A model generated the notes under the pieces. That model had not been told where the DNA came from. It worked only from the letters and a program-made list of their open reading frames with translations, and searched no databases. 64,000 nt of DNA, from positions 62,001 to 126,000 of the forward strand of contig NZ_FXAY01000007.1 of the NCBI RefSeq assembly GCF_900177685.1, written 5' to 3'. How positions within the stretch are numbered: the first letter of the stretch is position 1; the number at the start of each line of letters is the position of its first letter. Positions 1 to 64,000 of this stretch are shown here, piece after piece. The stretch comes from Agreia pratensis. GTDB taxonomy: Bacteria; Actinomycetota; Actinomycetes; Actinomycetales; Microbacteriaceae. A program made the position numbers and the translations under genes.

Positions 1-1850
1 TCACCGTTGTCGACATCGTCGAGTACGAGGTTGGGCGCATTCGTTCCGAACTGTGTGGATCCGCCGTCGATCTTCTTCGTGGCGAGACCCTGCTGGTAGG
101 CGATGGTCTCTGCCTCGAGCACGCTGTACGGATCGAGGTTCTTGATCTGATCCGCACCGGCGAAATCACCGACCACCTGCTTGATGGTTCCGTCCTCGTT
201 GAACGTCAGCTCCTGGATGTGGGTGCTTCGGTACCCCTGGGTGGTGTCACCGTTGATGCGCTTGTTGAGCGTCGGAGCGTGGTACGTGAAGTAGTACTTG
301 CCGTCGAGCTCGAACACCGACTGGTGGTTGTTGCCACCCGTTCCGGCTCCGAAGAACTGGCCCTGGTTCGGGAACAGAACACCCTGGTAGGTGCTCTTAT
401 CCCAGACCATCGGGTCATCCGACATCAGATAACCGATCTGGCCGCCGCCCGGGTAGCCGGGAAGCGCAGTCTGGTTGCCACCGAAGTCGTTGCCGCCGAA
501 GTGCGACGAGTACGACAGGTAGTACTTGTCGTTGCGCTTGAATACCTGCGATGCCTCGAAGGCCACCGGTGCATCGACGACGACTGCTTCACCGACGGTG
601 GAGACCATGTCGTCTCCCAGCTTGATGGCCCGGATGTTCTTCGGGTTGTTGAAGCGCTCGGCTGCCGGAAAGCTCGTCGAGGCGGGGCCGCCACCGAAGT
701 AGAGGTACGCCTGCCCGTCGTCGTCGACGAGAGGAGCTGGGTCGAACAGCCAGTTCACGCCCTGAACTCCGGGAGTGCTGCTGTTGATCAGCGTGCTGGT
801 GCGCTCACTGACCCACGGGCCGATCGGAGAGGCGCCGGTGAGCACGTTACTCGAGCCGCCGCCGTTGGCGTAGTACAGGAAGTACTTGTCGACACCGTTG
901 ATCGTCTTCTTGGCCATGCCCGGTGCCCACGAATTGTTCGTGAAAGGAGCGACTCCATTGGGACCCGCGACCTGGATTTCACCGTGGTCGGTCCAGTTCA
1001 CGAGGTCCTCGGAAGAGATCACGGTGATCTGGTTGATGCTGCCGTAGTTGATCTGCGGCGAGATGCCAGTGGTCGGATCCGGAGCGTAGCCCTGAGTGTC
1101 GTTGGTCATGTAGATGTACGCACGACCGTTGTCGACGAAACCGAACGCGTCGGCGCCGAACTTGTGCGAGATCACAGGGTTGTGCTCGCCGGGATTCTTG
1201 CCGACGATCTCGATCGTCTTCGACGGGGGCGGGGGCGGCGGCGCGCCAACAAGCGACACGTCATCGACCTTGAAGTCCATCAGGTGCGTGGCGGGCGCTC
1301 CCGTAGCGGTCGCGCCGGCGGCCCAGGGGGTCTCGAAGAACAACCGCGCGGTGCCGACGTTCTGCGTCGTCGGAATGGTGAAGTTCGCGCTGAGAGTCGC
1401 CCACTCGCCCTTGGTCGCGGTAACGCTCGCGAGGTTCGTGTATGTGCTTCCGCCGTAATGCATCGTGGCGAAGAATTGCTTCGTCGCGGGTGATGCGGCG
1501 TTCTCGTACTTGATGCGCGCCTTGATCGTGTAGGTCTGGCCCGCCTGCACCTTGCCGGTGAGATCCTGCAACGGGCCGGAGCCCGTGGTGAGCCGACCGG
1601 TGATCAGCGCCGCGGCGGCTCCGGTGGTCGCATCCGGTGTCGTGGCGAGGGTGCCGCCGTCTGTGGCGTTGCCGTTGTTCACGATCCAATTGGCGGTTCC
1701 GCTTTCGAAACCGCCGTTCACGATCAGTTCCTGATCCGCGGCGAACGATGCGCTTGCCGAGAACGACGACGCGAGAAGGGCGGCGAGGGCCATCCCCGCG
1801 AGTCCCATCTTCGACCGGTGTCTCCACCGGGATTGCACGAGCTGTTCCAT
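1..1850 (-). CDS. Secreted GH43 glycosidase with N-terminal CBM-like and C-terminal CBM6 domain (3' end beyond window)
   Basis: About 616 residues are visible; the stop lies outside the window. The start is ATG at 1850 with an AGGAGG ribosome site 5 bases upstream. Residues 1-37 form a signal peptide (basic start, Ala/Leu core, ending near SFAADQ). Residues 40-195 look like a carbohydrate-binding beta-sandwich beginning LIVNGGFESG, followed by a PPPPPP linker. Residues 210-560 are a five-bladed-propeller GH43 domain; I see the general-base Asp in FGADAF (about 232), the pKa-tuning Asp in FDPAPLVDDDG (about 369) and the acid Glu in VAFEAS (about 431). From about 572 a CBM6 starts (LEAETIAYQQG). 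Family members cleave arabinose or xylose from arabinan/arabinoxylan outside the cell; the exact substrate is not readable. Two LacI-type operators and a LacI gene upstream suggest sugar-inducible expression. Confidence 0.88.
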   Translation of the reverse strand, partial: MEQLVQSRWRHRSKMGLAGMALAALLASSFSASASFAADQELIVNGGFESGTANWIVNNGNATDGGTLATTPDATTGAAAALITGRLTTGSGPLQDLTGKVQAGQTYTIKARIKYENAASPATKQFFATMHYGGSTYTNLASVTATKGEWATLSANFTIPTTQNVGTARLFFETPWAAGATATGAPATHLMDFKVDDVSLVGAPPPPPPSKTIEIVGKNPGEHNPVISHKFGADAFGFVDNGRAYIYMTNDTQGYAPDPTTGISPQINYGSINQITVISSEDLVNWTDHGEIQVAGPNGVAPFTNNSWAPGMAKKTINGVDKYFLYYANGGGSSNVLTGASPIGPWVSERTSTLINSSTPGVQGVNWLFDPAPLVDDDGQAYLYFGGGPASTSFPAAERFNNPKNIRAIKLGDDMVSTVGEAVVVDAPVAFEASQVFKRNDKYYLSYSSHFGGNDFGGNQTALPGYPGGGQIGYLMSDDPMVWDKSTYQGVLFPNQGQFFGAGTGGNNHQSVFELDGKYYFTYHAPTLNKRINGDTTQGYRSTHIQELTFNEDGTIKQVVGDFAGADQIKNLDPYSVLEAETIAYQQGLATKKIDGGSTQFGTNAPNLVLDDVDNG

Positions 1851-1890
1851 TTATCCTCCTTGATTGCTGGACTGAGGTGGTGCGTTTTCG

Positions 1891-2037
1891 TCAGCTGCAG
1901 AGCTCGACGTCAGCCGATGCCGCCATGACGCCTGGGCGTCTTCCGAGGGTGACGGCCACCTGCGCATGAGAGCGGTAACAATTTCTGGCCCGGGCCTGCG
2001 CGTCGCGGCAGACGGTGACGTCAGAGAGAGATCTCAT
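1891..2037 (-). CDS. Possible 48-residue leader ORF ahead of the GH43 gene
   Basis: ATG at 2037 is preceded by a strong AAAGGAG site five bases upstream, and the frame runs 48 codons to TGA at 1891, 41 bases before the GH43 start. It lies inside the transcript expected from the promoter at 2129-2158. The peptide starts MRSLSDVTVC, holds three Cys (10, 20, 47) and is Arg-rich, with no domain or membrane segment. A short ORF with a better ribosome site than the main gene is typical of attenuating leader peptides, but part of it also encodes a LacI-type operator, so the frame may be incidental. Confidence 0.3.
   Translation of the reverse strand: MRSLSDVTVCRDAQARARNCYRSHAQVAVTLGRRPGVMAASADVELCS
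1966..1983. promoter_or_regulatory. Second LacI-type operator (O2), downstream of the GH43 promoter
   Basis: GAGAGCGGTAACAA matches 12 of 14 bases of the corresponding arm set GTGAGCGCTAACAA in O1 (2175-2190, minus strand). The centres of the two sites are about 209 bp apart, close to 20 helical turns, which would allow repressor looping. It lies in the 5' leader of the GH43 gene. Binding is inferred. Confidence 0.5.
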
Positions 2038-2128
2038 TCCAGCTCCTTTGCTGTGGCGAGACGAAACGGCCGCGGCCTAAACACCACGATCGAAGTGCGA
2101 CCCCCGTGAGGGGGTGGCCTTCGTCAGG

Positions 2129-2158
2129 ATGTTACCGGGAACAACAAAAGAGGGTCAA
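2129..2158 (-). promoter_or_regulatory. Sigma-70-like promoter of the GH43 gene
   Basis: On the minus strand TTGACC (2153-2158) and TAACAT (2129-2134) are separated by 18 bp. It sits between operators O1 and O2, about 280 bp upstream of the GH43 start, leaving a long 5' leader that contains the small ORF at 1891-2037. Confidence 0.5.
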
Positions 2159-2174
2159 GCAGATTCCGCAAAAT

Positions 2175-2190
2175 TTGTTAGCGCTCACAA
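2175..2190. promoter_or_regulatory. LacI-family operator (O1)
   Basis: TTGTTAGCGCTCACAA is a 16-bp palindrome around AGCGCT with one mismatched pair, the classical shape of LacI/GalR-family operators. It lies 17 bp upstream of the -35 of the GH43 promoter and 46 bp downstream of the lacI-type gene. The likely ligand-responsive regulator is the adjacent LacI protein. A small GCTCG/CGAGC hairpin at 2197-2211 follows the lacI stop. Confidence 0.65.
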
Positions 2191-2235
2191 AGTAATGCTC
2201 GGAAAGCGAGCCTGAAGCACGGCGCAAGACCGGTG

Positions 2236-3258
2236 CTATGGCGCGGTGGTTCGCGGAGGCGCCGTCGATTCGCGCACCACGAGTCGACTGGGAATTTTCA
2301 CGTGTCTGGTCGCCACCTCTGCCTCGAGTGCGGAGCGAAGGACCTCGAGCGCTTTCACGCCCAGCGCCGTGAAATCCTGAGCCACAGTCGTGAGGGGCGG
2401 CCGCAGATGACGAGAGGTGGGCAGATCATCGAAGCCGACCACGCTCACGTCTTCCGGCACCGACATCCCACGGTCGTGCAGTCCATGCATGATCCCCAGC
2501 GCCAGATCGTCATTCGCGGCGAAGATCGCCGTGTACTCGGGCACGCCGGAGAGAGCGGATGCGAACTCGTAGCCGGTGTCCGCTGTCCAATCAGCCAGAA
2601 CATGCGGCCGCTTCGGCAGTCCGCGCGAGCGAATCCGCGCGTGAAACGCCCGCACCCGCAACTGGGCGTCAGACCAATCGAGCGGACCGGCGACGTGCAG
2701 GATGTCGCGGTGGCCGAGTTCCGCGAGATGATCGACGAGCAGATTGGTACCCAGAACCTGATCGACCCCGGCTGTGAGAAAACTGCGATCAGCCGTCGAC
2801 TTGATCACCAGAACAGGCACGGTGATCGACATCTGACGCAACGCCACCAACGACGAGGTGCGTGGCGCGATCATGCAGAGCGCGTCGACCCCCTGAGCCA
2901 GCAGGTGCTCTACTGACTGCGTCGGGGTCAGCTTGCCGCGATGGCTCGTCGCGGTCGTCAGCGTATAACCCATGTCTCGGGCCGCCTCCTCGATGGCACG
3001 GATGGTGCTCATCGGGCCATACTCCACAGCGCTCTCCACCACGACGCCGATCTGCCTCGAGCGATGAGTGGCGAGTGCCCGCGCGGCGGTGCTCGGGGTG
3101 AAGTTGAGTTCGCTGATCACGTCGAGCACACGCTGGCGCGTGGCCGGACGAATGTTCGTGTGCCCGTTGAGCACCCGCGACACCGTCATGTGGGATACGC
3201 CCGCAAGCGAAGCGACGAGACGGATGCCGGTCTTGCCAGGCTGATCGCTCACGTCCAT
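2236..3258 (-). CDS. LacI-family transcriptional repressor
   Basis: 340 residues, normal length for the family. The N-terminal helix-turn-helix is clear (VASLAGVSHMTVSRVLNG, about residues 14-31, with the hinge ALATHRSRQIGVV at 61-73), followed by a periplasmic-binding-protein-like effector domain with typical FAANDDLALG and VVGFDDLP segments. It is a cytoplasmic DNA-binding repressor released by a sugar ligand. It lies directly upstream of the GH43 gene on the same strand, and O1 and O2 fit its family's operators, so control of that glycosidase is the obvious inference. Residues 1-10 have no homologous feature; a start slightly inside is possible. Confidence 0.92.
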   Translation of the reverse strand: MDVSDQPGKTGIRLVASLAGVSHMTVSRVLNGHTNIRPATRQRVLDVISELNFTPSTAARALATHRSRQIGVVVESAVEYGPMSTIRAIEEAARDMGYTLTTATSHRGKLTPTQSVEHLLAQGVDALCMIAPRTSSLVALRQMSITVPVLVIKSTADRSFLTAGVDQVLGTNLLVDHLAELGHRDILHVAGPLDWSDAQLRVRAFHARIRSRGLPKRPHVLADWTADTGYEFASALSGVPEYTAIFAANDDLALGIMHGLHDRGMSVPEDVSVVGFDDLPTSRHLRPPLTTVAQDFTALGVKALEVLRSALEAEVATRHVKIPSRLVVRESTAPPRTTAP

Positions 3259-3348
3259 CGCTGCTTTCGTTCCCCGCGGAGTGGAGACACTCGACTTTAC
3301 CGCCAGGGCGCGGCGGGATCAGCTTCCTCGTGGCGCTATTGTCAGTGC

Positions 3349-3729
3349 ATGGCATCCAGTTACGACTTCTTCATCTCCGGCGATCACGACGCGGCGAAGA
3401 CCATCATCGGTGACGCGCTCACCGCCGAGGGCTTCACGATCACCATGAACGTAGACGGCGGCTTCCATGCCGTTCGCGGCAGCACCGCCGCCACCGTTCT
3501 CTGGGGAGGACTCGCCGGCAAGAAGCTGCACATGGCATTCGACACGAAGTTCTTCGTCGACGAGCACGGCCAGCTGGTCGCACGCCTCTCACGCGATCTC
3601 GCCGTCGGCGCCTTGAAAGGCGGAGCCATCGGTGCAACGAAGACGGCGAACGCGTTCGAAGCCACCTCGCACGCTGTCGGCACGGCACTGACGAATGCCG
3701 GCGTTCTGACCTCCAGCATCGCCAACTAG
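3349..3729 (+). CDS. Hypothetical protein of 126 residues
   Basis: Starts at ATG 3349 (MASSYDFFISGDHDAAK) and ends at TAG 3729, 16 bases from the converging kdpE stop. No signal peptide. The body alternates polar beta-like segments (FTITMNVDGGFHAVRG, LHMAFDTKFFVD) with a C-terminal Ala/Gly/Thr-rich helix (GGAIGATKTANAFEATSHAVG). Codon use is normal for the region. I do not recognise the family. It stands alone between lacI and kdp. Confidence 0.7.
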   Translation: MASSYDFFISGDHDAAKTIIGDALTAEGFTITMNVDGGFHAVRGSTAATVLWGGLAGKKLHMAFDTKFFVDEHGQLVARLSRDLAVGALKGGAIGATKTANAFEATSHAVGTALTNAGVLTSSIAN

Positions 3730-3745
3730 GCCGCGCAGACACCGC

Positions 3746-4432
3746 TCACTGCACGAAGCGGTATCCCATTCCAGCTTCGGTCAGCAGGTGCCTTGGCCTG
3801 GCTGGCTCCTGCTCGAGCTTCTTGCGCAACTGGGCGAGATAGACGCGCAGATATCCGGAGTCGTTCGTGTGGTTCGGCCCCCAGACCGCGGTCAGTAGAG
3901 CGGCTCGGGTGACGAGCCTGCCAGGGCTCCGTACGAGCGTCTCGAGAATGATCCACTCCGTCGGCGTGAGCCGCACGGTTTCGTCGCCACCGGCATCCGT
4001 TCGTCTCGTCACCTGCCTGGCCGAGAGATCGATCGTGACATCGCCGAACGCCACGAGGGCCTCGTCGCCCGCGGTGGGCACGCGCCGGGTCAGGGCTCGG
4101 ATGCGTGCCAGCAGTTCATCGATCGCGAACGGCTTGGTGACGTAGTCGTCGGCGCCGGCATCGAGAGCAAGCACCTTCTCGGCGCCGTCGGTCCGCCCCG
4201 ATACGACGAGAATCGGCACCTGCGACCAGCCCCGGAGCCCCTCGATCACCTCGATGCCGTTGAGCTTCGGCATTCCGAGATCGAGCATGACCAGATCGGG
4301 ATGCTGGTCGATCGCCGCGTTGAGCGCCTCGGCTCCGTCGCGGGCCGTCGCGACGTCGTATCCGCGGGCACGGAGTGTCACGGAAAGGGCACGCAGGATC
4401 TGCGGATCATCGTCGGCGATCAGAATCTTCAT
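3746..4432 (-). CDS. kdpE: KdpE, OmpR-type response regulator of potassium uptake
   Basis: 228 residues. The receiver domain has the acidic pair DDD at 7-9, phospho-acceptor Asp51 in DLVMLDLGMP, and the conserved Lys in VTKPF. A winged-helix Trans_reg_C output domain fills the C-terminal half (LTPTEWIILETLVRSPGRLVTRAAL). Its ATG overlaps the kdpD stop by four bases (ATGA), so the two are translationally coupled. KdpE phosphorylated by KdpD activates kdpFABC when potassium is limiting; the tandem repeat at 11700-11718 is a candidate binding site. Confidence 0.96.
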   Translation of the reverse strand: MKILIADDDPQILRALSVTLRARGYDVATARDGAEALNAAIDQHPDLVMLDLGMPKLNGIEVIEGLRGWSQVPILVVSGRTDGAEKVLALDAGADDYVTKPFAIDELLARIRALTRRVPTAGDEALVAFGDVTIDLSARQVTRRTDAGGDETVRLTPTEWIILETLVRSPGRLVTRAALLTAVWGPNHTNDSGYLRVYLAQLRKKLEQEPARPRHLLTEAGMGYRFVQ

Positions 4433-6975
4433 GACGTCTCCTCGACTGCTGGATCGGCTGCGGGAAGGGAGACCACCATGGTCAAGCCGCCGCCGGGCGT
4501 GTCCTCGGCCTCGATCGTTCCACCCATGCCCTCGACGAACCCCTTCGAGAGGGCGAGGCCCAGACCGAGACCGGTGGAATTGTCGGTGTCGCCCAGACGC
4601 TGGAACGGAACGAAGATCTCGTCTCGCCGTTCGCCGGGGACGCCCGGGCCGCTATCGACCACGCGCAGCTCGACCCGGCCGCGGAATGCGCTGGCAGAGA
4701 GGCGCACCTTCGCGCCTTCAGGCGAGAACCGCACCGCGTTCGACAACAGGTTCACCAGAACCCGCTGCAAGAGAACCTCGTCGGCCAAGACAGGAGGCCG
4801 CTCGTCGCCATCGAGGGCGAGTTCCACCCGATCAGGTCCGAGTTCCAATTCGTCGAGCGCGGGAACGATCACGTCTTCGACATCGATCGCGTGCATCGAC
4901 ACGGCCAGCACACCCGCCTCGACACGGCTGACGTCGAGCAGATCTGTTACGAGGTCGGCGAGGCTGTCGAGACTCTCCTGGGCCGTATCGAGCAACTCGG
5001 TGCGGTCGTGCGAACTGAGTTCCACCTCGGTCGACCGGAGCCCGCTCACGGCAGCGGTCGCCGCGGTCAGAGGGCGGCGCAGATCGTGACCGACCGCCGC
5101 GAGCAGAGCACTGCGCATGCGATCGGCGACGGCGAGGGGTCCGACCTCACTCGCGGTCGCAGCCAGATCCCTGTGCTCGAGAGCCTGATCCATCTGGGCC
5201 GCGATGACTCCGAGCAGGCGGCGCTCGGATGCTGCGAGGTCTGGGCCGCAGAGCTCGAGCGTGGCGCGCTCGCCCACCGCGATCGTCGACGCCGCCCGCG
5301 CCGCGGTCTCAGTTTCAGTCGCAGTCTCGAACCCAGCCTCGGCCTCGTAATCCGACATCGTCGATGAAGCCAGGATGCTGCCATCCAAGGCTTTGAGCCG
5401 CACCTCGTTGAGCCTGAAGGCTTCGCGTGTTCTGTCGACGAGCGCCTGCAGGGCGTCTTGCCCCCGCAGCACGCTGCCGGCGATGCTCGCGAGAAGCTCC
5501 GACTCCGCCGCCGCCCGCCTCGCCTGCCGCGAGCGCCGAGCAGCGGTATCGACAACCACGCTGACCAGCACGGCGTTGACGACGTAGAGCGCCAACGCCA
5601 ACAAGTGCAGCGGTTCGCCGACCGAGACCGTGTAGAGCGGAGAGACGAAGAAGAAGTCGAGCGTGAGTCCCGAGAGCAGAGCGGCGAACAAAGCAGGCCA
5701 GATTCCGCCGACCAACGCCACGAGAACGACGAGCAGCTGGAACGTCAGCACATCCGAGGTGATCGACTCGTCAGACCTCAGCGTGACGAGCAGCCACGTC
5801 ACCAGAGGCCCTCCCCCGAGGGCGAGCACGAATCCGAGAACACGGCGACGAGCGGTCAACGACCCGCTGAACCGGGGAAGACGCAGCTTTCCTCCCGCCG
5901 CCGCGTGCGTCACGATATGCACGTCGATGTCACCCGACGCGCGGATCACGGTCGCCCCGATGCCCGGTCCGGAGAGGGCAGCACTCAAGCGGGTGCGTCG
6001 ACTCACCCCGATCACGAGCTGGGTCGCATTCACGCCACGGGCGTAGTCGACGAGCGCCGCGGGAATGTCGTCGCCGACCACCTGGTGGAATGTACCGCCC
6101 AGCGATTCGACGAGCGAACGCTGCGCCGCCAGTGCCCCAGGATGCGCCGCGCGCAAGCCGTCTTGGCTCGTGACATGCACGGCGACGAGCGTGCCGCCGG
6201 CCGACCGGGCGGCGATCCGGGCGCCTCTCTTCAACAGAGTCTCGCCCTCGGGCCCTCCGGTGAGGGCGACGACCACGCGCTCCCGCGCTTCCCACTTGCT
6301 CGCGATTCCGTGGTCTGCTCTATACGACTTGAGTGCCGAGTCGACCTCGTCGGCAAGCCAGAGGAGGGCCAGTTCACGCAGCGCCGTGAGGTTGCCGAGC
6401 CGAAAGTAGTTCGAGAGCGCGGCGTCGATGCGCGCTGCGGGGTAGACGCGTCCGTCGGCGAGCCGGTCGCGCAGCGCCTGCGGGGCCAGGTCGACGACCT
6501 CGAGCTGATCGGCCGAGCGCACGACCCCGTCGGGCACGGTCTCCTGCTGGCGCGCTCCCGTGATCTGCTCGACGACGTCGGTCAGCGACTCGATGTGCTG
6601 GATGTTGACGGTCGTCATCACGTCGATGCCGGCATCCAGCAGGGTCTCGACGTCTTGCCAGCGCTTCTCGTGGCGCGATCCGGGAGCGTTGCTGTGCGCC
6701 AATTCGTCGACGAGGGCGACATTCGGTCGCCGCTCGAGCACGGCGTCGAGGTCCATCTCGCTGAGCGTCACTCCCCGGTGCGTCACCGACAGACGCGGCA
6801 CGACCTCGAGGTCGGCGAGCATGCGTGCTGTGGCCGAGCGCCCGTGGGTCTCGACGACCGCAACGACCACGTCGCGGCCCTCGGCGGCGAGCCGGGCGCC
6901 CTCTTCGAGCATCGTGTAGGTCTTGCCGACACCGGGCGCGGCACCGAGCAGCACGCGAAGACGGCCGCGCCCCAT
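4429..6975 (-). CDS. kdpD: KdpD, potassium/turgor sensor histidine kinase
   Basis: 848 residues, usual length. Order: N-terminal KdpD domain with Walker A-like GAAPGVGKTYTML (about 12-24), a universal-stress-like domain (about 230-365), four membrane helices (about 375-480), a GAF-like linker, the dimerisation box with His at about 629 (AVGHDLRRPLTAA), and a C-terminal ATPase with NLLSNAVRFSPEG and DSGPGVPG. It senses low K+/osmotic stress at the membrane and phosphorylates KdpE. It begins two bases after the kdpC stop and overlaps kdpE, completing a single kdp transcription unit. Confidence 0.96.
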   Translation of the reverse strand: MGRGRLRVLLGAAPGVGKTYTMLEEGARLAAEGRDVVVAVVETHGRSATARMLADLEVVPRLSVTHRGVTLSEMDLDAVLERRPNVALVDELAHSNAPGSRHEKRWQDVETLLDAGIDVMTTVNIQHIESLTDVVEQITGARQQETVPDGVVRSADQLEVVDLAPQALRDRLADGRVYPAARIDAALSNYFRLGNLTALRELALLWLADEVDSALKSYRADHGIASKWEARERVVVALTGGPEGETLLKRGARIAARSAGGTLVAVHVTSQDGLRAAHPGALAAQRSLVESLGGTFHQVVGDDIPAALVDYARGVNATQLVIGVSRRTRLSAALSGPGIGATVIRASGDIDVHIVTHAAAGGKLRLPRFSGSLTARRRVLGFVLALGGGPLVTWLLVTLRSDESITSDVLTFQLLVVLVALVGGIWPALFAALLSGLTLDFFFVSPLYTVSVGEPLHLLALALYVVNAVLVSVVVDTAARRSRQARRAAAESELLASIAGSVLRGQDALQALVDRTREAFRLNEVRLKALDGSILASSTMSDYEAEAGFETATETETAARAASTIAVGERATLELCGPDLAASERRLLGVIAAQMDQALEHRDLAATASEVGPLAVADRMRSALLAAVGHDLRRPLTAATAAVSGLRSTEVELSSHDRTELLDTAQESLDSLADLVTDLLDVSRVEAGVLAVSMHAIDVEDVIVPALDELELGPDRVELALDGDERPPVLADEVLLQRVLVNLLSNAVRFSPEGAKVRLSASAFRGRVELRVVDSGPGVPGERRDEIFVPFQRLGDTDNSTGLGLGLALSKGFVEGMGGTIEAEDTPGGGLTMVVSLPAADPAVEETS

Positions 6976-6977
6976 GA

Positions 6978-7589
6978 TCAGCCCGCCATCGACGCGAGCG
7001 CGAGGTTCAACTCGAGCACATTGACTGTCGGGTCTCCGAGGATTCCCAGATCGCGGCCCTGAACGAACGACTCGACCAGAGCCGAGACCTTCGCCTCGGG
7101 CAGGTCGCGCGCCTCAGCGACACGGGCCACCTGCAACCGCGCGTACTCGGGGCTGATCTGGGGGTCGAGACCGGATGCCGACGCGGTCACGGCGTCAGCG
7201 GGAACTTCGGACTCCGACACGCCTTCGAGTTTAGCCACCGCGGCTCGACGGTCGCCGATCGCCGTGATGAGGTCGGAGTTCTCGGGGCCCAGGTTGCTGC
7301 CGCTCGATGCGGTGCCGTCGTATCCGCTGCCCGCTGCCGACGGCCTCGACTGGAACCACTGCGGAAGCGCGTTGCCGTCGGCATCGGTGAAGGACTGCCC
7401 GATGAGGGCCGAGCCGACGACCTGGCCGTCGGCATCCGACACCGGCTGGCCGTCGGCCTGAGCCGGGAGCGCGAGCTGGCCTATGCCGGTCACCACGGCC
7501 GTGTAGCCGACGCCGAGAACGAGGGTGAAGACCACCATCGCCCGAAGGGCCACCCAGTACTGCCGGCCGATGCGTGAACGTGAACTCAT
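6978..7589 (-). CDS. kdpC: KdpC, accessory subunit of the K+-transporting ATPase
   Basis: 203 residues. One membrane helix near the N-terminus (MVVFTLVLGVGYTAVV) is followed by an extracytoplasmic domain with the conserved ITASASGLDPQISPEYA-type segment (here VTASASGLDPQ) and a C-terminal LGDPTVNVLELN. KdpC stabilises the KdpB-KdpA complex and promotes ATP binding. It lies between kdpB (63 bases, holding a dispersed repeat) and kdpD (2 bases). Confidence 0.95.
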   Translation of the reverse strand: MSSRSRIGRQYWVALRAMVVFTLVLGVGYTAVVTGIGQLALPAQADGQPVSDADGQVVGSALIGQSFTDADGNALPQWFQSRPSAAGSGYDGTASSGSNLGPENSDLITAIGDRRAAVAKLEGVSESEVPADAVTASASGLDPQISPEYARLQVARVAEARDLPEAKVSALVESFVQGRDLGILGDPTVNVLELNLALASMAG

Positions 7590-7619
7590 TTTCGTGCTTC
7601 TTTCTGTGTTGAATGCGCT

Positions 7620-7653
7620 GGTCGAGTAGGCCGGCTGCGGCCGTATCGAGACC
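7620..7653. repeat. Dispersed palindromic repeat, copy 1 (kdpB-kdpC gap)
   Basis: Starts GGTCGAGTAG and ends CGTATCGAGACC, 34 bp, with a GCCGGC/GCGGCC centre. Its last base is the last base of the kdpB stop. Similar elements lie at 11769, 12457, 27606 and 49223-49307. It sits inside the kdp transcript, so it would form an RNA hairpin between kdpB and kdpC. Confidence 0.7.
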
Positions 7654-9758
7654 TAGAAACCGGGAATCAGGGTGACGACGAGGTCGATCAGCTTGATGCC
7701 GATGAAGGGCGCCACCACTCCGCCGAGTCCGTAGATCAGCAGATTGCGCCCGAGGATGCGCGAGGCGGACAGCGCGCGGTACTTCACGCCGCGCAGCGCC
7801 AGCGGCACGAGCACCACGATGATGATGGCGTTGAAGATGATCGCCGACAGGATGGCCGAAGCCGGCGAGTGCAGCTGCATGATGTTCAGCACCGCGAGCC
7901 CCGGGAACACGCCCGCGAACATCGCCGGAATGATGGCGAAGTACTTGGCCACATCGTTCGCGATCGAGAACGTGGTGAGCGCGCCCCGGGTGATGAGCAG
8001 TTGCTTGCCGATACGCACGATGTCGATGAGCTTGGTCGGGTCGCTGTCGAGGTCGACCATGTTGCCGGCCTCCTTCGCTGCCGAGGTGCCCGTGTTCATC
8101 GCCACTCCCACATCGGCCTGGGCCAGCGCGGGTGCGTCGTTCGTGCCGTCGCCGGTCATGGCGACGAGGTTGCCGCCCTCCTGCTCACGCTTGATCAGCT
8201 CGAGCTTCTGTTCGGGCGTGGCTTCGGCGAGAAAATCGTCGACCCCGGCTTCGGCCGCGATGGCCTTCGCCGTGAGCGGGTTGTCTCCCGTGACCATCAC
8301 GGTGCGGATGCCCATGGCCCGCAACTCGGCGAACCGCTCGGCGATGCCCTCCTTCACGATGTCCTTCAGGTAGACGACACCCAGGATGCGGGCTTCGCCC
8401 GGCTGCTTTCCGACAGACGGCGCCTTCACGGCGACCACGAGGGGGGTGCCCCCGGCGTTGGAGATACGCCCGATGTATTCGTCGAGCTGCGCGACCGTCG
8501 ACGACGCCGCCTTCCCCGACTCCTCCACCCACGCGAGCACGGCCGAGCCTGCGCCCTTGCGGATCTGGCAGCCGTCGGGAAGATCGAGCCCCGACATGCG
8601 GGTCTGCGCAGTGAACGGCACGATCACGCCGTCGACGTCGTCTGGCGTCACGAAGCCCTTGGTCTCGGCGAGCACCACGATCGACTTGCCCTCGGGTGTG
8701 GGGTCGGCGAGCGACGAGCTGGCGGCGGCCTCGATGAGCTCACGCGGCGCGACACCGTCGAGGGCCGAGAACTCCGCGGCCTGGCGGTTTCCGTAGGTGA
8801 TGGTGCCGGTCTTGTCCATGAGCAGCGTGGTCACGTCGCCCGCAGCCTCGACAGCACGACCCGACATGGCGAGCACGTTGTGCTGCACCAGGCGGTCCAT
8901 ACCGGCGATGCCGATGGCCGAGAGCAGGGCTCCGATGGTGGTCGGAATCAGGCAGACGAGCAGCGCCACCAGCACGGGCACGCTCACCGACGCGGCGGAG
9001 TAGCCCGCGATCGGGTTGAGGGTCAGCACCACGACCACGAAGATGACCGACAGGCTGGCGAGCAGAATGTTGAGGGCGATCTCGTTCGGCGTCTTCTGCC
9101 GCGAGGCTCCCTCGACGAGCGCGATCATACGATCGACGAAGGTCTCTCCGGGCTTCGACGTGATGCGCACGACGATACGGTCCGACAGCACGCGGGTGCC
9201 GCCGGTCACTGCGCTGCGGTCTCCGCCCGACTCGCGGACCACGGGAGCGGACTCTCCCGTGATCGCCGACTCGTCGACCGAGGCGATGCCCCACACGATG
9301 TCGCCATCGCCGGGGATCAGCTCGCCGGCGGTGACCACGACGTGGTCACCGAGCGTGAGCTCGGCACTCGAGACAGGACGTGTCTCTGAACGCAGGCCAC
9401 CGGCATCCGATTCGCCGTCGTACGACGCGATGACGTTCGCGGTCGTCGACGTGCGGGTCTGGCGCAGGCTGTCGGCCTGGGCCTTGCCGCGGCCCTCGGC
9501 GATGGATTCGGCCAGGTTCGCGAAGACCACGGTGAGCCAGAGCCACACCGCGATTCCGGCGGTGAAGCTGGCTGGCACGGGCGAGCCGCCGGATGAGGCC
9601 GGCCCGCCGAGAAACGGCTCGGCGACGGCCAGCAGGGTCGTGAGCGCGGCGCCGACCTCGACGACGAACATCACGGGGTTGTGCCACATCTGGCGCGGAT
9701 CGAGCTTGCGCAGGGCCCCCGGAAGCGCGGGGATGACTGTTGCGGTGAGCATGGACAT
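7653..9758 (-). CDS. kdpB: KdpB, catalytic P-type ATPase subunit of the K+ pump
   Basis: 701 residues, typical. Shows the actuator TGES motif ([10 protein letters not shown]), the phosphorylated Asp at about 315 in [10 protein letters not shown], the nucleotide-binding KGAGSA region, and the hinge [17 protein letters not shown]. Seven membrane helices are expected, with obvious pairs at about 32-80, 236-285 and 570-695. It hydrolyses ATP to drive K+ import through KdpA. It follows kdpA after 8 bases. Confidence 0.97.
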
Positions 9759-9766
9759 AGCTGCGG

Positions 9767-11440
9767 TTACAGCCCTTCAGCGAGTGGAGCGAGTGCGAGA
9801 ACGGGGAAATAGGTGAGGGCAGACACGATGATCGTGACGCCCACGAGCAGGCCCACGAACTGCGGACGGTGCGTGGGCAGAGTGCCCGCGGTCGAGGGGA
9901 TCTTCGGCTGTGCCGCGAGCGAGCCCGCGAGCGCCAGAACCAGCACGATCGGAATGAAGCGACCGAACAGCATGGCCGCGCCGAGTGCGGTGTTGAACCA
10001 GGGCGTGTTCGCGGTCAGACCTGCGAAGGCCGATCCGTTGTTGTTGGCCGCCGAGGTGAACGCGTAGAGCACCTCGCTGAGGCCATGGAGCCCGGGGTTC
10101 AGGATCGACGTGCCCTCGACATCCGCTCTGACCGCCGGAATCGCGAAGCTCAAGGCCGTTCCGGCGAGCACCAGCGTGGGAGTCACGAGAATGTAGAGGC
10201 TTGCGAGCTTGATCTCCCGTGGGCCGAGCTTCTTGCCCAGGTACTCGGGAGTGCGTCCGACCAGCAGACCAGCGATAAAGACCGCGATCACTGCGAGGAT
10301 CAGCATTCCGTAGAGGCCGGAGCCCACGCCACCCGGTGCGACCTCGCCGAGCATCATGTTGATCATCGGCATCATGCCGCCGAGCGACGTGAACGAGTCG
10401 TGCATCGAGTTGACCGCACCGGTCGATGTGAGCGTCGAGGCCGAACCGAAGAGGGTCGAGGTGGCGATGCCGAAGCGCGTCTCCTTGCCCTCCATCGCCC
10501 CGCCCGCGAGCTGCGGTGCGGTGCCTGCGCCGCCCAGTTCGAACAGGGTGAGTGCGGTGAGTGACACCACGAAGATGGCAGCCATCGCCGCGAGAATCGC
10601 GTAGCCCTGGCGCTTGTCCCCCACCATCACGCCGAAGGTGCGGGGCAGGCTGAACGGAATGGCGAGCATCAGCACGATCTGCACGAGGTTCGTGAAGCCG
10701 GTGGGGTTCTCGAACGGGTGAGACGAGTTGGCGTTGAAGAAACCGCCACCGTTGGTGCCGAGCATCTTGATGGCTTCCTGGCTGGCCACGGGGCCGCCCG
10801 GGATGCTCTGGGTGCCGCCGGTCAGCGTGGTCACGTCGGTGAAGCCAGCGAAGTTCTGGATGACGCCTCCCGCGACCAAGACGATCGCGACCAGCACCGC
10901 GAGGGGCAGCAGCAGGCGCAGGGTTCCGCGGGTGAGGTCGACCCAGAAGTTGCCCAGGGTGCCCTGGCGAGTGCGGGCGAGACCGCGCACGAGCGCGATG
11001 GCCACGGCGATTCCGACCGCGGCAGAGACGAAGTTCTGCACGGCGAGGCCAGCGAGCTGCACGGTGTAGCCCATGGTCGCCTCGGGCGAGTAGCTCTGCC
11101 AGTTGGTGTTCGTGACGAACGAGACGGCCGTGTTGAACGACAGTCCCTCGGGGATGGCCGGCAGGCCGAGAGAATACGGGAGCACCGCCTGAGCGCGCTG
11201 GATCGCGTAGACGAACAGCACGCCGATGAGCGAGAACGCGAGCACGCTGCGGAGGTAGGCCATCCAGCTCTGCTCGGCACGGGCATCCACACCGATGAGC
11301 CGGTAGAAGCCGCGCTCGACGCGCAGATCTTTCGTCGACGAGTAGATGCGGGCCATGTAGTCGCCGAGCGGCCGGTGGATGGCGACGAGGACGAGGACGA
11401 GCGCGCCGACCTGCAGGATTGCGAGAAGTGAGGAGTCCAT
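9767..11440 (-). CDS. kdpA: KdpA, potassium-binding and translocating subunit
   Basis: 557 residues with about ten membrane helices. The conserved KdpA selectivity-filter segments are readable, notably [20 protein letters not shown] (about 225-245) and the region around [14 protein letters not shown] (about 460-473). It selects K+ with high affinity and passes it to the KdpB pathway. Its ATG at 11440 immediately follows the kdpF TAG. Confidence 0.97.
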
Positions 11441-11530
11441 CTAGAACTTCTCCGGCTTCACGAGTGCGTAGACGAGGTACGCGAGGGCCGAGACGGCGAG
11501 CACCGCCGCGAGCGTGTCGAAGACGATCAC
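11441..11530 (-). CDS. kdpF: KdpF, small stabilising subunit
   Basis: 29 residues from GTG at 11530 to TAG at 11441, touching kdpA. The peptide begins VIVFDTLAAV and ends LVYALVKPEKF: a single membrane helix with a short cationic tail, exactly the KdpF pattern. KdpF helps keep the KdpABC complex stable in the membrane. The GTG overlaps the stop of an upstream 31-residue ORF as GTGA, suggesting coupled translation. Confidence 0.85.
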   Translation of the reverse strand: MIVFDTLAAVLAVSALAYLVYALVKPEKF

Positions 11531-11622
11531 AGCTTCGACACCCCCCAGGCGATGACGCCGACGAGCGCGAACGCGGCGAAGATGCCGAGAACGTAGACGA
11601 GGTCGAGCACGGAAAACTCCAT
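11527..11622 (-). CDS. 31-residue single-helix membrane peptide heading the kdp operon
   Basis: ATG at 11622 to TGA at 11527, peptide MEFSVLDLVYVLGIF continuing with a hydrophobic helix and ending AWGVSKL. One membrane helix (about residues 8-27) with acidic start and Lys near the end. The stop overlaps the kdpF start by four bases. No strong ribosome site precedes it (upstream CATCATCCG). It resembles KdpF in size and topology but not in sequence; it may be a second small Kdp subunit, or a leader that couples translation into kdpF. Function is inferred from position only. Confidence 0.6.
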   Translation of the reverse strand: MEFSVLDLVYVLGIFAAFALVGVIAWGVSKL

Positions 11623-11699
11623 CGGATGATGTGACGTGACGCGCCCCGGCCGGGGTCGCTCATCCGAGTAGATACCTGCTTTCGGGCGGCATCGCGCGC

Positions 11700-11718
11700 C
11701 CTAACGGATTCCTAACGG
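11700..11718. promoter_or_regulatory. Candidate KdpE site: direct repeat upstream of kdp
   Basis: CCTAACGG occurs twice, at 11700-11707 and 11711-11718, with starts exactly 11 bp apart (CCGTTAGG twice on the kdp strand). OmpR/PhoB-family regulators such as KdpE bind direct repeats spaced by one helical turn. The repeat is about 80 bp upstream of the first small kdp ORF and nothing else starts nearby on that strand. Confidence 0.5.
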
Positions 11719-11768
11719 CCGCCCCGAGCATCCATACGGAACCCCAACGCGCGCCCGACCGGGGCGCT

Positions 11769-11801
11769 GGTCGAGTAGCGAGGAACGAGCGTATCGAGAC
11801 C
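11769..11801. repeat. Dispersed palindromic repeat, copy 2
   Basis: GGTCGAGTAGCGAGGAACG followed by AGCGTATCGAGACC, 33 bp. The ends GGTCGAGTA and TATCGAGACC form an imperfect inverted repeat. It lies in the divergent gap between kdp and the broken acetyltransferase gene. Confidence 0.75.
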
Positions 11802-11831
11802 ACGACCGAGACACCCGGCTACCGTGGAGTC

Positions 11832-12444
11832 ATGACCGAAACGAGAGCGCTGGTCGACCGATGGGTCGAGGGATGGACCGTTTCTCGCCGGATGCTCAGC
11901 GCGCGCGACGGCGACGGCTGGCTCGTCGAGGTGGCCGCTGAGACGCGGTCGCGGGAGTACATCAGCGCATCGCCGTCGCTCCCCGAGCTCCACCGTATGG
12001 TGACCGCCACCAGCGCCCGAGGTGTGGTTGACACTCGTCGGAGACCTCGATGCGCAGAGCCGCGCCGCAGTGGCCGGCCTCGACCCCGTTACAAGCGACG
12101 AACGCATGATGACCACGACCATCGCGCCCATTGCCTTGCCGACGAACGTGATCATCGAAGAAAACGGCCAGGTCGCCCACGCTCGGATCGAGGTGGATGG
12201 CGAACTCGCCGCCCGCGGACAGGCTGCGCTGAGCGCGGCAGACGTTGTGTTCGATCGGATCGAGACCGTTCCCGAGTTCCGCCGCCGCGGGCTCGGTCGC
12301 CTCGTCATGACCGGTCTGACGGCGTGGGCAGCCGATAACAACGCCGCGACGGGCCTACTCATGGCGAGTGTCAGCGGACGCAAGCTCTACGACAGCCTCG
12401 GATGGTCGGAAGTCGCCCCCATCGTCACCCTCCGAGGGCGGTGA
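11832..12444 (+). pseudogene. GNAT-family N-acetyltransferase broken by a frameshift
   Basis: The first frame starts at ATG 11832 (MTETRALVDRWVEGWTVSRR) and codes plausibly to about 12022; sense then continues one frame over with WLTLVGDLD up to a clean GNAT core and the stop at 12444. The second part holds the acetyl-CoA loop RRRGLGRLVM and the C-terminal YDSLGWSEVAP. Joined, the product would be about 204 residues, a normal family length. A one-base change around 12018-12024 (GAGGTGTGGTTG) explains the break. Either a real pseudogene or a sequencing error. Confidence 0.75.
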
Positions 12445-12456
12445 ACCTCCCCCGTC

Positions 12457-12498
12457 GGTCGAGTAGCCGCGCGAGGGACGAGCCGGCGTATCGAGACC
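12457..12498. repeat. Dispersed palindromic repeat, copy 3 (long form)
   Basis: GGTCGAGTAGCCGCGCGAG ... CGGCGTATCGAGACC, 42 bp, with a longer GC-rich centre than the 33-bp copies. Very close to the long arm at 49223-49264. Confidence 0.75.
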
Positions 12499-12517
12499 AC
12501 CACTCATCGCACACGAC

Positions 12518-12548
12518 GAAGGCCCCGGTTTTGTCACCCGGGGCCTTC
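12518..12548. terminator. Bidirectional hairpin terminator
   Basis: GAAGGCCCCGG and CCGGGGCCTTC form an 11-bp perfect stem with loop around TTTTGTCA. It lies between the converging acetyltransferase remnant (+) and the 71-residue small protein gene (-), and serves both. Confidence 0.75.
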
Positions 12549-12564
12549 GGTCGGTCTGTCGCTT

Positions 12565-12780
12565 CTAGTCGCGCAGCTTCTCTTTGTACTCGTTCTTTGC
12601 TTCGGTGGCGTCGCGCTCGGCTTCGGCTCGCTTCACGTCGCCCTCGGCACGCTTGACCTCGGCCTCGGCTCGAACCTCGTCGGCCTTGTCGCTGAGGCGC
12701 TCTTTCGCGTCGTCGACGGCCTCGCCGATCTTCTTACCGGTGGCCTCTGCAGCATCTTTGGCGTTCTCGAGAAAACCCAT
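12565..12780 (-). CDS. Small charged helical protein (LEA/CsbD-like)
   Basis: 71 residues, MGFLENAKDAAEATGKKIGE followed by an almost uninterrupted Glu/Lys/Ala/Asp amphipathic helix with heptad-like repeats (VKRAEGDVKRAEAERDATEA). No membrane segment or signal. It resembles small stress-associated, LEA-like proteins of actinobacteria; no specific family can be proved. It has its own terminator at 12518-12548. Confidence 0.75.
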   Translation of the reverse strand: MGFLENAKDAAEATGKKIGEAVDDAKERLSDKADEVRAEAEVKRAEGDVKRAEAERDATEAKNEYKEKLRD

Positions 12781-12860
12781 GGTTTCGTTCCTTCCGGTTG
12801 ATTACCTCCACCGTATGAGCGGGCGCTGGGAATTCACGGAACGTCGGCTGGCCACGAGCT

Positions 12861-13262
12861 TCACGCGTCGAACCGTCGCCGACTCTCTTCGATCTCGGCC
12901 TGATGCTGCTGTGTCCATCCGATGAACGCCCGCACGGGTTCGCTCAGCGTTTGGCCGAGTTCGGTGAGCTTGTACTCGACCCGGGGCGGCGACTCGGGAT
13001 AGCTCGTGCGACTGACGAGACCGTCTCTCTGGAGGGAGCGAAGCGTACGTGTGAGCATCCGGTGCGAGATGCCTTCGACAGCGTGCATAAGTGCTGTGAA
13101 GCGCATCGGGCCGTCGTCGAGGGCTCGGATGACCGGCATCGACCAGCGATCACCCGTCATGGTGAAGATGTCGCGCACCAGGTTTCGAGTGGAAGGAACC
13201 TCGCATGCTTTATCGAGTCCCTCGACGGATTGCGTAGCGGCTGCGATCGACAATGGCGTCAT
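12861..13262 (-). CDS. HxlR-family (winged-helix) transcriptional regulator
   Basis: 133 residues from ATG at 13262, chosen because GAAGGGAAG lies 9 bases upstream; an in-frame ATG further upstream at 13358 would add a tail without homology. The HxlR core is readable: TMTGDRWSMPVIRALDDGP, FTALMHAVEGISHRMLTRTL (recognition helix) and VEYKLTELGQTL. An N-terminal Cys (KACEVP) near residue 21 sits where redox-sensing Cys occurs in some HxlR proteins. It is divergent from an FMN reductase gene, the usual target arrangement for this family. Confidence 0.9.
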   Translation of the reverse strand: MTPLSIAAATQSVEGLDKACEVPSTRNLVRDIFTMTGDRWSMPVIRALDDGPMRFTALMHAVEGISHRMLTRTLRSLQRDGLVSRTSYPESPPRVEYKLTELGQTLSEPVRAFIGWTQQHQAEIEESRRRFDA

Positions 13263-13358
13263 AACGCGAGACTTCCCTTCGTGTGCGTCACGCACTCGAA
13301 AGTGCGCGGTCTGAGGCGGGACTAAATCGCGCTTCCGACCTCTTCGTATGACTGACAA

Positions 13359-13373
13359 CGTGCGTTAGGCACG
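13359..13373. promoter_or_regulatory. Inverted repeat in the hxlR / FMN reductase intergenic region
   Basis: CGTGC-GTTAG-GCACG is a perfect 5-bp-arm palindrome 26 bp before the reductase ATG and just downstream of a CTGACA (-35-like) at 13352-13357. It is a plausible HxlR operator. Confidence 0.4.
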
Positions 13374-13398
13374 AAAAGTTCCTAAGGAGAGAAACCAG

Positions 13399-13995
13399 AT
13401 GACCAAGATCGCAATCATTCTCGGCAGCACGCGCCCCGGACGCAACGGAGAGGCCGTGGCGAAGTGGGTTCGCGACATCGCCGTGAAGCGCGACGATGCG
13501 ACGTTCGAGCTCGTCGACCTGGCCGACTTCCCCCTCCCCCACTTCGACGAGCCCGGATCGCCCGCGTGGGGCAACTACCAGAACGAGCACACGAAGGCCT
13601 GGTCGGCGAAGATCGCCGAGTTCGACGGCTACGTCTTCGTGACCCCGGAGTACAACCACTCCACCTCCGGCGTGCTGAAGAACGCCCTCGACTACCTCTA
13701 CAACGAGTGGAACAACAAGGCGGCCGCCTTCGTGAGCTACGGCTCGGTCGGTGGAGCCCGCGCGGTCGAGCATCTGCGTCTCGTCGCATCCGAGTTGCAG
13801 CTGGCAACGGTTCGTGCGCAGGTCGCGATCTCGCTCATGACGGAGTTCGAGAACTTCTCCGTCTTCAAGCCCAACGACTACCTGCTGCCCCAGGTCGACA
13901 CGATGCTCGACCAGCTCGTGGCCTGGTCGAAGGCGCTCGAGCCGCTGCACGCCGCGGCCACGGCCGACAGCGCCGACGAGACCGTCGCCGCCTGA
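13399..13995 (+). CDS. NADPH-dependent FMN reductase (flavodoxin-fold quinone/azo reductase type)
   Basis: 198 residues. The phosphate-binding loop GSTRPGRNGE (about 9-18), the flavin-contact motif TPEYNHSTSGVLKNALDYL (about 80-98) and the GSVGGARA loop are typical of the NADPH-dependent FMN reductase family. These soluble enzymes transfer electrons to flavin, quinones or related electrophiles. Ribosome site AAGGAG lies 9 bases before ATG 13399. The divergent HxlR gene probably controls it in response to electrophile stress. The C-terminal tail after about 180 is Ala-rich and non-conserved. Confidence 0.92.
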   Translation: MTKIAIILGSTRPGRNGEAVAKWVRDIAVKRDDATFELVDLADFPLPHFDEPGSPAWGNYQNEHTKAWSAKIAEFDGYVFVTPEYNHSTSGVLKNALDYLYNEWNNKAAAFVSYGSVGGARAVEHLRLVASELQLATVRAQVAISLMTEFENFSVFKPNDYLLPQVDTMLDQLVAWSKALEPLHAAATADSADETVAA

Positions 13996-14022
13996 TCGAC
14001 CCCCGCCCGATCGACTGAGTCC

Positions 14023-14055
14023 GGTCGGCCCACCACCGGATGCGATGGGCCGGCC
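14023..14055. terminator. Possible terminator after the FMN reductase
   Basis: GGTCGGCCCA and TGGGCCGGCC can pair with one mismatch around a 13-base loop, between converging genes. No T-run follows, so termination is uncertain. Confidence 0.4.
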
Positions 14056-14066
14056 TGGTCAAGGCA

Positions 14067-14915
14067 TCACAGCGAGCAGAAACCTTGGCGCCAACTCGGG
14101 TATCGCAGTTCGAGCCCGGTGGCGCGGGCGCGGGCATTCGAGACAGGCCGGCCGATATCGCCGGGGCGAGCGTGAGAGGCGATCGGCTCAGGTGCGCCGA
14201 CGGCTGCAGCGAACCGTGGAACCCACTCCCGCCCCGAGGCCGGCTCGTTATCGACGATGTTGTAGACGCCGCTCGCCCAATCCAACGCGAGCACAGCAGC
14301 GCGAGCGGCATCGGTCGTGTGGATGAACGACGCCACCGTGTCTGTGGCTGGCAGGCGACCGGCTCGAGCATCTTGGCCGAGGCGACCGTCGGAAGAGAAC
14401 CAGGTGCCCGGCCCATACAGCTGGCCGAATCGCAGCACCACAGTCTCCGGTAGTTCGCGAACACACGCTTCGAGCGCCGCCACGGCCGCGATCGTCGTGT
14501 GCCTCGGTTCGGCAGGATCGGCATCGAGCGGCTCCTCCTCAACTGCGAGCGTGTCTCCGGGTGCGTAGACCCAGGAGATACTCTCCGCAATCAGCCGGGA
14601 GGTTCCCGCATGCAACGCCGCATCGACGAGGTTGCGCGAGCCGTTGACGCGCAACCGGGCATTGCTGGCGGAATCGCCCGTGCTCAGATCGGTCAGGAGA
14701 TGCATCACCACGTCGGGCCGAGCCTCGCTGACAACCTCAAACGCAGCATCCCTGTCGAGCGCGTCGAAGACAGCCGGGGTGGCGCCGAGCCTGCTGATCA
14801 GCGAGAACCTGTCGACCGAGCGGGTCGTCGCGGTCACTTCGTGGCCGGCCTCTGCGAGGCGCGGAATGAGGGAACGACCGAGGACACCCGAACCACCGGC
14901 GATGAAGACGCGCAT
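14067..14915 (-). CDS. NAD-dependent epimerase/dehydratase family protein (extended SDR)
   Basis: 282 residues from ATG 14915, with GAGGAG 7 bases upstream; the longer upstream frame lacks homology. The Rossmann loop GGSGVLGRSLIPRL (about 7-20) is at the N-terminus; the active-site region shows SISWVY near residue 118, while a clear YxxxK is not obvious, so it may be an atypical SDR or NAD(P)-binding protein. C-terminal YNIVDNEPASGREWV matches sugar-nucleotide epimerase relatives. Cytosolic; substrate unknown. It follows the GNAT gene by 41 bases on the same strand. Confidence 0.8.
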   Translation of the reverse strand: MRVFIAGGSGVLGRSLIPRLAEAGHEVTATTRSVDRFSLISRLGATPAVFDALDRDAAFEVVSEARPDVVMHLLTDLSTGDSASNARLRVNGSRNLVDAALHAGTSRLIAESISWVYAPGDTLAVEEEPLDADPAEPRHTTIAAVAALEACVRELPETVVLRFGQLYGPGTWFSSDGRLGQDARAGRLPATDTVASFIHTTDAARAAVLALDWASGVYNIVDNEPASGREWVPRFAAAVGAPEPIASHARPGDIGRPVSNARARATGLELRYPSWRQGFCSL

Positions 14916-14956
14916 AGAAAACTCCTCGTTTGAGCGGAGAACAATCGAACTGGCCG

Positions 14957-15571
14957 CTAGCCCCGAATTTTCTGGATACGACGTTCCAGTCCGGCGCGCA
15001 CCGACGGCCACTCGCTCTCGACGATCGAGAACACGACGGTGTCTCGCAGGGTTCCATCGGCCGTGCGGGTGTGGCTGCGCAGCACACCGTCCTGTTTCGC
15101 ACCCAACCGAGCGATAGCCTCTCGCGACTGCTGGTTCATCCAGTTCGTGCGGAACTCGACGGCCACGCATCCGACCACCTCGAAGGCGTGCCCGAGAAGC
15201 AGCAGCTTCGAGTCGGGGTTCGTTCCCGTTCCGTGAGCCGAGGCGGCGTTCCAGGTGAAACCGATCTCGAGCCGCGGGGTTCTGGCATCGATCTCCATGT
15301 AGGTCGTCATGCCGATGATGCGTCCGGGCTCGCCGGTCTGGGGGTCGCGAAGGCGGGTCGTGAAGGGCAGCATCGACCCCTCCTCCTGCAAACCGAGTCG
15401 TCGATCGATCTCGGCGCGCATCCCCTCGGGCGACGGAACCGTCGTGTACCAGAGCTTCCAGAGCTCGCCGTCGCGCACGGCATCGACGAGTCCGTCGTGG
15501 TGATCGTGGCTGAGCGGCTCGAGAACGACGTGGGTTCCGGTGAGGGTGACGGGTGCGATCGTGAGTGTCAT
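14957..15571 (-). CDS. GNAT-family N-acetyltransferase (RimJ/RimL-like)
   Basis: 204 residues. Begins with the RimJ/RimL-type signature LTGTHVVLEPLSHDHHDGL, continues with IGMTTYMEID and LEIGFTWNA strands, and ends with FRTNWMNQQSREAIARLGAKQDG, all typical. The acetyl-CoA loop is degenerate (GTGTNPDSKLLLL rather than RGxG), as in this subgroup. It acetylates an amine of a protein, antibiotic or metabolite; the substrate is unknown. Divergent from the MocR gene. Confidence 0.88.
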   Translation of the reverse strand: MTLTIAPVTLTGTHVVLEPLSHDHHDGLVDAVRDGELWKLWYTTVPSPEGMRAEIDRRLGLQEEGSMLPFTTRLRDPQTGEPGRIIGMTTYMEIDARTPRLEIGFTWNAASAHGTGTNPDSKLLLLGHAFEVVGCVAVEFRTNWMNQQSREAIARLGAKQDGVLRSHTRTADGTLRDTVVFSIVESEWPSVRAGLERRIQKIRG

Positions 15572-15617
15572 AGATCCCAGTCTGGTCTCACGAGTGGATC
15601 AGCGAGTATGCCACTAT

Positions 15618-15637
15618 TGGCTAGTTCTGCTAGACCA
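15618..15637. promoter_or_regulatory. Possible MocR operator
   Basis: TGGCTAG-TTCTG-CTAGACCA is an imperfect inverted repeat in the 82-bp divergent gap between the GNAT gene and the MocR gene, 16 bp before the MocR ATG. MocR-type regulators usually control the divergent neighbour. Inference only. Confidence 0.3.
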
Positions 15638-15653
15638 CTTGGGGAGGGTTGCC

Positions 15654-17096
15654 ATGCGCCACGCACGCGCCGTCGACATCGTCGAGATGATCGAACCGGA
15701 TGGCCCCGGCTCCCCGCGCGATCGTCTTTCCACGGGGCTCCGCGCGGCTATACTCGGCGGGCGCATGCGACCGGGTGACGCGATGCCGTCGAGCCGCGCT
15801 GTCGCATCCGCAATCGGGGTCGCACGCGGCACCGTGGTGCGCGTCTATGACGAGCTCTCGGGAGAGGGATACCTCGAGACCGTGCATGGCTCGGGAACCT
15901 TCGTCTCCATGCGCGTGCCTCCCAGAGCGGCGCACGCCGAGAACGAGTCCACCGAACGACGGGTGAATGCCGACACGGCTCCACCGATGTCCGCCTCATC
16001 GAGCCCACCCATCGAGCTGCGCCCCGGCATCCCCTCGACCGCATCGATCACGCGCGGCGATTGGGCAGCGGCGTGGCGCCGAGCGACCGGGGGCGAGGTG
16101 GCCGCCGTCTACCCGCCCGCCGCTGGGCTGCCGTCCCTGCGCGAGCAGATCGCGCGGCACCTGTTTCACTCTCGCGGGCTCGCATGCGACGCCGACGATG
16201 TGATCGTCACCTCGGGAGCGCGCGAGGGCCTTGCCCTGGTCGCGCTCGGCCTTGCGGCGCGGCTCGGCGGGCGGTTGCGGGTCGGATGCGAGAACCCGGG
16301 TCACGTGGGCAGCCGTGCGGTGCTCGCGCGGCTCGGTGCCGAGCTCGTGCCGATCGACGTCATCGACGGAGGGATCGCACTCGACTCGGTGCGGAGCTCG
16401 CGCGTCTCCGCCCTGCTCGTCACGCCCAGTCACCAGTATCCGTTGGGCGGCAGCCTCGACGTGGGGCGCCGTCTGCAGCTGCTCGAGTGGGCCGAGCGAA
16501 CGAACGCGATCATCATCGAAGACGACTACGACAGCGAATTCCGTCATCTGGGCCGAGCACTGCCGTCGATCGCGTCTCTCGACGACTCCGGCCTTGTCGT
16601 GCACGTCGGCAGCTACTCGAAGGTCATCACACCGTGGCTGCGTTGCGGCTACGTGGTCGTGCGCGATAAGGCGGTGCGGGCCGCGATTCTGGATGCCCGG
16701 GCCGACGTCGGCGAGACCGTTTCGGGCATCCCGCAGCAGGCGCTGGCGCACTACCTCGAGAGTGGCGGACTCAGCCGGCACCTCGCCCGCACGCGCCGCG
16801 CCTACGCGCACAAGCGCGCCCTCGTTCTGGATGCGCTCGGCGGCGAACTCGAATCGTGCCTCGTACTCAGCGCCCTCGACGGTGGGCTGCACGCCGTGCT
16901 GTCGTCGCCCGCGGGCACGGGAAACGCGGATCTTGCCGAGCGCCTGTCGCGCCGTGGCGTCGCCGTGACCGAGCTCGCCAGACACTACTTCGGGCCGACC
17001 ACTGCCGGCCGCGAAGGGATCGTCTTCGGCTACGGCGCGGCAACCGATCTCGAGTTGCATACGGCCCTCGCCACGATCCGCCGCGAGACGGTCTGA
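15654..17096 (+). CDS. MocR/PdxR-type regulator (GntR wHTH fused to an aminotransferase-like domain)
   Basis: 480 residues from ATG 15654 with GGGGAGGG directly upstream. Residues 15-85 form a GntR winged helix (LSTGLRAAILGGRMRPGDAM, AIGVARGTVVRVYDELSGEG). Residues 110-470 are a fold-type I PLP domain with the Schiff-base Lys at about 323 in GSYSKVITPWLRCGY and the Asp/Tyr pair IIEDDYDSEF. Such proteins use PLP as effector. No pdxS/pdxT is nearby, so a vitamin B6 role is not supported; control of the divergent GNAT gene is more likely. Confidence 0.9.
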   Translation: MRHARAVDIVEMIEPDGPGSPRDRLSTGLRAAILGGRMRPGDAMPSSRAVASAIGVARGTVVRVYDELSGEGYLETVHGSGTFVSMRVPPRAAHAENESTERRVNADTAPPMSASSSPPIELRPGIPSTASITRGDWAAAWRRATGGEVAAVYPPAAGLPSLREQIARHLFHSRGLACDADDVIVTSGAREGLALVALGLAARLGGRLRVGCENPGHVGSRAVLARLGAELVPIDVIDGGIALDSVRSSRVSALLVTPSHQYPLGGSLDVGRRLQLLEWAERTNAIIIEDDYDSEFRHLGRALPSIASLDDSGLVVHVGSYSKVITPWLRCGYVVVRDKAVRAAILDARADVGETVSGIPQQALAHYLESGGLSRHLARTRRAYAHKRALVLDALGGELESCLVLSALDGGLHAVLSSPAGTGNADLAERLSRRGVAVTELARHYFGPTTAGREGIVFGYGAATDLELHTALATIRRETV

Positions 17097-17166
17097 ACAG
17101 CAGGCATTCTGCCCATGGGGAGATCTCCCCCTGTGCGGTTCGTACTGCCGTCGATACGCTGGCTGC

Positions 17167-17643
17167 ATGATTCGTCTGCCCCGACTCACAGCCGCGCTCG
17201 TTCTGACCGGCGCCCTGGTGGCCCTGTCGGGATGCGCGGCCTCCGCCCCCTCCCCGAGCATGGATTCCGCGGCCGCCGCCGAACGCTATGAACCGGTGAT
17301 GGACGACGTCGTAGCAGCACTCGAGCAGAAATACCCCGACGTCGCATGGAGCGACGACGACGAGAGCCGCGTCGTGGCAGATGGTGACCGGTGCACCTTA
17401 GTGGTGGGAACGCAGCGCGGCGAACCGTCGCTGAGGGAGTCGGCAGGCGGGTGGGACGCGGTGGCAGACGTGATCAATCCCGTACTCGAAGCGCGTGAAC
17501 TCGACTCCGTCTCGGAACAGAAGCTCGAGGGCGGCTGGACCGGAGTCGCATCTCACGACGATCGCGGGGCGGCACTAGACATCTCCGACAAGACGTACAC
17601 GCTCATCGAGCTGTCGGTTCCCGTAACGGACACTGATTGCTGA
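17167..17643 (+). CDS. Secreted lipoprotein, function unknown
   Basis: 158 residues. A lipobox LVALSGC (Cys about 23) follows a short hydrophobic stretch, so the mature protein is lipid-anchored. The rest is acidic with DDVVAALEQKYPDVAWSDDD and ends in Cys (TDTDC); a second Cys lies in GDRCTLVVG. No known domain. Its stop is 15 bases before the best start of the next gene, suggesting a two-gene unit of wall- or membrane-associated proteins. Confidence 0.82.
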   Translation: MIRLPRLTAALVLTGALVALSGCAASAPSPSMDSAAAAERYEPVMDDVVAALEQKYPDVAWSDDDESRVVADGDRCTLVVGTQRGEPSLRESAGGWDAVADVINPVLEARELDSVSEQKLEGGWTGVASHDDRGAALDISDKTYTLIELSVPVTDTDC

Positions 17644-17657
17644 GAGGGCCGATCCTG

Positions 17658-19001
17658 ATGTCACTACAACGATCTCGGCGCCGCTGGTACATCCTCGGTG
17701 CGGCAATCGCCGTGCTCGGCGCGGCGACGATCGCCGCCTCCATAATTTGGCAGTGGCGGCATATCCCCTATGGGCTGGGCGTTGCCGCGCTGGCGCTCGG
17801 AGGTGCGATTGTCGTCGTGGTCGCCGTTCGACGCGCTGTCTGGAGAGTCGTGGCCGGCGTTGCCGTGGCCGCGCTCGTCGTGACCGGCGGCGTGGTCGCC
17901 CTGACCGGCATCTCACCGAACACCCTGCCCCACTGGGATAGAAGGGTCTTCGAAGGCGTGTCTGGGTTGTCTGCCCGCACGGGCGATCTCCTCATCTCAG
18001 GAGGAACCGCCTATGACGCAGCCTCCGGAGATATCGTATGGAGCATCGATCGCGGGATCATCGATCCCATGCTCGTCCGCTCCGACATCGTTGTTCTGAC
18101 CACCTCCGATGAGACGATCGCGGTCGAGACATCGACCGGAGACGAGCTCTGGCGCTCCACCGTATTCGGCCGGGGAATTGCCGCAAACGGCAACGTTCTC
18201 GTGGTCTCGCATCCCGTCTCCGACACGGAGTTCGAAGCCATTGCGCTCGATCTGACTACCGGAGAGACGATCTGGCAGCGCCCCGGTCGCCCGGTGATGG
18301 AGTGCGATCTCGGACCGGTCGATCGATACTCCGTAGCCCCCGATCGATCTCACGTGATCCTCTACAACGAGAACAGCCCGGCCGAGCTTCTCTCCGTGGC
18401 CGACGGCAGCACCACGATCGCGAACGTGGACTGCTCGGTGATTGCTCGCATGGTCGGCGATGTCCTGCTCGAGACGAACGGAAGGAGACTGTCGGGCAGG
18501 TCTCCCACAGACGGTTCACAGCTCTGGTCGACGCCCATTGATGAATCGTGGACAGTAGAGGGCGACGGGCCCGAGGTCTTCACACCCAGCGAGGCGACCG
18601 GAGACTCGATAGAACTCACGGCCATCGACGTCGCCAGCGGCCGAACACGCACCGCGGAACCGCCGGCCGGAAAGGTCAGGTACGTGTCGAGCACGGACCC
18701 CTATCGTTCCGCCGACGTCTGGGTCGTCGTCGACCTCGACGCTGGAGCGGCGATGTGGAACCCGGGCACTGACGCCTTCGTCGCCATCCCCGATGCCGAG
18801 TCCATCGACGACTACGGCATCGACGCGTACTCGGGATGGATCGCTCTGAGCGGCCGGACTCGAGACTTCACGGGCGACGTGAGCCGCCTGTGCTGGGCAC
18901 TTTCACCCGATGGAGAGCTCTTCGGCCCCGCACCGGGGCCGGGTTGCTACGTCGACGAAGGCATCATGGACGCCGGCCATGCTGTCTATCCCCTGAAGTG
19001 A
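17658..19001 (+). CDS. Membrane-anchored PQQ-like beta-propeller protein
   Basis: 447 residues from ATG 17658 (GAGAGGG nine bases upstream; an in-frame TTG at 17637 is an alternative). Three membrane helices lie in about residues 10-90, then an extracytoplasmic domain with repeated strands of the PQQ-enzyme type: GGTAYDAASGDIVWSID, VETSTGDELWRS, LDLTTGETIWQRPG. Catalytic PQQ residues are not visible, so a binding or scaffold role (BamB-like) is more likely than oxidation. Forms a pair with the preceding lipoprotein gene. Confidence 0.8.
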   Translation: MSLQRSRRRWYILGAAIAVLGAATIAASIIWQWRHIPYGLGVAALALGGAIVVVVAVRRAVWRVVAGVAVAALVVTGGVVALTGISPNTLPHWDRRVFEGVSGLSARTGDLLISGGTAYDAASGDIVWSIDRGIIDPMLVRSDIVVLTTSDETIAVETSTGDELWRSTVFGRGIAANGNVLVVSHPVSDTEFEAIALDLTTGETIWQRPGRPVMECDLGPVDRYSVAPDRSHVILYNENSPAELLSVADGSTTIANVDCSVIARMVGDVLLETNGRRLSGRSPTDGSQLWSTPIDESWTVEGDGPEVFTPSEATGDSIELTAIDVASGRTRTAEPPAGKVRYVSSTDPYRSADVWVVVDLDAGAAMWNPGTDAFVAIPDAESIDDYGIDAYSGWIALSGRTRDFTGDVSRLCWALSPDGELFGPAPGPGCYVDEGIMDAGHAVYPLK

Positions 19002-19110
19002 GCGTCGGCGCCACGGCAAGCCGGTACCGCGCCGGCGTCGTGCCGAATCGCGCCTTGAATGCCGTGATGAAGCTGCTCACCGACTCGTAGCCGACCGCCC
19101 GCGCGACCTC
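18964..19110 (-). pseudogene. C-terminal remnant of an AraC-type regulator
   Basis: On the minus strand from 19110 the frame reads EVARAVGYESVSSFITAFKA, then RFGTTPARYR, the second helix-turn-helix of AraC proteins, and ends at TGA 18964. No first helix-turn-helix or effector domain precedes it: sequence before 19120 has no further homology. It overlaps the 3' end of the beta-propeller gene. A decayed, 5'-truncated gene. Confidence 0.75.
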
Positions 19111-19154
19111 AGTCCGACAGTGCCGCACCCGCGGGGTCCCTACGGCTCATCGAC

Positions 19155-19403
19155 GTGACCCATTCCTATATAGATGTACTCCGCGACATTCACCTCGAGC
19201 TGTCGCAGGGCGAAACCGCCGCAGTCGTCGGAGCGTCAGGAGCGGGCAAGAGCACGCTTGCAGCTCTCGCTGTCGGAGTGCACGAGCCGGCCAAGGGATC
19301 GATGCAGCGTGAGGGTTCGGTCGTGCTGGTCCCGCGAAGACTCACCATAAGTGCAGTAGTGCCCCGTGCGGACAATAGTTACCAGCCCGGCGGGCACTAT
19401 TGA
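19155..19403 (+). pseudogene. N-terminal remnant of an ABC transporter ATPase
   Basis: From GTG 19155 the frame reads MTHSYIDVLRDIHLELSQGE and then the Walker A GASGAGKSTLAALAVGV (about 27-43). Homology ends near residue 60, where the inverted repeat at 19354 begins; Q-loop, signature and Walker B are missing. The gene appears to have been cut by whatever produced that repeat. Confidence 0.7.
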
Positions 19404-19421
19404 CCGCACCGGGCACTATTG
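19354..19421. repeat. Abutted 26-bp inverted repeat (IS-end or MITE-like)
   Basis: Arms 19354-19379 (CAGTAGTGCCCC...CAATAGT) and 19396-19421 (read on the minus strand CAATAGTGCCCG...CAATAGT) match at 23 of 26 positions, separated by only 16 bp. Each arm carries two copies of a TAGTG/ATAGT motif. No transposase is nearby. It marks the end of the truncated ABC gene. Could be joined ends of a lost insertion sequence, a small MITE, or a hairpin. Confidence 0.65.
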
Positions 19422-19435
19422 GCGAGAGTTGCGGC

Positions 19436-20020
19436 TCAGCTCGGGAGGGTGACCATGATTGCCATCACCGAGGTGCTGGCCGCCATGGCGGCTATGTCTA
19501 TGGCGCCGAGACTCAGCCGGTGCCGTTGTCGATCGTGGGATCGGTAGTCGCGGGCACGGTTGCGGGCGCGAACGCCGCGCCAGATCGCGACTGCTGAGTA
19601 GCCCACGTACAACGTCGTGGCGACAACCAGCACGAGAGCGAAAGCCTCCCCGCCCACTCCGTGGTGATGTGCGCCGGCCGCAGTCGATGCAGTCGGGCCG
19701 GTACAGCCGGCGACGATCAACGATGCCGTGAGAATGAGGGCGAGCGCCCTGTGCGTCGTCATCTTGGTCACACCGGCCACCGGGTGACGACGTTGGCCGA
19801 CAGAGCTGATCGCGCTCGTCGAGATGGCGAGCAGAACGAGAAGCGCCGCCCACACGATGGCCGGGAGCACCGGTGACGCCGCTATGCCGTCGGCCATGGC
19901 CAGCAGCATCGCGACGCCCACGATGACCCCCTGCACCCGCTGCGCCCGAGGCGCGCCGACTGCGCAGCAGACACTCACAGATGCGGGCACCAGCATGCCT
20001 CCGTGCATGATCTCGATCAT
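19436..20020 (-). CDS. Multi-pass membrane protein, function unknown
   Basis: 194 residues starting six bases after the amine oxidase stop. I count about five membrane helices (about 7-50, 53-72, 90-108, 125-150, 172-192). A small histidine cluster AHHHGVGGE lies at about 118-126 between helices 3 and 4, with MIEIMHGGM at the N-terminus; Met/His-rich positions are common in copper-handling membrane proteins, which would suit the neighbouring copper enzyme. That role is inference; no family is recognised. Confidence 0.6.
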   Translation of the reverse strand: MIEIMHGGMLVPASVSVCCAVGAPRAQRVQGVIVGVAMLLAMADGIAASPVLPAIVWAALLVLLAISTSAISSVGQRRHPVAGVTKMTTHRALALILTASLIVAGCTGPTASTAAGAHHHGVGGEAFALVLVVATTLYVGYSAVAIWRGVRARNRARDYRSHDRQRHRLSLGAIDIAAMAASTSVMAIMVTLPS

Positions 20021-20026
20021 GCTCGT

Positions 20027-21958
20027 CTACCCGTGGTGCGCGCAGTGATCTGCCTCTGCCCCACCGTGGCCGCCGATCACCGCGGGCACATCCAGCGTGG
20101 GATTGCGGTCGAAGAAGCCGTGCGGCTTGAGGGTGAAGCCGGCATAGTCGACCGGCATGATCGGCCAGTCCTCGAGGCGGGGAAAATGCGTGAGCCCGAA
20201 GGTGTGCCACACGACGATGTCAGTGCCGTCGATGTCGCGACCGCGACCGGCGTAGGCCGGCAGGCCGCCCCCGCCAGGATGCTGATTGACGACAGCACCG
20301 GATGCCCACAACTCGTCCTCGTGGAAGCGGGTGACCCACAGATGCTTCGTCGCGAAAGCCGCGCGCTTCGCGATGGACGACTCATCTGCGGCGAGGAGGG
20401 TGGGCTGACCCTCCGGGTAGAGCACGTAGGCCGGGTGGCCTCCCATACGGTTCGTCGTCTCGGTGTTCACCACGGCCCAGACACGCGCCTTGTCGGAAGC
20501 GGCAACGCGTTGAGCCTCTGCCTCGGTGCGCAGACGGGTGACCGTGCGGGTGAACGCATTGCCCAACGGGTTACCGGGCCCCATGGCGACGCGCTCGGCA
20601 TCGATCTCCTCTACCGCGTTGGTCGGCCCGTCGACCGCCATATCGAGACGAGCCGAGAAGAGGTGCTGGTGAAAAGGCGCTCCGAGTCCGGGCGCGATCT
20701 CGTTCGCGTACGGGTAGTCGCCGCCGGGATAGCCGGAGGTGAAGACGATGCCGGTCGCCTTGGCCTCGAGCTGGATGGTGCCGTCGAGATAGAGGTACCA
20801 GTAGAAGCCGTAGTCGTAGTTGCCCACCGTGACGAAGAAGGAGATCACGATGCGGCGCTGGCGCCTCGTCTCGCTGGTGCCGGCAAAGCCGTCGCTGTGC
20901 TTCCAGAGGATCCCGTAGTCCTCCTCGTGAATGCAGATCGCATTCTTCAGGGTGGTCGGGTAGCCGAAGTCGTTCGCGACGACTGCGTCGAGGTAGGTGA
21001 TGTCGCCCACGCAGTCGCAGCCGAGCTCGAGAGAGTTGGCGAGTCGTCCGAACTGGTACTCGCCGACATCGAAGTAGTTCTGCCAGTTGTGGGTGGGGGT
21101 GGGGTCCCCGTAGGGAACGACCATCTCGGAGATCGAGGCCCGGTCGATGATGCTGCGGGTGACGCCGTGGTCGTCGAAGGCGAGGTTGTGCAGCGTGAGG
21201 CCCTCACGCCCATTGAATCCGATGCGCACACTCCAGTTCTCCCACGACAGCACGTTGTCGTCGAGGGTGAAGCTCACACCCTCGGGTTGGCTGATCTCGA
21301 TGGGCTTGAGCGAGGTTCGTTCTGGTCCACGCACGGCGGGGTCGAGGTAGTCGCCTGATTCCGCGGGCACATGGGTCACGTCCGTCTCGACGATCCGCAG
21401 CACACGCTGGTTGGTCAGATCGACGTGCGCCAAGACGCCGTCGATCGGATGCGCCCACACCGAGTCGCTCGGATACTGCGAGTAGAACGCGAGTACCCGT
21501 GTGACGCGAATTCCGACCTCGTCTGCATAATCGAAGGATCCAGCCGACAGAGACACCGTTCGTACGTTCTCGAGGTCGGTGATGCCACGCTTGGCGAGCG
21601 CCGCAACCCAGCCGGCGTCTGACTTCACGATCGCGTCGCCGAGGTCGAAGTCGGCATCGAACGTAGGGGCGTGGCCGGCGCCGGAACCGAGAACTCGGTC
21701 GACGAGAAGATCACCGGTCGCCAGGTTCACGACGACCTCGCGGGTCTCCGCCGTAGCCAACTCGACGAGCAACGCCGAGACGCGACGATCCGTGCTCAGG
21801 CCGGCGCGCACATCCGCCTTGTCTGGCTCGACGAGAGCGACGTAGGCGAACCGTACGCTGCTGCCGACGAGACCCAGCGAGGTGAGGACAGAGCGGAAGC
21901 GGTCGATCTCGTCGGCCGTGAGGGGAGCGAGAGGATGCTGAGCTGTGGTGAGAGTCAT
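20027..21958 (-). CDS. Copper-containing amine oxidase (TPQ cofactor)
   Basis: 643 residues, normal for bacterial phenylethylamine/tyramine/histamine-oxidase types. The cofactor Tyr381 lies in the N-Y-D motif (VGNYDYGFYW) and would be self-processed to topaquinone. Copper ligands are visible in HQHLFSARLDM and a later His in LKPHGFF or WHTFGLTHFPR; the catalytic-base region YLDAVVANDFG is present. It converts a primary amine to aldehyde, ammonia and hydrogen peroxide. No signal peptide, so probably cytoplasmic, as in Arthrobacter. It follows an amine/amino-acid permease by 18 bases. Confidence 0.95.
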   Translation of the reverse strand: MTLTTAQHPLAPLTADEIDRFRSVLTSLGLVGSSVRFAYVALVEPDKADVRAGLSTDRRVSALLVELATAETREVVVNLATGDLLVDRVLGSGAGHAPTFDADFDLGDAIVKSDAGWVAALAKRGITDLENVRTVSLSAGSFDYADEVGIRVTRVLAFYSQYPSDSVWAHPIDGVLAHVDLTNQRVLRIVETDVTHVPAESGDYLDPAVRGPERTSLKPIEISQPEGVSFTLDDNVLSWENWSVRIGFNGREGLTLHNLAFDDHGVTRSIIDRASISEMVVPYGDPTPTHNWQNYFDVGEYQFGRLANSLELGCDCVGDITYLDAVVANDFGYPTTLKNAICIHEEDYGILWKHSDGFAGTSETRRQRRIVISFFVTVGNYDYGFYWYLYLDGTIQLEAKATGIVFTSGYPGGDYPYANEIAPGLGAPFHQHLFSARLDMAVDGPTNAVEEIDAERVAMGPGNPLGNAFTRTVTRLRTEAEAQRVAASDKARVWAVVNTETTNRMGGHPAYVLYPEGQPTLLAADESSIAKRAAFATKHLWVTRFHEDELWASGAVVNQHPGGGGLPAYAGRGRDIDGTDIVVWHTFGLTHFPRLEDWPIMPVDYAGFTLKPHGFFDRNPTLDVPAVIGGHGGAEADHCAHHG

Positions 21959-21976
21959 GGTCTGGTCTTTCTGAAA

Positions 21977-23467
21977 TCAGGAGAGCTGAGTGGTGGCGTC
22001 TTCGAGGGCCTCGACCGAGACACGGCGGTGGGTACGCACCCGCATGACAACGGCGCGGGTGACTCCGGCTACGAAGACGGCCGCGATACTGAGGATGAGC
22101 ACGGTGACGAGGTCGCCGTCTCCGCCGACGAGGGTGCCGAAATTCGACACGATGATGGCCAGAGCCCCCGCGAGAGTGAGTACCGAGAGGGCGGGCGCGA
22201 TCACCGAGTTCCAGCGGGTGGCATCGGGCTGCTTCGTGCGGCGGAAGTAGACGATCACCGACAACGAGACGAACAGGTACGCGAGCACCAGGGAGACGAC
22301 GGCAATACCTCCGCCCCAGTTGAAGACGGTCGTGATCGGGTCGGCGCCGACGAGGGCGAAGACGATGGTGATGACAACCGCCCCGATCGTCTGCGACACC
22401 GATGCCACATACGGCGCACCGGTCTTCGGGTGCACCGTCCCGAGCGCAGCGGGCAGCACACGTCCTCGTCCGAGGGTGAACAGGTAGCGCGCAATGCCGT
22501 TGTGGAAGGCGAGAGCGGCCGCGAAGATCGACGTCACGATGAAGACCCCCATCACGACCGGCGCCCACGGCCCCAAGTAGCGGTCACCGAGGGCGTAGAT
22601 GAACGATGCGGTGTCACCACTCTCGAGCGCTTTGCCCGCTTCAGCGAGCACTGCGGATGGGCCATAACCGACGGTGATCATCCAGGTCGTGACCACGAAG
22701 AAGCCTGCAATGAGCGCCACAGACAGATAGGTCGCACGAGGAATGGATTTACGCGGGTTGGAGACTTCCTCGCCGAACACTGCGGCGGCTTCGAATCCTA
22801 GGCTCGAGGCGAAGGCGAAAGTGAGTGCCACCCCCGGGGCTCCGACGAGCAGCGACTGCACAGAGAAGACCTGATCGATCGCGAACCCCTCCCCCGCCCC
22901 GCCTTGAATGGCGATCGAGATGGCCATCGCGATCATGACTCCCCACTCGCCGAGGAGCAGCACGCCCAACACTTTGGCACCCAGTTCGAGCTTCAGGTAG
23001 CCGAAGACCTGCACGACGACGATCAGGGCGAGGGAACCGAGCCACCATGGCAGAGCAACCCCGATAGCCGGCTCGAGGAGCGCCACGACCGTGGCACCGA
23101 AGAACGCGTAGATGGCCACCTGCACCGCCGTGTACGCGTAGACCGCGAGGCCCGCTACGCCGATACTCGTCTCCGCTCCGAGTCCTTTGCCCGCGTAAGC
23201 GTAGAGGGCGCCGGCATCTGTCACGTGACGCGACATCAGCACGAACCCGACAGAGAACAAGAGCAAAAGAGCACCGATGAGCAGATAGGACATGGTGACA
23301 CCGAGACCGTTTCCGATGACCATGGTCACGGGAACGGCGCCGGTGAGTCCGATGATCGGGCTTGCTGCAGCGAGAACGAGAAAGACGATGCCCGCGACGG
23401 TGACCGAGTTCTTCTTCAGTTCACGTGTGGGAGTGGTGGTGCCGAGCGAGGCGGTGCGTGATGTCAT
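21977..23467 (-). CDS. APC-superfamily amino acid/amine permease
   Basis: 496 residues from ATG 23467 (GGAGG four bases upstream; an upstream in-frame ATG lacks a ribosome site). Twelve or more membrane helices; the APC N-terminal pattern VAGIVFLVLAAASPIIGLTG and the FAFASSLGFEAAAVFGEEVSNPRKSI region around helix 6 are clear. Together with the amine oxidase it forms an uptake-and-oxidation module for a primary amine. Expected to be controlled by the divergent TetR gene through the palindrome at 23511-23524. Confidence 0.92.
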   Translation of the reverse strand: MTSRTASLGTTTPTRELKKNSVTVAGIVFLVLAAASPIIGLTGAVPVTMVIGNGLGVTMSYLLIGALLLLFSVGFVLMSRHVTDAGALYAYAGKGLGAETSIGVAGLAVYAYTAVQVAIYAFFGATVVALLEPAIGVALPWWLGSLALIVVVQVFGYLKLELGAKVLGVLLLGEWGVMIAMAISIAIQGGAGEGFAIDQVFSVQSLLVGAPGVALTFAFASSLGFEAAAVFGEEVSNPRKSIPRATYLSVALIAGFFVVTTWMITVGYGPSAVLAEAGKALESGDTASFIYALGDRYLGPWAPVVMGVFIVTSIFAAALAFHNGIARYLFTLGRGRVLPAALGTVHPKTGAPYVASVSQTIGAVVITIVFALVGADPITTVFNWGGGIAVVSLVLAYLFVSLSVIVYFRRTKQPDATRWNSVIAPALSVLTLAGALAIIVSNFGTLVGGDGDLVTVLILSIAAVFVAGVTRAVVMRVRTHRRVSVEALEDATTQLS

Positions 23468-23510
23468 GGGGCCTCCGATGTCGGAAAGTGGTGGGTTAAG
23501 AAAAGTATTC

Positions 23511-23524
23511 TGTACAGTCGTACA
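23511..23524. promoter_or_regulatory. Palindromic operator between amine permease and TetR genes
   Basis: TGTAC-AGTC-GTACA is a perfect inverted repeat, flanked by ATTC and AAAAT, in the 147-bp divergent gap. Its size and position fit a TetR-family site repressing the amine-catabolic genes and the regulator itself. Confidence 0.6.
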
Positions 23525-23614
23525 AAATAGATTTCGACCGTGTAACAAGCTGATTTCGTCTTTCCGCAGCAAGTCGGGTGTTCATGCCCGTTGATAGGGT
23601 TGGCGGGAGGAAAC

Positions 23615-24205
23615 ATGCCCAAAGTCGTAGATGCAGAGATCCGCCGGGCCCAGATCGTCGCGGCCGCCTGTCAGCTGATCGCGAGCGAGGGAATCAAAGC
23701 AGTGACCACCCGCCGAATCGCCGAGGTCACCGGATACTCGAACGGCGTCCTCCGTTATTACTTCTCCGGTAAGGACGCCGTCGTCAACGCCGCGTTCCAA
23801 GGCATCTTCGACGCGACCAATGAGCGTGCTCGCGCCGCGGATCCTTCCCCGCGAGGCCTCGCCGGCCTGCACGAACTCGCAATGCAGATCATGCCCCTCG
23901 ACGACAACCGGCTGATGGAGGCTCGAATCGCTATCAACTTCTGGCAGGAGGCGCTCGGCTCCGAAGAGAAAGCTGCCCTGCACGCCGACGTGATGCAGCG
24001 GTGGCGCAGAGAGATCGAGATGCGACTGCGCGAGGCGGAAGCCGACGGCGAGCTACCCGCCCTATCTCCGGTCCCCGAGATCGCCGACGAACTCTTGGCC
24101 ATGCTCACCGGGCTCCAAGTACTCGCAGCTCTCTCCCCGGCAGAAACCTCGCCACAGCGGCAGGTCGCTCAATACGAGACGTTCATCGACCGGCTTTGTC
24201 GTTGA
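23615..24205 (+). CDS. TetR-family repressor (amine catabolism)
   Basis: 196 residues from ATG 23615 with GGGAGGAA just upstream. N-terminal helix-turn-helix: LIASEGIKAVTTRRIAEVTG then YSNGVLRYYFSGKDAVVNAAF (about 17-58). The C-terminal ligand domain is like BetI/TetR_C_6 proteins. Divergent from the permease/amine oxidase unit, so a sensor of the amine or its aldehyde is likely. Confidence 0.9.
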   Translation: MPKVVDAEIRRAQIVAAACQLIASEGIKAVTTRRIAEVTGYSNGVLRYYFSGKDAVVNAAFQGIFDATNERARAADPSPRGLAGLHELAMQIMPLDDNRLMEARIAINFWQEALGSEEKAALHADVMQRWRREIEMRLREAEADGELPALSPVPEIADELLAMLTGLQVLAALSPAETSPQRQVAQYETFIDRLCR

Positions 24206-24234
24206 CGGCCTTTCGATCCACGTAATCTGATTCG

Positions 24235-24867
24235 ATGCCATCCAAGCGCCAGATCACCGAATTCTCCGAGGAACCGGCCGCCGGCAACCCCTGGGTCGTC
24301 GAGCCCATGCCCGCAACGATCGAGCTTGTCGAATACGACCCGACATGGCCGACGCAGGCTCGAGAGATCAGCGAACGACTGAGCGACATTATTGGGCTTC
24401 GGGCCATCCGCATCGATCACGTCGGATCAACCGCCGTCGAGGGCCTGCCCGCCAAGCCCGTCATCGACATCGATCTCACCGTGGCCGACTCGGCAGACGA
24501 GAAGGGCTACGTCGGCAGACTGCAAGACGCCGGCTTCGTTCTGACCGTGCGCGAACCGTGGTGGCACGAGCATCGCCTGTTCCGCGGCGGGCGACGGCCA
24601 GACGATCGCGCCGCACCGACCGACGGCGGGCCGGCCACGAACATCCATGTTTTCGGACCCGACAGCCCCGAGCTGATCAAGCATCTCGTCTTCCGCAACT
24701 GGTTGCGCTCCAGCGCGAGCGACCGAAAGTTGTACGCCGACGCGAAACGCGCCGCTGCCGCCGCGCAGCAGGAAGGCGACGAGGTCATGGACTACAACGC
24801 GAGAAAGCAAGCCGTGATCCTCGACATCTACGAACGCGCTTTCCGTGCCTCCGGTTTCTTGAGCTGA
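24235..24867 (+). CDS. GrpB-family (UPF0157) protein
   Basis: 210 residues. The GrpB signature is clear: VEYDPTWPTQAREISERL, IDHVGSTAVEGLPAKPVIDI (about 61-80) and HLVFRNWLRSSASDRKLYA. GrpB proteins adopt a nucleotidyltransferase-like fold; the true activity is unproven. The first 25 residues before MPATIELVEYDP are an extension absent from short homologues, so an internal start at 24307 is possible. Not co-transcribed with obvious partners. Confidence 0.88.
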   Translation: MPSKRQITEFSEEPAAGNPWVVEPMPATIELVEYDPTWPTQAREISERLSDIIGLRAIRIDHVGSTAVEGLPAKPVIDIDLTVADSADEKGYVGRLQDAGFVLTVREPWWHEHRLFRGGRRPDDRAAPTDGGPATNIHVFGPDSPELIKHLVFRNWLRSSASDRKLYADAKRAAAAAQQEGDEVMDYNARKQAVILDIYERAFRASGFLS

Positions 24868-24901
24868 CACCGACCTGATCATCGATAGAGAAGGAGAGCT
24901 G

Positions 24902-25435
24902 ATGGACATCTCTGAGGCCCAAGCCGATGTGCGACGCGTCTACCGCGCCGGCTTTCCCGGCCCCGCGGTCTCGGCAGTTGTCTGGGCTGTCGCCAACGCC
25001 GTCTTCGTCTGGGGTTCCGCAACGGCGGGCATGGTCGTGCTCTTCGTGGGCGGCATGCTGATCTTTCCCTTGACCACTCTCGTTCTCAAGGTCATGGGCG
25101 GCACGGCCTCCTTGCCGAAGGGTCATCCGTCGACATCCCTTGCGATGCAATCCGCGTTCACCGTGCCCTTCGGGCTGCTCGTCGCACTTGTTCTGGGAGC
25201 GTATGAGCCCGCTCTGTTCTTTCCGGCGTCGCTCATCATCGTCGGGGCCCACTACCTGGTGTTCGTGTCGCTGTATGGGATGCGCCTCTTCGCGGTTCTC
25301 GCCGCGGTTCTGATCGTCGTCGGCACGCTCGTGCTGTTCCTGCTTCCCTCCCTCGGAAGCATCAGCGGCTGGCTCGGCGCTGCCGTCTTCGCCATCTTCG
25401 CGGTCGTCCTTTTCCGCGCGGCACGCGACCACTAA
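24902..25435 (+). CDS. Integral membrane protein (DUF7010-like)
   Basis: 177 residues, GGAG six bases before ATG 24902. Six helices: about 23-42, 43-63, 83-100, 105-130, 131-150, 152-172. Begins with a helical MDISEAQADVRRVYRAGFPG, seen in DUF7010-type proteins. No catalytic residues visible. Its TAA overlaps the converging UDG-like gene by four bases. Confidence 0.75.
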   Translation: MDISEAQADVRRVYRAGFPGPAVSAVVWAVANAVFVWGSATAGMVVLFVGGMLIFPLTTLVLKVMGGTASLPKGHPSTSLAMQSAFTVPFGLLVALVLGAYEPALFFPASLIIVGAHYLVFVSLYGMRLFAVLAAVLIVVGTLVLFLLPSLGSISGWLGAAVFAIFAVVLFRAARDH

Positions 25436-26013
25436 GCATCCAGCGCCCGCTGCACCTCGCTCGCGAGACGCACAACCGTCTCCTCCTCGAACCATGCGTT
25501 CCGCGAACGCCATCCCCTCGCCAACGGCGACGGATGGACCAGCGGAAAGAACGGCAGAAAGGTCTCGGCCGCCCGCACGGTCTCGGTCACAGACTGCCGC
25601 TTCTCGCCGTGCAGGTAGTACCGCTGCGAGTACGCGCCCACCAAGACCGTCAGGCGCACGTCGGTCAGGGCGCTGAGAATGCGCGGATGCCACAGCCCGG
25701 CTACATCAGGTCGGGGCGGTAGGTCGCCGCTCGGCCCCTTGCCCGGAAAGTAGAAGTCAATGGGCAACAGCGCAAACTTCTCGGAGTCGTAGAACGTCGC
25801 ATCGGTCACGCCAAGCCACGATCGCAGCAGCCGCCCGCTGACGTCGCTCCACGCGAGGCCCGTCTCCTGCGCGACCCTGCCCGGAGCCTGGCCGATGACC
25901 AGCACGCGAGAGCGCGCAGATCCGGTGAACAGAGGTGTCCACCCCCGTTCCGTCGCCCACGCGTTCGACGGGTGTTCGATGATCTCCTGCCGAATGATGT
26001 CGAGTTCATCCAC
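25432..26013 (-). CDS. Uracil-DNA glycosylase-fold protein
   Basis: 193 residues from GTG 26013 (VDELDIIRQEI); the longer upstream frame is not homologous. The two UDG-superfamily motifs are visible: GQAPGRVAQETG (about 46-57, motif A) and HPSPLARGW (about 163-171, motif B). This subgroup is annotated as UDG family in many actinobacteria, but uracil excision is not demonstrated for it. Overlaps the upstream hydrolase fragment by eight bases. Confidence 0.85.
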   Translation of the reverse strand: MDELDIIRQEIIEHPSNAWATERGWTPLFTGSARSRVLVIGQAPGRVAQETGLAWSDVSGRLLRSWLGVTDATFYDSEKFALLPIDFYFPGKGPSGDLPPRPDVAGLWHPRILSALTDVRLTVLVGAYSQRYYLHGEKRQSVTETVRAAETFLPFFPLVHPSPLARGWRSRNAWFEEETVVRLASEVQRALDA

Positions 26014-26287
26014 GGGTTGCTCGCCCCTGCTCGGCGAGCCAGGCATCGAGCATCCGACGGAACGCAGCAGGCTGTTCGATCCACGGATAGTGCCCGCAGT
26101 CCGCGATGAACGACAGTTCGGCGTCGAGCGCCGCCGCATACGGCCGAACGGGCTGAACACCGGTCAACAGATCCTGATCCCCGCCGACGACGAGCGTCGG
26201 CGGCGCATCGGTGAGCCAGGCAGCCGGCGGCGTGACGATGCCGACATCCTCCAGGCCGAGCTCGTCGAGTGCATCCAATGGAGTCAC
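26006..26287 (-). pseudogene. 5'-truncated alpha/beta hydrolase fragment
   Basis: From GTG 26287 only 93 residues remain, corresponding to the C-terminal end of an alpha/beta hydrolase: the acid Asp in PPTLVVGGDQDLLTG and the catalytic His in FIADCGHYPWIEQP. The nucleophile elbow and oxyanion region are missing. The GTG overlaps the stop of the upstream membrane gene as GTGA, so it could still be translated by coupling, but as a lone lid/C-terminal half it cannot be an active hydrolase. Confidence 0.7.
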
Positions 26288-27354
26288 AGGAGATCTTTGA
26301 AGATGTTGTAGAAACCGAAGATGGCGAGCAGAGCGCCGACGATCCACCACCAGTCCGCTCGGCGGGCGAGCCTGCGCCCCTGGGGCGCAACGCCCGCCCG
26401 CCGATCGTAATTCGGAATCGCCGCGCCTTCCGCCCATGCCGCACCACCGGCATCCAGACGCTCGTCTCGCCACCGTGCCCACTGCCGCACCCTCTGCGAG
26501 AGCACCTCGACGGTGGCAAGAAGTTGCTTCCAAAGCTCGGGGTCGAGAGTCGAGAGCTCGCCCTGAGCATAGAGAAACAGGTAGTCATCGATGATCTCGA
26601 TATCGAAGGACGCGGCGTTGTCGATGAACCGCGCCATGATGTCGGGGGTGAAGAGGTAGAGCGCATCGGCTTCGTAACCCGCTGGGCAGTAGAGCGCGAA
26701 GTGCTGGTCGAAGTCTCCCTCGAGCGACAGCCGCTGCCGGGCCGCGAGAGCCACGGGAAGCGCTGCCCGACCCCAGGAGTTGTTCTTCTGGGCGTCGAGA
26801 ACGATGTTGGGCAGCGGGGTGGCCAGGCGCAGCGCGACGTAGCCCCACCGGTACACCGATCGGTTCTTTCCAGACCCGACGATCGAGGTGTGATTCGCGA
26901 TGGTCGTCGGCGCCCCGCCCTCACGGCTCACTATGTCGGTCGAATACGACGACGACTGCCCCTCTCGCTCGAAGATCATGCCGGGGAACCACGGCCGCTC
27001 AGTCCGCGGCGAGTAGCTGAACGAGTTGGCTCGAGCAAACTCGGCTATGCGGAACTGCCGCACCCCGTTGCGTTGCCGCAACGCCCTCACGAGGAGTGTG
27101 ATCGCAACGACGGGCATCGCGATGACCGGCACGAATGCCACCAGGCTCGACGGGCCCTTATCGCGCACGATGAACTGATCGAAACCCACCGCGGTGAGGA
27201 ACATGATCATGAAGACAAAAGGAACCGCGAGGAGAGCGATGGGCAGAAGCACGGTCGCCAGCTTCGGCCGCACCGTCGAGGGCAGCGTGCGGCGGAACTC
27301 GCGGAGCGCCCGACGGTCTATCGGCTCGGTAAGCGGCGTTGTATCCAGAGTCAC
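26284..27354 (-). CDS. Membrane protein of unknown function (DUF3137-like)
   Basis: About 356 residues. I place the start at GTG 27354 (VTLDTTPLTEPIDRR), because further upstream the frame runs through the tRNA-Leu gene; TAGTGT at 27361-27366 seven bases before it could be the -10 of a leaderless transcript. Two helices at about 35-60 and 70-95, a soluble middle part (VYRWGYVALRLATPLPNIVL, FDQHFALYCPAGYEADALYL) and a final helix WWWIVGALLAIFGFYNIF. Architecture resembles DUF3137 proteins. Function unknown. Confidence 0.7.
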   Translation of the reverse strand: MTLDTTPLTEPIDRRALREFRRTLPSTVRPKLATVLLPIALLAVPFVFMIMFLTAVGFDQFIVRDKGPSSLVAFVPVIAMPVVAITLLVRALRQRNGVRQFRIAEFARANSFSYSPRTERPWFPGMIFEREGQSSSYSTDIVSREGGAPTTIANHTSIVGSGKNRSVYRWGYVALRLATPLPNIVLDAQKNNSWGRAALPVALAARQRLSLEGDFDQHFALYCPAGYEADALYLFTPDIMARFIDNAASFDIEIIDDYLFLYAQGELSTLDPELWKQLLATVEVLSQRVRQWARWRDERLDAGGAAWAEGAAIPNYDRRAGVAPQGRRLARRADWWWIVGALLAIFGFYNIFKDLL

Positions 27355-27460
27355 CCAGACCACACTAGTTGTGGCTTTCGAGGCCCTCCGATTGTCGTGC
27401 GAACCAAACGCAAAAGAGCCGGACAACGACTTCTCGTTGACCGGCTCTATCTCGTTCGCG

Positions 27461-27544
27461 TGCGCGAGGGGGGACTTGAACCCCCACGCCCTTTCGAGCA
27501 CTGGCACCTGAAGCCAGCGCGTCTGCCAATTCCGCCACTCGCGC
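27461..27544 (-). tRNA. tRNA-Leu (anticodon CAG)
   Basis: Minus strand: acceptor GCGCGAG pairs with CTCGCGC, discriminator A at 27461, no encoded CCA. The anticodon arm CTGGC-TTCAGGT-GCCAG gives anticodon CAG. A long variable arm (TGCTCGAAAGGGCG) and the T-loop GGTTCAAGTCC are typical of class II tRNA-Leu. 84 nt. Confidence 0.95.
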
Positions 27545-27605
27545 GAACTTAGAGAGATTAGCACGAAGGGGCAGCGTGAGGGAATTCGGGGCTGGATGTC
27601 GTTGC

Positions 27606-27648
27606 CTCGATACTCGATGCACGTTCCTCGCGAGCGCTACTCGACCAA
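27606..27648. repeat. Dispersed palindromic repeat, degenerate copy 4
   Basis: On the minus strand GGTCGAGTAGCGCTCGCGA through CATCGAGTATCGAGG; the 3' arm has drifted from TATCGAGACC. Lies between tRNA-Leu and the fhaA promoter region. Confidence 0.55.
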
Positions 27649-27796
27649 CACAGAGCATTGGTGCTTTTAAGAGGAACGAAAACCATCTACTAACAGGCGC
27701 AGAACGCGTACTAGGTGGATTTGCACGCAACACAAGTAACATCTACCTGAGCGTCGCCGCCCGAACTGTGGCGTGCGCGCAAGAAATGGGAGACAC

Positions 27797-28600
27797 GTGG
27801 GACTGCTGGACAACTTCGAGAAAGGTCTCGAGCGTGCCGTCAACGGCGCTTTCGCCAAGACCTTCCGCTCGGGGCTGGCGCCGGTCGAGATCACCTCCGC
27901 CCTGCGCCGCGAACTCGACACCAAGGCTGCCGTCATCTCGCGCGACCGCATTCTCGTGCCCAACTCGTTCCGAGTCATCCTGGCCCCCGGCGACTACCAG
28001 CGCATGCAGGCCATCGGCCCCACACTCAGCGACGACCTCATCCAGTTCATTCAGACCCACGCCAAGCAGCAGGGCTACCAGTTCGCCGGTGGCATCTCGA
28101 TGGAACTCGTGCAGAACCCGCGCCTCACTGACGGCCTGGTGCAGATCGAGTCGGCCAATGCGGCCGGCGAGGTCACCTGGACCCCGGTTCTCGACGTGGC
28201 CGGAAAGCGCTACCCCATCACGTCGTCGCGCACCGTCATCGGCCGGGGCTCGGATGCCGACATCACCATCGACGATCCCGGCACCTCGCGCAAACACGTC
28301 GAGATCCTGTGGGACGGCAAGCACGCCCAGGTCAAAGACCTCGGCTCCACGAATGGATCGCAGCTGAACGGTGTCGCCGTCTCGAAAGCCGCACTCGAGC
28401 CAGAGTCGGTCATCCAGATCGGCCGCACACGCATCGTGTTCCGCGTTCTCGCGCAATCGGCCAGCGTCGATCAATACTCCGATCTGCGCACTCAGCGCCA
28501 GAGCCGCACTCCCGAGCCCTTCCGCGAACAGCGCCCGCTGCCGCCGCGTCCCGACCGGCCTCGGCACGATCCGGGTGGCTTCTGGAGGGACAACAGTTGA
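27797..28600 (+). CDS. fhaA: FhaA, FHA-domain protein of the cell-wall signalling operon
   Basis: 267 residues from GTG 27797 (GGGAGA upstream). Residues 1-125 form the DUF3662 domain (LLDNFEKGLERAVNGAFAKT); residues 175-255 are an FHA domain with phosphothreonine-contact residues in VIGRGSDADI, TSRKHVEI and STNGSQLNG. A short Pro/Arg linker separates them. FHA domains bind phospho-Thr made by PknA/PknB, here encoded downstream; FhaA regulates wall biosynthesis at the septum and poles. First gene of an operon through pknB. Confidence 0.94.
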   Translation: MGLLDNFEKGLERAVNGAFAKTFRSGLAPVEITSALRRELDTKAAVISRDRILVPNSFRVILAPGDYQRMQAIGPTLSDDLIQFIQTHAKQQGYQFAGGISMELVQNPRLTDGLVQIESANAAGEVTWTPVLDVAGKRYPITSSRTVIGRGSDADITIDDPGTSRKHVEILWDGKHAQVKDLGSTNGSQLNGVAVSKAALEPESVIQIGRTRIVFRVLAQSASVDQYSDLRTQRQSRTPEPFREQRPLPPRPDRPRHDPGGFWRDNS

Positions 28601-29178
28601 GCGAACTCACCCTCCTGATCCTGCAGTTCGCGTTCCTCGCCCTTCTCTGGATCTTCGTCTTCGTCGTCGTCTACGCCATGCGCAGCGACCTCTTCGGTCG
28701 CCGAGTCAAAAAGCTTCCGGATGCGCAGGCCGCCGGCGCGGCCGGTCTCCCGAGTGCGGCTCCGGCCGCTGCCGTGAGCACCAACACCCCGCCCCGCCAG
28801 CAGGCGCCTGTGCCGCAGTCGAAAGTGCCCACCTTCACACCTCTTGAAGGCTCCTCAGCGGGGACACACCCCCGCGCGACGACAGGCAACGCGTCGCGCC
28901 TGGTCATTACCGCAGGCACCAAGAGCGGCACCGAGATCCCCCTCGGCACCATGCCCCTCACCATCGGCCGCTCGACCGACTCGAGCGTCGTCATCCGTGA
29001 CGACTACACCTCCACCCACCACGCCAGGCTCATGGTGTGGAACGAGGAGTGGATGCTTCAGGATCTCGACTCCACGAACGGAACCTTCCTCGACGGCAAG
29101 CGCGTCACCTCTCCGGTGAACGTTCCTCTCAATACGCCCATCAAGATCGGCGCGACCAGCTTCGAGTTGCGGCGCTAA
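28597..29178 (+). CDS. fhaB: FhaB (FipA), membrane-anchored FHA protein
   Basis: 193 residues from TTG 28597, which overlaps the fhaA TGA; GGAGGG lies at 28583-28588. A membrane helix occupies residues 4-28 (LILQFAFLALLWIFVFVVVY), followed by a Pro/Ala linker and a C-terminal FHA domain (TIGRSTDSSVVI, TSTHHARLM, STNGTFLDGKRV). In mycobacteria FipA links FtsQ/FtsZ to stress-responsive division. Any start further upstream would overlap fhaA in another frame. Confidence 0.93.
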   Translation: MSELTLLILQFAFLALLWIFVFVVVYAMRSDLFGRRVKKLPDAQAAGAAGLPSAAPAAAVSTNTPPRQQAPVPQSKVPTFTPLEGSSAGTHPRATTGNASRLVITAGTKSGTEIPLGTMPLTIGRSTDSSVVIRDDYTSTHHARLMVWNEEWMLQDLDSTNGTFLDGKRVTSPVNVPLNTPIKIGATSFELRR

Positions 29179-29181
29179 GCG

Positions 29182-30492
29182 ATGGCCCTCGTCACATCGA
29201 GCGCCGCCATCTCCCATGTCGGCAAGATCCGCTCGAACAACCAGGACTCCGGGTTCGCCGGGCAGTCTCTGTTCGCGGTTGCCGACGGCATGGGCGGCCA
29301 TGCGGGCGGCGATGTCGCATCCGCTCTGGCCATCACTCGGCTGCGCGAGATCGACGGCGAGTACGGCTCGGCCGTCGACGCCGAATTCGCTCTGCAAGAG
29401 GCCATCGTCGCGGCCAACGCGATCCTGGCCGAGACCGTGTTCGAGCATCCCGAACTCACGGGAATGGGGACCACCCTCTCCGCCCTCGTACGCGTGGGTC
29501 AGAGCGTGGCCTTGGCTCACATCGGCGACTCACGCGTCTACCGTTTTCGCGACGGAAATCTGACTCAGATCACCGCCGACCACACCTTCGTGCAGCGGCT
29601 CGTCGACTCGGGTCGCATCACGGCCGAAGAAGCCAAGACCCACCCGCGACGCTCGGTTCTGATGCGAGTACTCGGCGACGTCGATTCGACACCGGATGTC
29701 GACCTGCAGGTCATGGACACGCGTCCGGGCGATCGTTGGCTGATCTGCTCCGACGGCCTCACCGGCGTGGTCGACAACGATCACATCTCAGAGGCACTGG
29801 CGAGCGAGATGACGCCGGCAGAGGTCGTGTCCGACCTCGTCAAGCAGGCACTGGATGGCGGCGCCCCCGACAACGTCACCATCGTGGTCGTCGACATCAA
29901 CTCGTCCTTCGACGAGCACGGGGTCGAGCCCGTCACGGTCGGCTCCGCATCCAAACCCGTCGCCTTCGAAGGAACCCTGGGTCGCCGCGTCTCGCGACTG
30001 CCCGGCCTGCGCCTGCATCAACGAGGCCCCGCAGACCCCAGCCACTTCGAACCCGAGTCCGAGGACTATCTCGACGAGCTGATCGAAGAGAATCAGCGCC
30101 GCTCACGCCGTCGAAAGACGGCCTGGCTCGCTGGTGCGCTCGTCATCATCTTCGCCATCGCGGTCGGTGCTTTCGCCGGCTACAAGTGGACTCAGACCCG
30201 TTACTACGTGGGAGACGTCGACGGGCAGGTGGCGATATTCCACGGAGTGCAGCAGAGCATCGGGCCGATCGCCCTGTCCGAGGTCTACCAGACCACCGAC
30301 ATCCAGCTCGACGACCTGCCTTTCTACACTCAGGAGCAGGTGCGCGACACCATCAGCGCCGACTCGGTGAAGGCCGCTCTCGAGATCGTGAACCGCCTCG
30401 GCGCCGCTGTCGAACCAGAGCCGACCCCCACTCCCACGCCCACTCCGTCTGCCACCCCAGCACCCGAAGCACCGGCGGCCCCCGTTGGCTGA
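29182..30492 (+). CDS. pstP: PstP, PP2C-family Ser/Thr phosphatase
   Basis: 436 residues, starting three bases after fhaB. PP2C motifs: KIRSNNQDSG, VADGMGGHAGGD (metal-binding Asp), GMGTTLSAL, AHIGDSRVYR, ICSDGLTGVVDNDHI and GGAPDNVTIVVVDI, all within residues 1-240. One membrane helix at about 313-335 after an Arg-rich stretch, then an extracytoplasmic domain of about 85 residues ending in Pro/Thr repeats. It reverses PknA/PknB phosphorylation and controls peptidoglycan synthesis. Confidence 0.96.
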   Translation: MALVTSSAAISHVGKIRSNNQDSGFAGQSLFAVADGMGGHAGGDVASALAITRLREIDGEYGSAVDAEFALQEAIVAANAILAETVFEHPELTGMGTTLSALVRVGQSVALAHIGDSRVYRFRDGNLTQITADHTFVQRLVDSGRITAEEAKTHPRRSVLMRVLGDVDSTPDVDLQVMDTRPGDRWLICSDGLTGVVDNDHISEALASEMTPAEVVSDLVKQALDGGAPDNVTIVVVDINSSFDEHGVEPVTVGSASKPVAFEGTLGRRVSRLPGLRLHQRGPADPSHFEPESEDYLDELIEENQRRSRRRKTAWLAGALVIIFAIAVGAFAGYKWTQTRYYVGDVDGQVAIFHGVQQSIGPIALSEVYQTTDIQLDDLPFYTQEQVRDTISADSVKAALEIVNRLGAAVEPEPTPTPTPTPSATPAPEAPAAPVG

Positions 30493-31891
30493 CTTGAACG
30501 GGTCGTCTCCCGTGATCGAGGCGTCCCCCCGGGTTCCGGATGCCGGTCGCGGCATCCGTCGCATCCGCGTGCCCCAGAAACTCCGCAATCTCGAACTCTT
30601 CCTGCTGATCCTCGCCTGCGGAACGAACGCCTTCGCCGTCGTGCTCGTGCAGCTCGGCGCTCTCGGAACCGTGGATTCGACGGTCATCACTCTCGGCGCG
30701 AGCCTGTCGGTGCTCGTGCTGGGCATGCACATCGCTCTGCGCTACGTCGCGCCCAACGCCGACCCGTTCATCCTCCCGGTAGCCGCCATCCTCAATGGCA
30801 TCGGCATCGCCGTGATCTACCACGTCGATCTCTTGAAGGGCAATACGGGCTGGGAGTCGGTCGCGATCAGACAGGTCGTCTGGAGCGCCATAGCTCTTGT
30901 CTGCGCGATCGCCGTCGTGGTCATCATTCGCAATCACCGCGTGCTGCAGCGGTACACCTACGTCTTCATGTTCGCGGCCTTCGTGCTGCTCCTTCTCCCC
31001 ATGCTGCCGGGCGTCGGGCAAGAGATCTTCGGTGCCCGCGTGTGGATCCACATCGGCCCGTTCTCGTTCCAGCCCGGCGAGATCGCCAAGATCCTGCTCG
31101 CCATCTTCTTCGCCGGATTCCTCGTGCAGCGACGCGACACCCTCTCGCTCGTGGGCCGAAAGGTCCTGGGTGTGCGCTTTCCCAGAGCACGCGACCTCGG
31201 CCCCATCATCGTGATCTGGGCGCTCTCGATGTCGGTCATCGTCTTCCAGCGCGATCTGGGTACGGCACTGCTCTACTTCGGCCTTTTCGTGGTGATGCTC
31301 TACGTCGCGACCGGGCGCACGAGTTGGATCCTGCTGGGCGGCGGTCTGTTCCTCGCCGGTGCCGTCGTCGCGAGCCAGACCCTCACCTACGTCAACGATC
31401 GCTTCAACGCGTGGCTGAACCCGTTCAGCCAGGCCAACTACGACGACGTGGGCGGCAGCTTCCAACTCGTTCAGGGCATCTTCGGTCTCGCCAACGGTGG
31501 CCTCATCGGCACCGGCCTCGGCCGAGGCCGGCCCGACATCACTCCGCTCTCGCAGAGTGACTTCATCATCTCGGCGATCGGCGAAGAACTCGGCCTTGCC
31601 GGACTCTTCGCTGTGCTCTGCCTCTACCTGCTGCTGATCGCTCGCGGTCTGCGCATCAGCTTCGCGGGGCACGACGACTTCGGTCGGTTACTCGGCGTTG
31701 GCCTCTCGTTCGTGATCGCGCTGCAGTGTTTCGTCGTGATCGGCGGGGTTACCCGAGTCATCCCCCTCACCGGCCTCACGACACCGTTCCTGGCCTCTGG
31801 AGGCTCGTCTCTGATGGCCAACTGGATCATCGTCGCGCTCCTGCTGCGCCTGTCAGACACAGTTCGCAACCAGCCAAGGCTGGTGATCTAG
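30485..31891 (+). CDS. rodA: RodA/FtsW-type SEDS glycosyltransferase
   Basis: 468 residues from TTG 30485, overlapping pstP by eight bases. Twelve membrane helices; SEDS signatures FQPGEIAKILLAIFFAGF, VFQRDLGTALLYFGLF (catalytic Asp region) and the C-terminal GLTTPFLASGGSSLMANW. It polymerises lipid II into glycan strands with the PBP encoded next. Position in the fha-pst-pkn operon fits RodA rather than divisome FtsW. Confidence 0.95.
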   Translation: MADLNGSSPVIEASPRVPDAGRGIRRIRVPQKLRNLELFLLILACGTNAFAVVLVQLGALGTVDSTVITLGASLSVLVLGMHIALRYVAPNADPFILPVAAILNGIGIAVIYHVDLLKGNTGWESVAIRQVVWSAIALVCAIAVVVIIRNHRVLQRYTYVFMFAAFVLLLLPMLPGVGQEIFGARVWIHIGPFSFQPGEIAKILLAIFFAGFLVQRRDTLSLVGRKVLGVRFPRARDLGPIIVIWALSMSVIVFQRDLGTALLYFGLFVVMLYVATGRTSWILLGGGLFLAGAVVASQTLTYVNDRFNAWLNPFSQANYDDVGGSFQLVQGIFGLANGGLIGTGLGRGRPDITPLSQSDFIISAIGEELGLAGLFAVLCLYLLLIARGLRISFAGHDDFGRLLGVGLSFVIALQCFVVIGGVTRVIPLTGLTTPFLASGGSSLMANWIIVALLLRLSDTVRNQPRLVI

Positions 31892-31895
31892 TCCG

Positions 31896-33347
31896 ATGAG
31901 CAAAGAACTCAAACGCGTCGCGATCGTCGTTCTGCTGATGTTCGGGGCCCTTTTCGTGGCGACCACGAGCATCCAGTTCTTTCAGACCGACACGCTCGCC
32001 GCCGACAGCCGCAACACGAGGGCGCTGTACGCGAGCTACGACGCCGAACGCGGTCCCATCCTCGTCGATGGTCAACCCATCGCCATGTCTGTGCCTGTCG
32101 ACGACGACTACAAGTTCCAGCGCACGTATCCGAATGGACCGCTCTACAGCCAGGTGACGGGCTACTACACGCTCGGCCAGGGATCCACGGGCATCGAGAA
32201 CTCGCTGGGCGACTTCCTGTCGGGAACCGCCGACTCCCAGTTCCTCGCCCGCATCAACAGCATCATCACTGGCCAGAAGCCCAAGGGTGCGTCGGTCGAG
32301 CTCACCATCGATCCGGTGGTTCAGCAGGCAGCGTGGGATGCGCTGGGCGACTACAAGGGATCGGTGGTCGCTATCGAGCCGTCGACCGGGCGAATTCTCG
32401 CCATGGTCTCGAAGCCCACGTTCGACCCCAACACCCTGGCCGTGCACGACACGCAGAATGTGATCGACACGTACAACTCACTCCTCGGCGAATCGGGTGA
32501 CCCACTCATCAACCGCTCGATCGACGGCAACCTGTATCCGCCGGGATCGACCTTCAAGATCGTGACGTCGTCTGCCGCCCTGCAGAGCGGAGTCGCGGCC
32601 ACAGACACGCAGCCGAACCTCGCCCGCTTCCCGCTTCCCGGCTCGAACAACACCGTGTCGAACGCCGGCGGCGGAACCTGCGGAGGCGGCGACTCCGTCT
32701 CGCTCGAGACCGCCTTCGTCCTGTCGTGCAACATCCCGATGGCCGAGTTCGGCGTGCAGATGGGCGACAGCACGCTCGTCGACATGGCCAAGGCTTTCGG
32801 TTTCACCAAAGACCTCGACATTCCCATGGCCGTGCAGCCCAGCACCATCCGGTCGCCCATGGCCGACGACAAGCTCGCGCTGGCGTCTTTCGGTCAAGAC
32901 GAAGACAGGGTCACGCCGCTTCAGGTCGCCATGTTCTCGGCTGCCGTCGCCAACAAAGGAACCATCATGAAACCGAACCTGGTCGACTCCATCACGGCGC
33001 CCGATCTGACGGTGCTGCAGCAGTTCGAACCGAAGGTATTCGCCGACCCGATCACGTCTGCAACATCTTCGACACTTTCGCAGTTCATGGTCTCTGCAGT
33101 CCAGAATGGCGCGGCGAGTAATGCAAGAATAGATGGGGTCAGCGTGGCCGGTAAGACAGGCACGGCAGAGAACGGCGAAGACGATCCGTACACTCTCTGG
33201 TTCACCGGTTTCGCCCCCGCAGACAACCCTCGGGTAGCCATCGCGGTAGTGGTGGAAGACGGCGGAGGCGAAAACCAATCCGGCTCGGGGAACTCCATCG
33301 CCGCGCCGATAGCAAAACAAGTACTTGAGGCGGTGCTGAATAAATGA
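31896..33347 (+). CDS. pbpA: PbpA, class B penicillin-binding protein
   Basis: 483 residues. Membrane anchor at about 8-30, a short non-catalytic domain (GYYTLGQGSTGIENSLGDFL), then a transpeptidase domain with the Ser in STFK (about 218, PPGSTFKIV), the SCN motif (LSCNIPM) and KTG (VAGKTGTAENG). It cross-links peptidoglycan with RodA. Its stop overlaps the pknA start as ATGA. Confidence 0.96.
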   Translation: MSKELKRVAIVVLLMFGALFVATTSIQFFQTDTLAADSRNTRALYASYDAERGPILVDGQPIAMSVPVDDDYKFQRTYPNGPLYSQVTGYYTLGQGSTGIENSLGDFLSGTADSQFLARINSIITGQKPKGASVELTIDPVVQQAAWDALGDYKGSVVAIEPSTGRILAMVSKPTFDPNTLAVHDTQNVIDTYNSLLGESGDPLINRSIDGNLYPPGSTFKIVTSSAALQSGVAATDTQPNLARFPLPGSNNTVSNAGGGTCGGGDSVSLETAFVLSCNIPMAEFGVQMGDSTLVDMAKAFGFTKDLDIPMAVQPSTIRSPMADDKLALASFGQDEDRVTPLQVAMFSAAVANKGTIMKPNLVDSITAPDLTVLQQFEPKVFADPITSATSSTLSQFMVSAVQNGAASNARIDGVSVAGKTGTAENGEDDPYTLWFTGFAPADNPRVAIAVVVEDGGGENQSGSGNSIAAPIAKQVLEAVLNK

Positions 33348-35134
33348 GACCCACAGCAGGGCTCACCTTCGGGGGGCGCTACGAACTCTCCAGTCGCATT
33401 GCGATCGGAGGCATGGGCGAGGTCTGGAAAGCCACAGACCTGGTCATCGGTCGGACCGTCGCGATCAAGATCCTCAAAGACGAATACCTCGGAGATCCGG
33501 GCTTCCTCGAGCGCTTCCGCGCGGAGGCGCGCCATGCCGCGCTCGTGAACCACGAGGGCATCGCCAACGTCTTCGATTACGGAGAAGAAGAGGGCAGCGC
33601 CTACCTCGTCATGGAGCTCGTTCCGGGCGAAGCGCTCTCCACCATCCTCGAGCGAGAGCATGTTCTCTCGACCGATCGCGTGCTCGACATCGTGGCGCAG
33701 ACGGCGTCGGCCCTTCAGGCCGCCCACGCCGCAGGCCTGGTTCACCGCGACATCAAGCCGGGCAACCTGCTCATCACTCCCGACGGTCGAGTCAAGATCA
33801 CCGACTTCGGCATCGCCCGCATCGCCGACCAGGTTCCGCTGACCGCGACCGGCCAGGTGATGGGAACGGTGCAATACCTGTCGCCCGAGCAGGCTTCCGG
33901 CCAGTCGGCTTCACCGACCACCGACGTCTACTCGCTCGGAATCGTGGCTTACGAGTGCCTCGCCGGCAAGCGTCCGTTCACCGGTGAATCGCAGGTCGCC
34001 ATCGCCATGGCGCAGATCAACGAGACGCCGCCAGACCTCCCGATCACGGTGGCCGAGCCGGTGCGCAACCTGGTTCTCTCGTGCATCGCCAAAAAGCCCG
34101 ACGACCGACCGTCATCGACGGCCAACCTCGCGCGCGCTGCTACGGCGCTGCGTCGCGGTGACATCGCTGCCGCAGCCGCCGCTGTTCCCGCGGTTCTCGG
34201 CGGCCGACCCGCGCCACAGACCCAGGCCACCAGCCTGATGCCGACCGCCAACACCGTCGCATACGGCGCCACGCAGGCCACGACCGTCATCGGCGCAGCC
34301 GGTGGCGGCGACGGACTGCCGCCTATCGACGGCGAAGGCACCGATGACGCCGGCGACAATAAAAAGAAGCGCAGCCCCTGGACGTGGCCGCTCATCGTTC
34401 TCATCGCCATCCTCGTTCTTGTGCTTGGAGGAATCGTCACCGCTCTGGTCCTCGGCCAGAACGGGTCGGACAAGACTCCGGTGACCACAAGCTCGTCAGC
34501 TCCTCCCACGAAGGACACGCCGACCCCCAAACCCAGCACACCTACTCCGACACCGACCCCGACAACCGTCGCGATTCCCGAAAGCGAACTCGTCGGCAAG
34601 TCCTTCGACGAGGCCGCGGCCGTCCTGGTGGCCCTCAACTTCGATCTGAGCGCCTCAGACGTCACGGGCACCGCCGCCACCACGGCAGAGCAGGTGGGAA
34701 CGGTCTACAAGGTCAACCCCGTCGGAAACGTGCAGCGCGGAACGAAGATCGAACTCACGGTCTACGGACCCATGCCGACAGTGAACGCACCCACCACGCC
34801 TCCGAAGCTCGGCAGCGTGGATGCCCCGTCACCACTCCCGGCAAACCAGGTTCCCGCAGGAACCGGCTCATTCACAGTCTCGTGGAGCGCGTACAGCTGC
34901 CCGTCGGGAACGAGCCTCGGCGCGTACTCGATCGTCGCCACCAATGCGACGGTTCTCACCGAACCGGGAATCGGCACGCAGGCCACACTGCAGGCCACCG
35001 CCGCCGGCCCAGTGACCGTCGCCTACACCGTCACGTGCTCAGGAATCGTGTCGGCCGCGTCACCCGCACTCAGTCTCACCGCACAGGCACCTGCCACCAC
35101 CTCGCCGAACGGCAACGGCGGCTCAACTGGCTGA
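33344..35134 (+). CDS. pknA: PknA-type membrane Ser/Thr kinase with a PASTA domain
   Basis: 596 residues. Kinase domain at 1-270: GGMGEVWKATD glycine loop, VAIKIL lysine, LVHRDIKPGNLL catalytic loop, KITDFGIAR and SPEQASG. A juxtamembrane Ala/Pro/Thr stretch, one helix at about 347-370, a Thr/Pro linker, one PASTA unit (about 410-475) and a further beta-rich C-terminal domain (490-590, VSWSAYSCPSGTSLGAYSIV) with Cys residues. Mycobacterial PknA lacks extracellular domains, so this long tail is notable. Phosphorylates cell-wall and division proteins. Confidence 0.94.
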   Translation: MRPTAGLTFGGRYELSSRIAIGGMGEVWKATDLVIGRTVAIKILKDEYLGDPGFLERFRAEARHAALVNHEGIANVFDYGEEEGSAYLVMELVPGEALSTILEREHVLSTDRVLDIVAQTASALQAAHAAGLVHRDIKPGNLLITPDGRVKITDFGIARIADQVPLTATGQVMGTVQYLSPEQASGQSASPTTDVYSLGIVAYECLAGKRPFTGESQVAIAMAQINETPPDLPITVAEPVRNLVLSCIAKKPDDRPSSTANLARAATALRRGDIAAAAAAVPAVLGGRPAPQTQATSLMPTANTVAYGATQATTVIGAAGGGDGLPPIDGEGTDDAGDNKKKRSPWTWPLIVLIAILVLVLGGIVTALVLGQNGSDKTPVTTSSSAPPTKDTPTPKPSTPTPTPTPTTVAIPESELVGKSFDEAAAVLVALNFDLSASDVTGTAATTAEQVGTVYKVNPVGNVQRGTKIELTVYGPMPTVNAPTTPPKLGSVDAPSPLPANQVPAGTGSFTVSWSAYSCPSGTSLGAYSIVATNATVLTEPGIGTQATLQATAAGPVTVAYTVTCSGIVSAASPALSLTAQAPATTSPNGNGGSTG

Positions 35135-35197
35135 GTAACGACCAGCCTGTGCACCTAGACTGAGAACCCCCCGCACCACCGACCATGGAGTATCACT

Positions 35198-36904
35198 GTG
35201 ACCGATGAACATCGCCTGCTTGCCGGGCGGTATCGAATCGGAGAAGTCATCGGCCGCGGGGGTATGGCCAATGTCTACTCAGGAAGAGATGAGCGCCTCG
35301 GCCGTCAGGTAGCGATCAAACTCCTCCGTTCGTCTCTGGCGAGCGATCCGGTGTTCCGCACACGGTTCAAGCAAGAGGCACAGGCTGCCTCCCGCATGGC
35401 GCATCCCACGATCGTGCGGGTGTTCGACGCGGGCGAAGAGAAGGTGCGCGAACCAGGCGGTTTCGAGGGCGTCGTTCCCTTCATCGTCATGGAGTACGTC
35501 GAGGGGCGCCTCCTCAAGGACATCATCAAAGAAGGTCCTGTCGCGCCCGCGGAGGCGATCCGCATCACCGAGGGAATCCTCACGGCGCTGGAGTACTCGC
35601 ACCGTGCAGGCGTCGTACACCGCGACATCAAGCCGGGCAACATCATGCTCACCACCTCGGGCCAGGTCAAGGTCATGGACTTCGGAATCGCTCGCGCGAT
35701 CTCCGATTCCTCCGCCACAGTGGCACAGACCACCGCGATCCTTGGAACTGCGCAGTACTTCTCGCCCGAGCAGGCGCGTGGCGAATCGGTCGATGCTCGC
35801 ACCGACCTGTATTCCACCGGCGTTGTTCTCTTCGAGCTGCTCACGGGTCAGGCGCCCTTCCGCGGCGATACGCCGGTCGCGGTCGCGTACCAGCACGTCA
35901 GCGAGACCCCTCCGGTGCCCTCCTCGATCAATCCGAGCATCTCGCCCGCGATCGACCGCGTCGTTCTTCACGCCCTCACCAAGGATCGCTTCTCTCGCTT
36001 CCAGTCCTCGGCCGAGTTCCGCTCCGATCTCCAGGTCGCCGGAGCGGGCAAGATCCCTTCCAAGCGTCCGCCCGTCGAAGACTTCCAGTCGTCACTGTTC
36101 GGCGCGCCGCCGAGCCTGACTGCGACGTCAGACTCTGCTCTCACGCAGCTTGCGGGCGACGACGACTACGCGGTTCGCACGCAGTCGAGGCCGCCCGTCG
36201 TATGGATCTGGGCGGGTATCGCCAGCGTCGCGGTCATCATCATCGCTCTGGTCTTCTGGATCGTCACCCTCCCGCCGACCACGATCGTTCCCGACAACTC
36301 GATCACAGTTCCAAAGGTCGCCGGTCAGACATTCGACGCGGCCGACAGCACCTTGCAACAGATGGGTCTCGTGACGGCCCGACAAGACGTCTTCGATCCT
36401 GACGTGCCCGAGGGCCGGGTCATCCGCACCGATCCCGAGCCCGGAACAGTGCTGAACGAGAGCTCCGATCAGGTCATCGATGTCTATGTCTCTCTGGGCA
36501 AACAGACCGTGACGATCCCGGATGTGTCGGGCAAGCCAGACTCGGAGGCCACGGGTGCGCTCACAGCGCTCGGGTTGACCGTCGGCTCCACGACCAAAGA
36601 GAACTCCCCGACGGCTACGGCCGACACCGTGATCCGCACGACTCCCGCAGCAGGCACCGCGAGCTTCGTCGGCGACTCTGTCAATCTTGTGATTTCGTCG
36701 GGCCTCGTCACCGTTCCCGACGTGACCGGCCAGGCGCTCGACGTGGCGAGCACGACCCTTCAGGGACTTGCCCTTCAGGTGAGCGTCGACGGAGACCCCG
36801 GCTGTAAGACGGTTGCGGGTAACCCCGTGTCGAGCCAGTCGATCGCCGCCGGAGATGCCGCGCAGAAATCAGCCATCGCCATCCGGTACTGCACGGGCGC
36901 GTAG
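35198..36904 (+). CDS. pknB: PknB, PASTA Ser/Thr kinase
   Basis: 568 residues from GTG 35198. Kinase motifs GRGGMANVYSGRD, VAIKLLR, VVHRDIKPGNIML, KVMDFGIARA and SPEQARGE; activation loop with candidate Thr (SSATVAQTTAILGT). Helix at about 334-357. Three extracellular PASTA units begin near residues 369, 437 and 504 (TVPKVAGQTFDAA, TIPDVSGKPDSEA, TVPDVTGQALDVA). Mycobacterial PknB has four. PASTA domains sense muropeptides/lipid II. Last gene of the operon; converges with trpG/pabA. Confidence 0.96.
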   Translation: MTDEHRLLAGRYRIGEVIGRGGMANVYSGRDERLGRQVAIKLLRSSLASDPVFRTRFKQEAQAASRMAHPTIVRVFDAGEEKVREPGGFEGVVPFIVMEYVEGRLLKDIIKEGPVAPAEAIRITEGILTALEYSHRAGVVHRDIKPGNIMLTTSGQVKVMDFGIARAISDSSATVAQTTAILGTAQYFSPEQARGESVDARTDLYSTGVVLFELLTGQAPFRGDTPVAVAYQHVSETPPVPSSINPSISPAIDRVVLHALTKDRFSRFQSSAEFRSDLQVAGAGKIPSKRPPVEDFQSSLFGAPPSLTATSDSALTQLAGDDDYAVRTQSRPPVVWIWAGIASVAVIIIALVFWIVTLPPTTIVPDNSITVPKVAGQTFDAADSTLQQMGLVTARQDVFDPDVPEGRVIRTDPEPGTVLNESSDQVIDVYVSLGKQTVTIPDVSGKPDSEATGALTALGLTVGSTTKENSPTATADTVIRTTPAAGTASFVGDSVNLVISSGLVTVPDVTGQALDVASTTLQGLALQVSVDGDPGCKTVAGNPVSSQSIAAGDAAQKSAIAIRYCTGA

Positions 36905-36922
36905 CGCCGAGGTCGTGCGCGC

Positions 36923-37561
36923 CTAGTTCGTGCGCATCAACGGGCTGAGGCTGCGCGCCGCGAGCGGCGCGCTCTCGAGGCCCGCGGCACCGAGCCAGTT
37001 GCCCAGCATGCGGTAGCCGCCCTCGGTGAGAACCGACTCGGGGTGGAACTGCACGCCGAAGACCGGAGCCTCTCGATGACGAAGTCCCATGATGACACCG
37101 CCCCGAGTACGGCTGGTCACGAGCAGCTCGCCGGGAACCGTTTCGTCGACGACAGCGAGAGAGTGGTAGCGCGTAGCGGTGAAGGGTGCGGGCACACCAT
37201 CGTAGAAAGCGCTGCCGTCGTGCTCGATGAGGCTCGTCTTGCCATGCATCAATTCGTCGGCGTAGGTCACCGTGGCTCCGAGAGCCTCAGCTATGGCCTG
37301 ATGGCCGAGGCATACGCCGAGAAGTGGTGTACCTGAGGCGAGGGCGGCGTGCACGACGGGGATGGAAACGCCCGCGTCGTGCGGAGTGCCCGGACCGGGA
37401 GAGACGAGAACAGCGTCGTAGTCCGCGATGCTCGCGGCGGCATCAGCGGGCGAGAAGTCGTCGTTGCGCACGACGTCTGTCTCAGCGCCCAGTTGCAGGA
37501 GATATCCGTTGAGCGTGTAAACGAAGCTGTCGTAGTTGTCGATGACGAGAACGCGCGTCAT
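36923..37561 (-). CDS. trpG: Glutamine amidotransferase subunit of anthranilate/aminodeoxychorismate synthase
   Basis: 212 residues from ATG 37561. Class I amidotransferase triad: Cys in LLGVCLGHQAIAEALG (about 79), His and Glu in VFGVQFHPESVLTEGG (about 172-174). N-terminal VLVIDNYDSFVYTL is typical of TrpG/PabA. It supplies ammonia for anthranilate or 4-amino-4-deoxychorismate; no trpE/pabB partner is nearby, as in the equivalent mycobacterial locus, so trpG versus pabA is open. Its ATG overlaps the stop of the preceding 53-residue gene. Confidence 0.93.
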   Translation of the reverse strand: MTRVLVIDNYDSFVYTLNGYLLQLGAETDVVRNDDFSPADAAASIADYDAVLVSPGPGTPHDAGVSIPVVHAALASGTPLLGVCLGHQAIAEALGATVTYADELMHGKTSLIEHDGSAFYDGVPAPFTATRYHSLAVVDETVPGELLVTSRTRGGVIMGLRHREAPVFGVQFHPESVLTEGGYRMLGNWLGAAGLESAPLAARSLSPLMRTN

Positions 37562-37719
37562 TGGTCGACGGTCACTTCCTGGGTGGGAGTGATCAGCACA
37601 TCGATCCAGGGGAAGACCCATGCAGCAAGGGCGTAGACCACTGCGGCGGCGAGGATGAGAACGAGAATGATGCGCAGCCACACGGGCCCGGGCAGAACTC
37701 TCCAGAGGGCGGCGTACAT
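37558..37719 (-). CDS. Small single-helix membrane protein
   Basis: 53 residues, MYAALWRVLPGPVWLRIILV continuing as one hydrophobic helix and ending in an extracytoplasmic tail TPTQEVTVDQ. It starts one base after the sortase stop and overlaps trpG/pabA by four bases. Small proteins of this type are conserved at this locus in actinobacteria, function unknown. Confidence 0.78.
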   Translation of the reverse strand: MYAALWRVLPGPVWLRIILVLILAAAVVYALAAWVFPWIDVLITPTQEVTVDQ

Positions 37720-37720
37720 A

Positions 37721-38773
37721 TCAGTTCCCCGATCCGACGACGGATGCGATCTCAGCCGGCGGTCCGGCAGAACGTGGCTGCCACGACTCGAATGCGCCGT
37801 AGGCGATGATGCGCTCCGATGCGATGTACAGCGGGTTGCAGCTCGTGAGAGTGATGAGTCGGTCGACGGGAGTCGCGCCTTCGACCTGCGGAACGGGATC
37901 GATGACTCCAACACCATAGGGAGTCACGTACTCCGTGTCGCGGTAACGGTAGGTGTACCAACCGTCCTGCGTCTCGACGTAGATGGGATCGCCGATCTGC
38001 AGTTCGTTGATCTTGATGAACGCGCTGCCCCATCCGTCGCGGTGAGCGGCGACGGCGAAGTTGCCGACCTCACCGGGCATCTGGGTGTCTTCGTAGTGAC
38101 CCGCGCCTCCCTTGTTGAGAACCGTGTGCGGATCGACGCCCTCTGCGATCGTTCGCTTGAAGTCGGCGCCGAACCGGGGAACGTAGAGGATCGCGAAGTC
38201 ACTCCCGGCCGAGGGCGCGCCCATGACCGCGGGTTCTCCGTAGTTCACGGGTGCGACGGGAGTTCCCGTCTGAGTGGGGGTGGGCGTGGGCGTCGCGCCC
38301 GTGACCTGCGGCAGCTTCCAGTCGTCAGCCAGCGATGTCGCGTCGGAGGCCTGCTCGTTCGTGAGCACGATGCTGTTCCACCACAGCTGCCATCCCAAGA
38401 ACAGCAGCACGAACACGCCCGCCGTTATCAAGAGCTCGCCGAATACCCCCACCACTTTCGTGGCGAGTGTGCGTTTGACCGGCTGCCCTTTCGTCGTCTT
38501 CGCCTTCGATGGGCGAACGGATGCGGCTTCGCCGGCGGCGACCGAAGGTTCGTCGCCCGCCTCAGGCGGCTCGGTAGCAAAGACACCGGCCAGCTCCGCC
38601 TCGGCCGTCGGCTCAACGGCTGCCGTGGGGCTCGGTTGTTCGGTGGGGACCGAAGGCTGCTTCTGCGAGGCTGAGCTCTTCAGAGCGTCGGCCTCGGCCT
38701 TACGCGCCTCTCGGCGTGACAGAGGCGTAGCGTCAGAACCCGGCTGAATATCCCCCGGCTGGTATTCGGTCAT
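37721..38773 (-). CDS. Class E sortase
   Basis: 350 residues from ATG 38773. A long Pro/Ala/Glu-rich cytoplasmic N-terminus (1-130), one helix at about 137-158, then a sortase barrel: catalytic His in VAAHRDGWGSAF, Cys in ITLTSCNPLYIASERIIAYG with the Arg in the same stretch. Class E sortases attach LPxTG/LAxTG proteins to peptidoglycan. No substrate gene is adjacent, so it probably acts as housekeeping sortase. Confidence 0.92.
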   Translation of the reverse strand: MTEYQPGDIQPGSDATPLSRREARKAEADALKSSASQKQPSVPTEQPSPTAAVEPTAEAELAGVFATEPPEAGDEPSVAAGEAASVRPSKAKTTKGQPVKRTLATKVVGVFGELLITAGVFVLLFLGWQLWWNSIVLTNEQASDATSLADDWKLPQVTGATPTPTPTQTGTPVAPVNYGEPAVMGAPSAGSDFAILYVPRFGADFKRTIAEGVDPHTVLNKGGAGHYEDTQMPGEVGNFAVAAHRDGWGSAFIKINELQIGDPIYVETQDGWYTYRYRDTEYVTPYGVGVIDPVPQVEGATPVDRLITLTSCNPLYIASERIIAYGAFESWQPRSAGPPAEIASVVGSGN

Positions 38774-38854
38774 TGTTGCATTGTAAGCGTTCGACGCGGG
38801 CCTTTGCCCTGAGGGCCGAGCTGTTCTCAAGCATTCCGGGCTAGAATCTCCCCT

Positions 38855-39112
38855 ATGGCCCGCGAGAAGACCCGTTCACCCCGTTCCGAAGTCGCAAAGA
38901 CTGCTACCCGAAGCGGTGATGAGTCGACCAAGCCGAACCCGGTGTGGTTCAAGCCGGTGATGTTCGGCTTCATGCTTGTCGGTCTCGCTTGGATCATCAC
39001 GTTCTACGTGAGCCAGGCCAAGTTCCCGATCGCCGACCTGGGCGGCGGAAACATTCTCATCGGATTCGGAATCGCCTTCATCGGCTTCCTGATGACCACG
39101 CGGTGGCGCTGA
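38855..39112 (+). CDS. crgA: CrgA, septation protein
   Basis: 85 residues. Basic N-terminal tail followed by two membrane helices (about 32-52 and 64-82) and the ending MTTRWR, the diagnostic CrgA pattern (PVWFKPVMFGFMLVGLAWII). CrgA recruits or stabilises the division machinery with FtsZ, FtsI and Wag31 in actinobacteria. It stands divergent from the sortase gene. Confidence 0.94.
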   Translation: MAREKTRSPRSEVAKTATRSGDESTKPNPVWFKPVMFGFMLVGLAWIITFYVSQAKFPIADLGGGNILIGFGIAFIGFLMTTRWR

Positions 39113-39134
39113 CCTCAGCGAACTCTCCGCAGCC

Positions 39135-39184
39135 TGTGGATAACTAAGAATTACACGCGTGTAATTATCCCCAGCTGTGGATAA
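39135..39184. other. DnaA-box cluster around an 18-bp perfect palindrome, outside oriC
   Basis: Two perfect DnaA boxes (TTATCCACA on the minus strand) lie at 39135-39143 and 39176-39184, and TTATCCCCA on the plus strand at 39165-39173. Between them is the palindrome AATTACACGCGTGTAATT (39149-39166). It occupies most of the 111-bp crgA-rhomboid gap, 12 kb from oriC. Confidence 0.7.
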
Positions 39185-39223
39185 CCCTGTTAATAACTAT
39201 CGCTTCGGGGTGTGGAAAGTCGT

Positions 39224-40069
39224 CTAGACGATCGCTCTCACCACGGTGAGGGCGACAAGCCCGACACCGGTGGCGACAAGCAACAGAATCTGAGTGTTCT
39301 TCTGGCGTGCGTTTCGGGTCTTGGTGAAGATCAGGCCGATGAGTGCGCCCACTGCGAGCCCGCCGAGGTGAGCCTGCCACGCGATGCCGAAGCCCGGAAT
39401 GAATCCGATGACGAGGTTGATGCCGACCAGGACGAGCAGCTGAACGTTGTTGCCGCCGAAATGCCGCTGGATGACAAAGAATGCCCCCATCAGCCCGAAG
39501 ATGGCGCCGGAAGCCCCCACGACCGGTTGGGCGGGCGATGCGATCAAATCGACGGCGACCGAACCGCCAAGGCCGGCCAACAGGTAGAGCGTGAGATATC
39601 GCGCGCGGCCCAGGGTGTGCTCGAGCATCTGCCCGAAGATGAACAGCGCGTACATGTTGAACAGAAGATGCAGGATGCCGCCGTGCATGAAGATCGACGT
39701 CAGCATGCGCCAGGGCTCGAGTGGAAGTCCCAGGGCGGGCTGCGTGTAAGCGCCCGCGTACTGAAGCGCCTGCGTGACGTACGACCCGATGCCGGGGACG
39801 CTCTGCAAAATGAAGAAGAACGCGGTGACGCCGATCAGCGAGTAGGTGACGACCGGTTGCGTCGACGTGCTGCGGAAGGCCGTGACGAAACGCGGCTTCG
39901 GGCGGACCGGCCGATTCTCTCTCGCACAGTCGACGCAGTGCACGCCGACGGCCGCTTGCACCTGACACTCAGGACACACGGTCTTGCCGCAGCGCTGACA
40001 CAGGATGAAGCTCTGTCGCCCGGGATGCCGATAACAGAAGTTATCGGCATCCACTGGAGCCTGTGACAC
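39224..40069 (-). CDS. Rhomboid intramembrane serine protease with N-terminal zinc ribbon
   Basis: 281 residues from GTG 40069. Residues 8-50 carry CYRHPGRQSFILCQRCGKTV and CPECQVQAAVGVHCVDCARE, a B-box/zinc-ribbon pattern. Six membrane helices follow with the catalytic Ser in GASGAIFGLMG (about 168) and His in WQAHLGGLAVGALIG (about 228). It cleaves single-pass membrane proteins; substrates unknown. Standard for actinobacteria. Confidence 0.94.
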   Translation of the reverse strand: MSQAPVDADNFCYRHPGRQSFILCQRCGKTVCPECQVQAAVGVHCVDCARENRPVRPKPRFVTAFRSTSTQPVVTYSLIGVTAFFFILQSVPGIGSYVTQALQYAGAYTQPALGLPLEPWRMLTSIFMHGGILHLLFNMYALFIFGQMLEHTLGRARYLTLYLLAGLGGSVAVDLIASPAQPVVGASGAIFGLMGAFFVIQRHFGGNNVQLLVLVGINLVIGFIPGFGIAWQAHLGGLAVGALIGLIFTKTRNARQKNTQILLLVATGVGLVALTVVRAIV

Positions 40070-40099
40070 CCGCGCTCGCCTCTATCTCGGAGAAGAAGC

Positions 40100-40639
40100 T
40101 CAGACGGCTTCGATGGTGACGCTCTCGACAACGACACTGTCGAGAGGACGGTCGCCCGCGTCGGTCGCAACTGCGCCGATCTTCTCGACGATGCGCTTGG
40201 ACTCGTCGTCGGCGACCTCGCCGAAGATGGAGTGCTTGGCCTGCAGCCAGGTCGTCGGGCCCGTCGTGATGAAGAACTGCGATCCGTTGGTGCCGTGGCC
40301 ACCGCGCTGACCAGCGTTGGCCATTGCCAGAACGTAGGGCTGCGTGAAGTTGAGTTCGGGGCTGATCTCGTCGTCGAAGGCATAGCCGGGGCCACCGGTG
40401 CCCTGTCCGATGGGGTCGCCGCCCTGGATCATGAATCCGGGGATGATGCGGTGGAAGATGGTGCCGTCGTACAGCTTGTCTTTGGAGACCTTGCCGGTCT
40501 GCGGGTGGGTCCACTCGATCTCGCCCGTTGCGAGGCCGACGAAGTTGGCGACCGTCTTCGGCGCGTGGTTGCCGAAAAGATTGACCTTGATGGCGCCGTG
40601 GTTGGTGGTGAACGTTGCTACGTGGGTGTGTGCAGGCAT
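40100..40639 (-). CDS. ppiA: Cyclophilin-type peptidyl-prolyl isomerase
   Basis: 179 residues from ATG 40639. Cyclophilin motifs FHRIIPGFMIQGGDPIGQGTG (split here as FHRIIPGFMIQGGD and GTGGPGYAF), NGSQFFITTGPTTWL and HSIFGEV. The catalytic Arg in HRIIP is present. Cytosolic protein folding catalyst; the position beside gyrA and tRNA-Ile/Ala is as in other actinobacteria. The longer upstream frame is not homologous. Confidence 0.95.
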   Translation of the reverse strand: MPAHTHVATFTTNHGAIKVNLFGNHAPKTVANFVGLATGEIEWTHPQTGKVSKDKLYDGTIFHRIIPGFMIQGGDPIGQGTGGPGYAFDDEISPELNFTQPYVLAMANAGQRGGHGTNGSQFFITTGPTTWLQAKHSIFGEVADDESKRIVEKIGAVATDAGDRPLDSVVVESVTIEAV

Positions 40640-40783
40640 GGATTGATTCTCCCATACACCCCCAGACATCCAGACGAGGCACAGGGTATGTGCGGGTGAT
40701 CGCCAGGGCAAGCCGTGCGCGCCGTGTGGTGCGCGTGGCAAGATTGGGGGGAACCGCGCTCGTTCCGCTGATGGAGGTTTTCA

Positions 40784-41293
40784 ATGAGTCTTACTCGTAA
40801 GCGTCGCAAGGCGCTCAAGAAGTTGAAGGGCAGTGCTGAAGAGCTGTGGCTCGACCAGCAAGAGATCCTTGATCGCGCAAACCAGATCGCCCGCGTCGCC
40901 GCGGGCCACGCCTCCGATCTGACCCGTGAAGAAGTCGTGCCTCGCGTTCGCGGTGCAGTCGACTCGATCGGTCCGGTCATCGGCCGCAATGTCGCCGGAG
41001 CCAAGCTCGCAGCGCAAGAGGTGCGCAGCCGTTTCGCCCACGATGTGCTTCCCTCGGTCGGCACAGCTCTCGGATCCGCCGCTACCGTGCTGCATGTGGC
41101 CAACAATCCGACCGTCAAGCGAGCTATCGCCAAGACGCAGCCCAAGAAGGCTCCGGTCGGCGGCATCGTCGCTATCGTGTTCGGTGTCGTTGCAGCTGCC
41201 GGCGTCGGATACGCGCTGTGGCAGACGCTGCGTGCCGACGACGAGCTGTGGATCGCTGACGACGAGGCAGTCTCCGAGACGCCCGCCGGCTAG
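40784..41293 (+). CDS. Hypothetical membrane-anchored helical protein
   Basis: 169 residues, starting with a very basic MSLTRKRRKALKKLKGSAEE, then amphipathic helices (ILDRANQIARVAAGHASDL), and one membrane helix near the C-terminus (about 127-149, GGIVAIVFGVVAAAGVGYAL) followed by an acidic tail. A protein of this design is conserved beside ppiA in Microbacteriaceae; the function is unknown to me. The terminator at 41312 follows. Confidence 0.78.
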   Translation: MSLTRKRRKALKKLKGSAEELWLDQQEILDRANQIARVAAGHASDLTREEVVPRVRGAVDSIGPVIGRNVAGAKLAAQEVRSRFAHDVLPSVGTALGSAATVLHVANNPTVKRAIAKTQPKKAPVGGIVAIVFGVVAAAGVGYALWQTLRADDELWIADDEAVSETPAG

Positions 41294-41311
41294 GCATCAC
41301 TCCAGTTAGAA

Positions 41312-41346
41312 GACAAGAGCGGCACCCCGAGGGTGCCGCTCTTGTC
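41312..41346. terminator. Strong hairpin terminator
   Basis: GACAAGAGCGGCACCC and GGTGCCGCTCTTGTC pair over 15 bp around CGAG, followed by GTTT. It separates the converging 169- and 204-residue protein genes. Confidence 0.85.
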
Positions 41347-41378
41347 GTTTCTGCGGCAAGAGTTCTATCGCACCCTCA

Positions 41379-41993
41379 TCAGATGTCATCCATCTGTTGC
41401 TTGAGTGCGGCAAGATCGACGTCGATGAGGGTCCGGATGCGACGGGCCCGGTTGCGTGCGTAGTCAGCGTCTCTCACGGGTGGTGTCGGAAGGGTGTCGA
41501 GGCGCATCTCGACGGCCCCACCCAAGTCGGCCCAGGCATCCTGTCTGGCCGTCTCGACGATCTCGGCGACGTAATCGACATCGTCTGCCAGGAGCCTCAG
41601 CCGAGCCGCTACGCGGGAGTACACGGCGTTACGCAGGTCGAGGCTGGCCAGGTCTTCGGGGTGGTAGTCGTGCTCGTGCCTCACGCTGCCCCGCGCACGC
41701 GCCGCGCGCTGACGCAGCACGTCGGTGACGCGGTCGGCGTAGTCGGACTGCTCGGCCGCGAGGCGCACCAGCGACTGCGTGACCTCTCGCGCCGTCACCT
41801 CGGCGTCGAACGGCTCATCGTGACGCAGAGCCGTCACGATGATGCGGTTCTTCACATCCATCACCACGGCGAAGCGGGCGATCAGCAGACCTTCGTCGAC
41901 CGCACGTTGAACAGCCTCTTCAGAAACAGAAATGGCCTCGGACGAAGCCGCCGGGCGCTTTCGCTTCCGATCGGATTTTCGCCTCAAGGCCAT
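41379..41993 (-). CDS. Hypothetical cytosolic helical protein
   Basis: 204 residues, Lys/Arg-rich at the start (MALRRKSDRKRKRPAASSE), then largely helical with many Arg/Asp/Ala (SLDLRNAVYSRVAARLRLLA, DVDYVAEIVETARQDAWADL). No membrane segment or catalytic motif. Unrecognised; codon use is normal. It stands between a terminator and the tRNA pair. Confidence 0.75.
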   Translation of the reverse strand: MALRRKSDRKRKRPAASSEAISVSEEAVQRAVDEGLLIARFAVVMDVKNRIIVTALRHDEPFDAEVTAREVTQSLVRLAAEQSDYADRVTDVLRQRAARARGSVRHEHDYHPEDLASLDLRNAVYSRVAARLRLLADDVDYVAEIVETARQDAWADLGGAVEMRLDTLPTPPVRDADYARNRARRIRTLIDVDLAALKQQMDDI

Positions 41994-42066
41994 TTCGATC
42001 CACCAGTTTTATGGACTGCTGTTTATTCACTGCGAGTGAAAATCAACTCGGTTGATATCACTGCGG

Positions 42067-42139
42067 TGGAGCCTAGGAGAATCGAACTCCTAACCCCCTG
42101 CTTGCAAAGCAGGTGCTCTGCCAATTGAGCTAAGGCCCC
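42067..42139 (-). tRNA. tRNA-Ala (anticodon TGC)
   Basis: Minus strand GGGGCCTTAGCTCAATTGG ... GGCTCCA; anticodon arm CTGCT-TTGC-AAGCAG gives TGC; T-arm TTAGGAGTTCGATTCTCCTA pairs. 73 nt without CCA. Confidence 0.97.
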
Positions 42140-42171
42140 GGTTTGAGAAGACTTCTTGTGAAAGCATCTCG

Positions 42172-42245
42172 TGGGGGTACGTGGACTTGAACCACGGACC
42201 TCTTCGTTATCAGCGAAGCGCTCTAACCGCCTGAGCTATACCCCC
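42172..42245 (-). tRNA. tRNA-Ile (anticodon GAT)
   Basis: Minus strand GGGGGTATAGCTCAGGCGG ... GTACCCCCA; anticodon arm CTTCG-CTGATAA-CGAAG gives GAT; T-loop GTTCAAGTC. 74 nt, followed by tRNA-Ala 32 bases downstream; the two are probably one transcript. Confidence 0.97.
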
Positions 42246-42321
42246 GGATGGGCAGATAGTAGGTTATCCCACCTGCACCCGTTTCCCCAAACCGAGCGAA
42301 CTCGGATGGGAAGAATCCGTC

Positions 42322-42721
42322 TTACTTGTTGGTGAAACCGAGCAGAATTCCGCCCGTGATCTTGGTTGCGAGGTTGTACAGAACCGCGCTGATGGCCCCA
42401 AGAGCCGTCACTACGATCACGTTGAGGATCGCCACGATCACCGCGAAGCCCATGACCTGCGACAGCGAGGCGAAGTCGAAGAGGTCGAAGTTGTCTTGAC
42501 CCGCGATGTCTTTGAGGAGCCCGTTGATCTGGTCGAAGACACCGGTCTGGTTGAGCAGTGACCACACGAGGAAAGCCACGACGATCGTGATGATTCCCAG
42601 AATCACCGCGAAGAGGAACGACAGCTTGAGAATCGACCAGAAGTCGACGTAGACCAGCTTGAGCCGCACCTGCTTGGTGGCTGCGGGGCGCGACGACTTC
42701 TTCGCGAGTTTCTCGGCGACA

Positions 42722-42729
<8 letters not shown>
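42322..42729 (-). CDS. DUF3566 membrane protein downstream of gyrA
   Basis: 135 residues from ATG 42729, overlapping the gyrA stop by eight bases. After a basic N-terminus ([15 protein letters not shown]) two membrane helices appear (about 30-58 and 92-120), with the segment [20 protein letters not shown] typical of DUF3566. Conserved immediately after gyrA in actinobacteria; in corynebacteria/mycobacteria a cell-envelope or division link has been suggested, not shown here. Confidence 0.9.
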
Positions 42730-45310
<2,581 letters not shown>

Positions 45311-45349
45311 GGTGTCCTAGCGGTAGAGCCCGTCGCCGAGCAGAGCGCA

Positions 45350-47338
<1,989 letters not shown>

Positions 47339-47377
47339 TCAGTGCCGCCTCTATGTGAGTCATGAAGGCGACCCTTA

Positions 47378-47431
47378 ATTCTAGCAAAGGCGGCGTGAGT
47401 TAAACGGCTATATGGCGATCTGAGCCGTTTA
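47378..47431 (-). promoter_or_regulatory. gyrB promoter with inverted repeat over the -35
   Basis: Minus strand TGCTAGAAT gives an extended -10 (TAGAAT, 47378-47383), about 50 bp before the gyrB ATG. A perfect 9-bp inverted repeat TAAACGGCT / AGCCGTTTA occupies 47401-47409 and 47423-47431, exactly where the -35 should lie. It may bind a regulator of gyrase expression or act as the dciA terminator. Confidence 0.5.
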
Positions 47432-47459
47432 TTTTGCCATGGTGACCGTATTTGTCACG

Positions 47460-47981
47460 TCAACCGTAGGTATCGCGAGGACCCCGCCCTGGAATTGATC
47501 TGGAGCCCTTTTTCCAGGACGGCGCGTGGGGTGCCTGAAAGCGAACGCTCTCGATGCCCGCATCGGGGTAGGACTGGGCGATGCGGGTCATGATCATCGT
47601 GCGCATGTGTCGCAGCTGGGTGGCCCATGCCGTGGAGTCGCACTGCACGGTGAGGACGGAGTCTGTGACGTCGAGGGGAAAACTGTGTTCGGCCGTGTCG
47701 GCGCCGGCGATCTCCCTCCAGGCCATCAGCAGGTCAGACTTCGCCAGCGGAGTCGCCCAGCCCAGCTCGCTGGTCATGGCTGTCATCACGTCGGCGATGC
47801 CCTTCGGATCGCGACCGCGACCGTAGGCTTCGCTCTCGACGACAGTTTCGCGCGTGCGCCTTTTACGAGGGCCGTAGCGTCGGCTCGTGGCGTCGCCGAA
47901 GACCTCTTTGAATCGCAAATAGACCGATGACGACAGCGAGCTTGCATTCCCTGAGCTTGTCGAAGGGATCTCCTGACTCAC
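47460..47981 (-). CDS. dciA: DciA (DUF721), replicative helicase operator
   Basis: 173 residues from GTG 47981, overlapping the recF stop as GTGA. The DUF721/DciA core is at about 70-150: LLMAWREIAGADTAEHSFPL, VLTVQCDSTAWATQLRHM. DciA loads or regulates the DnaB helicase in bacteria lacking DnaC. The N-terminal residues 5-12 (IPSTSSGN) are encoded by a dispersed repeat at 47949-47967. C-terminal tail is Gly/Arg/Pro-rich. Confidence 0.9.
   Translation of the reverse strand: MSQEIPSTSSGNASSLSSSVYLRFKEVFGDATSRRYGPRKRRTRETVVESEAYGRGRDPKGIADVMTAMTSELGWATPLAKSDLLMAWREIAGADTAEHSFPLDVTDSVLTVQCDSTAWATQLRHMRTMIMTRIAQSYPDAGIESVRFQAPHAPSWKKGSRSIPGRGPRDTYG
47949..47967. repeat. Short palindromic repeat inside the dciA frame
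   Basis: CCCTGAGCTTGTCGAAGGG, an imperfect palindrome (CCCTTCGACAAGCTCAGGG on the other strand) of a type I know as a highly abundant dispersed repeat in many Microbacteriaceae genomes. Here it lies in the first codons of dciA, just after recF. Confidence 0.6.
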
Positions 47982-49195
47982 GTCGCGTCCTCTTCGCCAG
48001 GCTCAGGGAACGGCACGCTCGGATCGACGATCGTGCCCGCGCTGATCCGCACCGTGTGCGGCGTGAGAGACTCGGGCACGTCGTCGTAGACAGCCGCCGT
48101 GATCAACACCTGTTCGTAGTCGGCGACCGCGATCGCGAGTCGTTTGCGCCTGGCTTCGTCGAGTTCCGCGAAGACGTCGTCGAGGATCACCACAGGGTCT
48201 CCTGTAGGAGAGTCGATGCGCAGAAGAGCGGCCGCAGAGAGCTTCAGTGACAGCGCGTACGACCAGGATTCTCCGTGACTCGCGTATCCCTTTGCCGGCA
48301 GGCCGTTGAGTTCGAAGACGAGATCGTCGCGATGCGGCCCGATGAGAGTCAGCCCTCGGTCGAGTTCCTGCCGCCGAACGCGGGTCAGACCCTCTCGGAA
48401 CAGCTCGGCGATCTTCTCCCTCGACAGACTCTCTTTGGTCGTTCCCTCCGGCACGGCGAATCCGTCATCCGCCTGCTCATCGGCATCCGGATGCGCGGCG
48501 AGCACGCTCAGTCGATTGCCCAACGCCGGTCGATGGTCGGCTCCGGCGATCGAGCGATACGCATCGACGACGAGCGGATGGAGTCGGCCGACGAGTGCCA
48601 CCCGTTCGGCGATCAACTCGCTACCGAGACCGACGAGTCGTTCGTCCCAGATGTCGAGAGTCGAGAGGTTGGCTCCTCGCAGGCCCTGTGCACGGGCCGA
48701 CTTCAGGAGCGTGTTGCGCTGCTTGAGCACTCGCTCGTAATCGGATTGCACGCCGGCCAGACGGGGTGTGCGTGCCACCAGCAGCTGATCGAGGAATCGT
48801 CGTCGGCCCGATGGCTCGCCTCGGATCAATGCGAGGTCCTCGGGAGCGAAGAGCACTGACGAAAAATATCTCGGCAGCTCACGAGGCTTGATGACCGAAC
48901 GATTGACCTGAGCCCTGTTGGCGCTCGAGCGGTTTATCTGGACTTCCACGAGCAACTCGCGCGCCTCGTGTTCGAGTCGAGCCCGCACGATTGCTGCGTT
49001 CTGACCGGCACGGATCATCGCGTGATCGACAGAGACGCGGTGTGAGCCGAGGCTGCTCAGATATCCGAGCGACTCGACCAGGTTCGTCTTGCCCTGCCCG
49101 TTGCTGCCGACGAAGAGGTTCGGGCCGGGCTCCAGATCGACTTCAGCGGTGGCGTAATTACGAAAGTCGACGAGCGAGAGATGCCGAACGAGCAC
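47978..49195 (-). CDS. recF: RecF recombination protein
   Basis: 405 residues. SMC-like ATPase motifs: Walker A GSNGQGKTNLVESLGYL (about 32-48), signature LSLKLSAAALLRID, Walker B DPVVILDDVFAELD. It loads RecA at gaps with RecO/RecR. Overlaps dciA by four bases. Confidence 0.97.
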   Translation of the reverse strand: MLVRHLSLVDFRNYATAEVDLEPGPNLFVGSNGQGKTNLVESLGYLSSLGSHRVSVDHAMIRAGQNAAIVRARLEHEARELLVEVQINRSSANRAQVNRSVIKPRELPRYFSSVLFAPEDLALIRGEPSGRRRFLDQLLVARTPRLAGVQSDYERVLKQRNTLLKSARAQGLRGANLSTLDIWDERLVGLGSELIAERVALVGRLHPLVVDAYRSIAGADHRPALGNRLSVLAAHPDADEQADDGFAVPEGTTKESLSREKIAELFREGLTRVRRQELDRGLTLIGPHRDDLVFELNGLPAKGYASHGESWSYALSLKLSAAALLRIDSPTGDPVVILDDVFAELDEARRKRLAIAVADYEQVLITAAVYDDVPESLTPHTVRISAGTIVDPSVPFPEPGEEDAT

Positions 49196-49222
49196 GGTTC
49201 TCTCCTCTCGGGTGATGTCGCC

Positions 49223-49307
49223 GGTCGAGCAGCCGCGCGACGCAGGAGCCGGCGTATCGAGACCAATGTCATGTGGTCTCGATACGCTCGTACCTCGCTA
49301 CTCGACC
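49223..49307. repeat. Two copies of the dispersed repeat in head-to-head orientation
   Basis: A long-form copy (49223-49264, GGTCGAGCAG to TATCGAGACC) and a short-form copy in reverse orientation (49275-49307, GGTCTCGATACG to TACTCGACC) are separated by 10 bp. Together they can fold into an extended hairpin between gnd and recF, where they may work as a terminator. Confidence 0.8.
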
Positions 49308-49321
49308 AGCGCAGCTTCTTT

Positions 49322-50212
49322 CTAGTCTTCGGCCTTCTTGACCGCGTGACCGCCGAACTGGTTGCGCAGAGCCGCGACAGCCTTCATCGACGGCGAGTCT
49401 TCTTGACGCGACACGAAGCGCGCGAAGATCGACGCCGAGATCGTAGGCACGGGAACCGCGTTCGAGAGGGCCTCTTCGATGGTCCAACGACCCTCGCCGG
49501 AATCCTCGACGTATCCCTCGATGTCTTCGAACTCAGGGTCCTGCTCGAGTGCCTGAACCAGCAGCTCGAGCAACCATGAACGCACGACGGTTCCACGCTG
49601 CCACGCCTTGAAGGTTCCCGTGACATCTTTGATGATGTCTTTGCGGGTGTCGAGCAGCTCATAGCCCTCGGCGTAAGCCTGCATCAGCGCGTATTCGATG
49701 CCGTTGTGCACCATCTTGGCGTAGTGGCCAGCGCCGACCTCGCCGACGTGGACGAAGCCTTCTTCACGCGGTCCTTCGGGGCGGAGAGCGTCGAAGATCG
49801 GCATCAGCAGCTCGATGTTGGCCTTGGTTCCACCGACCATCAATCCGTAGCCGTTCTCCAAGCCCCAGATGCCACCCGAGACACCGGCATCGACGTAACC
49901 AATGCCCTTGGGCTCGAGCTCTGCGGCGTGCTTGAAGTCTTCGGTGAAACGCGAGTTTCCACCGTCGATGACCAGGTCGCCCTCAGACAGAACGGTTCCG
50001 AGTTCGGTGATCACCGAGTCCGTGATCTTTCCTGCCGGAACCATGACCCAGACGACGCGGGGGCTGGGGAGTGCGGCAGCCAGAGCTGCGAGGTCGGCCA
50101 CGTCGGAGACGGCGGGATTGTTGTCGTAGCCCGTCACTTCGTGACCCGCGTTGCGCAGGCGCGCACGCATGTTGTTGCCCATCTTGCCGAGACCGACGAG
50201 TCCAATATGCAT
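49322..50212 (-). CDS. gnd: 6-phosphogluconate dehydrogenase, decarboxylating (short NAD-type)
   Basis: 296 residues from ATG 50212 with GGAG eight bases upstream. Rossmann loop GLVGLGKMGNNMRARL at the N-terminus, signature IDGGNSRFTED and YVDAGVSGGIWGLENG, catalytic Lys in GAGHYAKMVHNGIEYALMQ. The short (about 300 residue) type usually prefers NAD. Converts 6-phosphogluconate to ribulose 5-phosphate and CO2. Its place between dnaN and recF is characteristic of actinobacteria. Confidence 0.96.
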   Translation of the reverse strand: MHIGLVGLGKMGNNMRARLRNAGHEVTGYDNNPAVSDVADLAALAAALPSPRVVWVMVPAGKITDSVITELGTVLSEGDLVIDGGNSRFTEDFKHAAELEPKGIGYVDAGVSGGIWGLENGYGLMVGGTKANIELLMPIFDALRPEGPREEGFVHVGEVGAGHYAKMVHNGIEYALMQAYAEGYELLDTRKDIIKDVTGTFKAWQRGTVVRSWLLELLVQALEQDPEFEDIEGYVEDSGEGRWTIEEALSNAVPVPTISASIFARFVSRQEDSPSMKAVAALRNQFGGHAVKKAED

Positions 50213-50280
50213 TACAGAATCTCCTTGAGGAAAGACGTGGGTGAGGGCGTCCGGGATCCCGGCCACCGGCATCCGGTGAA

Positions 50281-51426
50281 TTACCGCAGCAACAGGTTCG
50301 GCTGCAGCAGGTATTTGTAGTCGTCCGTGCCGGGCTGGTCTTTGGATGACTGGCTCGTGATGAGCACGGGTCCTGGCTTGTTGGGGTTGTCGGTCTTCGT
50401 GAACGAGATCCGAACGTATTCCGAGTGCACCGCACTCAGGCCATCAAGCAGGAACTGGGGTTTCAGCGAGACGACGGTGTCGGAGCCGGTGAGGAGAGCG
50501 TCGATCGATTCGGATGCCTGGGCCTGCTCGGAGCCGATGGCTTCGAGGGTGACACCGTCGATCGTGAAGGTGAAGCGGAGCGCGGCTTCGCGCTCGAGAA
50601 CGAGGCTCACACGGCGAGTCGACTCGATGAGTTCAGCAGTGTTCATGACCGCGTAATTATCGACTGTCTCAGGAAAGAGCCGTTTGACGGGAGGGAAGTT
50701 TCCCTTGATCAGCAGCGAAGTGACCGTCTTCTTATCGGAACGGAAGGCGATGAGCTCACGATCGTCTGTGTTGGTGATCGAGACGGAGATCGTTCCCGCA
50801 TTGCCGAACGTCTTTCCGACCTCTTGCAGAGTCTTGGCGGGAACGAGCGCACTCGCCGTGGTGACGCCGGCGTCGCCCGAATCCCAATCGATGTTGCGCA
50901 CGGCCACTCGGTAACGGTCGGTGGCGACCAAAGACAGCGTGTTCTCGGATACCTCGAGCTGAACACCGGTGATCACGGGGGTCACATCGTCGCGAGAGGC
51001 GGCGACAGCCACTTGCGCCACCGCTGCTGCGAACTTGTCTGCCGGCAGGATTCCAGACTCTTCACCGATCTGGGGCAGGCTCGGATATTCCTCGACGGGC
51101 ATGCTCAAGAGAGTGAACTTCGCTGATCCGCTGGAGACAGTGATTCGCGAGTCTTCGGAGGCGAAGCGTACGGGCGCATTCGGGAGCTTGTTGGCGATGT
51201 CAGAGAGCAGGCGCCCAGATACGAGTACGGTTCCGGGCTCCTCGACGTCTGCAGCGATCTGCGTCTGAGCCGAGACCTCGTAGTCGAATGACGACAGAGT
51301 GAGACCGTCTTCATCAGCTTTGATGAGGATTCCGGACAGGATCGGCAGAGTGGTTCGCTGAGGCAACAGCTTGACGGCGAAGGAGACGGCTTCGCTGAAG
51401 ACGTCTCTGTTGGCTTGGAACTTCAC
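50281..51426 (-). CDS. dnaN: DNA polymerase III beta clamp
   Basis: 381 residues from GTG 51426, with GGAG seven bases upstream. Sliding-clamp features: VKFQANRDVFSEAVSF start, LVSGRLLSDIANKLPN, GVQLEVSENTLSLVATDRYR (about 165-185) and the C-terminal YLLQPNLLLR, a normal clamp ending. The upstream in-frame codons run into oriC and are not part of it. Confidence 0.97.
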   Translation of the reverse strand: MKFQANRDVFSEAVSFAVKLLPQRTTLPILSGILIKADEDGLTLSSFDYEVSAQTQIAADVEEPGTVLVSGRLLSDIANKLPNAPVRFASEDSRITVSSGSAKFTLLSMPVEEYPSLPQIGEESGILPADKFAAAVAQVAVAASRDDVTPVITGVQLEVSENTLSLVATDRYRVAVRNIDWDSGDAGVTTASALVPAKTLQEVGKTFGNAGTISVSITNTDDRELIAFRSDKKTVTSLLIKGNFPPVKRLFPETVDNYAVMNTAELIESTRRVSLVLEREAALRFTFTIDGVTLEAIGSEQAQASESIDALLTGSDTVVSLKPQFLLDGLSAVHSEYVRISFTKTDNPNKPGPVLITSQSSKDQPGTDDYKYLLQPNLLLR

Positions 51427-51818
51427 GAAGGCACTCCATACGAGATCGGCCAGTTGAGATGGGTTGCTGATTGGCCTCAATGCTAGCGGGTGGTGGGAAC
51501 GTCGCAGCGTTCTTGTCATTCAGGGACGGCGACGTCGAAAAGGTTGTCGGGGGCTTAATTAACTGAATTTAACGTTAATGGTCTTAACCGCTGTGGATAT
51601 GTGGATAACTTCTGTGGATTGCAGTCCGCTGTAGGGAACTACGTCGGTGTGAGATGTAGAAATCGTGTGCGGGGTGCATCCACAACTCGACCCGTCGGAA
51701 AACGCGATATGAACGAATCCACAGCTCGAGCGGATCGACTCACATCTTTAAGCGTGTTATCCACAGCTTCTGCACAAGGTGTGGAAACTCCTGTGGGGAT
51801 GGTCTGTGGCGACGGTGG
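51427..51818. other. oriC: oriC: DnaA-box array and AT-rich unwinding element
   Basis: No gene. Perfect DnaA boxes TTATCCACA lie at 51757-51765 (+) and 51600-51608 (-); near-matches at 51592-51600, 51613-51621, 51676-51684, 51715-51723, 51769-51777 and 51780-51788. The stretch 51555-51587 is AT-rich (TTAATTAACTGAATTTAACG onward) and is the likely DNA-unwinding element, on the dnaN side of the boxes. Position between dnaA and dnaN is standard for actinobacteria. Confidence 0.9.
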
Positions 51819-53252
51819 TCACACGTCTTTGTAACGCTGATTGTGCTTGATGCGGTTGCTGATCTCGGTGACCTGGTTGTAGATCGAACGCTTCTCGGTC
51901 ATGAGCTTGCCGATCTTGTTGTTCGCGTACATCACAGTGGTGTGATCGCGGCCACCGAAGAGCTGACCGATTTTGGGTAGCGACAAGCTCGTCATCTCGC
52001 GGCATAGATACATGGCGATCTGCCGTGCCGTTGCAATCGCCTGCGACCGGGAGGACCCGTAGAGATCGTCGACCGAGAGTTTGAAGTAGTCGGCCGTGTG
52101 ATTGATGATGTCGACCGGCGCGATGATGTTGTCTTCGTCGAGCGTGATGAGGTCTTTGAGAACGGTCTGAACGAGTTGCATGTCGACGGGCGTGCGATTG
52201 AGGCTCGCGAATGCCGTGACTCTGATCAGTGTTCCCTCGAGCTCGCGCACATTGGACGAGACCTTCGTGGCCATGTACTCGAGGATGTCGTCGGGCACAC
52301 GCAGTTTCTCGCTCTGAGCCTTTTTTCTGAGGATCGCGATACGCGTCTCGAGGTCAGGCGTCTGCACATCGGTGATGAGACCCCACTCGAACCGCGTGCG
52401 CATACGGTCTTCGAAGCCAGTCAGGGCCTTGGGCGGCAGATCCGATGTGATCACGACCTGCTTGTTGTGATCGTGCAGGGTATTGAACGTGTGGAAGAAG
52501 GCTTCCTGGGTTTCTGCCTTGCCCTGCAGGAATTGGATGTCGTCGATGAGAAGCAGATCGATGTCGCGGTAGCGCGAGTGGAATGCGGCGCCTCTGTTGT
52601 TGGCGATGGAGTTGATGAAGTCGTTGGTGAACTCTTCGCTCGACACGTAACGGACTCGGACTCCGGGATACAGGCTCATCGCGTAATGCCCGATGGCGTG
52701 CAGGAGGTGGGTCTTGCCCAGACCGGAATCGCCGTAGATGAAGAGCGGGTTGTATGCCTTGGCCGGAGCTTCGGCCACGGCAACCGCTGCAGCGTGGGCG
52801 AAACGGTTCGATCCGCCAATGACGAAGTTGTCGAAGCTGTACTTCGGATTGAGGCGCGTGTCGTTATTGCGCGGAGGGCCGACGGTCTCCTGTGCTGGCG
52901 TCGGCGCGGTCTGTACGGCGGGCGTCTCGATGTAGACCGGCTCGGATGCGTCGGCCTGGCCGGCCATCTCGCTCCCGCTGATCTCTGGGTTGACGACCAC
53001 GGAGAAGTTCGTGACATCGAGCCCGGAGTCGAGCTGGCCGATCGCGGCGAGCAGTGACGGACGAACCCTCAGCTCGAGCATGTCCCGGGTGAAGTCGTTC
53101 GGTACCTCGAGATAGAACGAACCGGCCATGATGCCCTTCGGCACCACCAGCCCAAGGAAACCTCGCAACTGCGGTGTAATTCGTTCATCACGGGACAGTG
53201 TCTGAAGGACAGAGCGCCATTGGCCCTCCGTCGAGGCGTCATCCTCCGCCAT
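51819..53252 (-). CDS. dnaA: DnaA replication initiator
   Basis: 477 residues from ATG 53252 (GGGAG six bases upstream); an in-frame ATG six codons earlier has no ribosome site. Domain I at 1-90, a short linker (unlike the long one of Streptomyces), AAA+ domain III with IYGDSGLGKTHLLHAIGHYA, LLIDDIQFLQGK and domain IV with the DNA-binding signature AIATARQIAMYLCREMTSL and GGRDHTTVMYA. Binds the oriC boxes and itself. Confidence 0.98.
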   Translation of the reverse strand: MAEDDASTEGQWRSVLQTLSRDERITPQLRGFLGLVVPKGIMAGSFYLEVPNDFTRDMLELRVRPSLLAAIGQLDSGLDVTNFSVVVNPEISGSEMAGQADASEPVYIETPAVQTAPTPAQETVGPPRNNDTRLNPKYSFDNFVIGGSNRFAHAAAVAVAEAPAKAYNPLFIYGDSGLGKTHLLHAIGHYAMSLYPGVRVRYVSSEEFTNDFINSIANNRGAAFHSRYRDIDLLLIDDIQFLQGKAETQEAFFHTFNTLHDHNKQVVITSDLPPKALTGFEDRMRTRFEWGLITDVQTPDLETRIAILRKKAQSEKLRVPDDILEYMATKVSSNVRELEGTLIRVTAFASLNRTPVDMQLVQTVLKDLITLDEDNIIAPVDIINHTADYFKLSVDDLYGSSRSQAIATARQIAMYLCREMTSLSLPKIGQLFGGRDHTTVMYANNKIGKLMTEKRSIYNQVTEISNRIKHNQRYKDV

Positions 53253-53591
53253 GGAACTCCCGTCGAACATATGAAAAAAATCGATTCTGCCTGTGGAAAA
53301 CTTGGCGAATCGAGCCGATGTGTTGGGCGTGCCCGAGCGTCAGCGAACTGGATAACTAAGCTAGTTGCTGGCATGCAGCGGGGCAAGCTCACTGTATTGA
53401 CTCTACGCGTGTCATGCACAGGCAGTTTCCACAGTCTGTGGATAATAGCTGTCTCTCTGCCCGTGAGGTTTGACCATTGGCATTCGAGGTCGTAGGTTTA
53501 ATCAGTTGACTTGTGGCCAATCGGCCCGCACTTACTTTCCCGGTTCCCTGTCGTGCACTCGCGATGAGGTCCGGGCCACGGAGAACACACC
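53253..53591. promoter_or_regulatory. dnaA-rpmH divergent promoter region with DnaA boxes
   Basis: No gene in this 339-bp gap. DnaA boxes: perfect TTATCCACA (minus) at 53437-53445, GTTTCCACA at 53425-53433, TTTTCCACA (minus) at 53292-53300. rpmH promoter candidate TTGACC (53470-53475), 17 bp, TAGGTT (53493-53498). For dnaA (minus) TTGCCC and TAGCTT, 17 bp apart, lie near 53358-53386. The boxes fit autoregulation of dnaA by DnaA. Confidence 0.6.
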
Positions 53592-53729
53592 ATGAGCAAG
53601 AGAACTTTCCAGCCGAACAACCGTCGCCGCGCCAAGGTGCACGGCTTCCGTCTGCGCATGCGCACCCGCGCCGGCCGCGCCATCCTCGGCGCGCGTCGCC
53701 GTAAGGGTCGCACCGAGCTCTCCGCGTAG
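53592..53729 (+). CDS. rpmH: 50S ribosomal protein L34
   Basis: 45 residues: [20 protein letters not shown] followed by [18 protein letters not shown] and TELSA. Universally conserved sequence; GGAGAACACACC precedes the ATG. First gene of the rpmH-rnpA-yidD-yidC-jag-rsmG operon. Confidence 0.98.
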
Positions 53730-53748
53730 CAGCCGAGCTCGTTTCGCT

Positions 53749-54102
53749 GTGTTGGCTCACGCCAACCGGATCACGACCGCCGATGACTATCGAGGCGTGG
53801 TCCGGAAGGGAACACGTTTTGTGTCCCCGAACGCCGTGACGTACCTTCGCACGCCCAAAAACGAGCAATCCGTGCCCGCAGCGCCTCGATTCGGATTCAT
53901 CGTCGCAAAGTCCGTTGGCGTCGCCGTGGTCAGAAATCGTGTGCGTCGGCGACTCAAAGCGGCGAGCTACACGATGCTCGATCGTGTCAAGCCGGGAACC
54001 GATGTGGTTGTGCGGGTCTTACCGGGAGCAGCATCTCAGCCTTACGGCGTACTCTGCGAAGAGTTAGCCGCATCGCTTCGGAAGGGATCCGCACTCGTAT
54101 GA
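53749..54102 (+). CDS. rnpA: Ribonuclease P protein component
   Basis: 117 residues from GTG 53749. The RNR motif AVVRNRVRRRLKAASYTML (about 62-80) and N-terminal ITTADDYRGVVRKGTRF are diagnostic. It pairs with RNase P RNA (not in this window) in 5' tRNA maturation. Its stop overlaps yidD as ATGA. Confidence 0.96.
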   Translation: MLAHANRITTADDYRGVVRKGTRFVSPNAVTYLRTPKNEQSVPAAPRFGFIVAKSVGVAVVRNRVRRRLKAASYTMLDRVKPGTDVVVRVLPGAASQPYGVLCEELAASLRKGSALV

Positions 54103-54440
54103 CGACGGTTCCTGTCTCTGCCGTTTCCTGGAAATACGCCTTGATCAGCGTATTCTTGGTGCCTCGCAACGTCGCGGTGGTTGTACTCCGCGCCTACCGC
54201 GCTGTTATTTCTCCTCTCTACGGCGATGTCTGTCGGTACTACCCGTCGTGTTCGTCGTACACCCTCCAGGCAATCCAGCACCGCGGACTGTCTGTAGGAG
54301 CTGGTTTAGGCATCCTGCGTATTGCACGCTGTCACCCCTGGGCAGCTGGCGGCGTCGATGATGTGAAGCCGGCCAAAAACCCCCGATACGCGCTGACGCC
54401 GTTCGGATTCGTTGTTCCACGTAGCCACGGAAAGGGCTAG
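54099..54440 (+). CDS. yidD: YidD, membrane protein insertion efficiency factor
   Basis: 113 residues. Signature YRAVISPLYGDVCRYYPSCSSYTLQAIQHRG (in parts: YRAVISPLYGDVCRYYPSC; SSYTLQAIQHRG) with three Cys, then RCHPWAAGGVDDV. Helps YidC-mediated membrane insertion. The C-terminal tail is longer than in E. coli. Confidence 0.95.
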   Translation: MTTVPVSAVSWKYALISVFLVPRNVAVVVLRAYRAVISPLYGDVCRYYPSCSSYTLQAIQHRGLSVGAGLGILRIARCHPWAAGGVDDVKPAKNPRYALTPFGFVVPRSHGKG

Positions 54441-54445
54441 ACGCT

Positions 54446-55405
54446 TTGGATCTCCTCGGCACCATACTTTGGCCGATCAAATGGGTCGTCGAACTCATTC
54501 TGGTCGCATTCCACTACGTCTGGACGTGGGTAGGACTCAATCCGAACGACGGCCTCACATGGGTGCTGTCGATTGTCGGCCTTGTGCTGGTGATCCGTGC
54601 CGCCCTCATTCCGATCTTCGTCAAGCAGATCAAGAGCCAGCGCAAGATGCTCGAGGTCGCGCCGCAGCTCAAGAAGATTCAAGACAAGTACAAGGGCAAG
54701 AAAGACCAGTTCTCTCGTGAGGCCATGTCCCGAGAGACGATGGAACTGTACAAGCGCACGGGAACGAACCCTCTGAGTTCGTGTCTTCCCCTGCTTCTGC
54801 AGATGCCCATCTTCTTCTCGCTGTTCTCCGTTCTCAACGACGCACAGCACGAGAAAGCGGGCGGTGGTGTCGGTCTTCTCAATGAGACGCTGGCAAAGTC
54901 ATTCGGTGAGTCAGATCTCTTCGGTGCTCCTCTGAAGGCGACTCTCGCCAACAACGAGGGCAGCGTTCTTGTGATCGTCTTCGCGGTCTCCATGATCGCG
55001 TTGATGACGGCATCGCAGTTCATCACCCAGCTGCAGATCATGTCGAAGAACCAATCGCCCGAGGCCAAGAACAGCCCGATGTTCAAGCAGCAGCGGATCC
55101 TGCTCTACATCCTCCCGATCGTCTTCGTGTTCTCCGGCGTGGCCTTCCCGCTCGGCGTGATGTTCTACTGGCTGACCTCCAACTTCTGGACGATGGGACA
55201 GCAATTCCTCGTCATTCGCAATATGCCCACACCGGGCAGTGAGGCAGCGAAGGCGCGTGAAGCCCGACTCGCTAAGCGAGGAAAACTGGTTATCAAAGAC
55301 GGCCCTCTGAGTGACGAGACCGTCGTAGACGAAGTACCGAAGACGACGCAGCGTCAGCAGCCCGTCGGTAAGAACCGAGCCAAGAAGCAGGGTGGATCCA
55401 AGTGA
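54446..55405 (+). CDS. yidC: YidC/Oxa1 membrane protein insertase
   Basis: 319 residues from TTG 54446. First helix after MDLLGTILWPIKWVVE, then the conserved core with the cytoplasmic-loop Arg in LVIRAALIPIFVKQIKSQRK, the PLSSCLPLLLQMPIFFSLF segment and further helices around 175-195 and 220-255. A basic Lys-rich C-terminal tail (RAKKQGGSK) contacts ribosomes. Gram-positive type without the large periplasmic domain. Confidence 0.96.
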   Translation: MDLLGTILWPIKWVVELILVAFHYVWTWVGLNPNDGLTWVLSIVGLVLVIRAALIPIFVKQIKSQRKMLEVAPQLKKIQDKYKGKKDQFSREAMSRETMELYKRTGTNPLSSCLPLLLQMPIFFSLFSVLNDAQHEKAGGGVGLLNETLAKSFGESDLFGAPLKATLANNEGSVLVIVFAVSMIALMTASQFITQLQIMSKNQSPEAKNSPMFKQQRILLYILPIVFVFSGVAFPLGVMFYWLTSNFWTMGQQFLVIRNMPTPGSEAAKAREARLAKRGKLVIKDGPLSDETVVDEVPKTTQRQQPVGKNRAKKQGGSK

Positions 55406-55971
55406 GTGACGTGACAACCGAGACCGTGTCGACGGATGAGGCCGGTGAGGTCGTGGTCGTCGACGAGGCGATCGTGGGAACCGATGTAGCTGAGTCGAGT
55501 GAGTCCACCCCGGAGGCGAACCTCGACGACGAGGGCGACATCGCAGCTGACTACATCGAGGAACTCCTCGATATCTGCGATCTCGACGGAGACATCGACA
55601 TCGACACCCGTGGTGGCCGCGCTTACATCTCTGTCAACGCGTCAGGCGACAGCAACATCCGCGTTCTTTCGAAGCCCGACACCGTCAACGCTTTGCAGGA
55701 GCTCACCCGTCTCGCTGTTCAGACGAAGACCGGTGCCTTCAGCCGCTTGATTCTCGATGTGGGTGGAAGTCGCGAGGCTCGTCAGGCCGAGCTCGGCCGA
55801 CTCGTCGATTCTGCGGTCGCTCGTCTCGATGCCGGCGAAGAGTCTGCCGCACTGCCGGCCATGTCGTCATACGAGCGCAAACTTGTTCACGACATCGTCG
55901 CGGAGCGTGGGCTGGTCTCAGCCTCCGAAGGTGACGGCCGCGATCGCCACACCGTCATCAGCCGCGGCTGA
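55402..55971 (+). CDS. jag: Jag/KhpB RNA-binding protein (KH-R3H)
   Basis: 189 residues from GTG 55402. Acidic N-terminal 50 residues, then a KH-II domain (about 55-120; GGRAYISVNASGDSNIRVLS) and an R3H domain (about 125-185) with LPAMSSYERKLVHDIVAERG. It binds RNA with KhpA and affects division and wall synthesis. The acidic start is typical of actinobacterial Jag. Overlaps yidC by four bases. Confidence 0.93.
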   Translation: MSDVTTETVSTDEAGEVVVVDEAIVGTDVAESSESTPEANLDDEGDIAADYIEELLDICDLDGDIDIDTRGGRAYISVNASGDSNIRVLSKPDTVNALQELTRLAVQTKTGAFSRLILDVGGSREARQAELGRLVDSAVARLDAGEESAALPAMSSYERKLVHDIVAERGLVSASEGDGRDRHTVISRG

Positions 55972-56006
55972 CCGAGCACTACTCCCCCGCACTTACGGGA
56001 ACCGTG

Positions 56007-56642
56007 ATGAGCATTCCTGAGAACACCGAAGTCGAGCCCGGCGTTGCTGCTGACCTGTTCGGCAACCGCATCGAGCTCGCCCGAGAGTTCACGAACGCGC
56101 TGGCGACCCACGGCGAAGAGTACGGTCTCATCGGTCCGTTGGAACTCCCCCGGCTGTGGACTCGGCATGTTCTCAACTGTGCGATCGTGGCTCCCCTGCT
56201 TCGTGAGGGAACCGTAGGAGATATCGGTAGTGGCGCTGGGCTTCCCGGTCTGATTCTGGCTATCGCCCGGCCCGAGATCCACTTCACTCTCATCGAACCG
56301 ATGGAGCGTCGGGTCAAGTGGCTGAATGATCAGGTGCGTTCTCTCAAACTCGATAACGTGACCGTTCTGCGTGACCGGGCCGAAGACGTGCGGCTGGCAG
56401 AGGGCTTCGATCAGCTCACTGCTCGTGCCGTGAGTGCGTTCTCGAAACTCATCCCCATGTGCGCACCCCTTGTCGTACCCGGGGGCGAATTCATCCTGAT
56501 GAAGGGCATCAACGCGGCGAAAGAGATCGATGCTGCCGAGAAGCAGATTCGACGGTTCAAGCTCCGCGATGTCAGTGTTGTCGAGCTGGGTGAAGGCGTT
56601 CTGCCAGAGACGACTCGCGTAATCAGGGCTATCGTTTCGTAG
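56007..56642 (+). CDS. rsmG: RsmG, 16S rRNA m7G527 methyltransferase
   Basis: 211 residues from ATG 56007 (an adjacent GTG at 56004 is equally possible). SAM-binding motif VGDIGSGAGLPGLILAI (about 75-91), LIGPLELPRLWTRHVLNC before it, and VLRDRAEDVR after. Last gene of the operon; the parS1 palindrome follows immediately and may double as its terminator. Confidence 0.96.
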   Translation: MSIPENTEVEPGVAADLFGNRIELAREFTNALATHGEEYGLIGPLELPRLWTRHVLNCAIVAPLLREGTVGDIGSGAGLPGLILAIARPEIHFTLIEPMERRVKWLNDQVRSLKLDNVTVLRDRAEDVRLAEGFDQLTARAVSAFSKLIPMCAPLVVPGGEFILMKGINAAKEIDAAEKQIRRFKLRDVSVVELGEGVLPETTRVIRAIVS

Positions 56643-56645
56643 AGC

Positions 56646-56673
56646 CTCGAATGTTTCACGTGAAACATTCGAG
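56646..56673. other. parS: parS site 1 in a 28-bp perfect palindrome
   Basis: TGTTTCACGTGAAACA (56652-56667) is the consensus ParB site without mismatch, extended by CTCGAA / TTCGAG to a 28-bp palindrome four bases after rsmG. Confidence 0.95.
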
Positions 56674-57180
56674 TTGCGTTGTCATCCGAGTTGGCGGTTC
56701 AGTGCTGCTTCGCCCGTTGCTGTCGCTGGGCTGAACGGGGCATCGAGGAACAGAGCGAGACGAACCGGCCGTGGGCGCAGACAGCCGATGTGGGGTGCGG
56801 CGCCGCTCATTCCTCGCCGCTCATCCATGGCCACTCCCCCGGTGGCAGACAGGGGTGGCCCGCGTGCCTTGTGCGGCACAACCCTTCTCAGCGTCGCCTT
56901 GGCGGAACGCGCACACCATGCGCTCCTCCACGGAGCTGCGATGGAGATCCAGCGGGATGCCCGAGACCTCGTCGATAGTAAGACAAGCGATGTCGCCAGC
57001 ACTTGCTCCAGATTGATTCCCACGCTGCGATCTCGGTGCTGTGCGTGCCCACCTTCATCATGAAGTCCGGTCGAGGTGGACATCAGCGGCCGGCTGGAAG
57101 TAGCTGCCTCGCTCGTGAATGAACGGTGGCGTGGGTGTCACGTGTCATCGACGACTCGCGATCCGCGACTTACAAAAGAC

Positions 57181-57222
57181 GACCGGTGACCGGTGACCTG
57201 TGACCTGTGACCGGTGACCGGT
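57181..57222. repeat. 7-bp tandem array GACCKGT x6
   Basis: Six units: GACCGGT twice, GACCTGT twice, GACCGGT twice, then GATCG. No function visible. Confidence 0.9.
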
Positions 57223-58131
57223 GATCGAAGCGACCAGCGCTTGGTCTAGCGTGTTCGAATGTGACGTGGGTCCGCTCCACGGGTGTGGAAGCTGGTCGAC
57301 TCACGCAGCCGAAACAGGTAATTGCTCTAGTTTGCGGGCGGAGCGAAAGCCAGGTTGGAGCCTCGTGGACGTACGCCAGGTCTCCTCCGCGCGGTGTTGG
57401 GAGACGATCCCGCAGCATCTGCGCTGACCGTTGGCGGGCCGCATTCCTGTGTGTGCATTGTCCTCGAATGGAGGTGTGCACACGCTCGAATCTGGCGGTC
57501 GGCAGTGTCCGTTGTGGTGCGCCGGACAGGAAAATTGGCAGCAAATGGCTGGCATGGTGATGGCGCCTACTGCGCGTGATTTCACGACGGAACAGGTCGG
57601 AAAGGGTTCGATTCAGAGTTCACGGGTGGGCGCCTGGGATGTGGGCAGCGGCGACAGGAGGCACTGAAAATCGCGGACCGCGATGTTGCCTTGTGGGCAT
57701 AACTCGCAGTACACAGGGAACCTCGCGTAGGCACGGATAGAGGGTAATGAGAGAGCTTCTCTCTGGGTTATTGAGGACTGGAGAGGCTCGGAATCGACAG
57801 AAGTGGGTCCGCAGACGACGACCCCACCCGGATGAGAAGTGACTGACCTGCGCAAGATGCTTGGGAGGGTAGTAGACGCAGCGGACGTAGAAGCAGAGGC
57901 ACTGGTGATTCAGCAGCGATGCAAGGCGGCTGCGACTGAGAAGCGATGCGCCGAACCTGGGGAGTAAGCCGGTGGGTTGGGTAGCGGAGACTATGCCACG
58001 GATGGGACGTGGTGACGTAGGGACGTGGGCAGGTGGTGATGAGGTGATGAGGAAACGGACGCAGGATGTGGTCGCGGAGTGAGTGGTGGCGCGGAATGCG
58101 CTCGCCCGACTGATGCACTGACGCGGTTGAC

Positions 58132-58192
58132 GCGCAGATGGGTGGCGCAGATGGGTGGCGCAGATGGGTGGCGCAGATGGGTGGCGCAGAAT
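58132..58192. repeat. 13-bp tandem array GGTGGCGCAGATG x4
   Basis: Three exact copies from 58141 plus a fourth ending GAATG, preceded by a partial copy (GCGCAGATG). Confidence 0.9.
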
Positions 58193-58238
58193 GCGGTGGC
58201 GCGGGGACGCGGCGGCGCAGGGACGCGGACACGTGGAC

Positions 58239-58318
58239 GTGGAGACGTGGAGACGTGGAGATGCGGAGATGCGGAGATGCGGAGATGCGGAGACGTGGAG
58301 ATGCGGAGACGTGGATAT
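58239..58318. repeat. 8-bp degenerate tandem array GYGGAGAY x10
   Basis: Ten consecutive 8-bp units alternating GTGGAGAC, GTGGAGAT, GCGGAGAT and GCGGAGAC, the last being GTGGATAT; flanked upstream by ACGTGGAC. Purine-rich plus strand. Confidence 0.9.
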
Positions 58319-58348
58319 GCGCGGGCGCAGAGATGGTGAGAAGCTGTG

Positions 58349-58444
58349 CTTGCCCGCTTGCCCGCTTGCCCGCTTGCCCGCTTGCCCGCTTGCCCGCTTG
58401 CCCGCTTGCCCGCTTGCCCGCTTGCCCGCTTGCCCGCTTGCCCG
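58349..58444. repeat. 8-bp perfect tandem array CTTGCCCG x12
   Basis: Twelve identical copies over 96 bp; the next bases (GTTGACACGG) depart from the unit. The perfect identity points to recent slippage or selection, and copy number probably varies between strains. Unit length is not a multiple of three, so the frame changes every copy. Confidence 0.95.
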
Positions 58445-59159
58445 GTTGACACGGCTGATGCGGTGAGTGCGGTGAGCCCGGGCTTAGTCTCTGCAGCGCT
58501 CCAGCTCTGAGACGCAGACGCTGTAGGTGGGGGTGCCGAGAGCCTCGGTGGTGCGAAGATGGCGTCGACGAGTGCGGGGAATAGTGCCCTTGAATAGGCA
58601 GTGGCGGCACTTTGCGGGGCGACTGCGTGATGAGCGTCGCCTGTTCGGAGGGCGAGTTGTCCGCGCCTGAGATCCGATTGGATCGGCGCGGTGCGAATGT
58701 CGGCTCCCGCCGAGCTGCGGGCCTGTGCGGATTGCACTCGCGTGGCGTTGTCGGGACAGCATGCGGTCTTTACAGCTCGGCCGTGTCAGTCGTCATCTGA
58801 TCACGGCAGTGGCCGTGCCATCAACGCGATCGCGCAGTCGAACGGGCATCGGCGATGCGTTGCGGAGAGCGTTGCAGCGAAAGCGATCCACTCGGAGATC
58901 CGTTCGTCTCCATCGAACCCTGTTTTCTGCGCGGTGTGTGCCTGGTCTCGCTCGGATGCTCATGTCCCACACGAAATTCAGGAAGGCTCGAAGATTGATT
59001 GTCGCGGAGGTGCCCACCGAAAGACGTGGCCGATGTGGCGTGGCGTCCCTCTCGCGACGAAAAGCCACCGATGCGTCGTCGCGAACTCCTCGACCCGATG
59101 GGCGGGACACTCGGAGTTCGCTCGGAGCCGCCTTCTTCCGAACGCTCATTGCCGTCCGA

Positions 59160-59175
59160 TGTTTCACGTGAAACA
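59160..59175. other. parS: parS site 2
   Basis: Exact TGTTTCACGTGAAACA, 331 bp upstream of the parA start, with CCGA / TTCGAG flanks. Confidence 0.95.
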
Positions 59176-59506
59176 TTCGAGGATCTCGACAAGAGTGTCA
59201 TGCGAAAAGAGGGACGGGCGCGCATACTGCACTTTGAATGATGTCGTCAAGAGCAAAGCAGGACTTTTCGTTCGCTCAAACGGATCCTAAGCGATTTTGG
59301 TGGTCTCCAGAACGGACGAAAATCGGGCAAAAATCGACCGATTTCTGTCTCAACTTAGAGTTTCCAGCGACGGCGGGTACTTTGGTCTAGGGACGATTTC
59401 GTTTCGACATGTGGTCACGTGATTGATGGTCAGTGTCTTCCATCCTCTCCCCCGGCCTCGGGTTTCTTCGGGTCGCCAACGGAACTCAGCAAGTCAGGAT
59501 TTGTGG

Positions 59507-60433
59507 ATGTCAACGGAACCAATTGGTGGAGACGCATCGTTCGATGCCTCGACACCCCTGGCTCGTGAGCTGGCCGACCTCTCGAATCGTCGTCGCAATT
59601 TCGCGAAGCGTGTTGTTCCTCTTCCGGATACGACACGAGTATTCACCGTCGCCAACCAGAAGGGTGGGGTCGGCAAGACCACGACGACAGTCAATCTTGC
59701 AGCGGCACTCGCTCGCAGCGGGGCTCGCGTTCTCGTGATCGACCTCGATCCGCAGGGCAACGCATCGACGGCCCTTGGTGTAGAACACCGGGCAGACACT
59801 CCGAGCGTGTACGACGCACTCGTTCGTGACGAACCCATGGCCGACCTCGTTCAGAAGAGTCCAGAGTTCGACACTCTCTTCTGCGTGCCAGCCACCATCG
59901 ATCTCGCCGGCGCGGAGATCGAACTTGTGCCCATGGTCGCCCGCGAGCAACGCCTCCGCACGAGCGTGGACGCGTATCTGCAGGAGTCATTCGACGCCGA
60001 CGCCGCGTATCACTACGTATTCATCGACTGCCCACCGTCTCTCGGCCTGCTCACCATCAACGCCTTCGTCGCGGCGCATGAAGTTCTCATTCCCATCCAG
60101 TGCGAGTACTACGCGCTCGAAGGTCTGAGTCAACTCTTGAAGAACATCCAGCTGATCGAGCGTCACCTGAATCCCACTCTTGCCGTATCGACGATTCTGC
60201 TGACGATGTACGACGGTCGCACGCGCCTGGCCTTTCAAGTGGCAGAGGATGTTCGCAGTCACTTCCCGGATCAGACCCTCGCCGCCGTCATCCCCCGCTC
60301 GGTACGAGTGTCGGAGGCCCCCAGCTATGGTCAGACCGTGATCAGCTTCGACCCCAATTCACCCGGCGCACTCTCGTATTTCGAGGCCGCAGCCGAGATC
60401 GCAGACAGAGGAGCGCCCACCGATGGCAACTAA
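59507..60433 (+). CDS. parA: ParA, chromosome-partition ATPase
   Basis: 308 residues from ATG 59507 (AGGA seven bases upstream). Residues 1-45 are a non-conserved extension; the deviant Walker A KGGVGKTTTTVNLAAALA starts at about 53, Walker A' LVIDLDPQGNAST and Walker B FIDCPPSLGLLT follow. It forms a DNA-bound ATPase gradient pulled on by ParB-parS complexes. The 330-bp gap upstream contains AAATCGG / CCGATTT (59320-59344), a possible operator, and no gene. Confidence 0.96.
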   Translation: MSTEPIGGDASFDASTPLARELADLSNRRRNFAKRVVPLPDTTRVFTVANQKGGVGKTTTTVNLAAALARSGARVLVIDLDPQGNASTALGVEHRADTPSVYDALVRDEPMADLVQKSPEFDTLFCVPATIDLAGAEIELVPMVAREQRLRTSVDAYLQESFDADAAYHYVFIDCPPSLGLLTINAFVAAHEVLIPIQCEYYALEGLSQLLKNIQLIERHLNPTLAVSTILLTMYDGRTRLAFQVAEDVRSHFPDQTLAAVIPRSVRVSEAPSYGQTVISFDPNSPGALSYFEAAAEIADRGAPTDGN

Positions 60434-61403
60434 GAAGAGAACCGGCCTCGGTCGAGGGATCGGCGCCCTCATCCCCACCAATGACTCGGTCGATTCCGAT
60501 GGGCGCCCGGGAGTTCGACCGGTAGACGTGTTCTTTGCCGATCGTGGCGAGGCAGCTGTTCCGCCGCAGGCGGATCTGGTCGAGGTACCCGGGGCTCGCC
60601 TCGCCCACCTTGATCCCGCCGATATCGTTCCTAATGCGAAGCAGCCGCGCGCAGTCTTCAAAGAAGATGATCTTGCCGAGCTCGTCGTATCGATCCGTGA
60701 GATCGGCGTGCTTCAGCCTGTGGTTGTGCGCCCACTCCCCCTCGTTGCAGGCGAGAGACCCAAGTATGAACTGGTCATGGGTGAGCGGCGGCTCCGGGCA
60801 ACCCGGCAGGTCGGCCTCGAGAGCATTCCGGCGATCGTCAAAGACACCGCCGATGAAAACATGCTTCGCGACGCCTTGCTTGAGAACCTCCACCGGTCCG
60901 AGCTCAATCCCCTTGAAGAGGCCTCGGCGTACCAGCAGCTTCTCAGTGACTTCGGAATCACGCAAGACGAGCTGGCAACACGGATCGGTCGATCACGACC
61001 TCAGATCACGAACACGATCCGTCTGCTTCGCCTGCCTGCCGCGGTTCAAAAGCGCGTAGCCGCCGGCGTTCTCAGCGCCGGTCACGCACGAGCGGTGCTG
61101 TCTGCAGGAGACGCCGACGCGATGACACGTCTCGCCGACAAGATCGTGAACGAAGACCTCTCTGTTCGAGCCGCAGAGGCCGCCGCGAGTGCTGCTCCGA
61201 AGCCGGCGAAAGCCAAGACCGTCGCAGGCGCCAAGCGGGGCCACCTCGACGAGATCGCCGACCGCCTGGGAGATCGTCTCGACACCCGCGTGAAGGTGAG
61301 TCTCGGTAGATCGAAGGGCCAGATCGTCATCGATTTCGCCACTATCGGCGACCTGAATCGCATCCTCGCCGAGCTGGGTGACAAGGGATTCGGCCGCCCC
61401 TGA
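60423..61403 (+). CDS. parB: ParB, centromere-binding CTPase
   Basis: 326 residues, overlapping parA by 11 bases. N-terminal KKRTGLGRGIGALIPTN (the ParA-contact peptide), CTP-binding box MGERRLRATRQVGL (about 120-133), DNA-binding helix-turn-helix QDELATRIGRSRPQITNTIR and a C-terminal dimerisation domain. It nucleates on the four parS sites nearby and spreads as a sliding clamp. Confidence 0.97.
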   Translation: MATKKRTGLGRGIGALIPTNDSVDSDGRPGVRPVDVFFADRGEAAVPPQADLVEVPGARLAHLDPADIVPNAKQPRAVFKEDDLAELVVSIREIGVLQPVVVRPLPLVAGERPKYELVMGERRLRATRQVGLESIPAIVKDTADENMLRDALLENLHRSELNPLEEASAYQQLLSDFGITQDELATRIGRSRPQITNTIRLLRLPAAVQKRVAAGVLSAGHARAVLSAGDADAMTRLADKIVNEDLSVRAAEAAASAAPKPAKAKTVAGAKRGHLDEIADRLGDRLDTRVKVSLGRSKGQIVIDFATIGDLNRILAELGDKGFGRP

Positions 61404-61438
61404 CTCCATCGTGGCCTCGCTGCCGCCAGATACAACAC

Positions 61439-61470
61439 AACCCCGATGTTTCACGTGAAACATCGGGGTT
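61439..61470. other. parS: parS site 3 inside a 32-bp palindrome after parB
   Basis: parS TGTTTCACGTGAAACA at 61447-61462 is extended by AACCCCGA / TCGGGGTT to a perfect 32-bp palindrome, shaped as a terminator hairpin between the converging parB and ddl genes. One element seems to serve both segregation and termination. Confidence 0.92.
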
Positions 61471-61492
61471 GCGTCGTTAATAGCGGCAGGAA

Positions 61493-61508
61493 TGTTTCAC
61501 GTGAAACA
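61493..61508. other. parS: parS site 4
   Basis: Exact TGTTTCACGTGAAACA 30 bp after site 3, 13 bp from the ddl stop, with the same 3' flank TTCGAGTTGCG as site 1. Confidence 0.95.
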
Positions 61509-61521
61509 TTCGAGTTGCGCG

Positions 61522-62484
61522 TCAGATCGCGGCGTCCGAAATGGCCTTTTCGCCCAGCGCTTCGTAGACCTCGCCGAGGTTGAGCCCGGCTGCCTGGATG
61601 GCCTGGGGAACCAGGGAGGTCTCGGTGAGGCCGGGCAGCACGTTGGCCTCGAGGAACCAGACCACACCGTCATCATCGATGATGAGATCGACGCGCGAGA
61701 TGTGCCGCAAGGCGAGTGTGTTGTGGATGGAGAGAGCGGTGGACTGAGCCAGCTCGGTGACTTCGGGCGACAGGCGCGCAGGAGTGAAGAAGCGGGTCTC
61801 CCCCGCGTTGTACCGAGCGTCGTATCCATAGACACCCAACCGGGGCTCGATCTCGACGGCGGGCAGCGCAAATGGACCGTCGCCCGTGTCGATGATGCCG
61901 ACCGAGATCTCGGTACCCGAGACGCGACGTTCGATCAGTGCGACGTCGCCATATGTGTACGCCTCGACAACTCCCCGGCGAAGATCGTCTGTGTCGGCGA
62001 CCATTGAGACGCCCTGCGCCGACCCACCCTGCGCCGGCTTCACAACGAGGTCTGTGCCGAACTGACTGGCGACGCGATCGAGAACCTGCGCCGACCCGAG
62101 CTCGCGGAACGTATCGCGCGGGAGCGTGATGGACTCGGGCGTCGAGAACCCGGCACGGGCAACGATGACCTTCGCCGTGGGCTTGTGCCAGGCGAGCCGG
62201 CTCGAGCCGGGCTGAGACCCCACGTATGTGATCTCGAGGGCATCGAGCAGCGCCCTGAGAGCGCCATCCTCACCACTCGCGCCATGGAGTGCGGGCCAGA
62301 CCACGTCGGGGCGGTTGGACTCGAGGTAGGACAGCAGTGTCGCATCCGGTTCACGCAGAATCACGGTGTGTCCACGATCGAGCAGGCCATCGGCGACGCG
62401 ACGACCGGAGCGGAGCGAGACGTCACGCTCGTGCGAGATGCCTCCGGCCAAAACGACAACGGTACGAGAGGTCACGGTATTCAT
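61522..62484 (-). CDS. ddl: D-alanine--D-alanine ligase
   Basis: 320 residues from ATG 62484, two bases after the aminotransferase stop. ATP-grasp enzyme: VVVLAGGISHERDVSLRSG start, WPALHGASGEDGALRALLD, LVVKPAQGGSAQGVSMV, and catalytic ISRVDLIIDDDG and FLEANVLPGLTETSLVP. Makes D-Ala-D-Ala for peptidoglycan. Somewhat shorter than E. coli Ddl families, but a known type at this locus in actinobacteria. Confidence 0.9.
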   Translation of the reverse strand: MNTVTSRTVVVLAGGISHERDVSLRSGRRVADGLLDRGHTVILREPDATLLSYLESNRPDVVWPALHGASGEDGALRALLDALEITYVGSQPGSSRLAWHKPTAKVIVARAGFSTPESITLPRDTFRELGSAQVLDRVASQFGTDLVVKPAQGGSAQGVSMVADTDDLRRGVVEAYTYGDVALIERRVSGTEISVGIIDTGDGPFALPAVEIEPRLGVYGYDARYNAGETRFFTPARLSPEVTELAQSTALSIHNTLALRHISRVDLIIDDDGVVWFLEANVLPGLTETSLVPQAIQAAGLNLGEVYEALGEKAISDAAI

Positions 62485-62486
62485 CC

Positions 62487-63812
62487 CTAGTTTGTGTTGG
62501 GCGGCGGTGCTGTGTAGTTGTCGTCGCGGCGAATCGCGGTGAGTGGACCCGTCGCTGAGAACGACTCGAGCAGGTCGCGCTCGGCGTTGATGACGCTCGT
62601 GAGGCGTCTGATGCCGAGTTTGATCTGTTCGGGCGTCGGGTAGCAGAACGAGAGGCGAATGTTGTTTCGCCCCTGACCGTCTGCGAAGAAGGCTGTGCCG
62701 GGCGTGTAGGCAACCAACTCGGTGACGGCCCGCGGCAGCATCTGCTTGGAATCGAGGTAGTCGGGCAGGGTGAGCCAGACGTAGAAGCCGCCGTTGGGGT
62801 TGGTCCACGTGAGATCGGGCAGGTACTCGGTAAGCGCGGAGAGCATCGTCTCTTTGCGCTCTTTGTAGATGCCGCGGAAGGTGTCGATCTGGCCCTTCCA
62901 ATCAGCAGTGTCGAGATACTGGCTGATGATCATCTGACTGAAGGAGCTCGGACTGAGCACGGCGGCCTCGTTGGCGAGGATCAGCTTCTCGCGGATGGCA
63001 TGCGGTGCGAGGGCCCAGCCGACACGGAATCCGGGCGCGAGAGTCTTCGAGAACGTACCCAGGTAGATGACACCGTCGGTCTCGAGCGACCGGATGGCCG
63101 CGGGCGGCTTCTCTTCGAAGTACAGCAGGCCGTACGGGTTGTCCTCGAGAACGAGAATGCCCTCTGACCTGCAGATTTCGAGAATCTCTACTCGACGCTC
63201 CCAGCTGAGCGTCACGCCAGCGGGATTATGGAAGGTGGGGATCGTGTAGAGGAACTTGATGCGCTTGCCGGCTCGTTTGAGTCCATTGATGTGCTCCCGC
63301 AGCGCCTCGGGGATCAGGCCGTGTTCGTCCATGGGAACATGTTCGATCTCAGCCTGGTACGACTTGAAGATGACGACGGCCGTGACGTAGCTGGGACCCT
63401 CTGAGAGCACGACGTCTCCCGGGTCGAGAAACAGTTTGCTGACGAGCTCGAGCGCGTGCTGCGATCCGGTCGTGACGACGACATCGTCGACGCCGGCCTT
63501 GATGCCTTCGAGTGCCATGACGTCGAGGATCTGCTCACGCAGCGCCGGAACGCCCTGCCCCGACCCGTACTGGAGTGCAGCCGCGCCCTGATTCGACATC
63601 ACCCGGTTCATGGCGTCGATGACGAGGTCTTGGGGAAGGCCCGATACGAACGGCATTCCACCGGCCAACGAGACGACCTCGGGGCGGGATGCCACGGCGA
63701 ACAGTGCACGCACCTCGGATGCTGCCAGGCCTGCCGCGCGGGCGGCGTAGTTGCCGTACCACGGGTCGAGGTTGTTTCCTGTGCCACTTCGAGTGTTGTC
63801 GTTCACGCGCAC
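62487..63812 (-). CDS. PLP-dependent class I/II aminotransferase
   Basis: 441 residues from GTG 63812 (AGGAA upstream; GTG 63806 is an alternative). Fold-type I features: SLAGGMPFVSGLP, YGSGQGVPALREQI, TTGSQHALELVSKLFLDPGD, the Asp/Tyr pair LEDNPYGLLYF and the PLP Lys in GTFSKTLAPGFRVGW (about 255). Resembles 2-aminoadipate/aromatic or valine-pyruvate transaminases of the MocR-catalytic-domain type without the wHTH. Likely transcribed with ddl; whether it supplies D-amino acids is open. Confidence 0.92.
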   Translation of the reverse strand: MRVNDNTRSGTGNNLDPWYGNYAARAAGLAASEVRALFAVASRPEVVSLAGGMPFVSGLPQDLVIDAMNRVMSNQGAAALQYGSGQGVPALREQILDVMALEGIKAGVDDVVVTTGSQHALELVSKLFLDPGDVVLSEGPSYVTAVVIFKSYQAEIEHVPMDEHGLIPEALREHINGLKRAGKRIKFLYTIPTFHNPAGVTLSWERRVEILEICRSEGILVLEDNPYGLLYFEEKPPAAIRSLETDGVIYLGTFSKTLAPGFRVGWALAPHAIREKLILANEAAVLSPSSFSQMIISQYLDTADWKGQIDTFRGIYKERKETMLSALTEYLPDLTWTNPNGGFYVWLTLPDYLDSKQMLPRAVTELVAYTPGTAFFADGQGRNNIRLSFCYPTPEQIKLGIRRLTSVINAERDLLESFSATGPLTAIRRDDNYTAPPPNTN

Positions 63813-63915
63813 TTCCTGGGTCGAGACCGAAATTCCATACTATCCAGCCCCTGGCGTGTCGAACGCCGGGCTGGGCGTATCCCAAGCCACAGGCATCCAG
63901 GTGGCCTTTAACGAC

Positions 63916-63948
63916 GTCGGGCCCCCTGCGAGATGCAGGGGGCCCGAC
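63916..63948 (-). terminator. Terminator after the thioredoxin gene
   Basis: GTCGGGCCCCCTGC and GCAGGGGGCCCGAC form a perfect 14-bp stem around a five-base loop, 15 bases after the partial gene's stop. Confidence 0.85.
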
Positions 63949-63962
63949 GAACGTACTGAAAG

Positions 63963-64000
63963 CTACGCGATGAAGTCCGCGAGATCCTTCTCGAGCGCGG
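63963..64000 (-). CDS. trxA: C-terminal end of a probable thioredoxin
   Basis: Only 11 codons and the stop (ALEKDLADFIA) are visible. The ending resembles the last helix of thioredoxins, and trxA is the expected neighbour at this locus. The call rests mainly on position. Confidence 0.5.
   Translation of the reverse strand, partial: ALEKDLADFIA

Follow-up and report, generated by a model that had tools for sequence, protein, structure and literature searches.

A parS-bounded rsmG-parA interval lacking coding signal in Agreia pratensis, and its fast-changing counterparts in related actinobacteria

The sequence studied is a window of 64,000 nucleotides, the whole stretch of DNA that was analysed, from Agreia pratensis (GCF_900177685.1, contig NZ_FXAY01000007.1; whole assembly 3.58 Mb). 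Within it, rsmG ends at 56642 and the ATG of parA lies at 59507, leaving 2,864 bp between the two genes (Table 1). The initial annotation had described a parS-bounded block of about 2.5 kb without a defensible gene at this place, and the observation was confirmed. Exact copies of the parS site, TGTTTCACGTGAAACA, are found at 56652, 59160, 61447 and 61493. The first begins 10 nt past the end of the rsmG stop codon. The second ends 331 bp upstream of parA, as annotated, and perfect sites cap both ends. A search of the window with up to three mismatches returned these four sites only (0.14 expected). Four parS-like sites were detected in the whole assembly with up to two mismatches, all four within 4.9 kb. 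The first parS is located about 3.4 kb from dnaA, beside which oriC is assumed to lie. The frame converging on parS3 and parS4 from the minus strand presumably resembles ddl. A ParB_C domain of the parB product also scored above the Pfam cut-off. With a Walker-type ATPase ParA, a three-domain ParB and clustered parS near the presumed oriC, the rsmG-parAB parts appear from their sequences to be those of an ordinary chromosomal ParABS system.

Table 1. Features of the rsmG-parB region of Agreia pratensis (positions in the window)
Feature	Position	Strand	Basis
rsmG (gidB), upstream border gene	56004..56642	+	Pfam GidB, E=4.8e-47
parS1, 16-bp core 56652-56667, in a 28-bp perfect palindrome just past rsmG	56646..56673		motif search and palindrome scan
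Gene-free, fast-evolving spacer	56674..59159		no 3-base periodicity, ORFs at chance, interior identity near shuffled
7-bp tandem array, 6.3 copies	57181..57224		unit absent from the arrays scored in five sister blocks
13-bp tandem array, 5.3 copies	58132..58202		unit absent from the arrays scored in five sister blocks
Degenerate purine-rich array, 8/16/32 bp	58200..58335		unit absent from the arrays scored in five sister blocks
8-bp GCTTGCCC array, 12.6 copies	58348..58448		sole place in own genome, up to 2 mismatches
parS2	59160..59175		exact site; counterpart in six Agreia (distances in text)
Conserved parA-proximal region, presumably promoter/leader	59176..59506	+	75-80% identity, four Agreia comparisons
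parA	59507..60433	+	Pfam AAA_31, E=1.9e-57
parB	60423..61403	+	Pfam ParB_N, E=1.7e-30; HTH_ParB, E=2.2e-33
parS3 and parS4 with a spacing of 46 bp, flanked by parB and a convergent minus-strand frame	61447..61508		exact sites; parS3 in a 34-bp perfect palindrome

Open reading frames in the interval reach 280 aa, compared with a mean of 243 aa and a maximum of 417 aa for the longest frames of shuffled sequences. The median 3-base periodicity of GC is 0.07, against 0.076 in shuffles and 0.28-0.43 in five flanking genes. The longest non-periodic run of the window (56551-59220, 2,670 bp) falls here, the runner-up measuring 750 bp. Three block ORFs yielded no match in a Pfam scan, and no strong match was obtained for seven window ORFs with a length of 110 aa or more, which include the three block frames. 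These seven belong to a batch of 102 ORFs with the same minimum length, drawn from the window and 20 named loci with no more than seven taken per locus. The sole strong match of the batch was RidA (PF01042, E 1.3e-13) in L053, a locus of another genome; two weak matches concerned PF19028 (E 0.003) and PF04253 (E 0.0086). Ranking by codon-position GC, followed by a Pfam rescan, placed the RidA-like gene at the rsmG end of the L053 block. In all six Agreia blocks (see below), the longest ORFs remain inside the shuffle range and the median periodicity is at chance. A conserved protein in the block, named in the initial annotation as evidence against its reading, was looked for in these scans and not found.

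The G-rich plus strand and the four different tandem arrays of the initial annotation were recovered as well. GC skew is +0.148 over the whole rsmG-parA interval and +0.144 between parS1 and parS2 after removal of the arrays, compared with -0.24 to -0.01 at the third codon positions of yidC, rsmG, parA and parB.

Alignment of the rsmG-parA intervals, as proposed in the initial annotation, covered eight Agreia genomes, i.e. that of the window (G000) and seven genus mates, with intervals counted from the last aligned rsmG codon. Six of the eight are long: 2,867 bp in G000, 2,854 bp in G002, 2,777 bp in G005, 1,685 bp in G001, 1,437 bp in G004 and 2,888 bp in G003. In all six, a parS follows the aligned rsmG codons after 13-14 nt, and a second one lies 346-348 or 406-408 bp before parA. 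G003 possesses three further parS inside the interval, the other five just the two. The interval holds two of four parS in Agreia and five of seven in G003. The short genus mates have intervals of 387 bp with one parS (G006) and 238 bp with two parS (G007). ParA identity to G000 amounts to 95-98% in six of the seven mates and to 77% in G007. Five of the seven mates keep the long interval with both capping parS; absence of the block from sisters, counted in advance against the annotated reading, applies to the remaining two.

For the part between parS2 and parA, the four comparisons made within the group G000, G001, G002 and G005 give 75-80% identity, and G003 and G004 share 74%; these 331 bp are conserved and are probably the parA promoter region. 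The annotated extent of the block (56668-59506) consequently holds for the drifting spacer, but not for this conserved stretch before parA. The interior between the end parS shows 43.6-46.3% identity in the comparisons of G000, G001, G002 and G005, against 41-45% after shuffling and 55-62% at four-fold sites. For G000 and G005, the values are 0.463 for the interior, 0.43-0.44 for shuffled sequences and 0.617 at four-fold sites. Four-fold divergence ranges from 0.30 to 0.55 among the long Agreia pairs seen, and loss of interior alignment is therefore partly expected from neutral change. The interior shared by the closest long Agreia pair, G003 and G004, is recognisable but rearranged, contains a repeat of about 190 bp and shows 52% identity (43-46% shuffled, 70% at four-fold sites). 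The interval lengths of this pair differ two-fold. The tandem arrays are lineage-specific. G000 has units of 7, 13, 8 and 16 bp; those of G002 measure 6 bp, and those of G003 and G004 about 190 bp. G005 has CACG-like, 12-bp and other units, and no array was scored in the 1.7-kb interval of G001.

For the location of parS across bacteria, the principal survey is that of Livny and co-workers (2007). Here, the rsmG-parA junction was measured in three sets. Among 80 sampled named loci, 76 were measurable (all except L063, L077, L085 and L089), and 19 of these have an interval of at least 800 bp. The longest, 7.6 kb with 12 parS, occurs in Microbacterium kyungheense. No interval of 800 bp or more was found at the five neighbouring junctions of the named loci: dnaA-rnpA (0/68), rnpA-yidC (0/69), yidC-jag (0/74), jag-rsmG (0/74) and parA-parB (0/80). 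The second set sampled 80 other genera of Microbacteriaceae with one genome each, 78 of them measurable (without L109 and L149). Intervals of at least 800 bp were present in 17, and 16 of them show less than 30% periodic windows; every one of these 16 carries 3-13 parS. The 61 short family intervals contain no parS in 11 cases, one in 47, and two or more in three. In the third set, 40 genomes from other families of the order, 12 of the 38 measurable intervals (without L211 and L215) reach 800 bp, eight of them with less than 30% periodic windows and 2-12 parS.

A block is defined here as an rsmG-parA interval of at least 800 bp with little coding signal (<30% periodic windows) and at least two parS. 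Such blocks are present in G000 and five genus mates, in 16 of the 78 other family genera and in eight of the 38 genomes from other families. Long intervals with coding signal (L164; L210, L214, L219 and L221) were excluded from the gene-free count. The label "gene-free" rests on the periodicity threshold: four of the 24 blocks counted (L112, L144, L185 and L213) have 23-28% periodic windows, and L053, one of the 40 pooled blocks described below, harbors the RidA-like gene.

Sites of parS accumulate in the blocks. With up to one mismatch, 88 cores are located in the 49 kb of 20 named intervals of at least 762 bp, against 34 in 330 kb of flanks; five shuffles of the intervals gave none. Six non-Agreia block genomes were searched completely for parS with up to one mismatch. 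The interval holds all sites of G080 (13/13), G170 (12/12), G155 (8/8) and G189 (4/4), seven of eight in G062 and four of six in G024. Forty blocks were pooled: the six Agreia blocks, 12 of the 19 named loci of at least 800 bp and 22 further ones with less than 30% periodic windows. The seven named long loci outside the pool are five Agreia duplicates, L092 (843 bp with one parS, by choice) and L033, which was left out on a suspected gene and whose three ORFs then gave no strong Pfam match. L118 and L131, which represent the organisms already sampled as L043 and L099, were not included. Length and parS number of the pooled blocks are weakly correlated (rho 0.32, p 0.046). Degraded parS and parS half sites were little above chance in the interiors of the Agreia blocks, with two sites at three mismatches (0.6 expected), six at four mismatches (3.9 expected) and three half sites (3.2 expected). 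In the other 34 pooled blocks, 11 sites with two mismatches were counted where 0 were expected, and half sites numbered 35 (22.5 expected). An extended palindrome was considered as a general trait of block parS and rejected, 109 of 202 sites having no extension beyond the 14-bp core.

Tandem duplication can, to judge from the repeats at three loci, multiply parS. L210 (interval 6.96 kb, periodic in 58% of windows and thus outside the gene-free count) contains six 28-bp units with parS, identical save for one border base. In L088, parS-like cores are carried by repeats of two kinds, four units of 106 bp and six of 30/31 bp. The three inner parS of G003 lie in similar surroundings, i.e. diverged repeats offset by about 350-400 bp. 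The closest long pair is L095 and L099 of Plantibacter (80% four-fold identity), whose block aligns at 73.8%. All five aligned parS cores are identical at 13-14 of 14 positions, compared with an average of 71% for other 14-mers of the block, of which 18% reach 13 or more identities; five of five is notable, although it concerns a single pair. More diverged pairs (four-fold divergence of at least 0.3) are near the shuffled level: 57.5% for G003/G004 (40-44% shuffled), and 50.7% for L075/L088, 48.1% for L053/L072 and 49.6% for L093/L099 (43-46% shuffled). On a FastTree tree of RsmG-ParA-ParB with 183 labelled rows, 41 of them long, the long or short state requires at least 20 changes, gain and loss being indistinguishable. 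Label shuffles (100) gave a mean of 37 and a minimum of 32 changes. The state is consequently passed down within clades, but gains or losses have been frequent.

Sequence words were compared among the pooled blocks. The DnaA-box word TATCCACA occurs in 14 of 40, against 0.9 expected. An origin of replication in the block was rejected: in some lineages most exact DnaA boxes are located no further than 600 bp from parA (exception L133), and the Agreia blocks contain none. With up to one mismatch, no DnaA box was found at 56.6-59.5 kb. The window as a whole has 15 (10.6 expected), of which six surround dnaA (51.6-53.5 kb) and three are found at 39.1 kb. The further enriched words AACTCTAA, GCTTAGGA and CCAAAGTA derive largely from the parA promoter region of six related Agreia, in which words are shared at near-fixed distance from parA.

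The preferred interpretation, held at a probability of roughly 60%, regards the block as a gene-free version of the chromosomal ParB-parS centromere, serving as a largely sequence-independent platform for ParB loading and sliding. ParB is described as loading at parS with CTP and sliding or spreading onto adjacent DNA. In Caulobacter, its spread from one parS does not exceed 2 kb (PMC5815017). In Corynebacterium glutamicum, ParB is at its maximum within 2 kb on both sides and reaches as far as 16 kb (PMC7083940). With parS caps and a spread of about 2 kb, the 2.5-kb interval would be filled from both ends. ParB dimers would load at parS1 and parS2, as well as at parS3 and parS4 beyond parB; after closing into clamps, they would slide onto the intervening 2.5 kb devoid of genes. 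The resulting dense ParB complex near the origin would offer a substrate for ParA and SMC. Spacer length and the absence of genes and promoters would count above sequence, so that the sequence drifts. Replication slippage may leave short-lived tandem arrays in the spacer, and duplication within the interval may multiply parS too in some other lineages. At two intergenic parS of Pseudomonas aeruginosa, ParB represses the adjoining genes (PMC7022226), which would provide a reason to keep genes away. Single-molecule work found ParB clusters or condensates compatible with RNA polymerase and transcription in vitro (PMC10681803). We infer from these sequence patterns that ParB occupies the block and slides along it, that a gene-free platform is selected for, and that freedom from genes and promoters is the trait kept.

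Recurrence at one junction argues for this platform, long intervals being found in 19 of 76 named loci and at none of the five neighbouring junctions. Against it stand the two genus members and 61 of 78 other genera without a block, and the variable length. In C. glutamicum, a single parS can suffice (PMC7083940), so such a platform is not a general need. The initial annotation had offered a structural centromere spacer, an untranslated RNA locus and an expansion of selfish repeats. The comparison sustains the spacer, which five of seven genus mates keep and which has similar parS-bearing counterparts in other genera; the other two readings found no support.

A non-coding RNA locus transcribed from the G-rich strand is very improbable. 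Some plus-strand windows do fold beyond shuffles (z -5.2 at 58200 and -4.1 at 58140), with z below -2 in 11 of 92 windows of the block compared with one of 60 in parAB. However, the strongest z-scores fall on tandem arrays missing from the sisters, the interior is unalignable among the compared species, and Rfam covariance models had no match at E<=1 over 53000-62000. No promoter-like site was found at 56000-60000, a result of little power with 0.8 expected in shuffles. Selfish repeats as the cause of the block disagree with array units that differ by species and with G001, which keeps its 1.7 kb without a scored array. A dispersed mobile or selfish element likewise found no support. Matches of the block elsewhere in the own genome are parS-sized only (40 of 49 candidates scored), and the GCTTGCCC array, the only array searched individually, occupies one place. 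Even less credible than an RNA locus is a fast-evolving, orphan or degraded protein gene. Frames as long as 280 aa can be drawn, but ORF lengths and median periodicity stay at the shuffle level in six Agreia blocks, and a strong Pfam match was limited to one of 102 ORFs, with two weak ones.

Tolerated junk would leave all work to the parS sites. A neutral spacer would grow by slippage and duplication, either since gene insertions beside parS are selected against or since nothing removes the spacer. The unconstrained interior (G000-G005 identity near shuffled and below four-fold sites), the two-fold length difference in the closest long Agreia pair, the lineage-specific arrays and the absence of the block from two of seven genus mates all fit this account. 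Bacteria tend to delete idle DNA, yet gene-poor kilobases recur at this junction and not at its neighbours, and at least three parS accompany the block in 16 of 16 family cases. On balance, neutral growth is considered unlikely, though well short of negligible. Recombination or break repair near ParB-covered DNA might also amplify the block, parS riding along without benefit to the cell. The parS-bearing repeats of L210, L088 and G003 are what such a breeding ground would produce; but they were seen in three loci looked at without a systematic search, and no scored array contains parS in G000, G001, G002 or G005. Little probability is assigned to this explanation.

Under the preferred reading of a gene-free ParB platform, recurrence in related bacteria hints at a dedicated, gene-free centromere in some bacteria. 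A wider proposal is tentative and more doubtful than the local one: some actinobacteria may possess a counterpart of regional centromeres, a kilobase-sized, gene-free ParB platform beside parAB that turns over faster than synonymous sites and gathers parS, as true parS satellites in places. It would have been gained and lost many times, and be identified by ParB load and freedom from genes instead of sequence. Related species with and without the block, separated by at least 20 state changes, form a natural experiment on the need for a transcription-free centromere.

Several known systems share parts of this arrangement. The ParABS system of C. glutamicum, likewise an actinobacterium, has ParA, ParB, the same 16-bp parS consensus and several origin-region sites. 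Its 10 parS, nine of them intergenic, are scattered over 35 kb at 73 kb from oriC, in contrast to the four within 4.9 kb in Agreia, two of which bound a gene-free spacer (PMC7083940). Caulobacter crescentus has an origin-near parS cluster and a spreading range that matches the size of the Agreia block, but its parS sit within genes, essential or costly ones, unlike the spacer without genes (PMC5815017). In Mycobacterium, the order jag-gidB-parA-parB and the exact parS are the same. There, gidB and parA overlap, and parS is located at gidB and inside parA, whereas 2.86 kb separate these genes in Agreia (PMC2346475). A literature search, with most subscription journals outside its range, found no report of such a gene-free, fast-changing ParABS block. 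The block would be a variant of the ParABS centromere whose parts are themselves known. Eukaryotic regional centromeres consist of gene-poor, fast-changing DNA, with satellites in some lineages, and are defined by the proteins loaded onto them. To our knowledge, fast-evolving, satellite-bearing centromere DNA has so far been a eukaryotic theme. The likeness is an analogy only, as the Agreia block has a conserved 16-bp loading site, kilobase size and unrelated proteins; if the proposal is true, the block would be a bacterial case of fast-evolving, satellite-bearing centromere DNA.

The rsmG-parA interval (window 56643-59506) has a GC skew of +0.15, as against -0.24 to -0.01 at the third codon positions of the adjacent plus-strand genes. 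Three conserved words, GATCCTAAG, TTAGAGTT and TACTTTGG, occupy its end adjoining parA (window 59176-59506), and their distance to parA is almost constant in the six Agreia genomes with a long interval. The middle word, TTAGAGTT, also occurs 138-157 bp 5′ of parA in three of the other rsmG-parAB loci surveyed (L075, L088, L111). These words are a candidate promoter element of parA. Exact DnaA boxes are located within about 600 bp 5′ of parA in the loci L093, L095, L099, L134, L166, L183, L185, L202, L208 and L209, where DnaA control of parAB is possible. No exact DnaA box was found in the corresponding stretch upstream of parA in Agreia.

Behind parB, the third parS site of the window (parS3) is flanked by parB on one side and a convergent ddl-like frame on the other. 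The arms of its palindrome extend 9-10 bp past the 14-bp core in 6/6 of the Agreia genomes with a long interval. A second role of the palindrome may be that of a terminator hairpin between the convergent genes.

Coordinates of features in and near rsmG-parAB loci
Feature	Location	Strand	Description
parS3 palindrome	window 61438-61471		34 bp, perfect
RidA-like gene	L053:5252-5656	minus	PF01042, E=1.3e-13
parS repeat array	L210 (genome G200), interval positions about 6119-6286		6 x 28-bp units

The 3.1-kb interval of Leifsonia sp. 71-9 (L053) carries a RidA-like gene at its rsmG end and no coding signal apart from it. In L210, the units of the repeat array are arranged head-to-tail and identical except for one border base, and each of the six contains a parS with the GTTTCACGTGGAAC core. 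The array is an iteron-like parS satellite.
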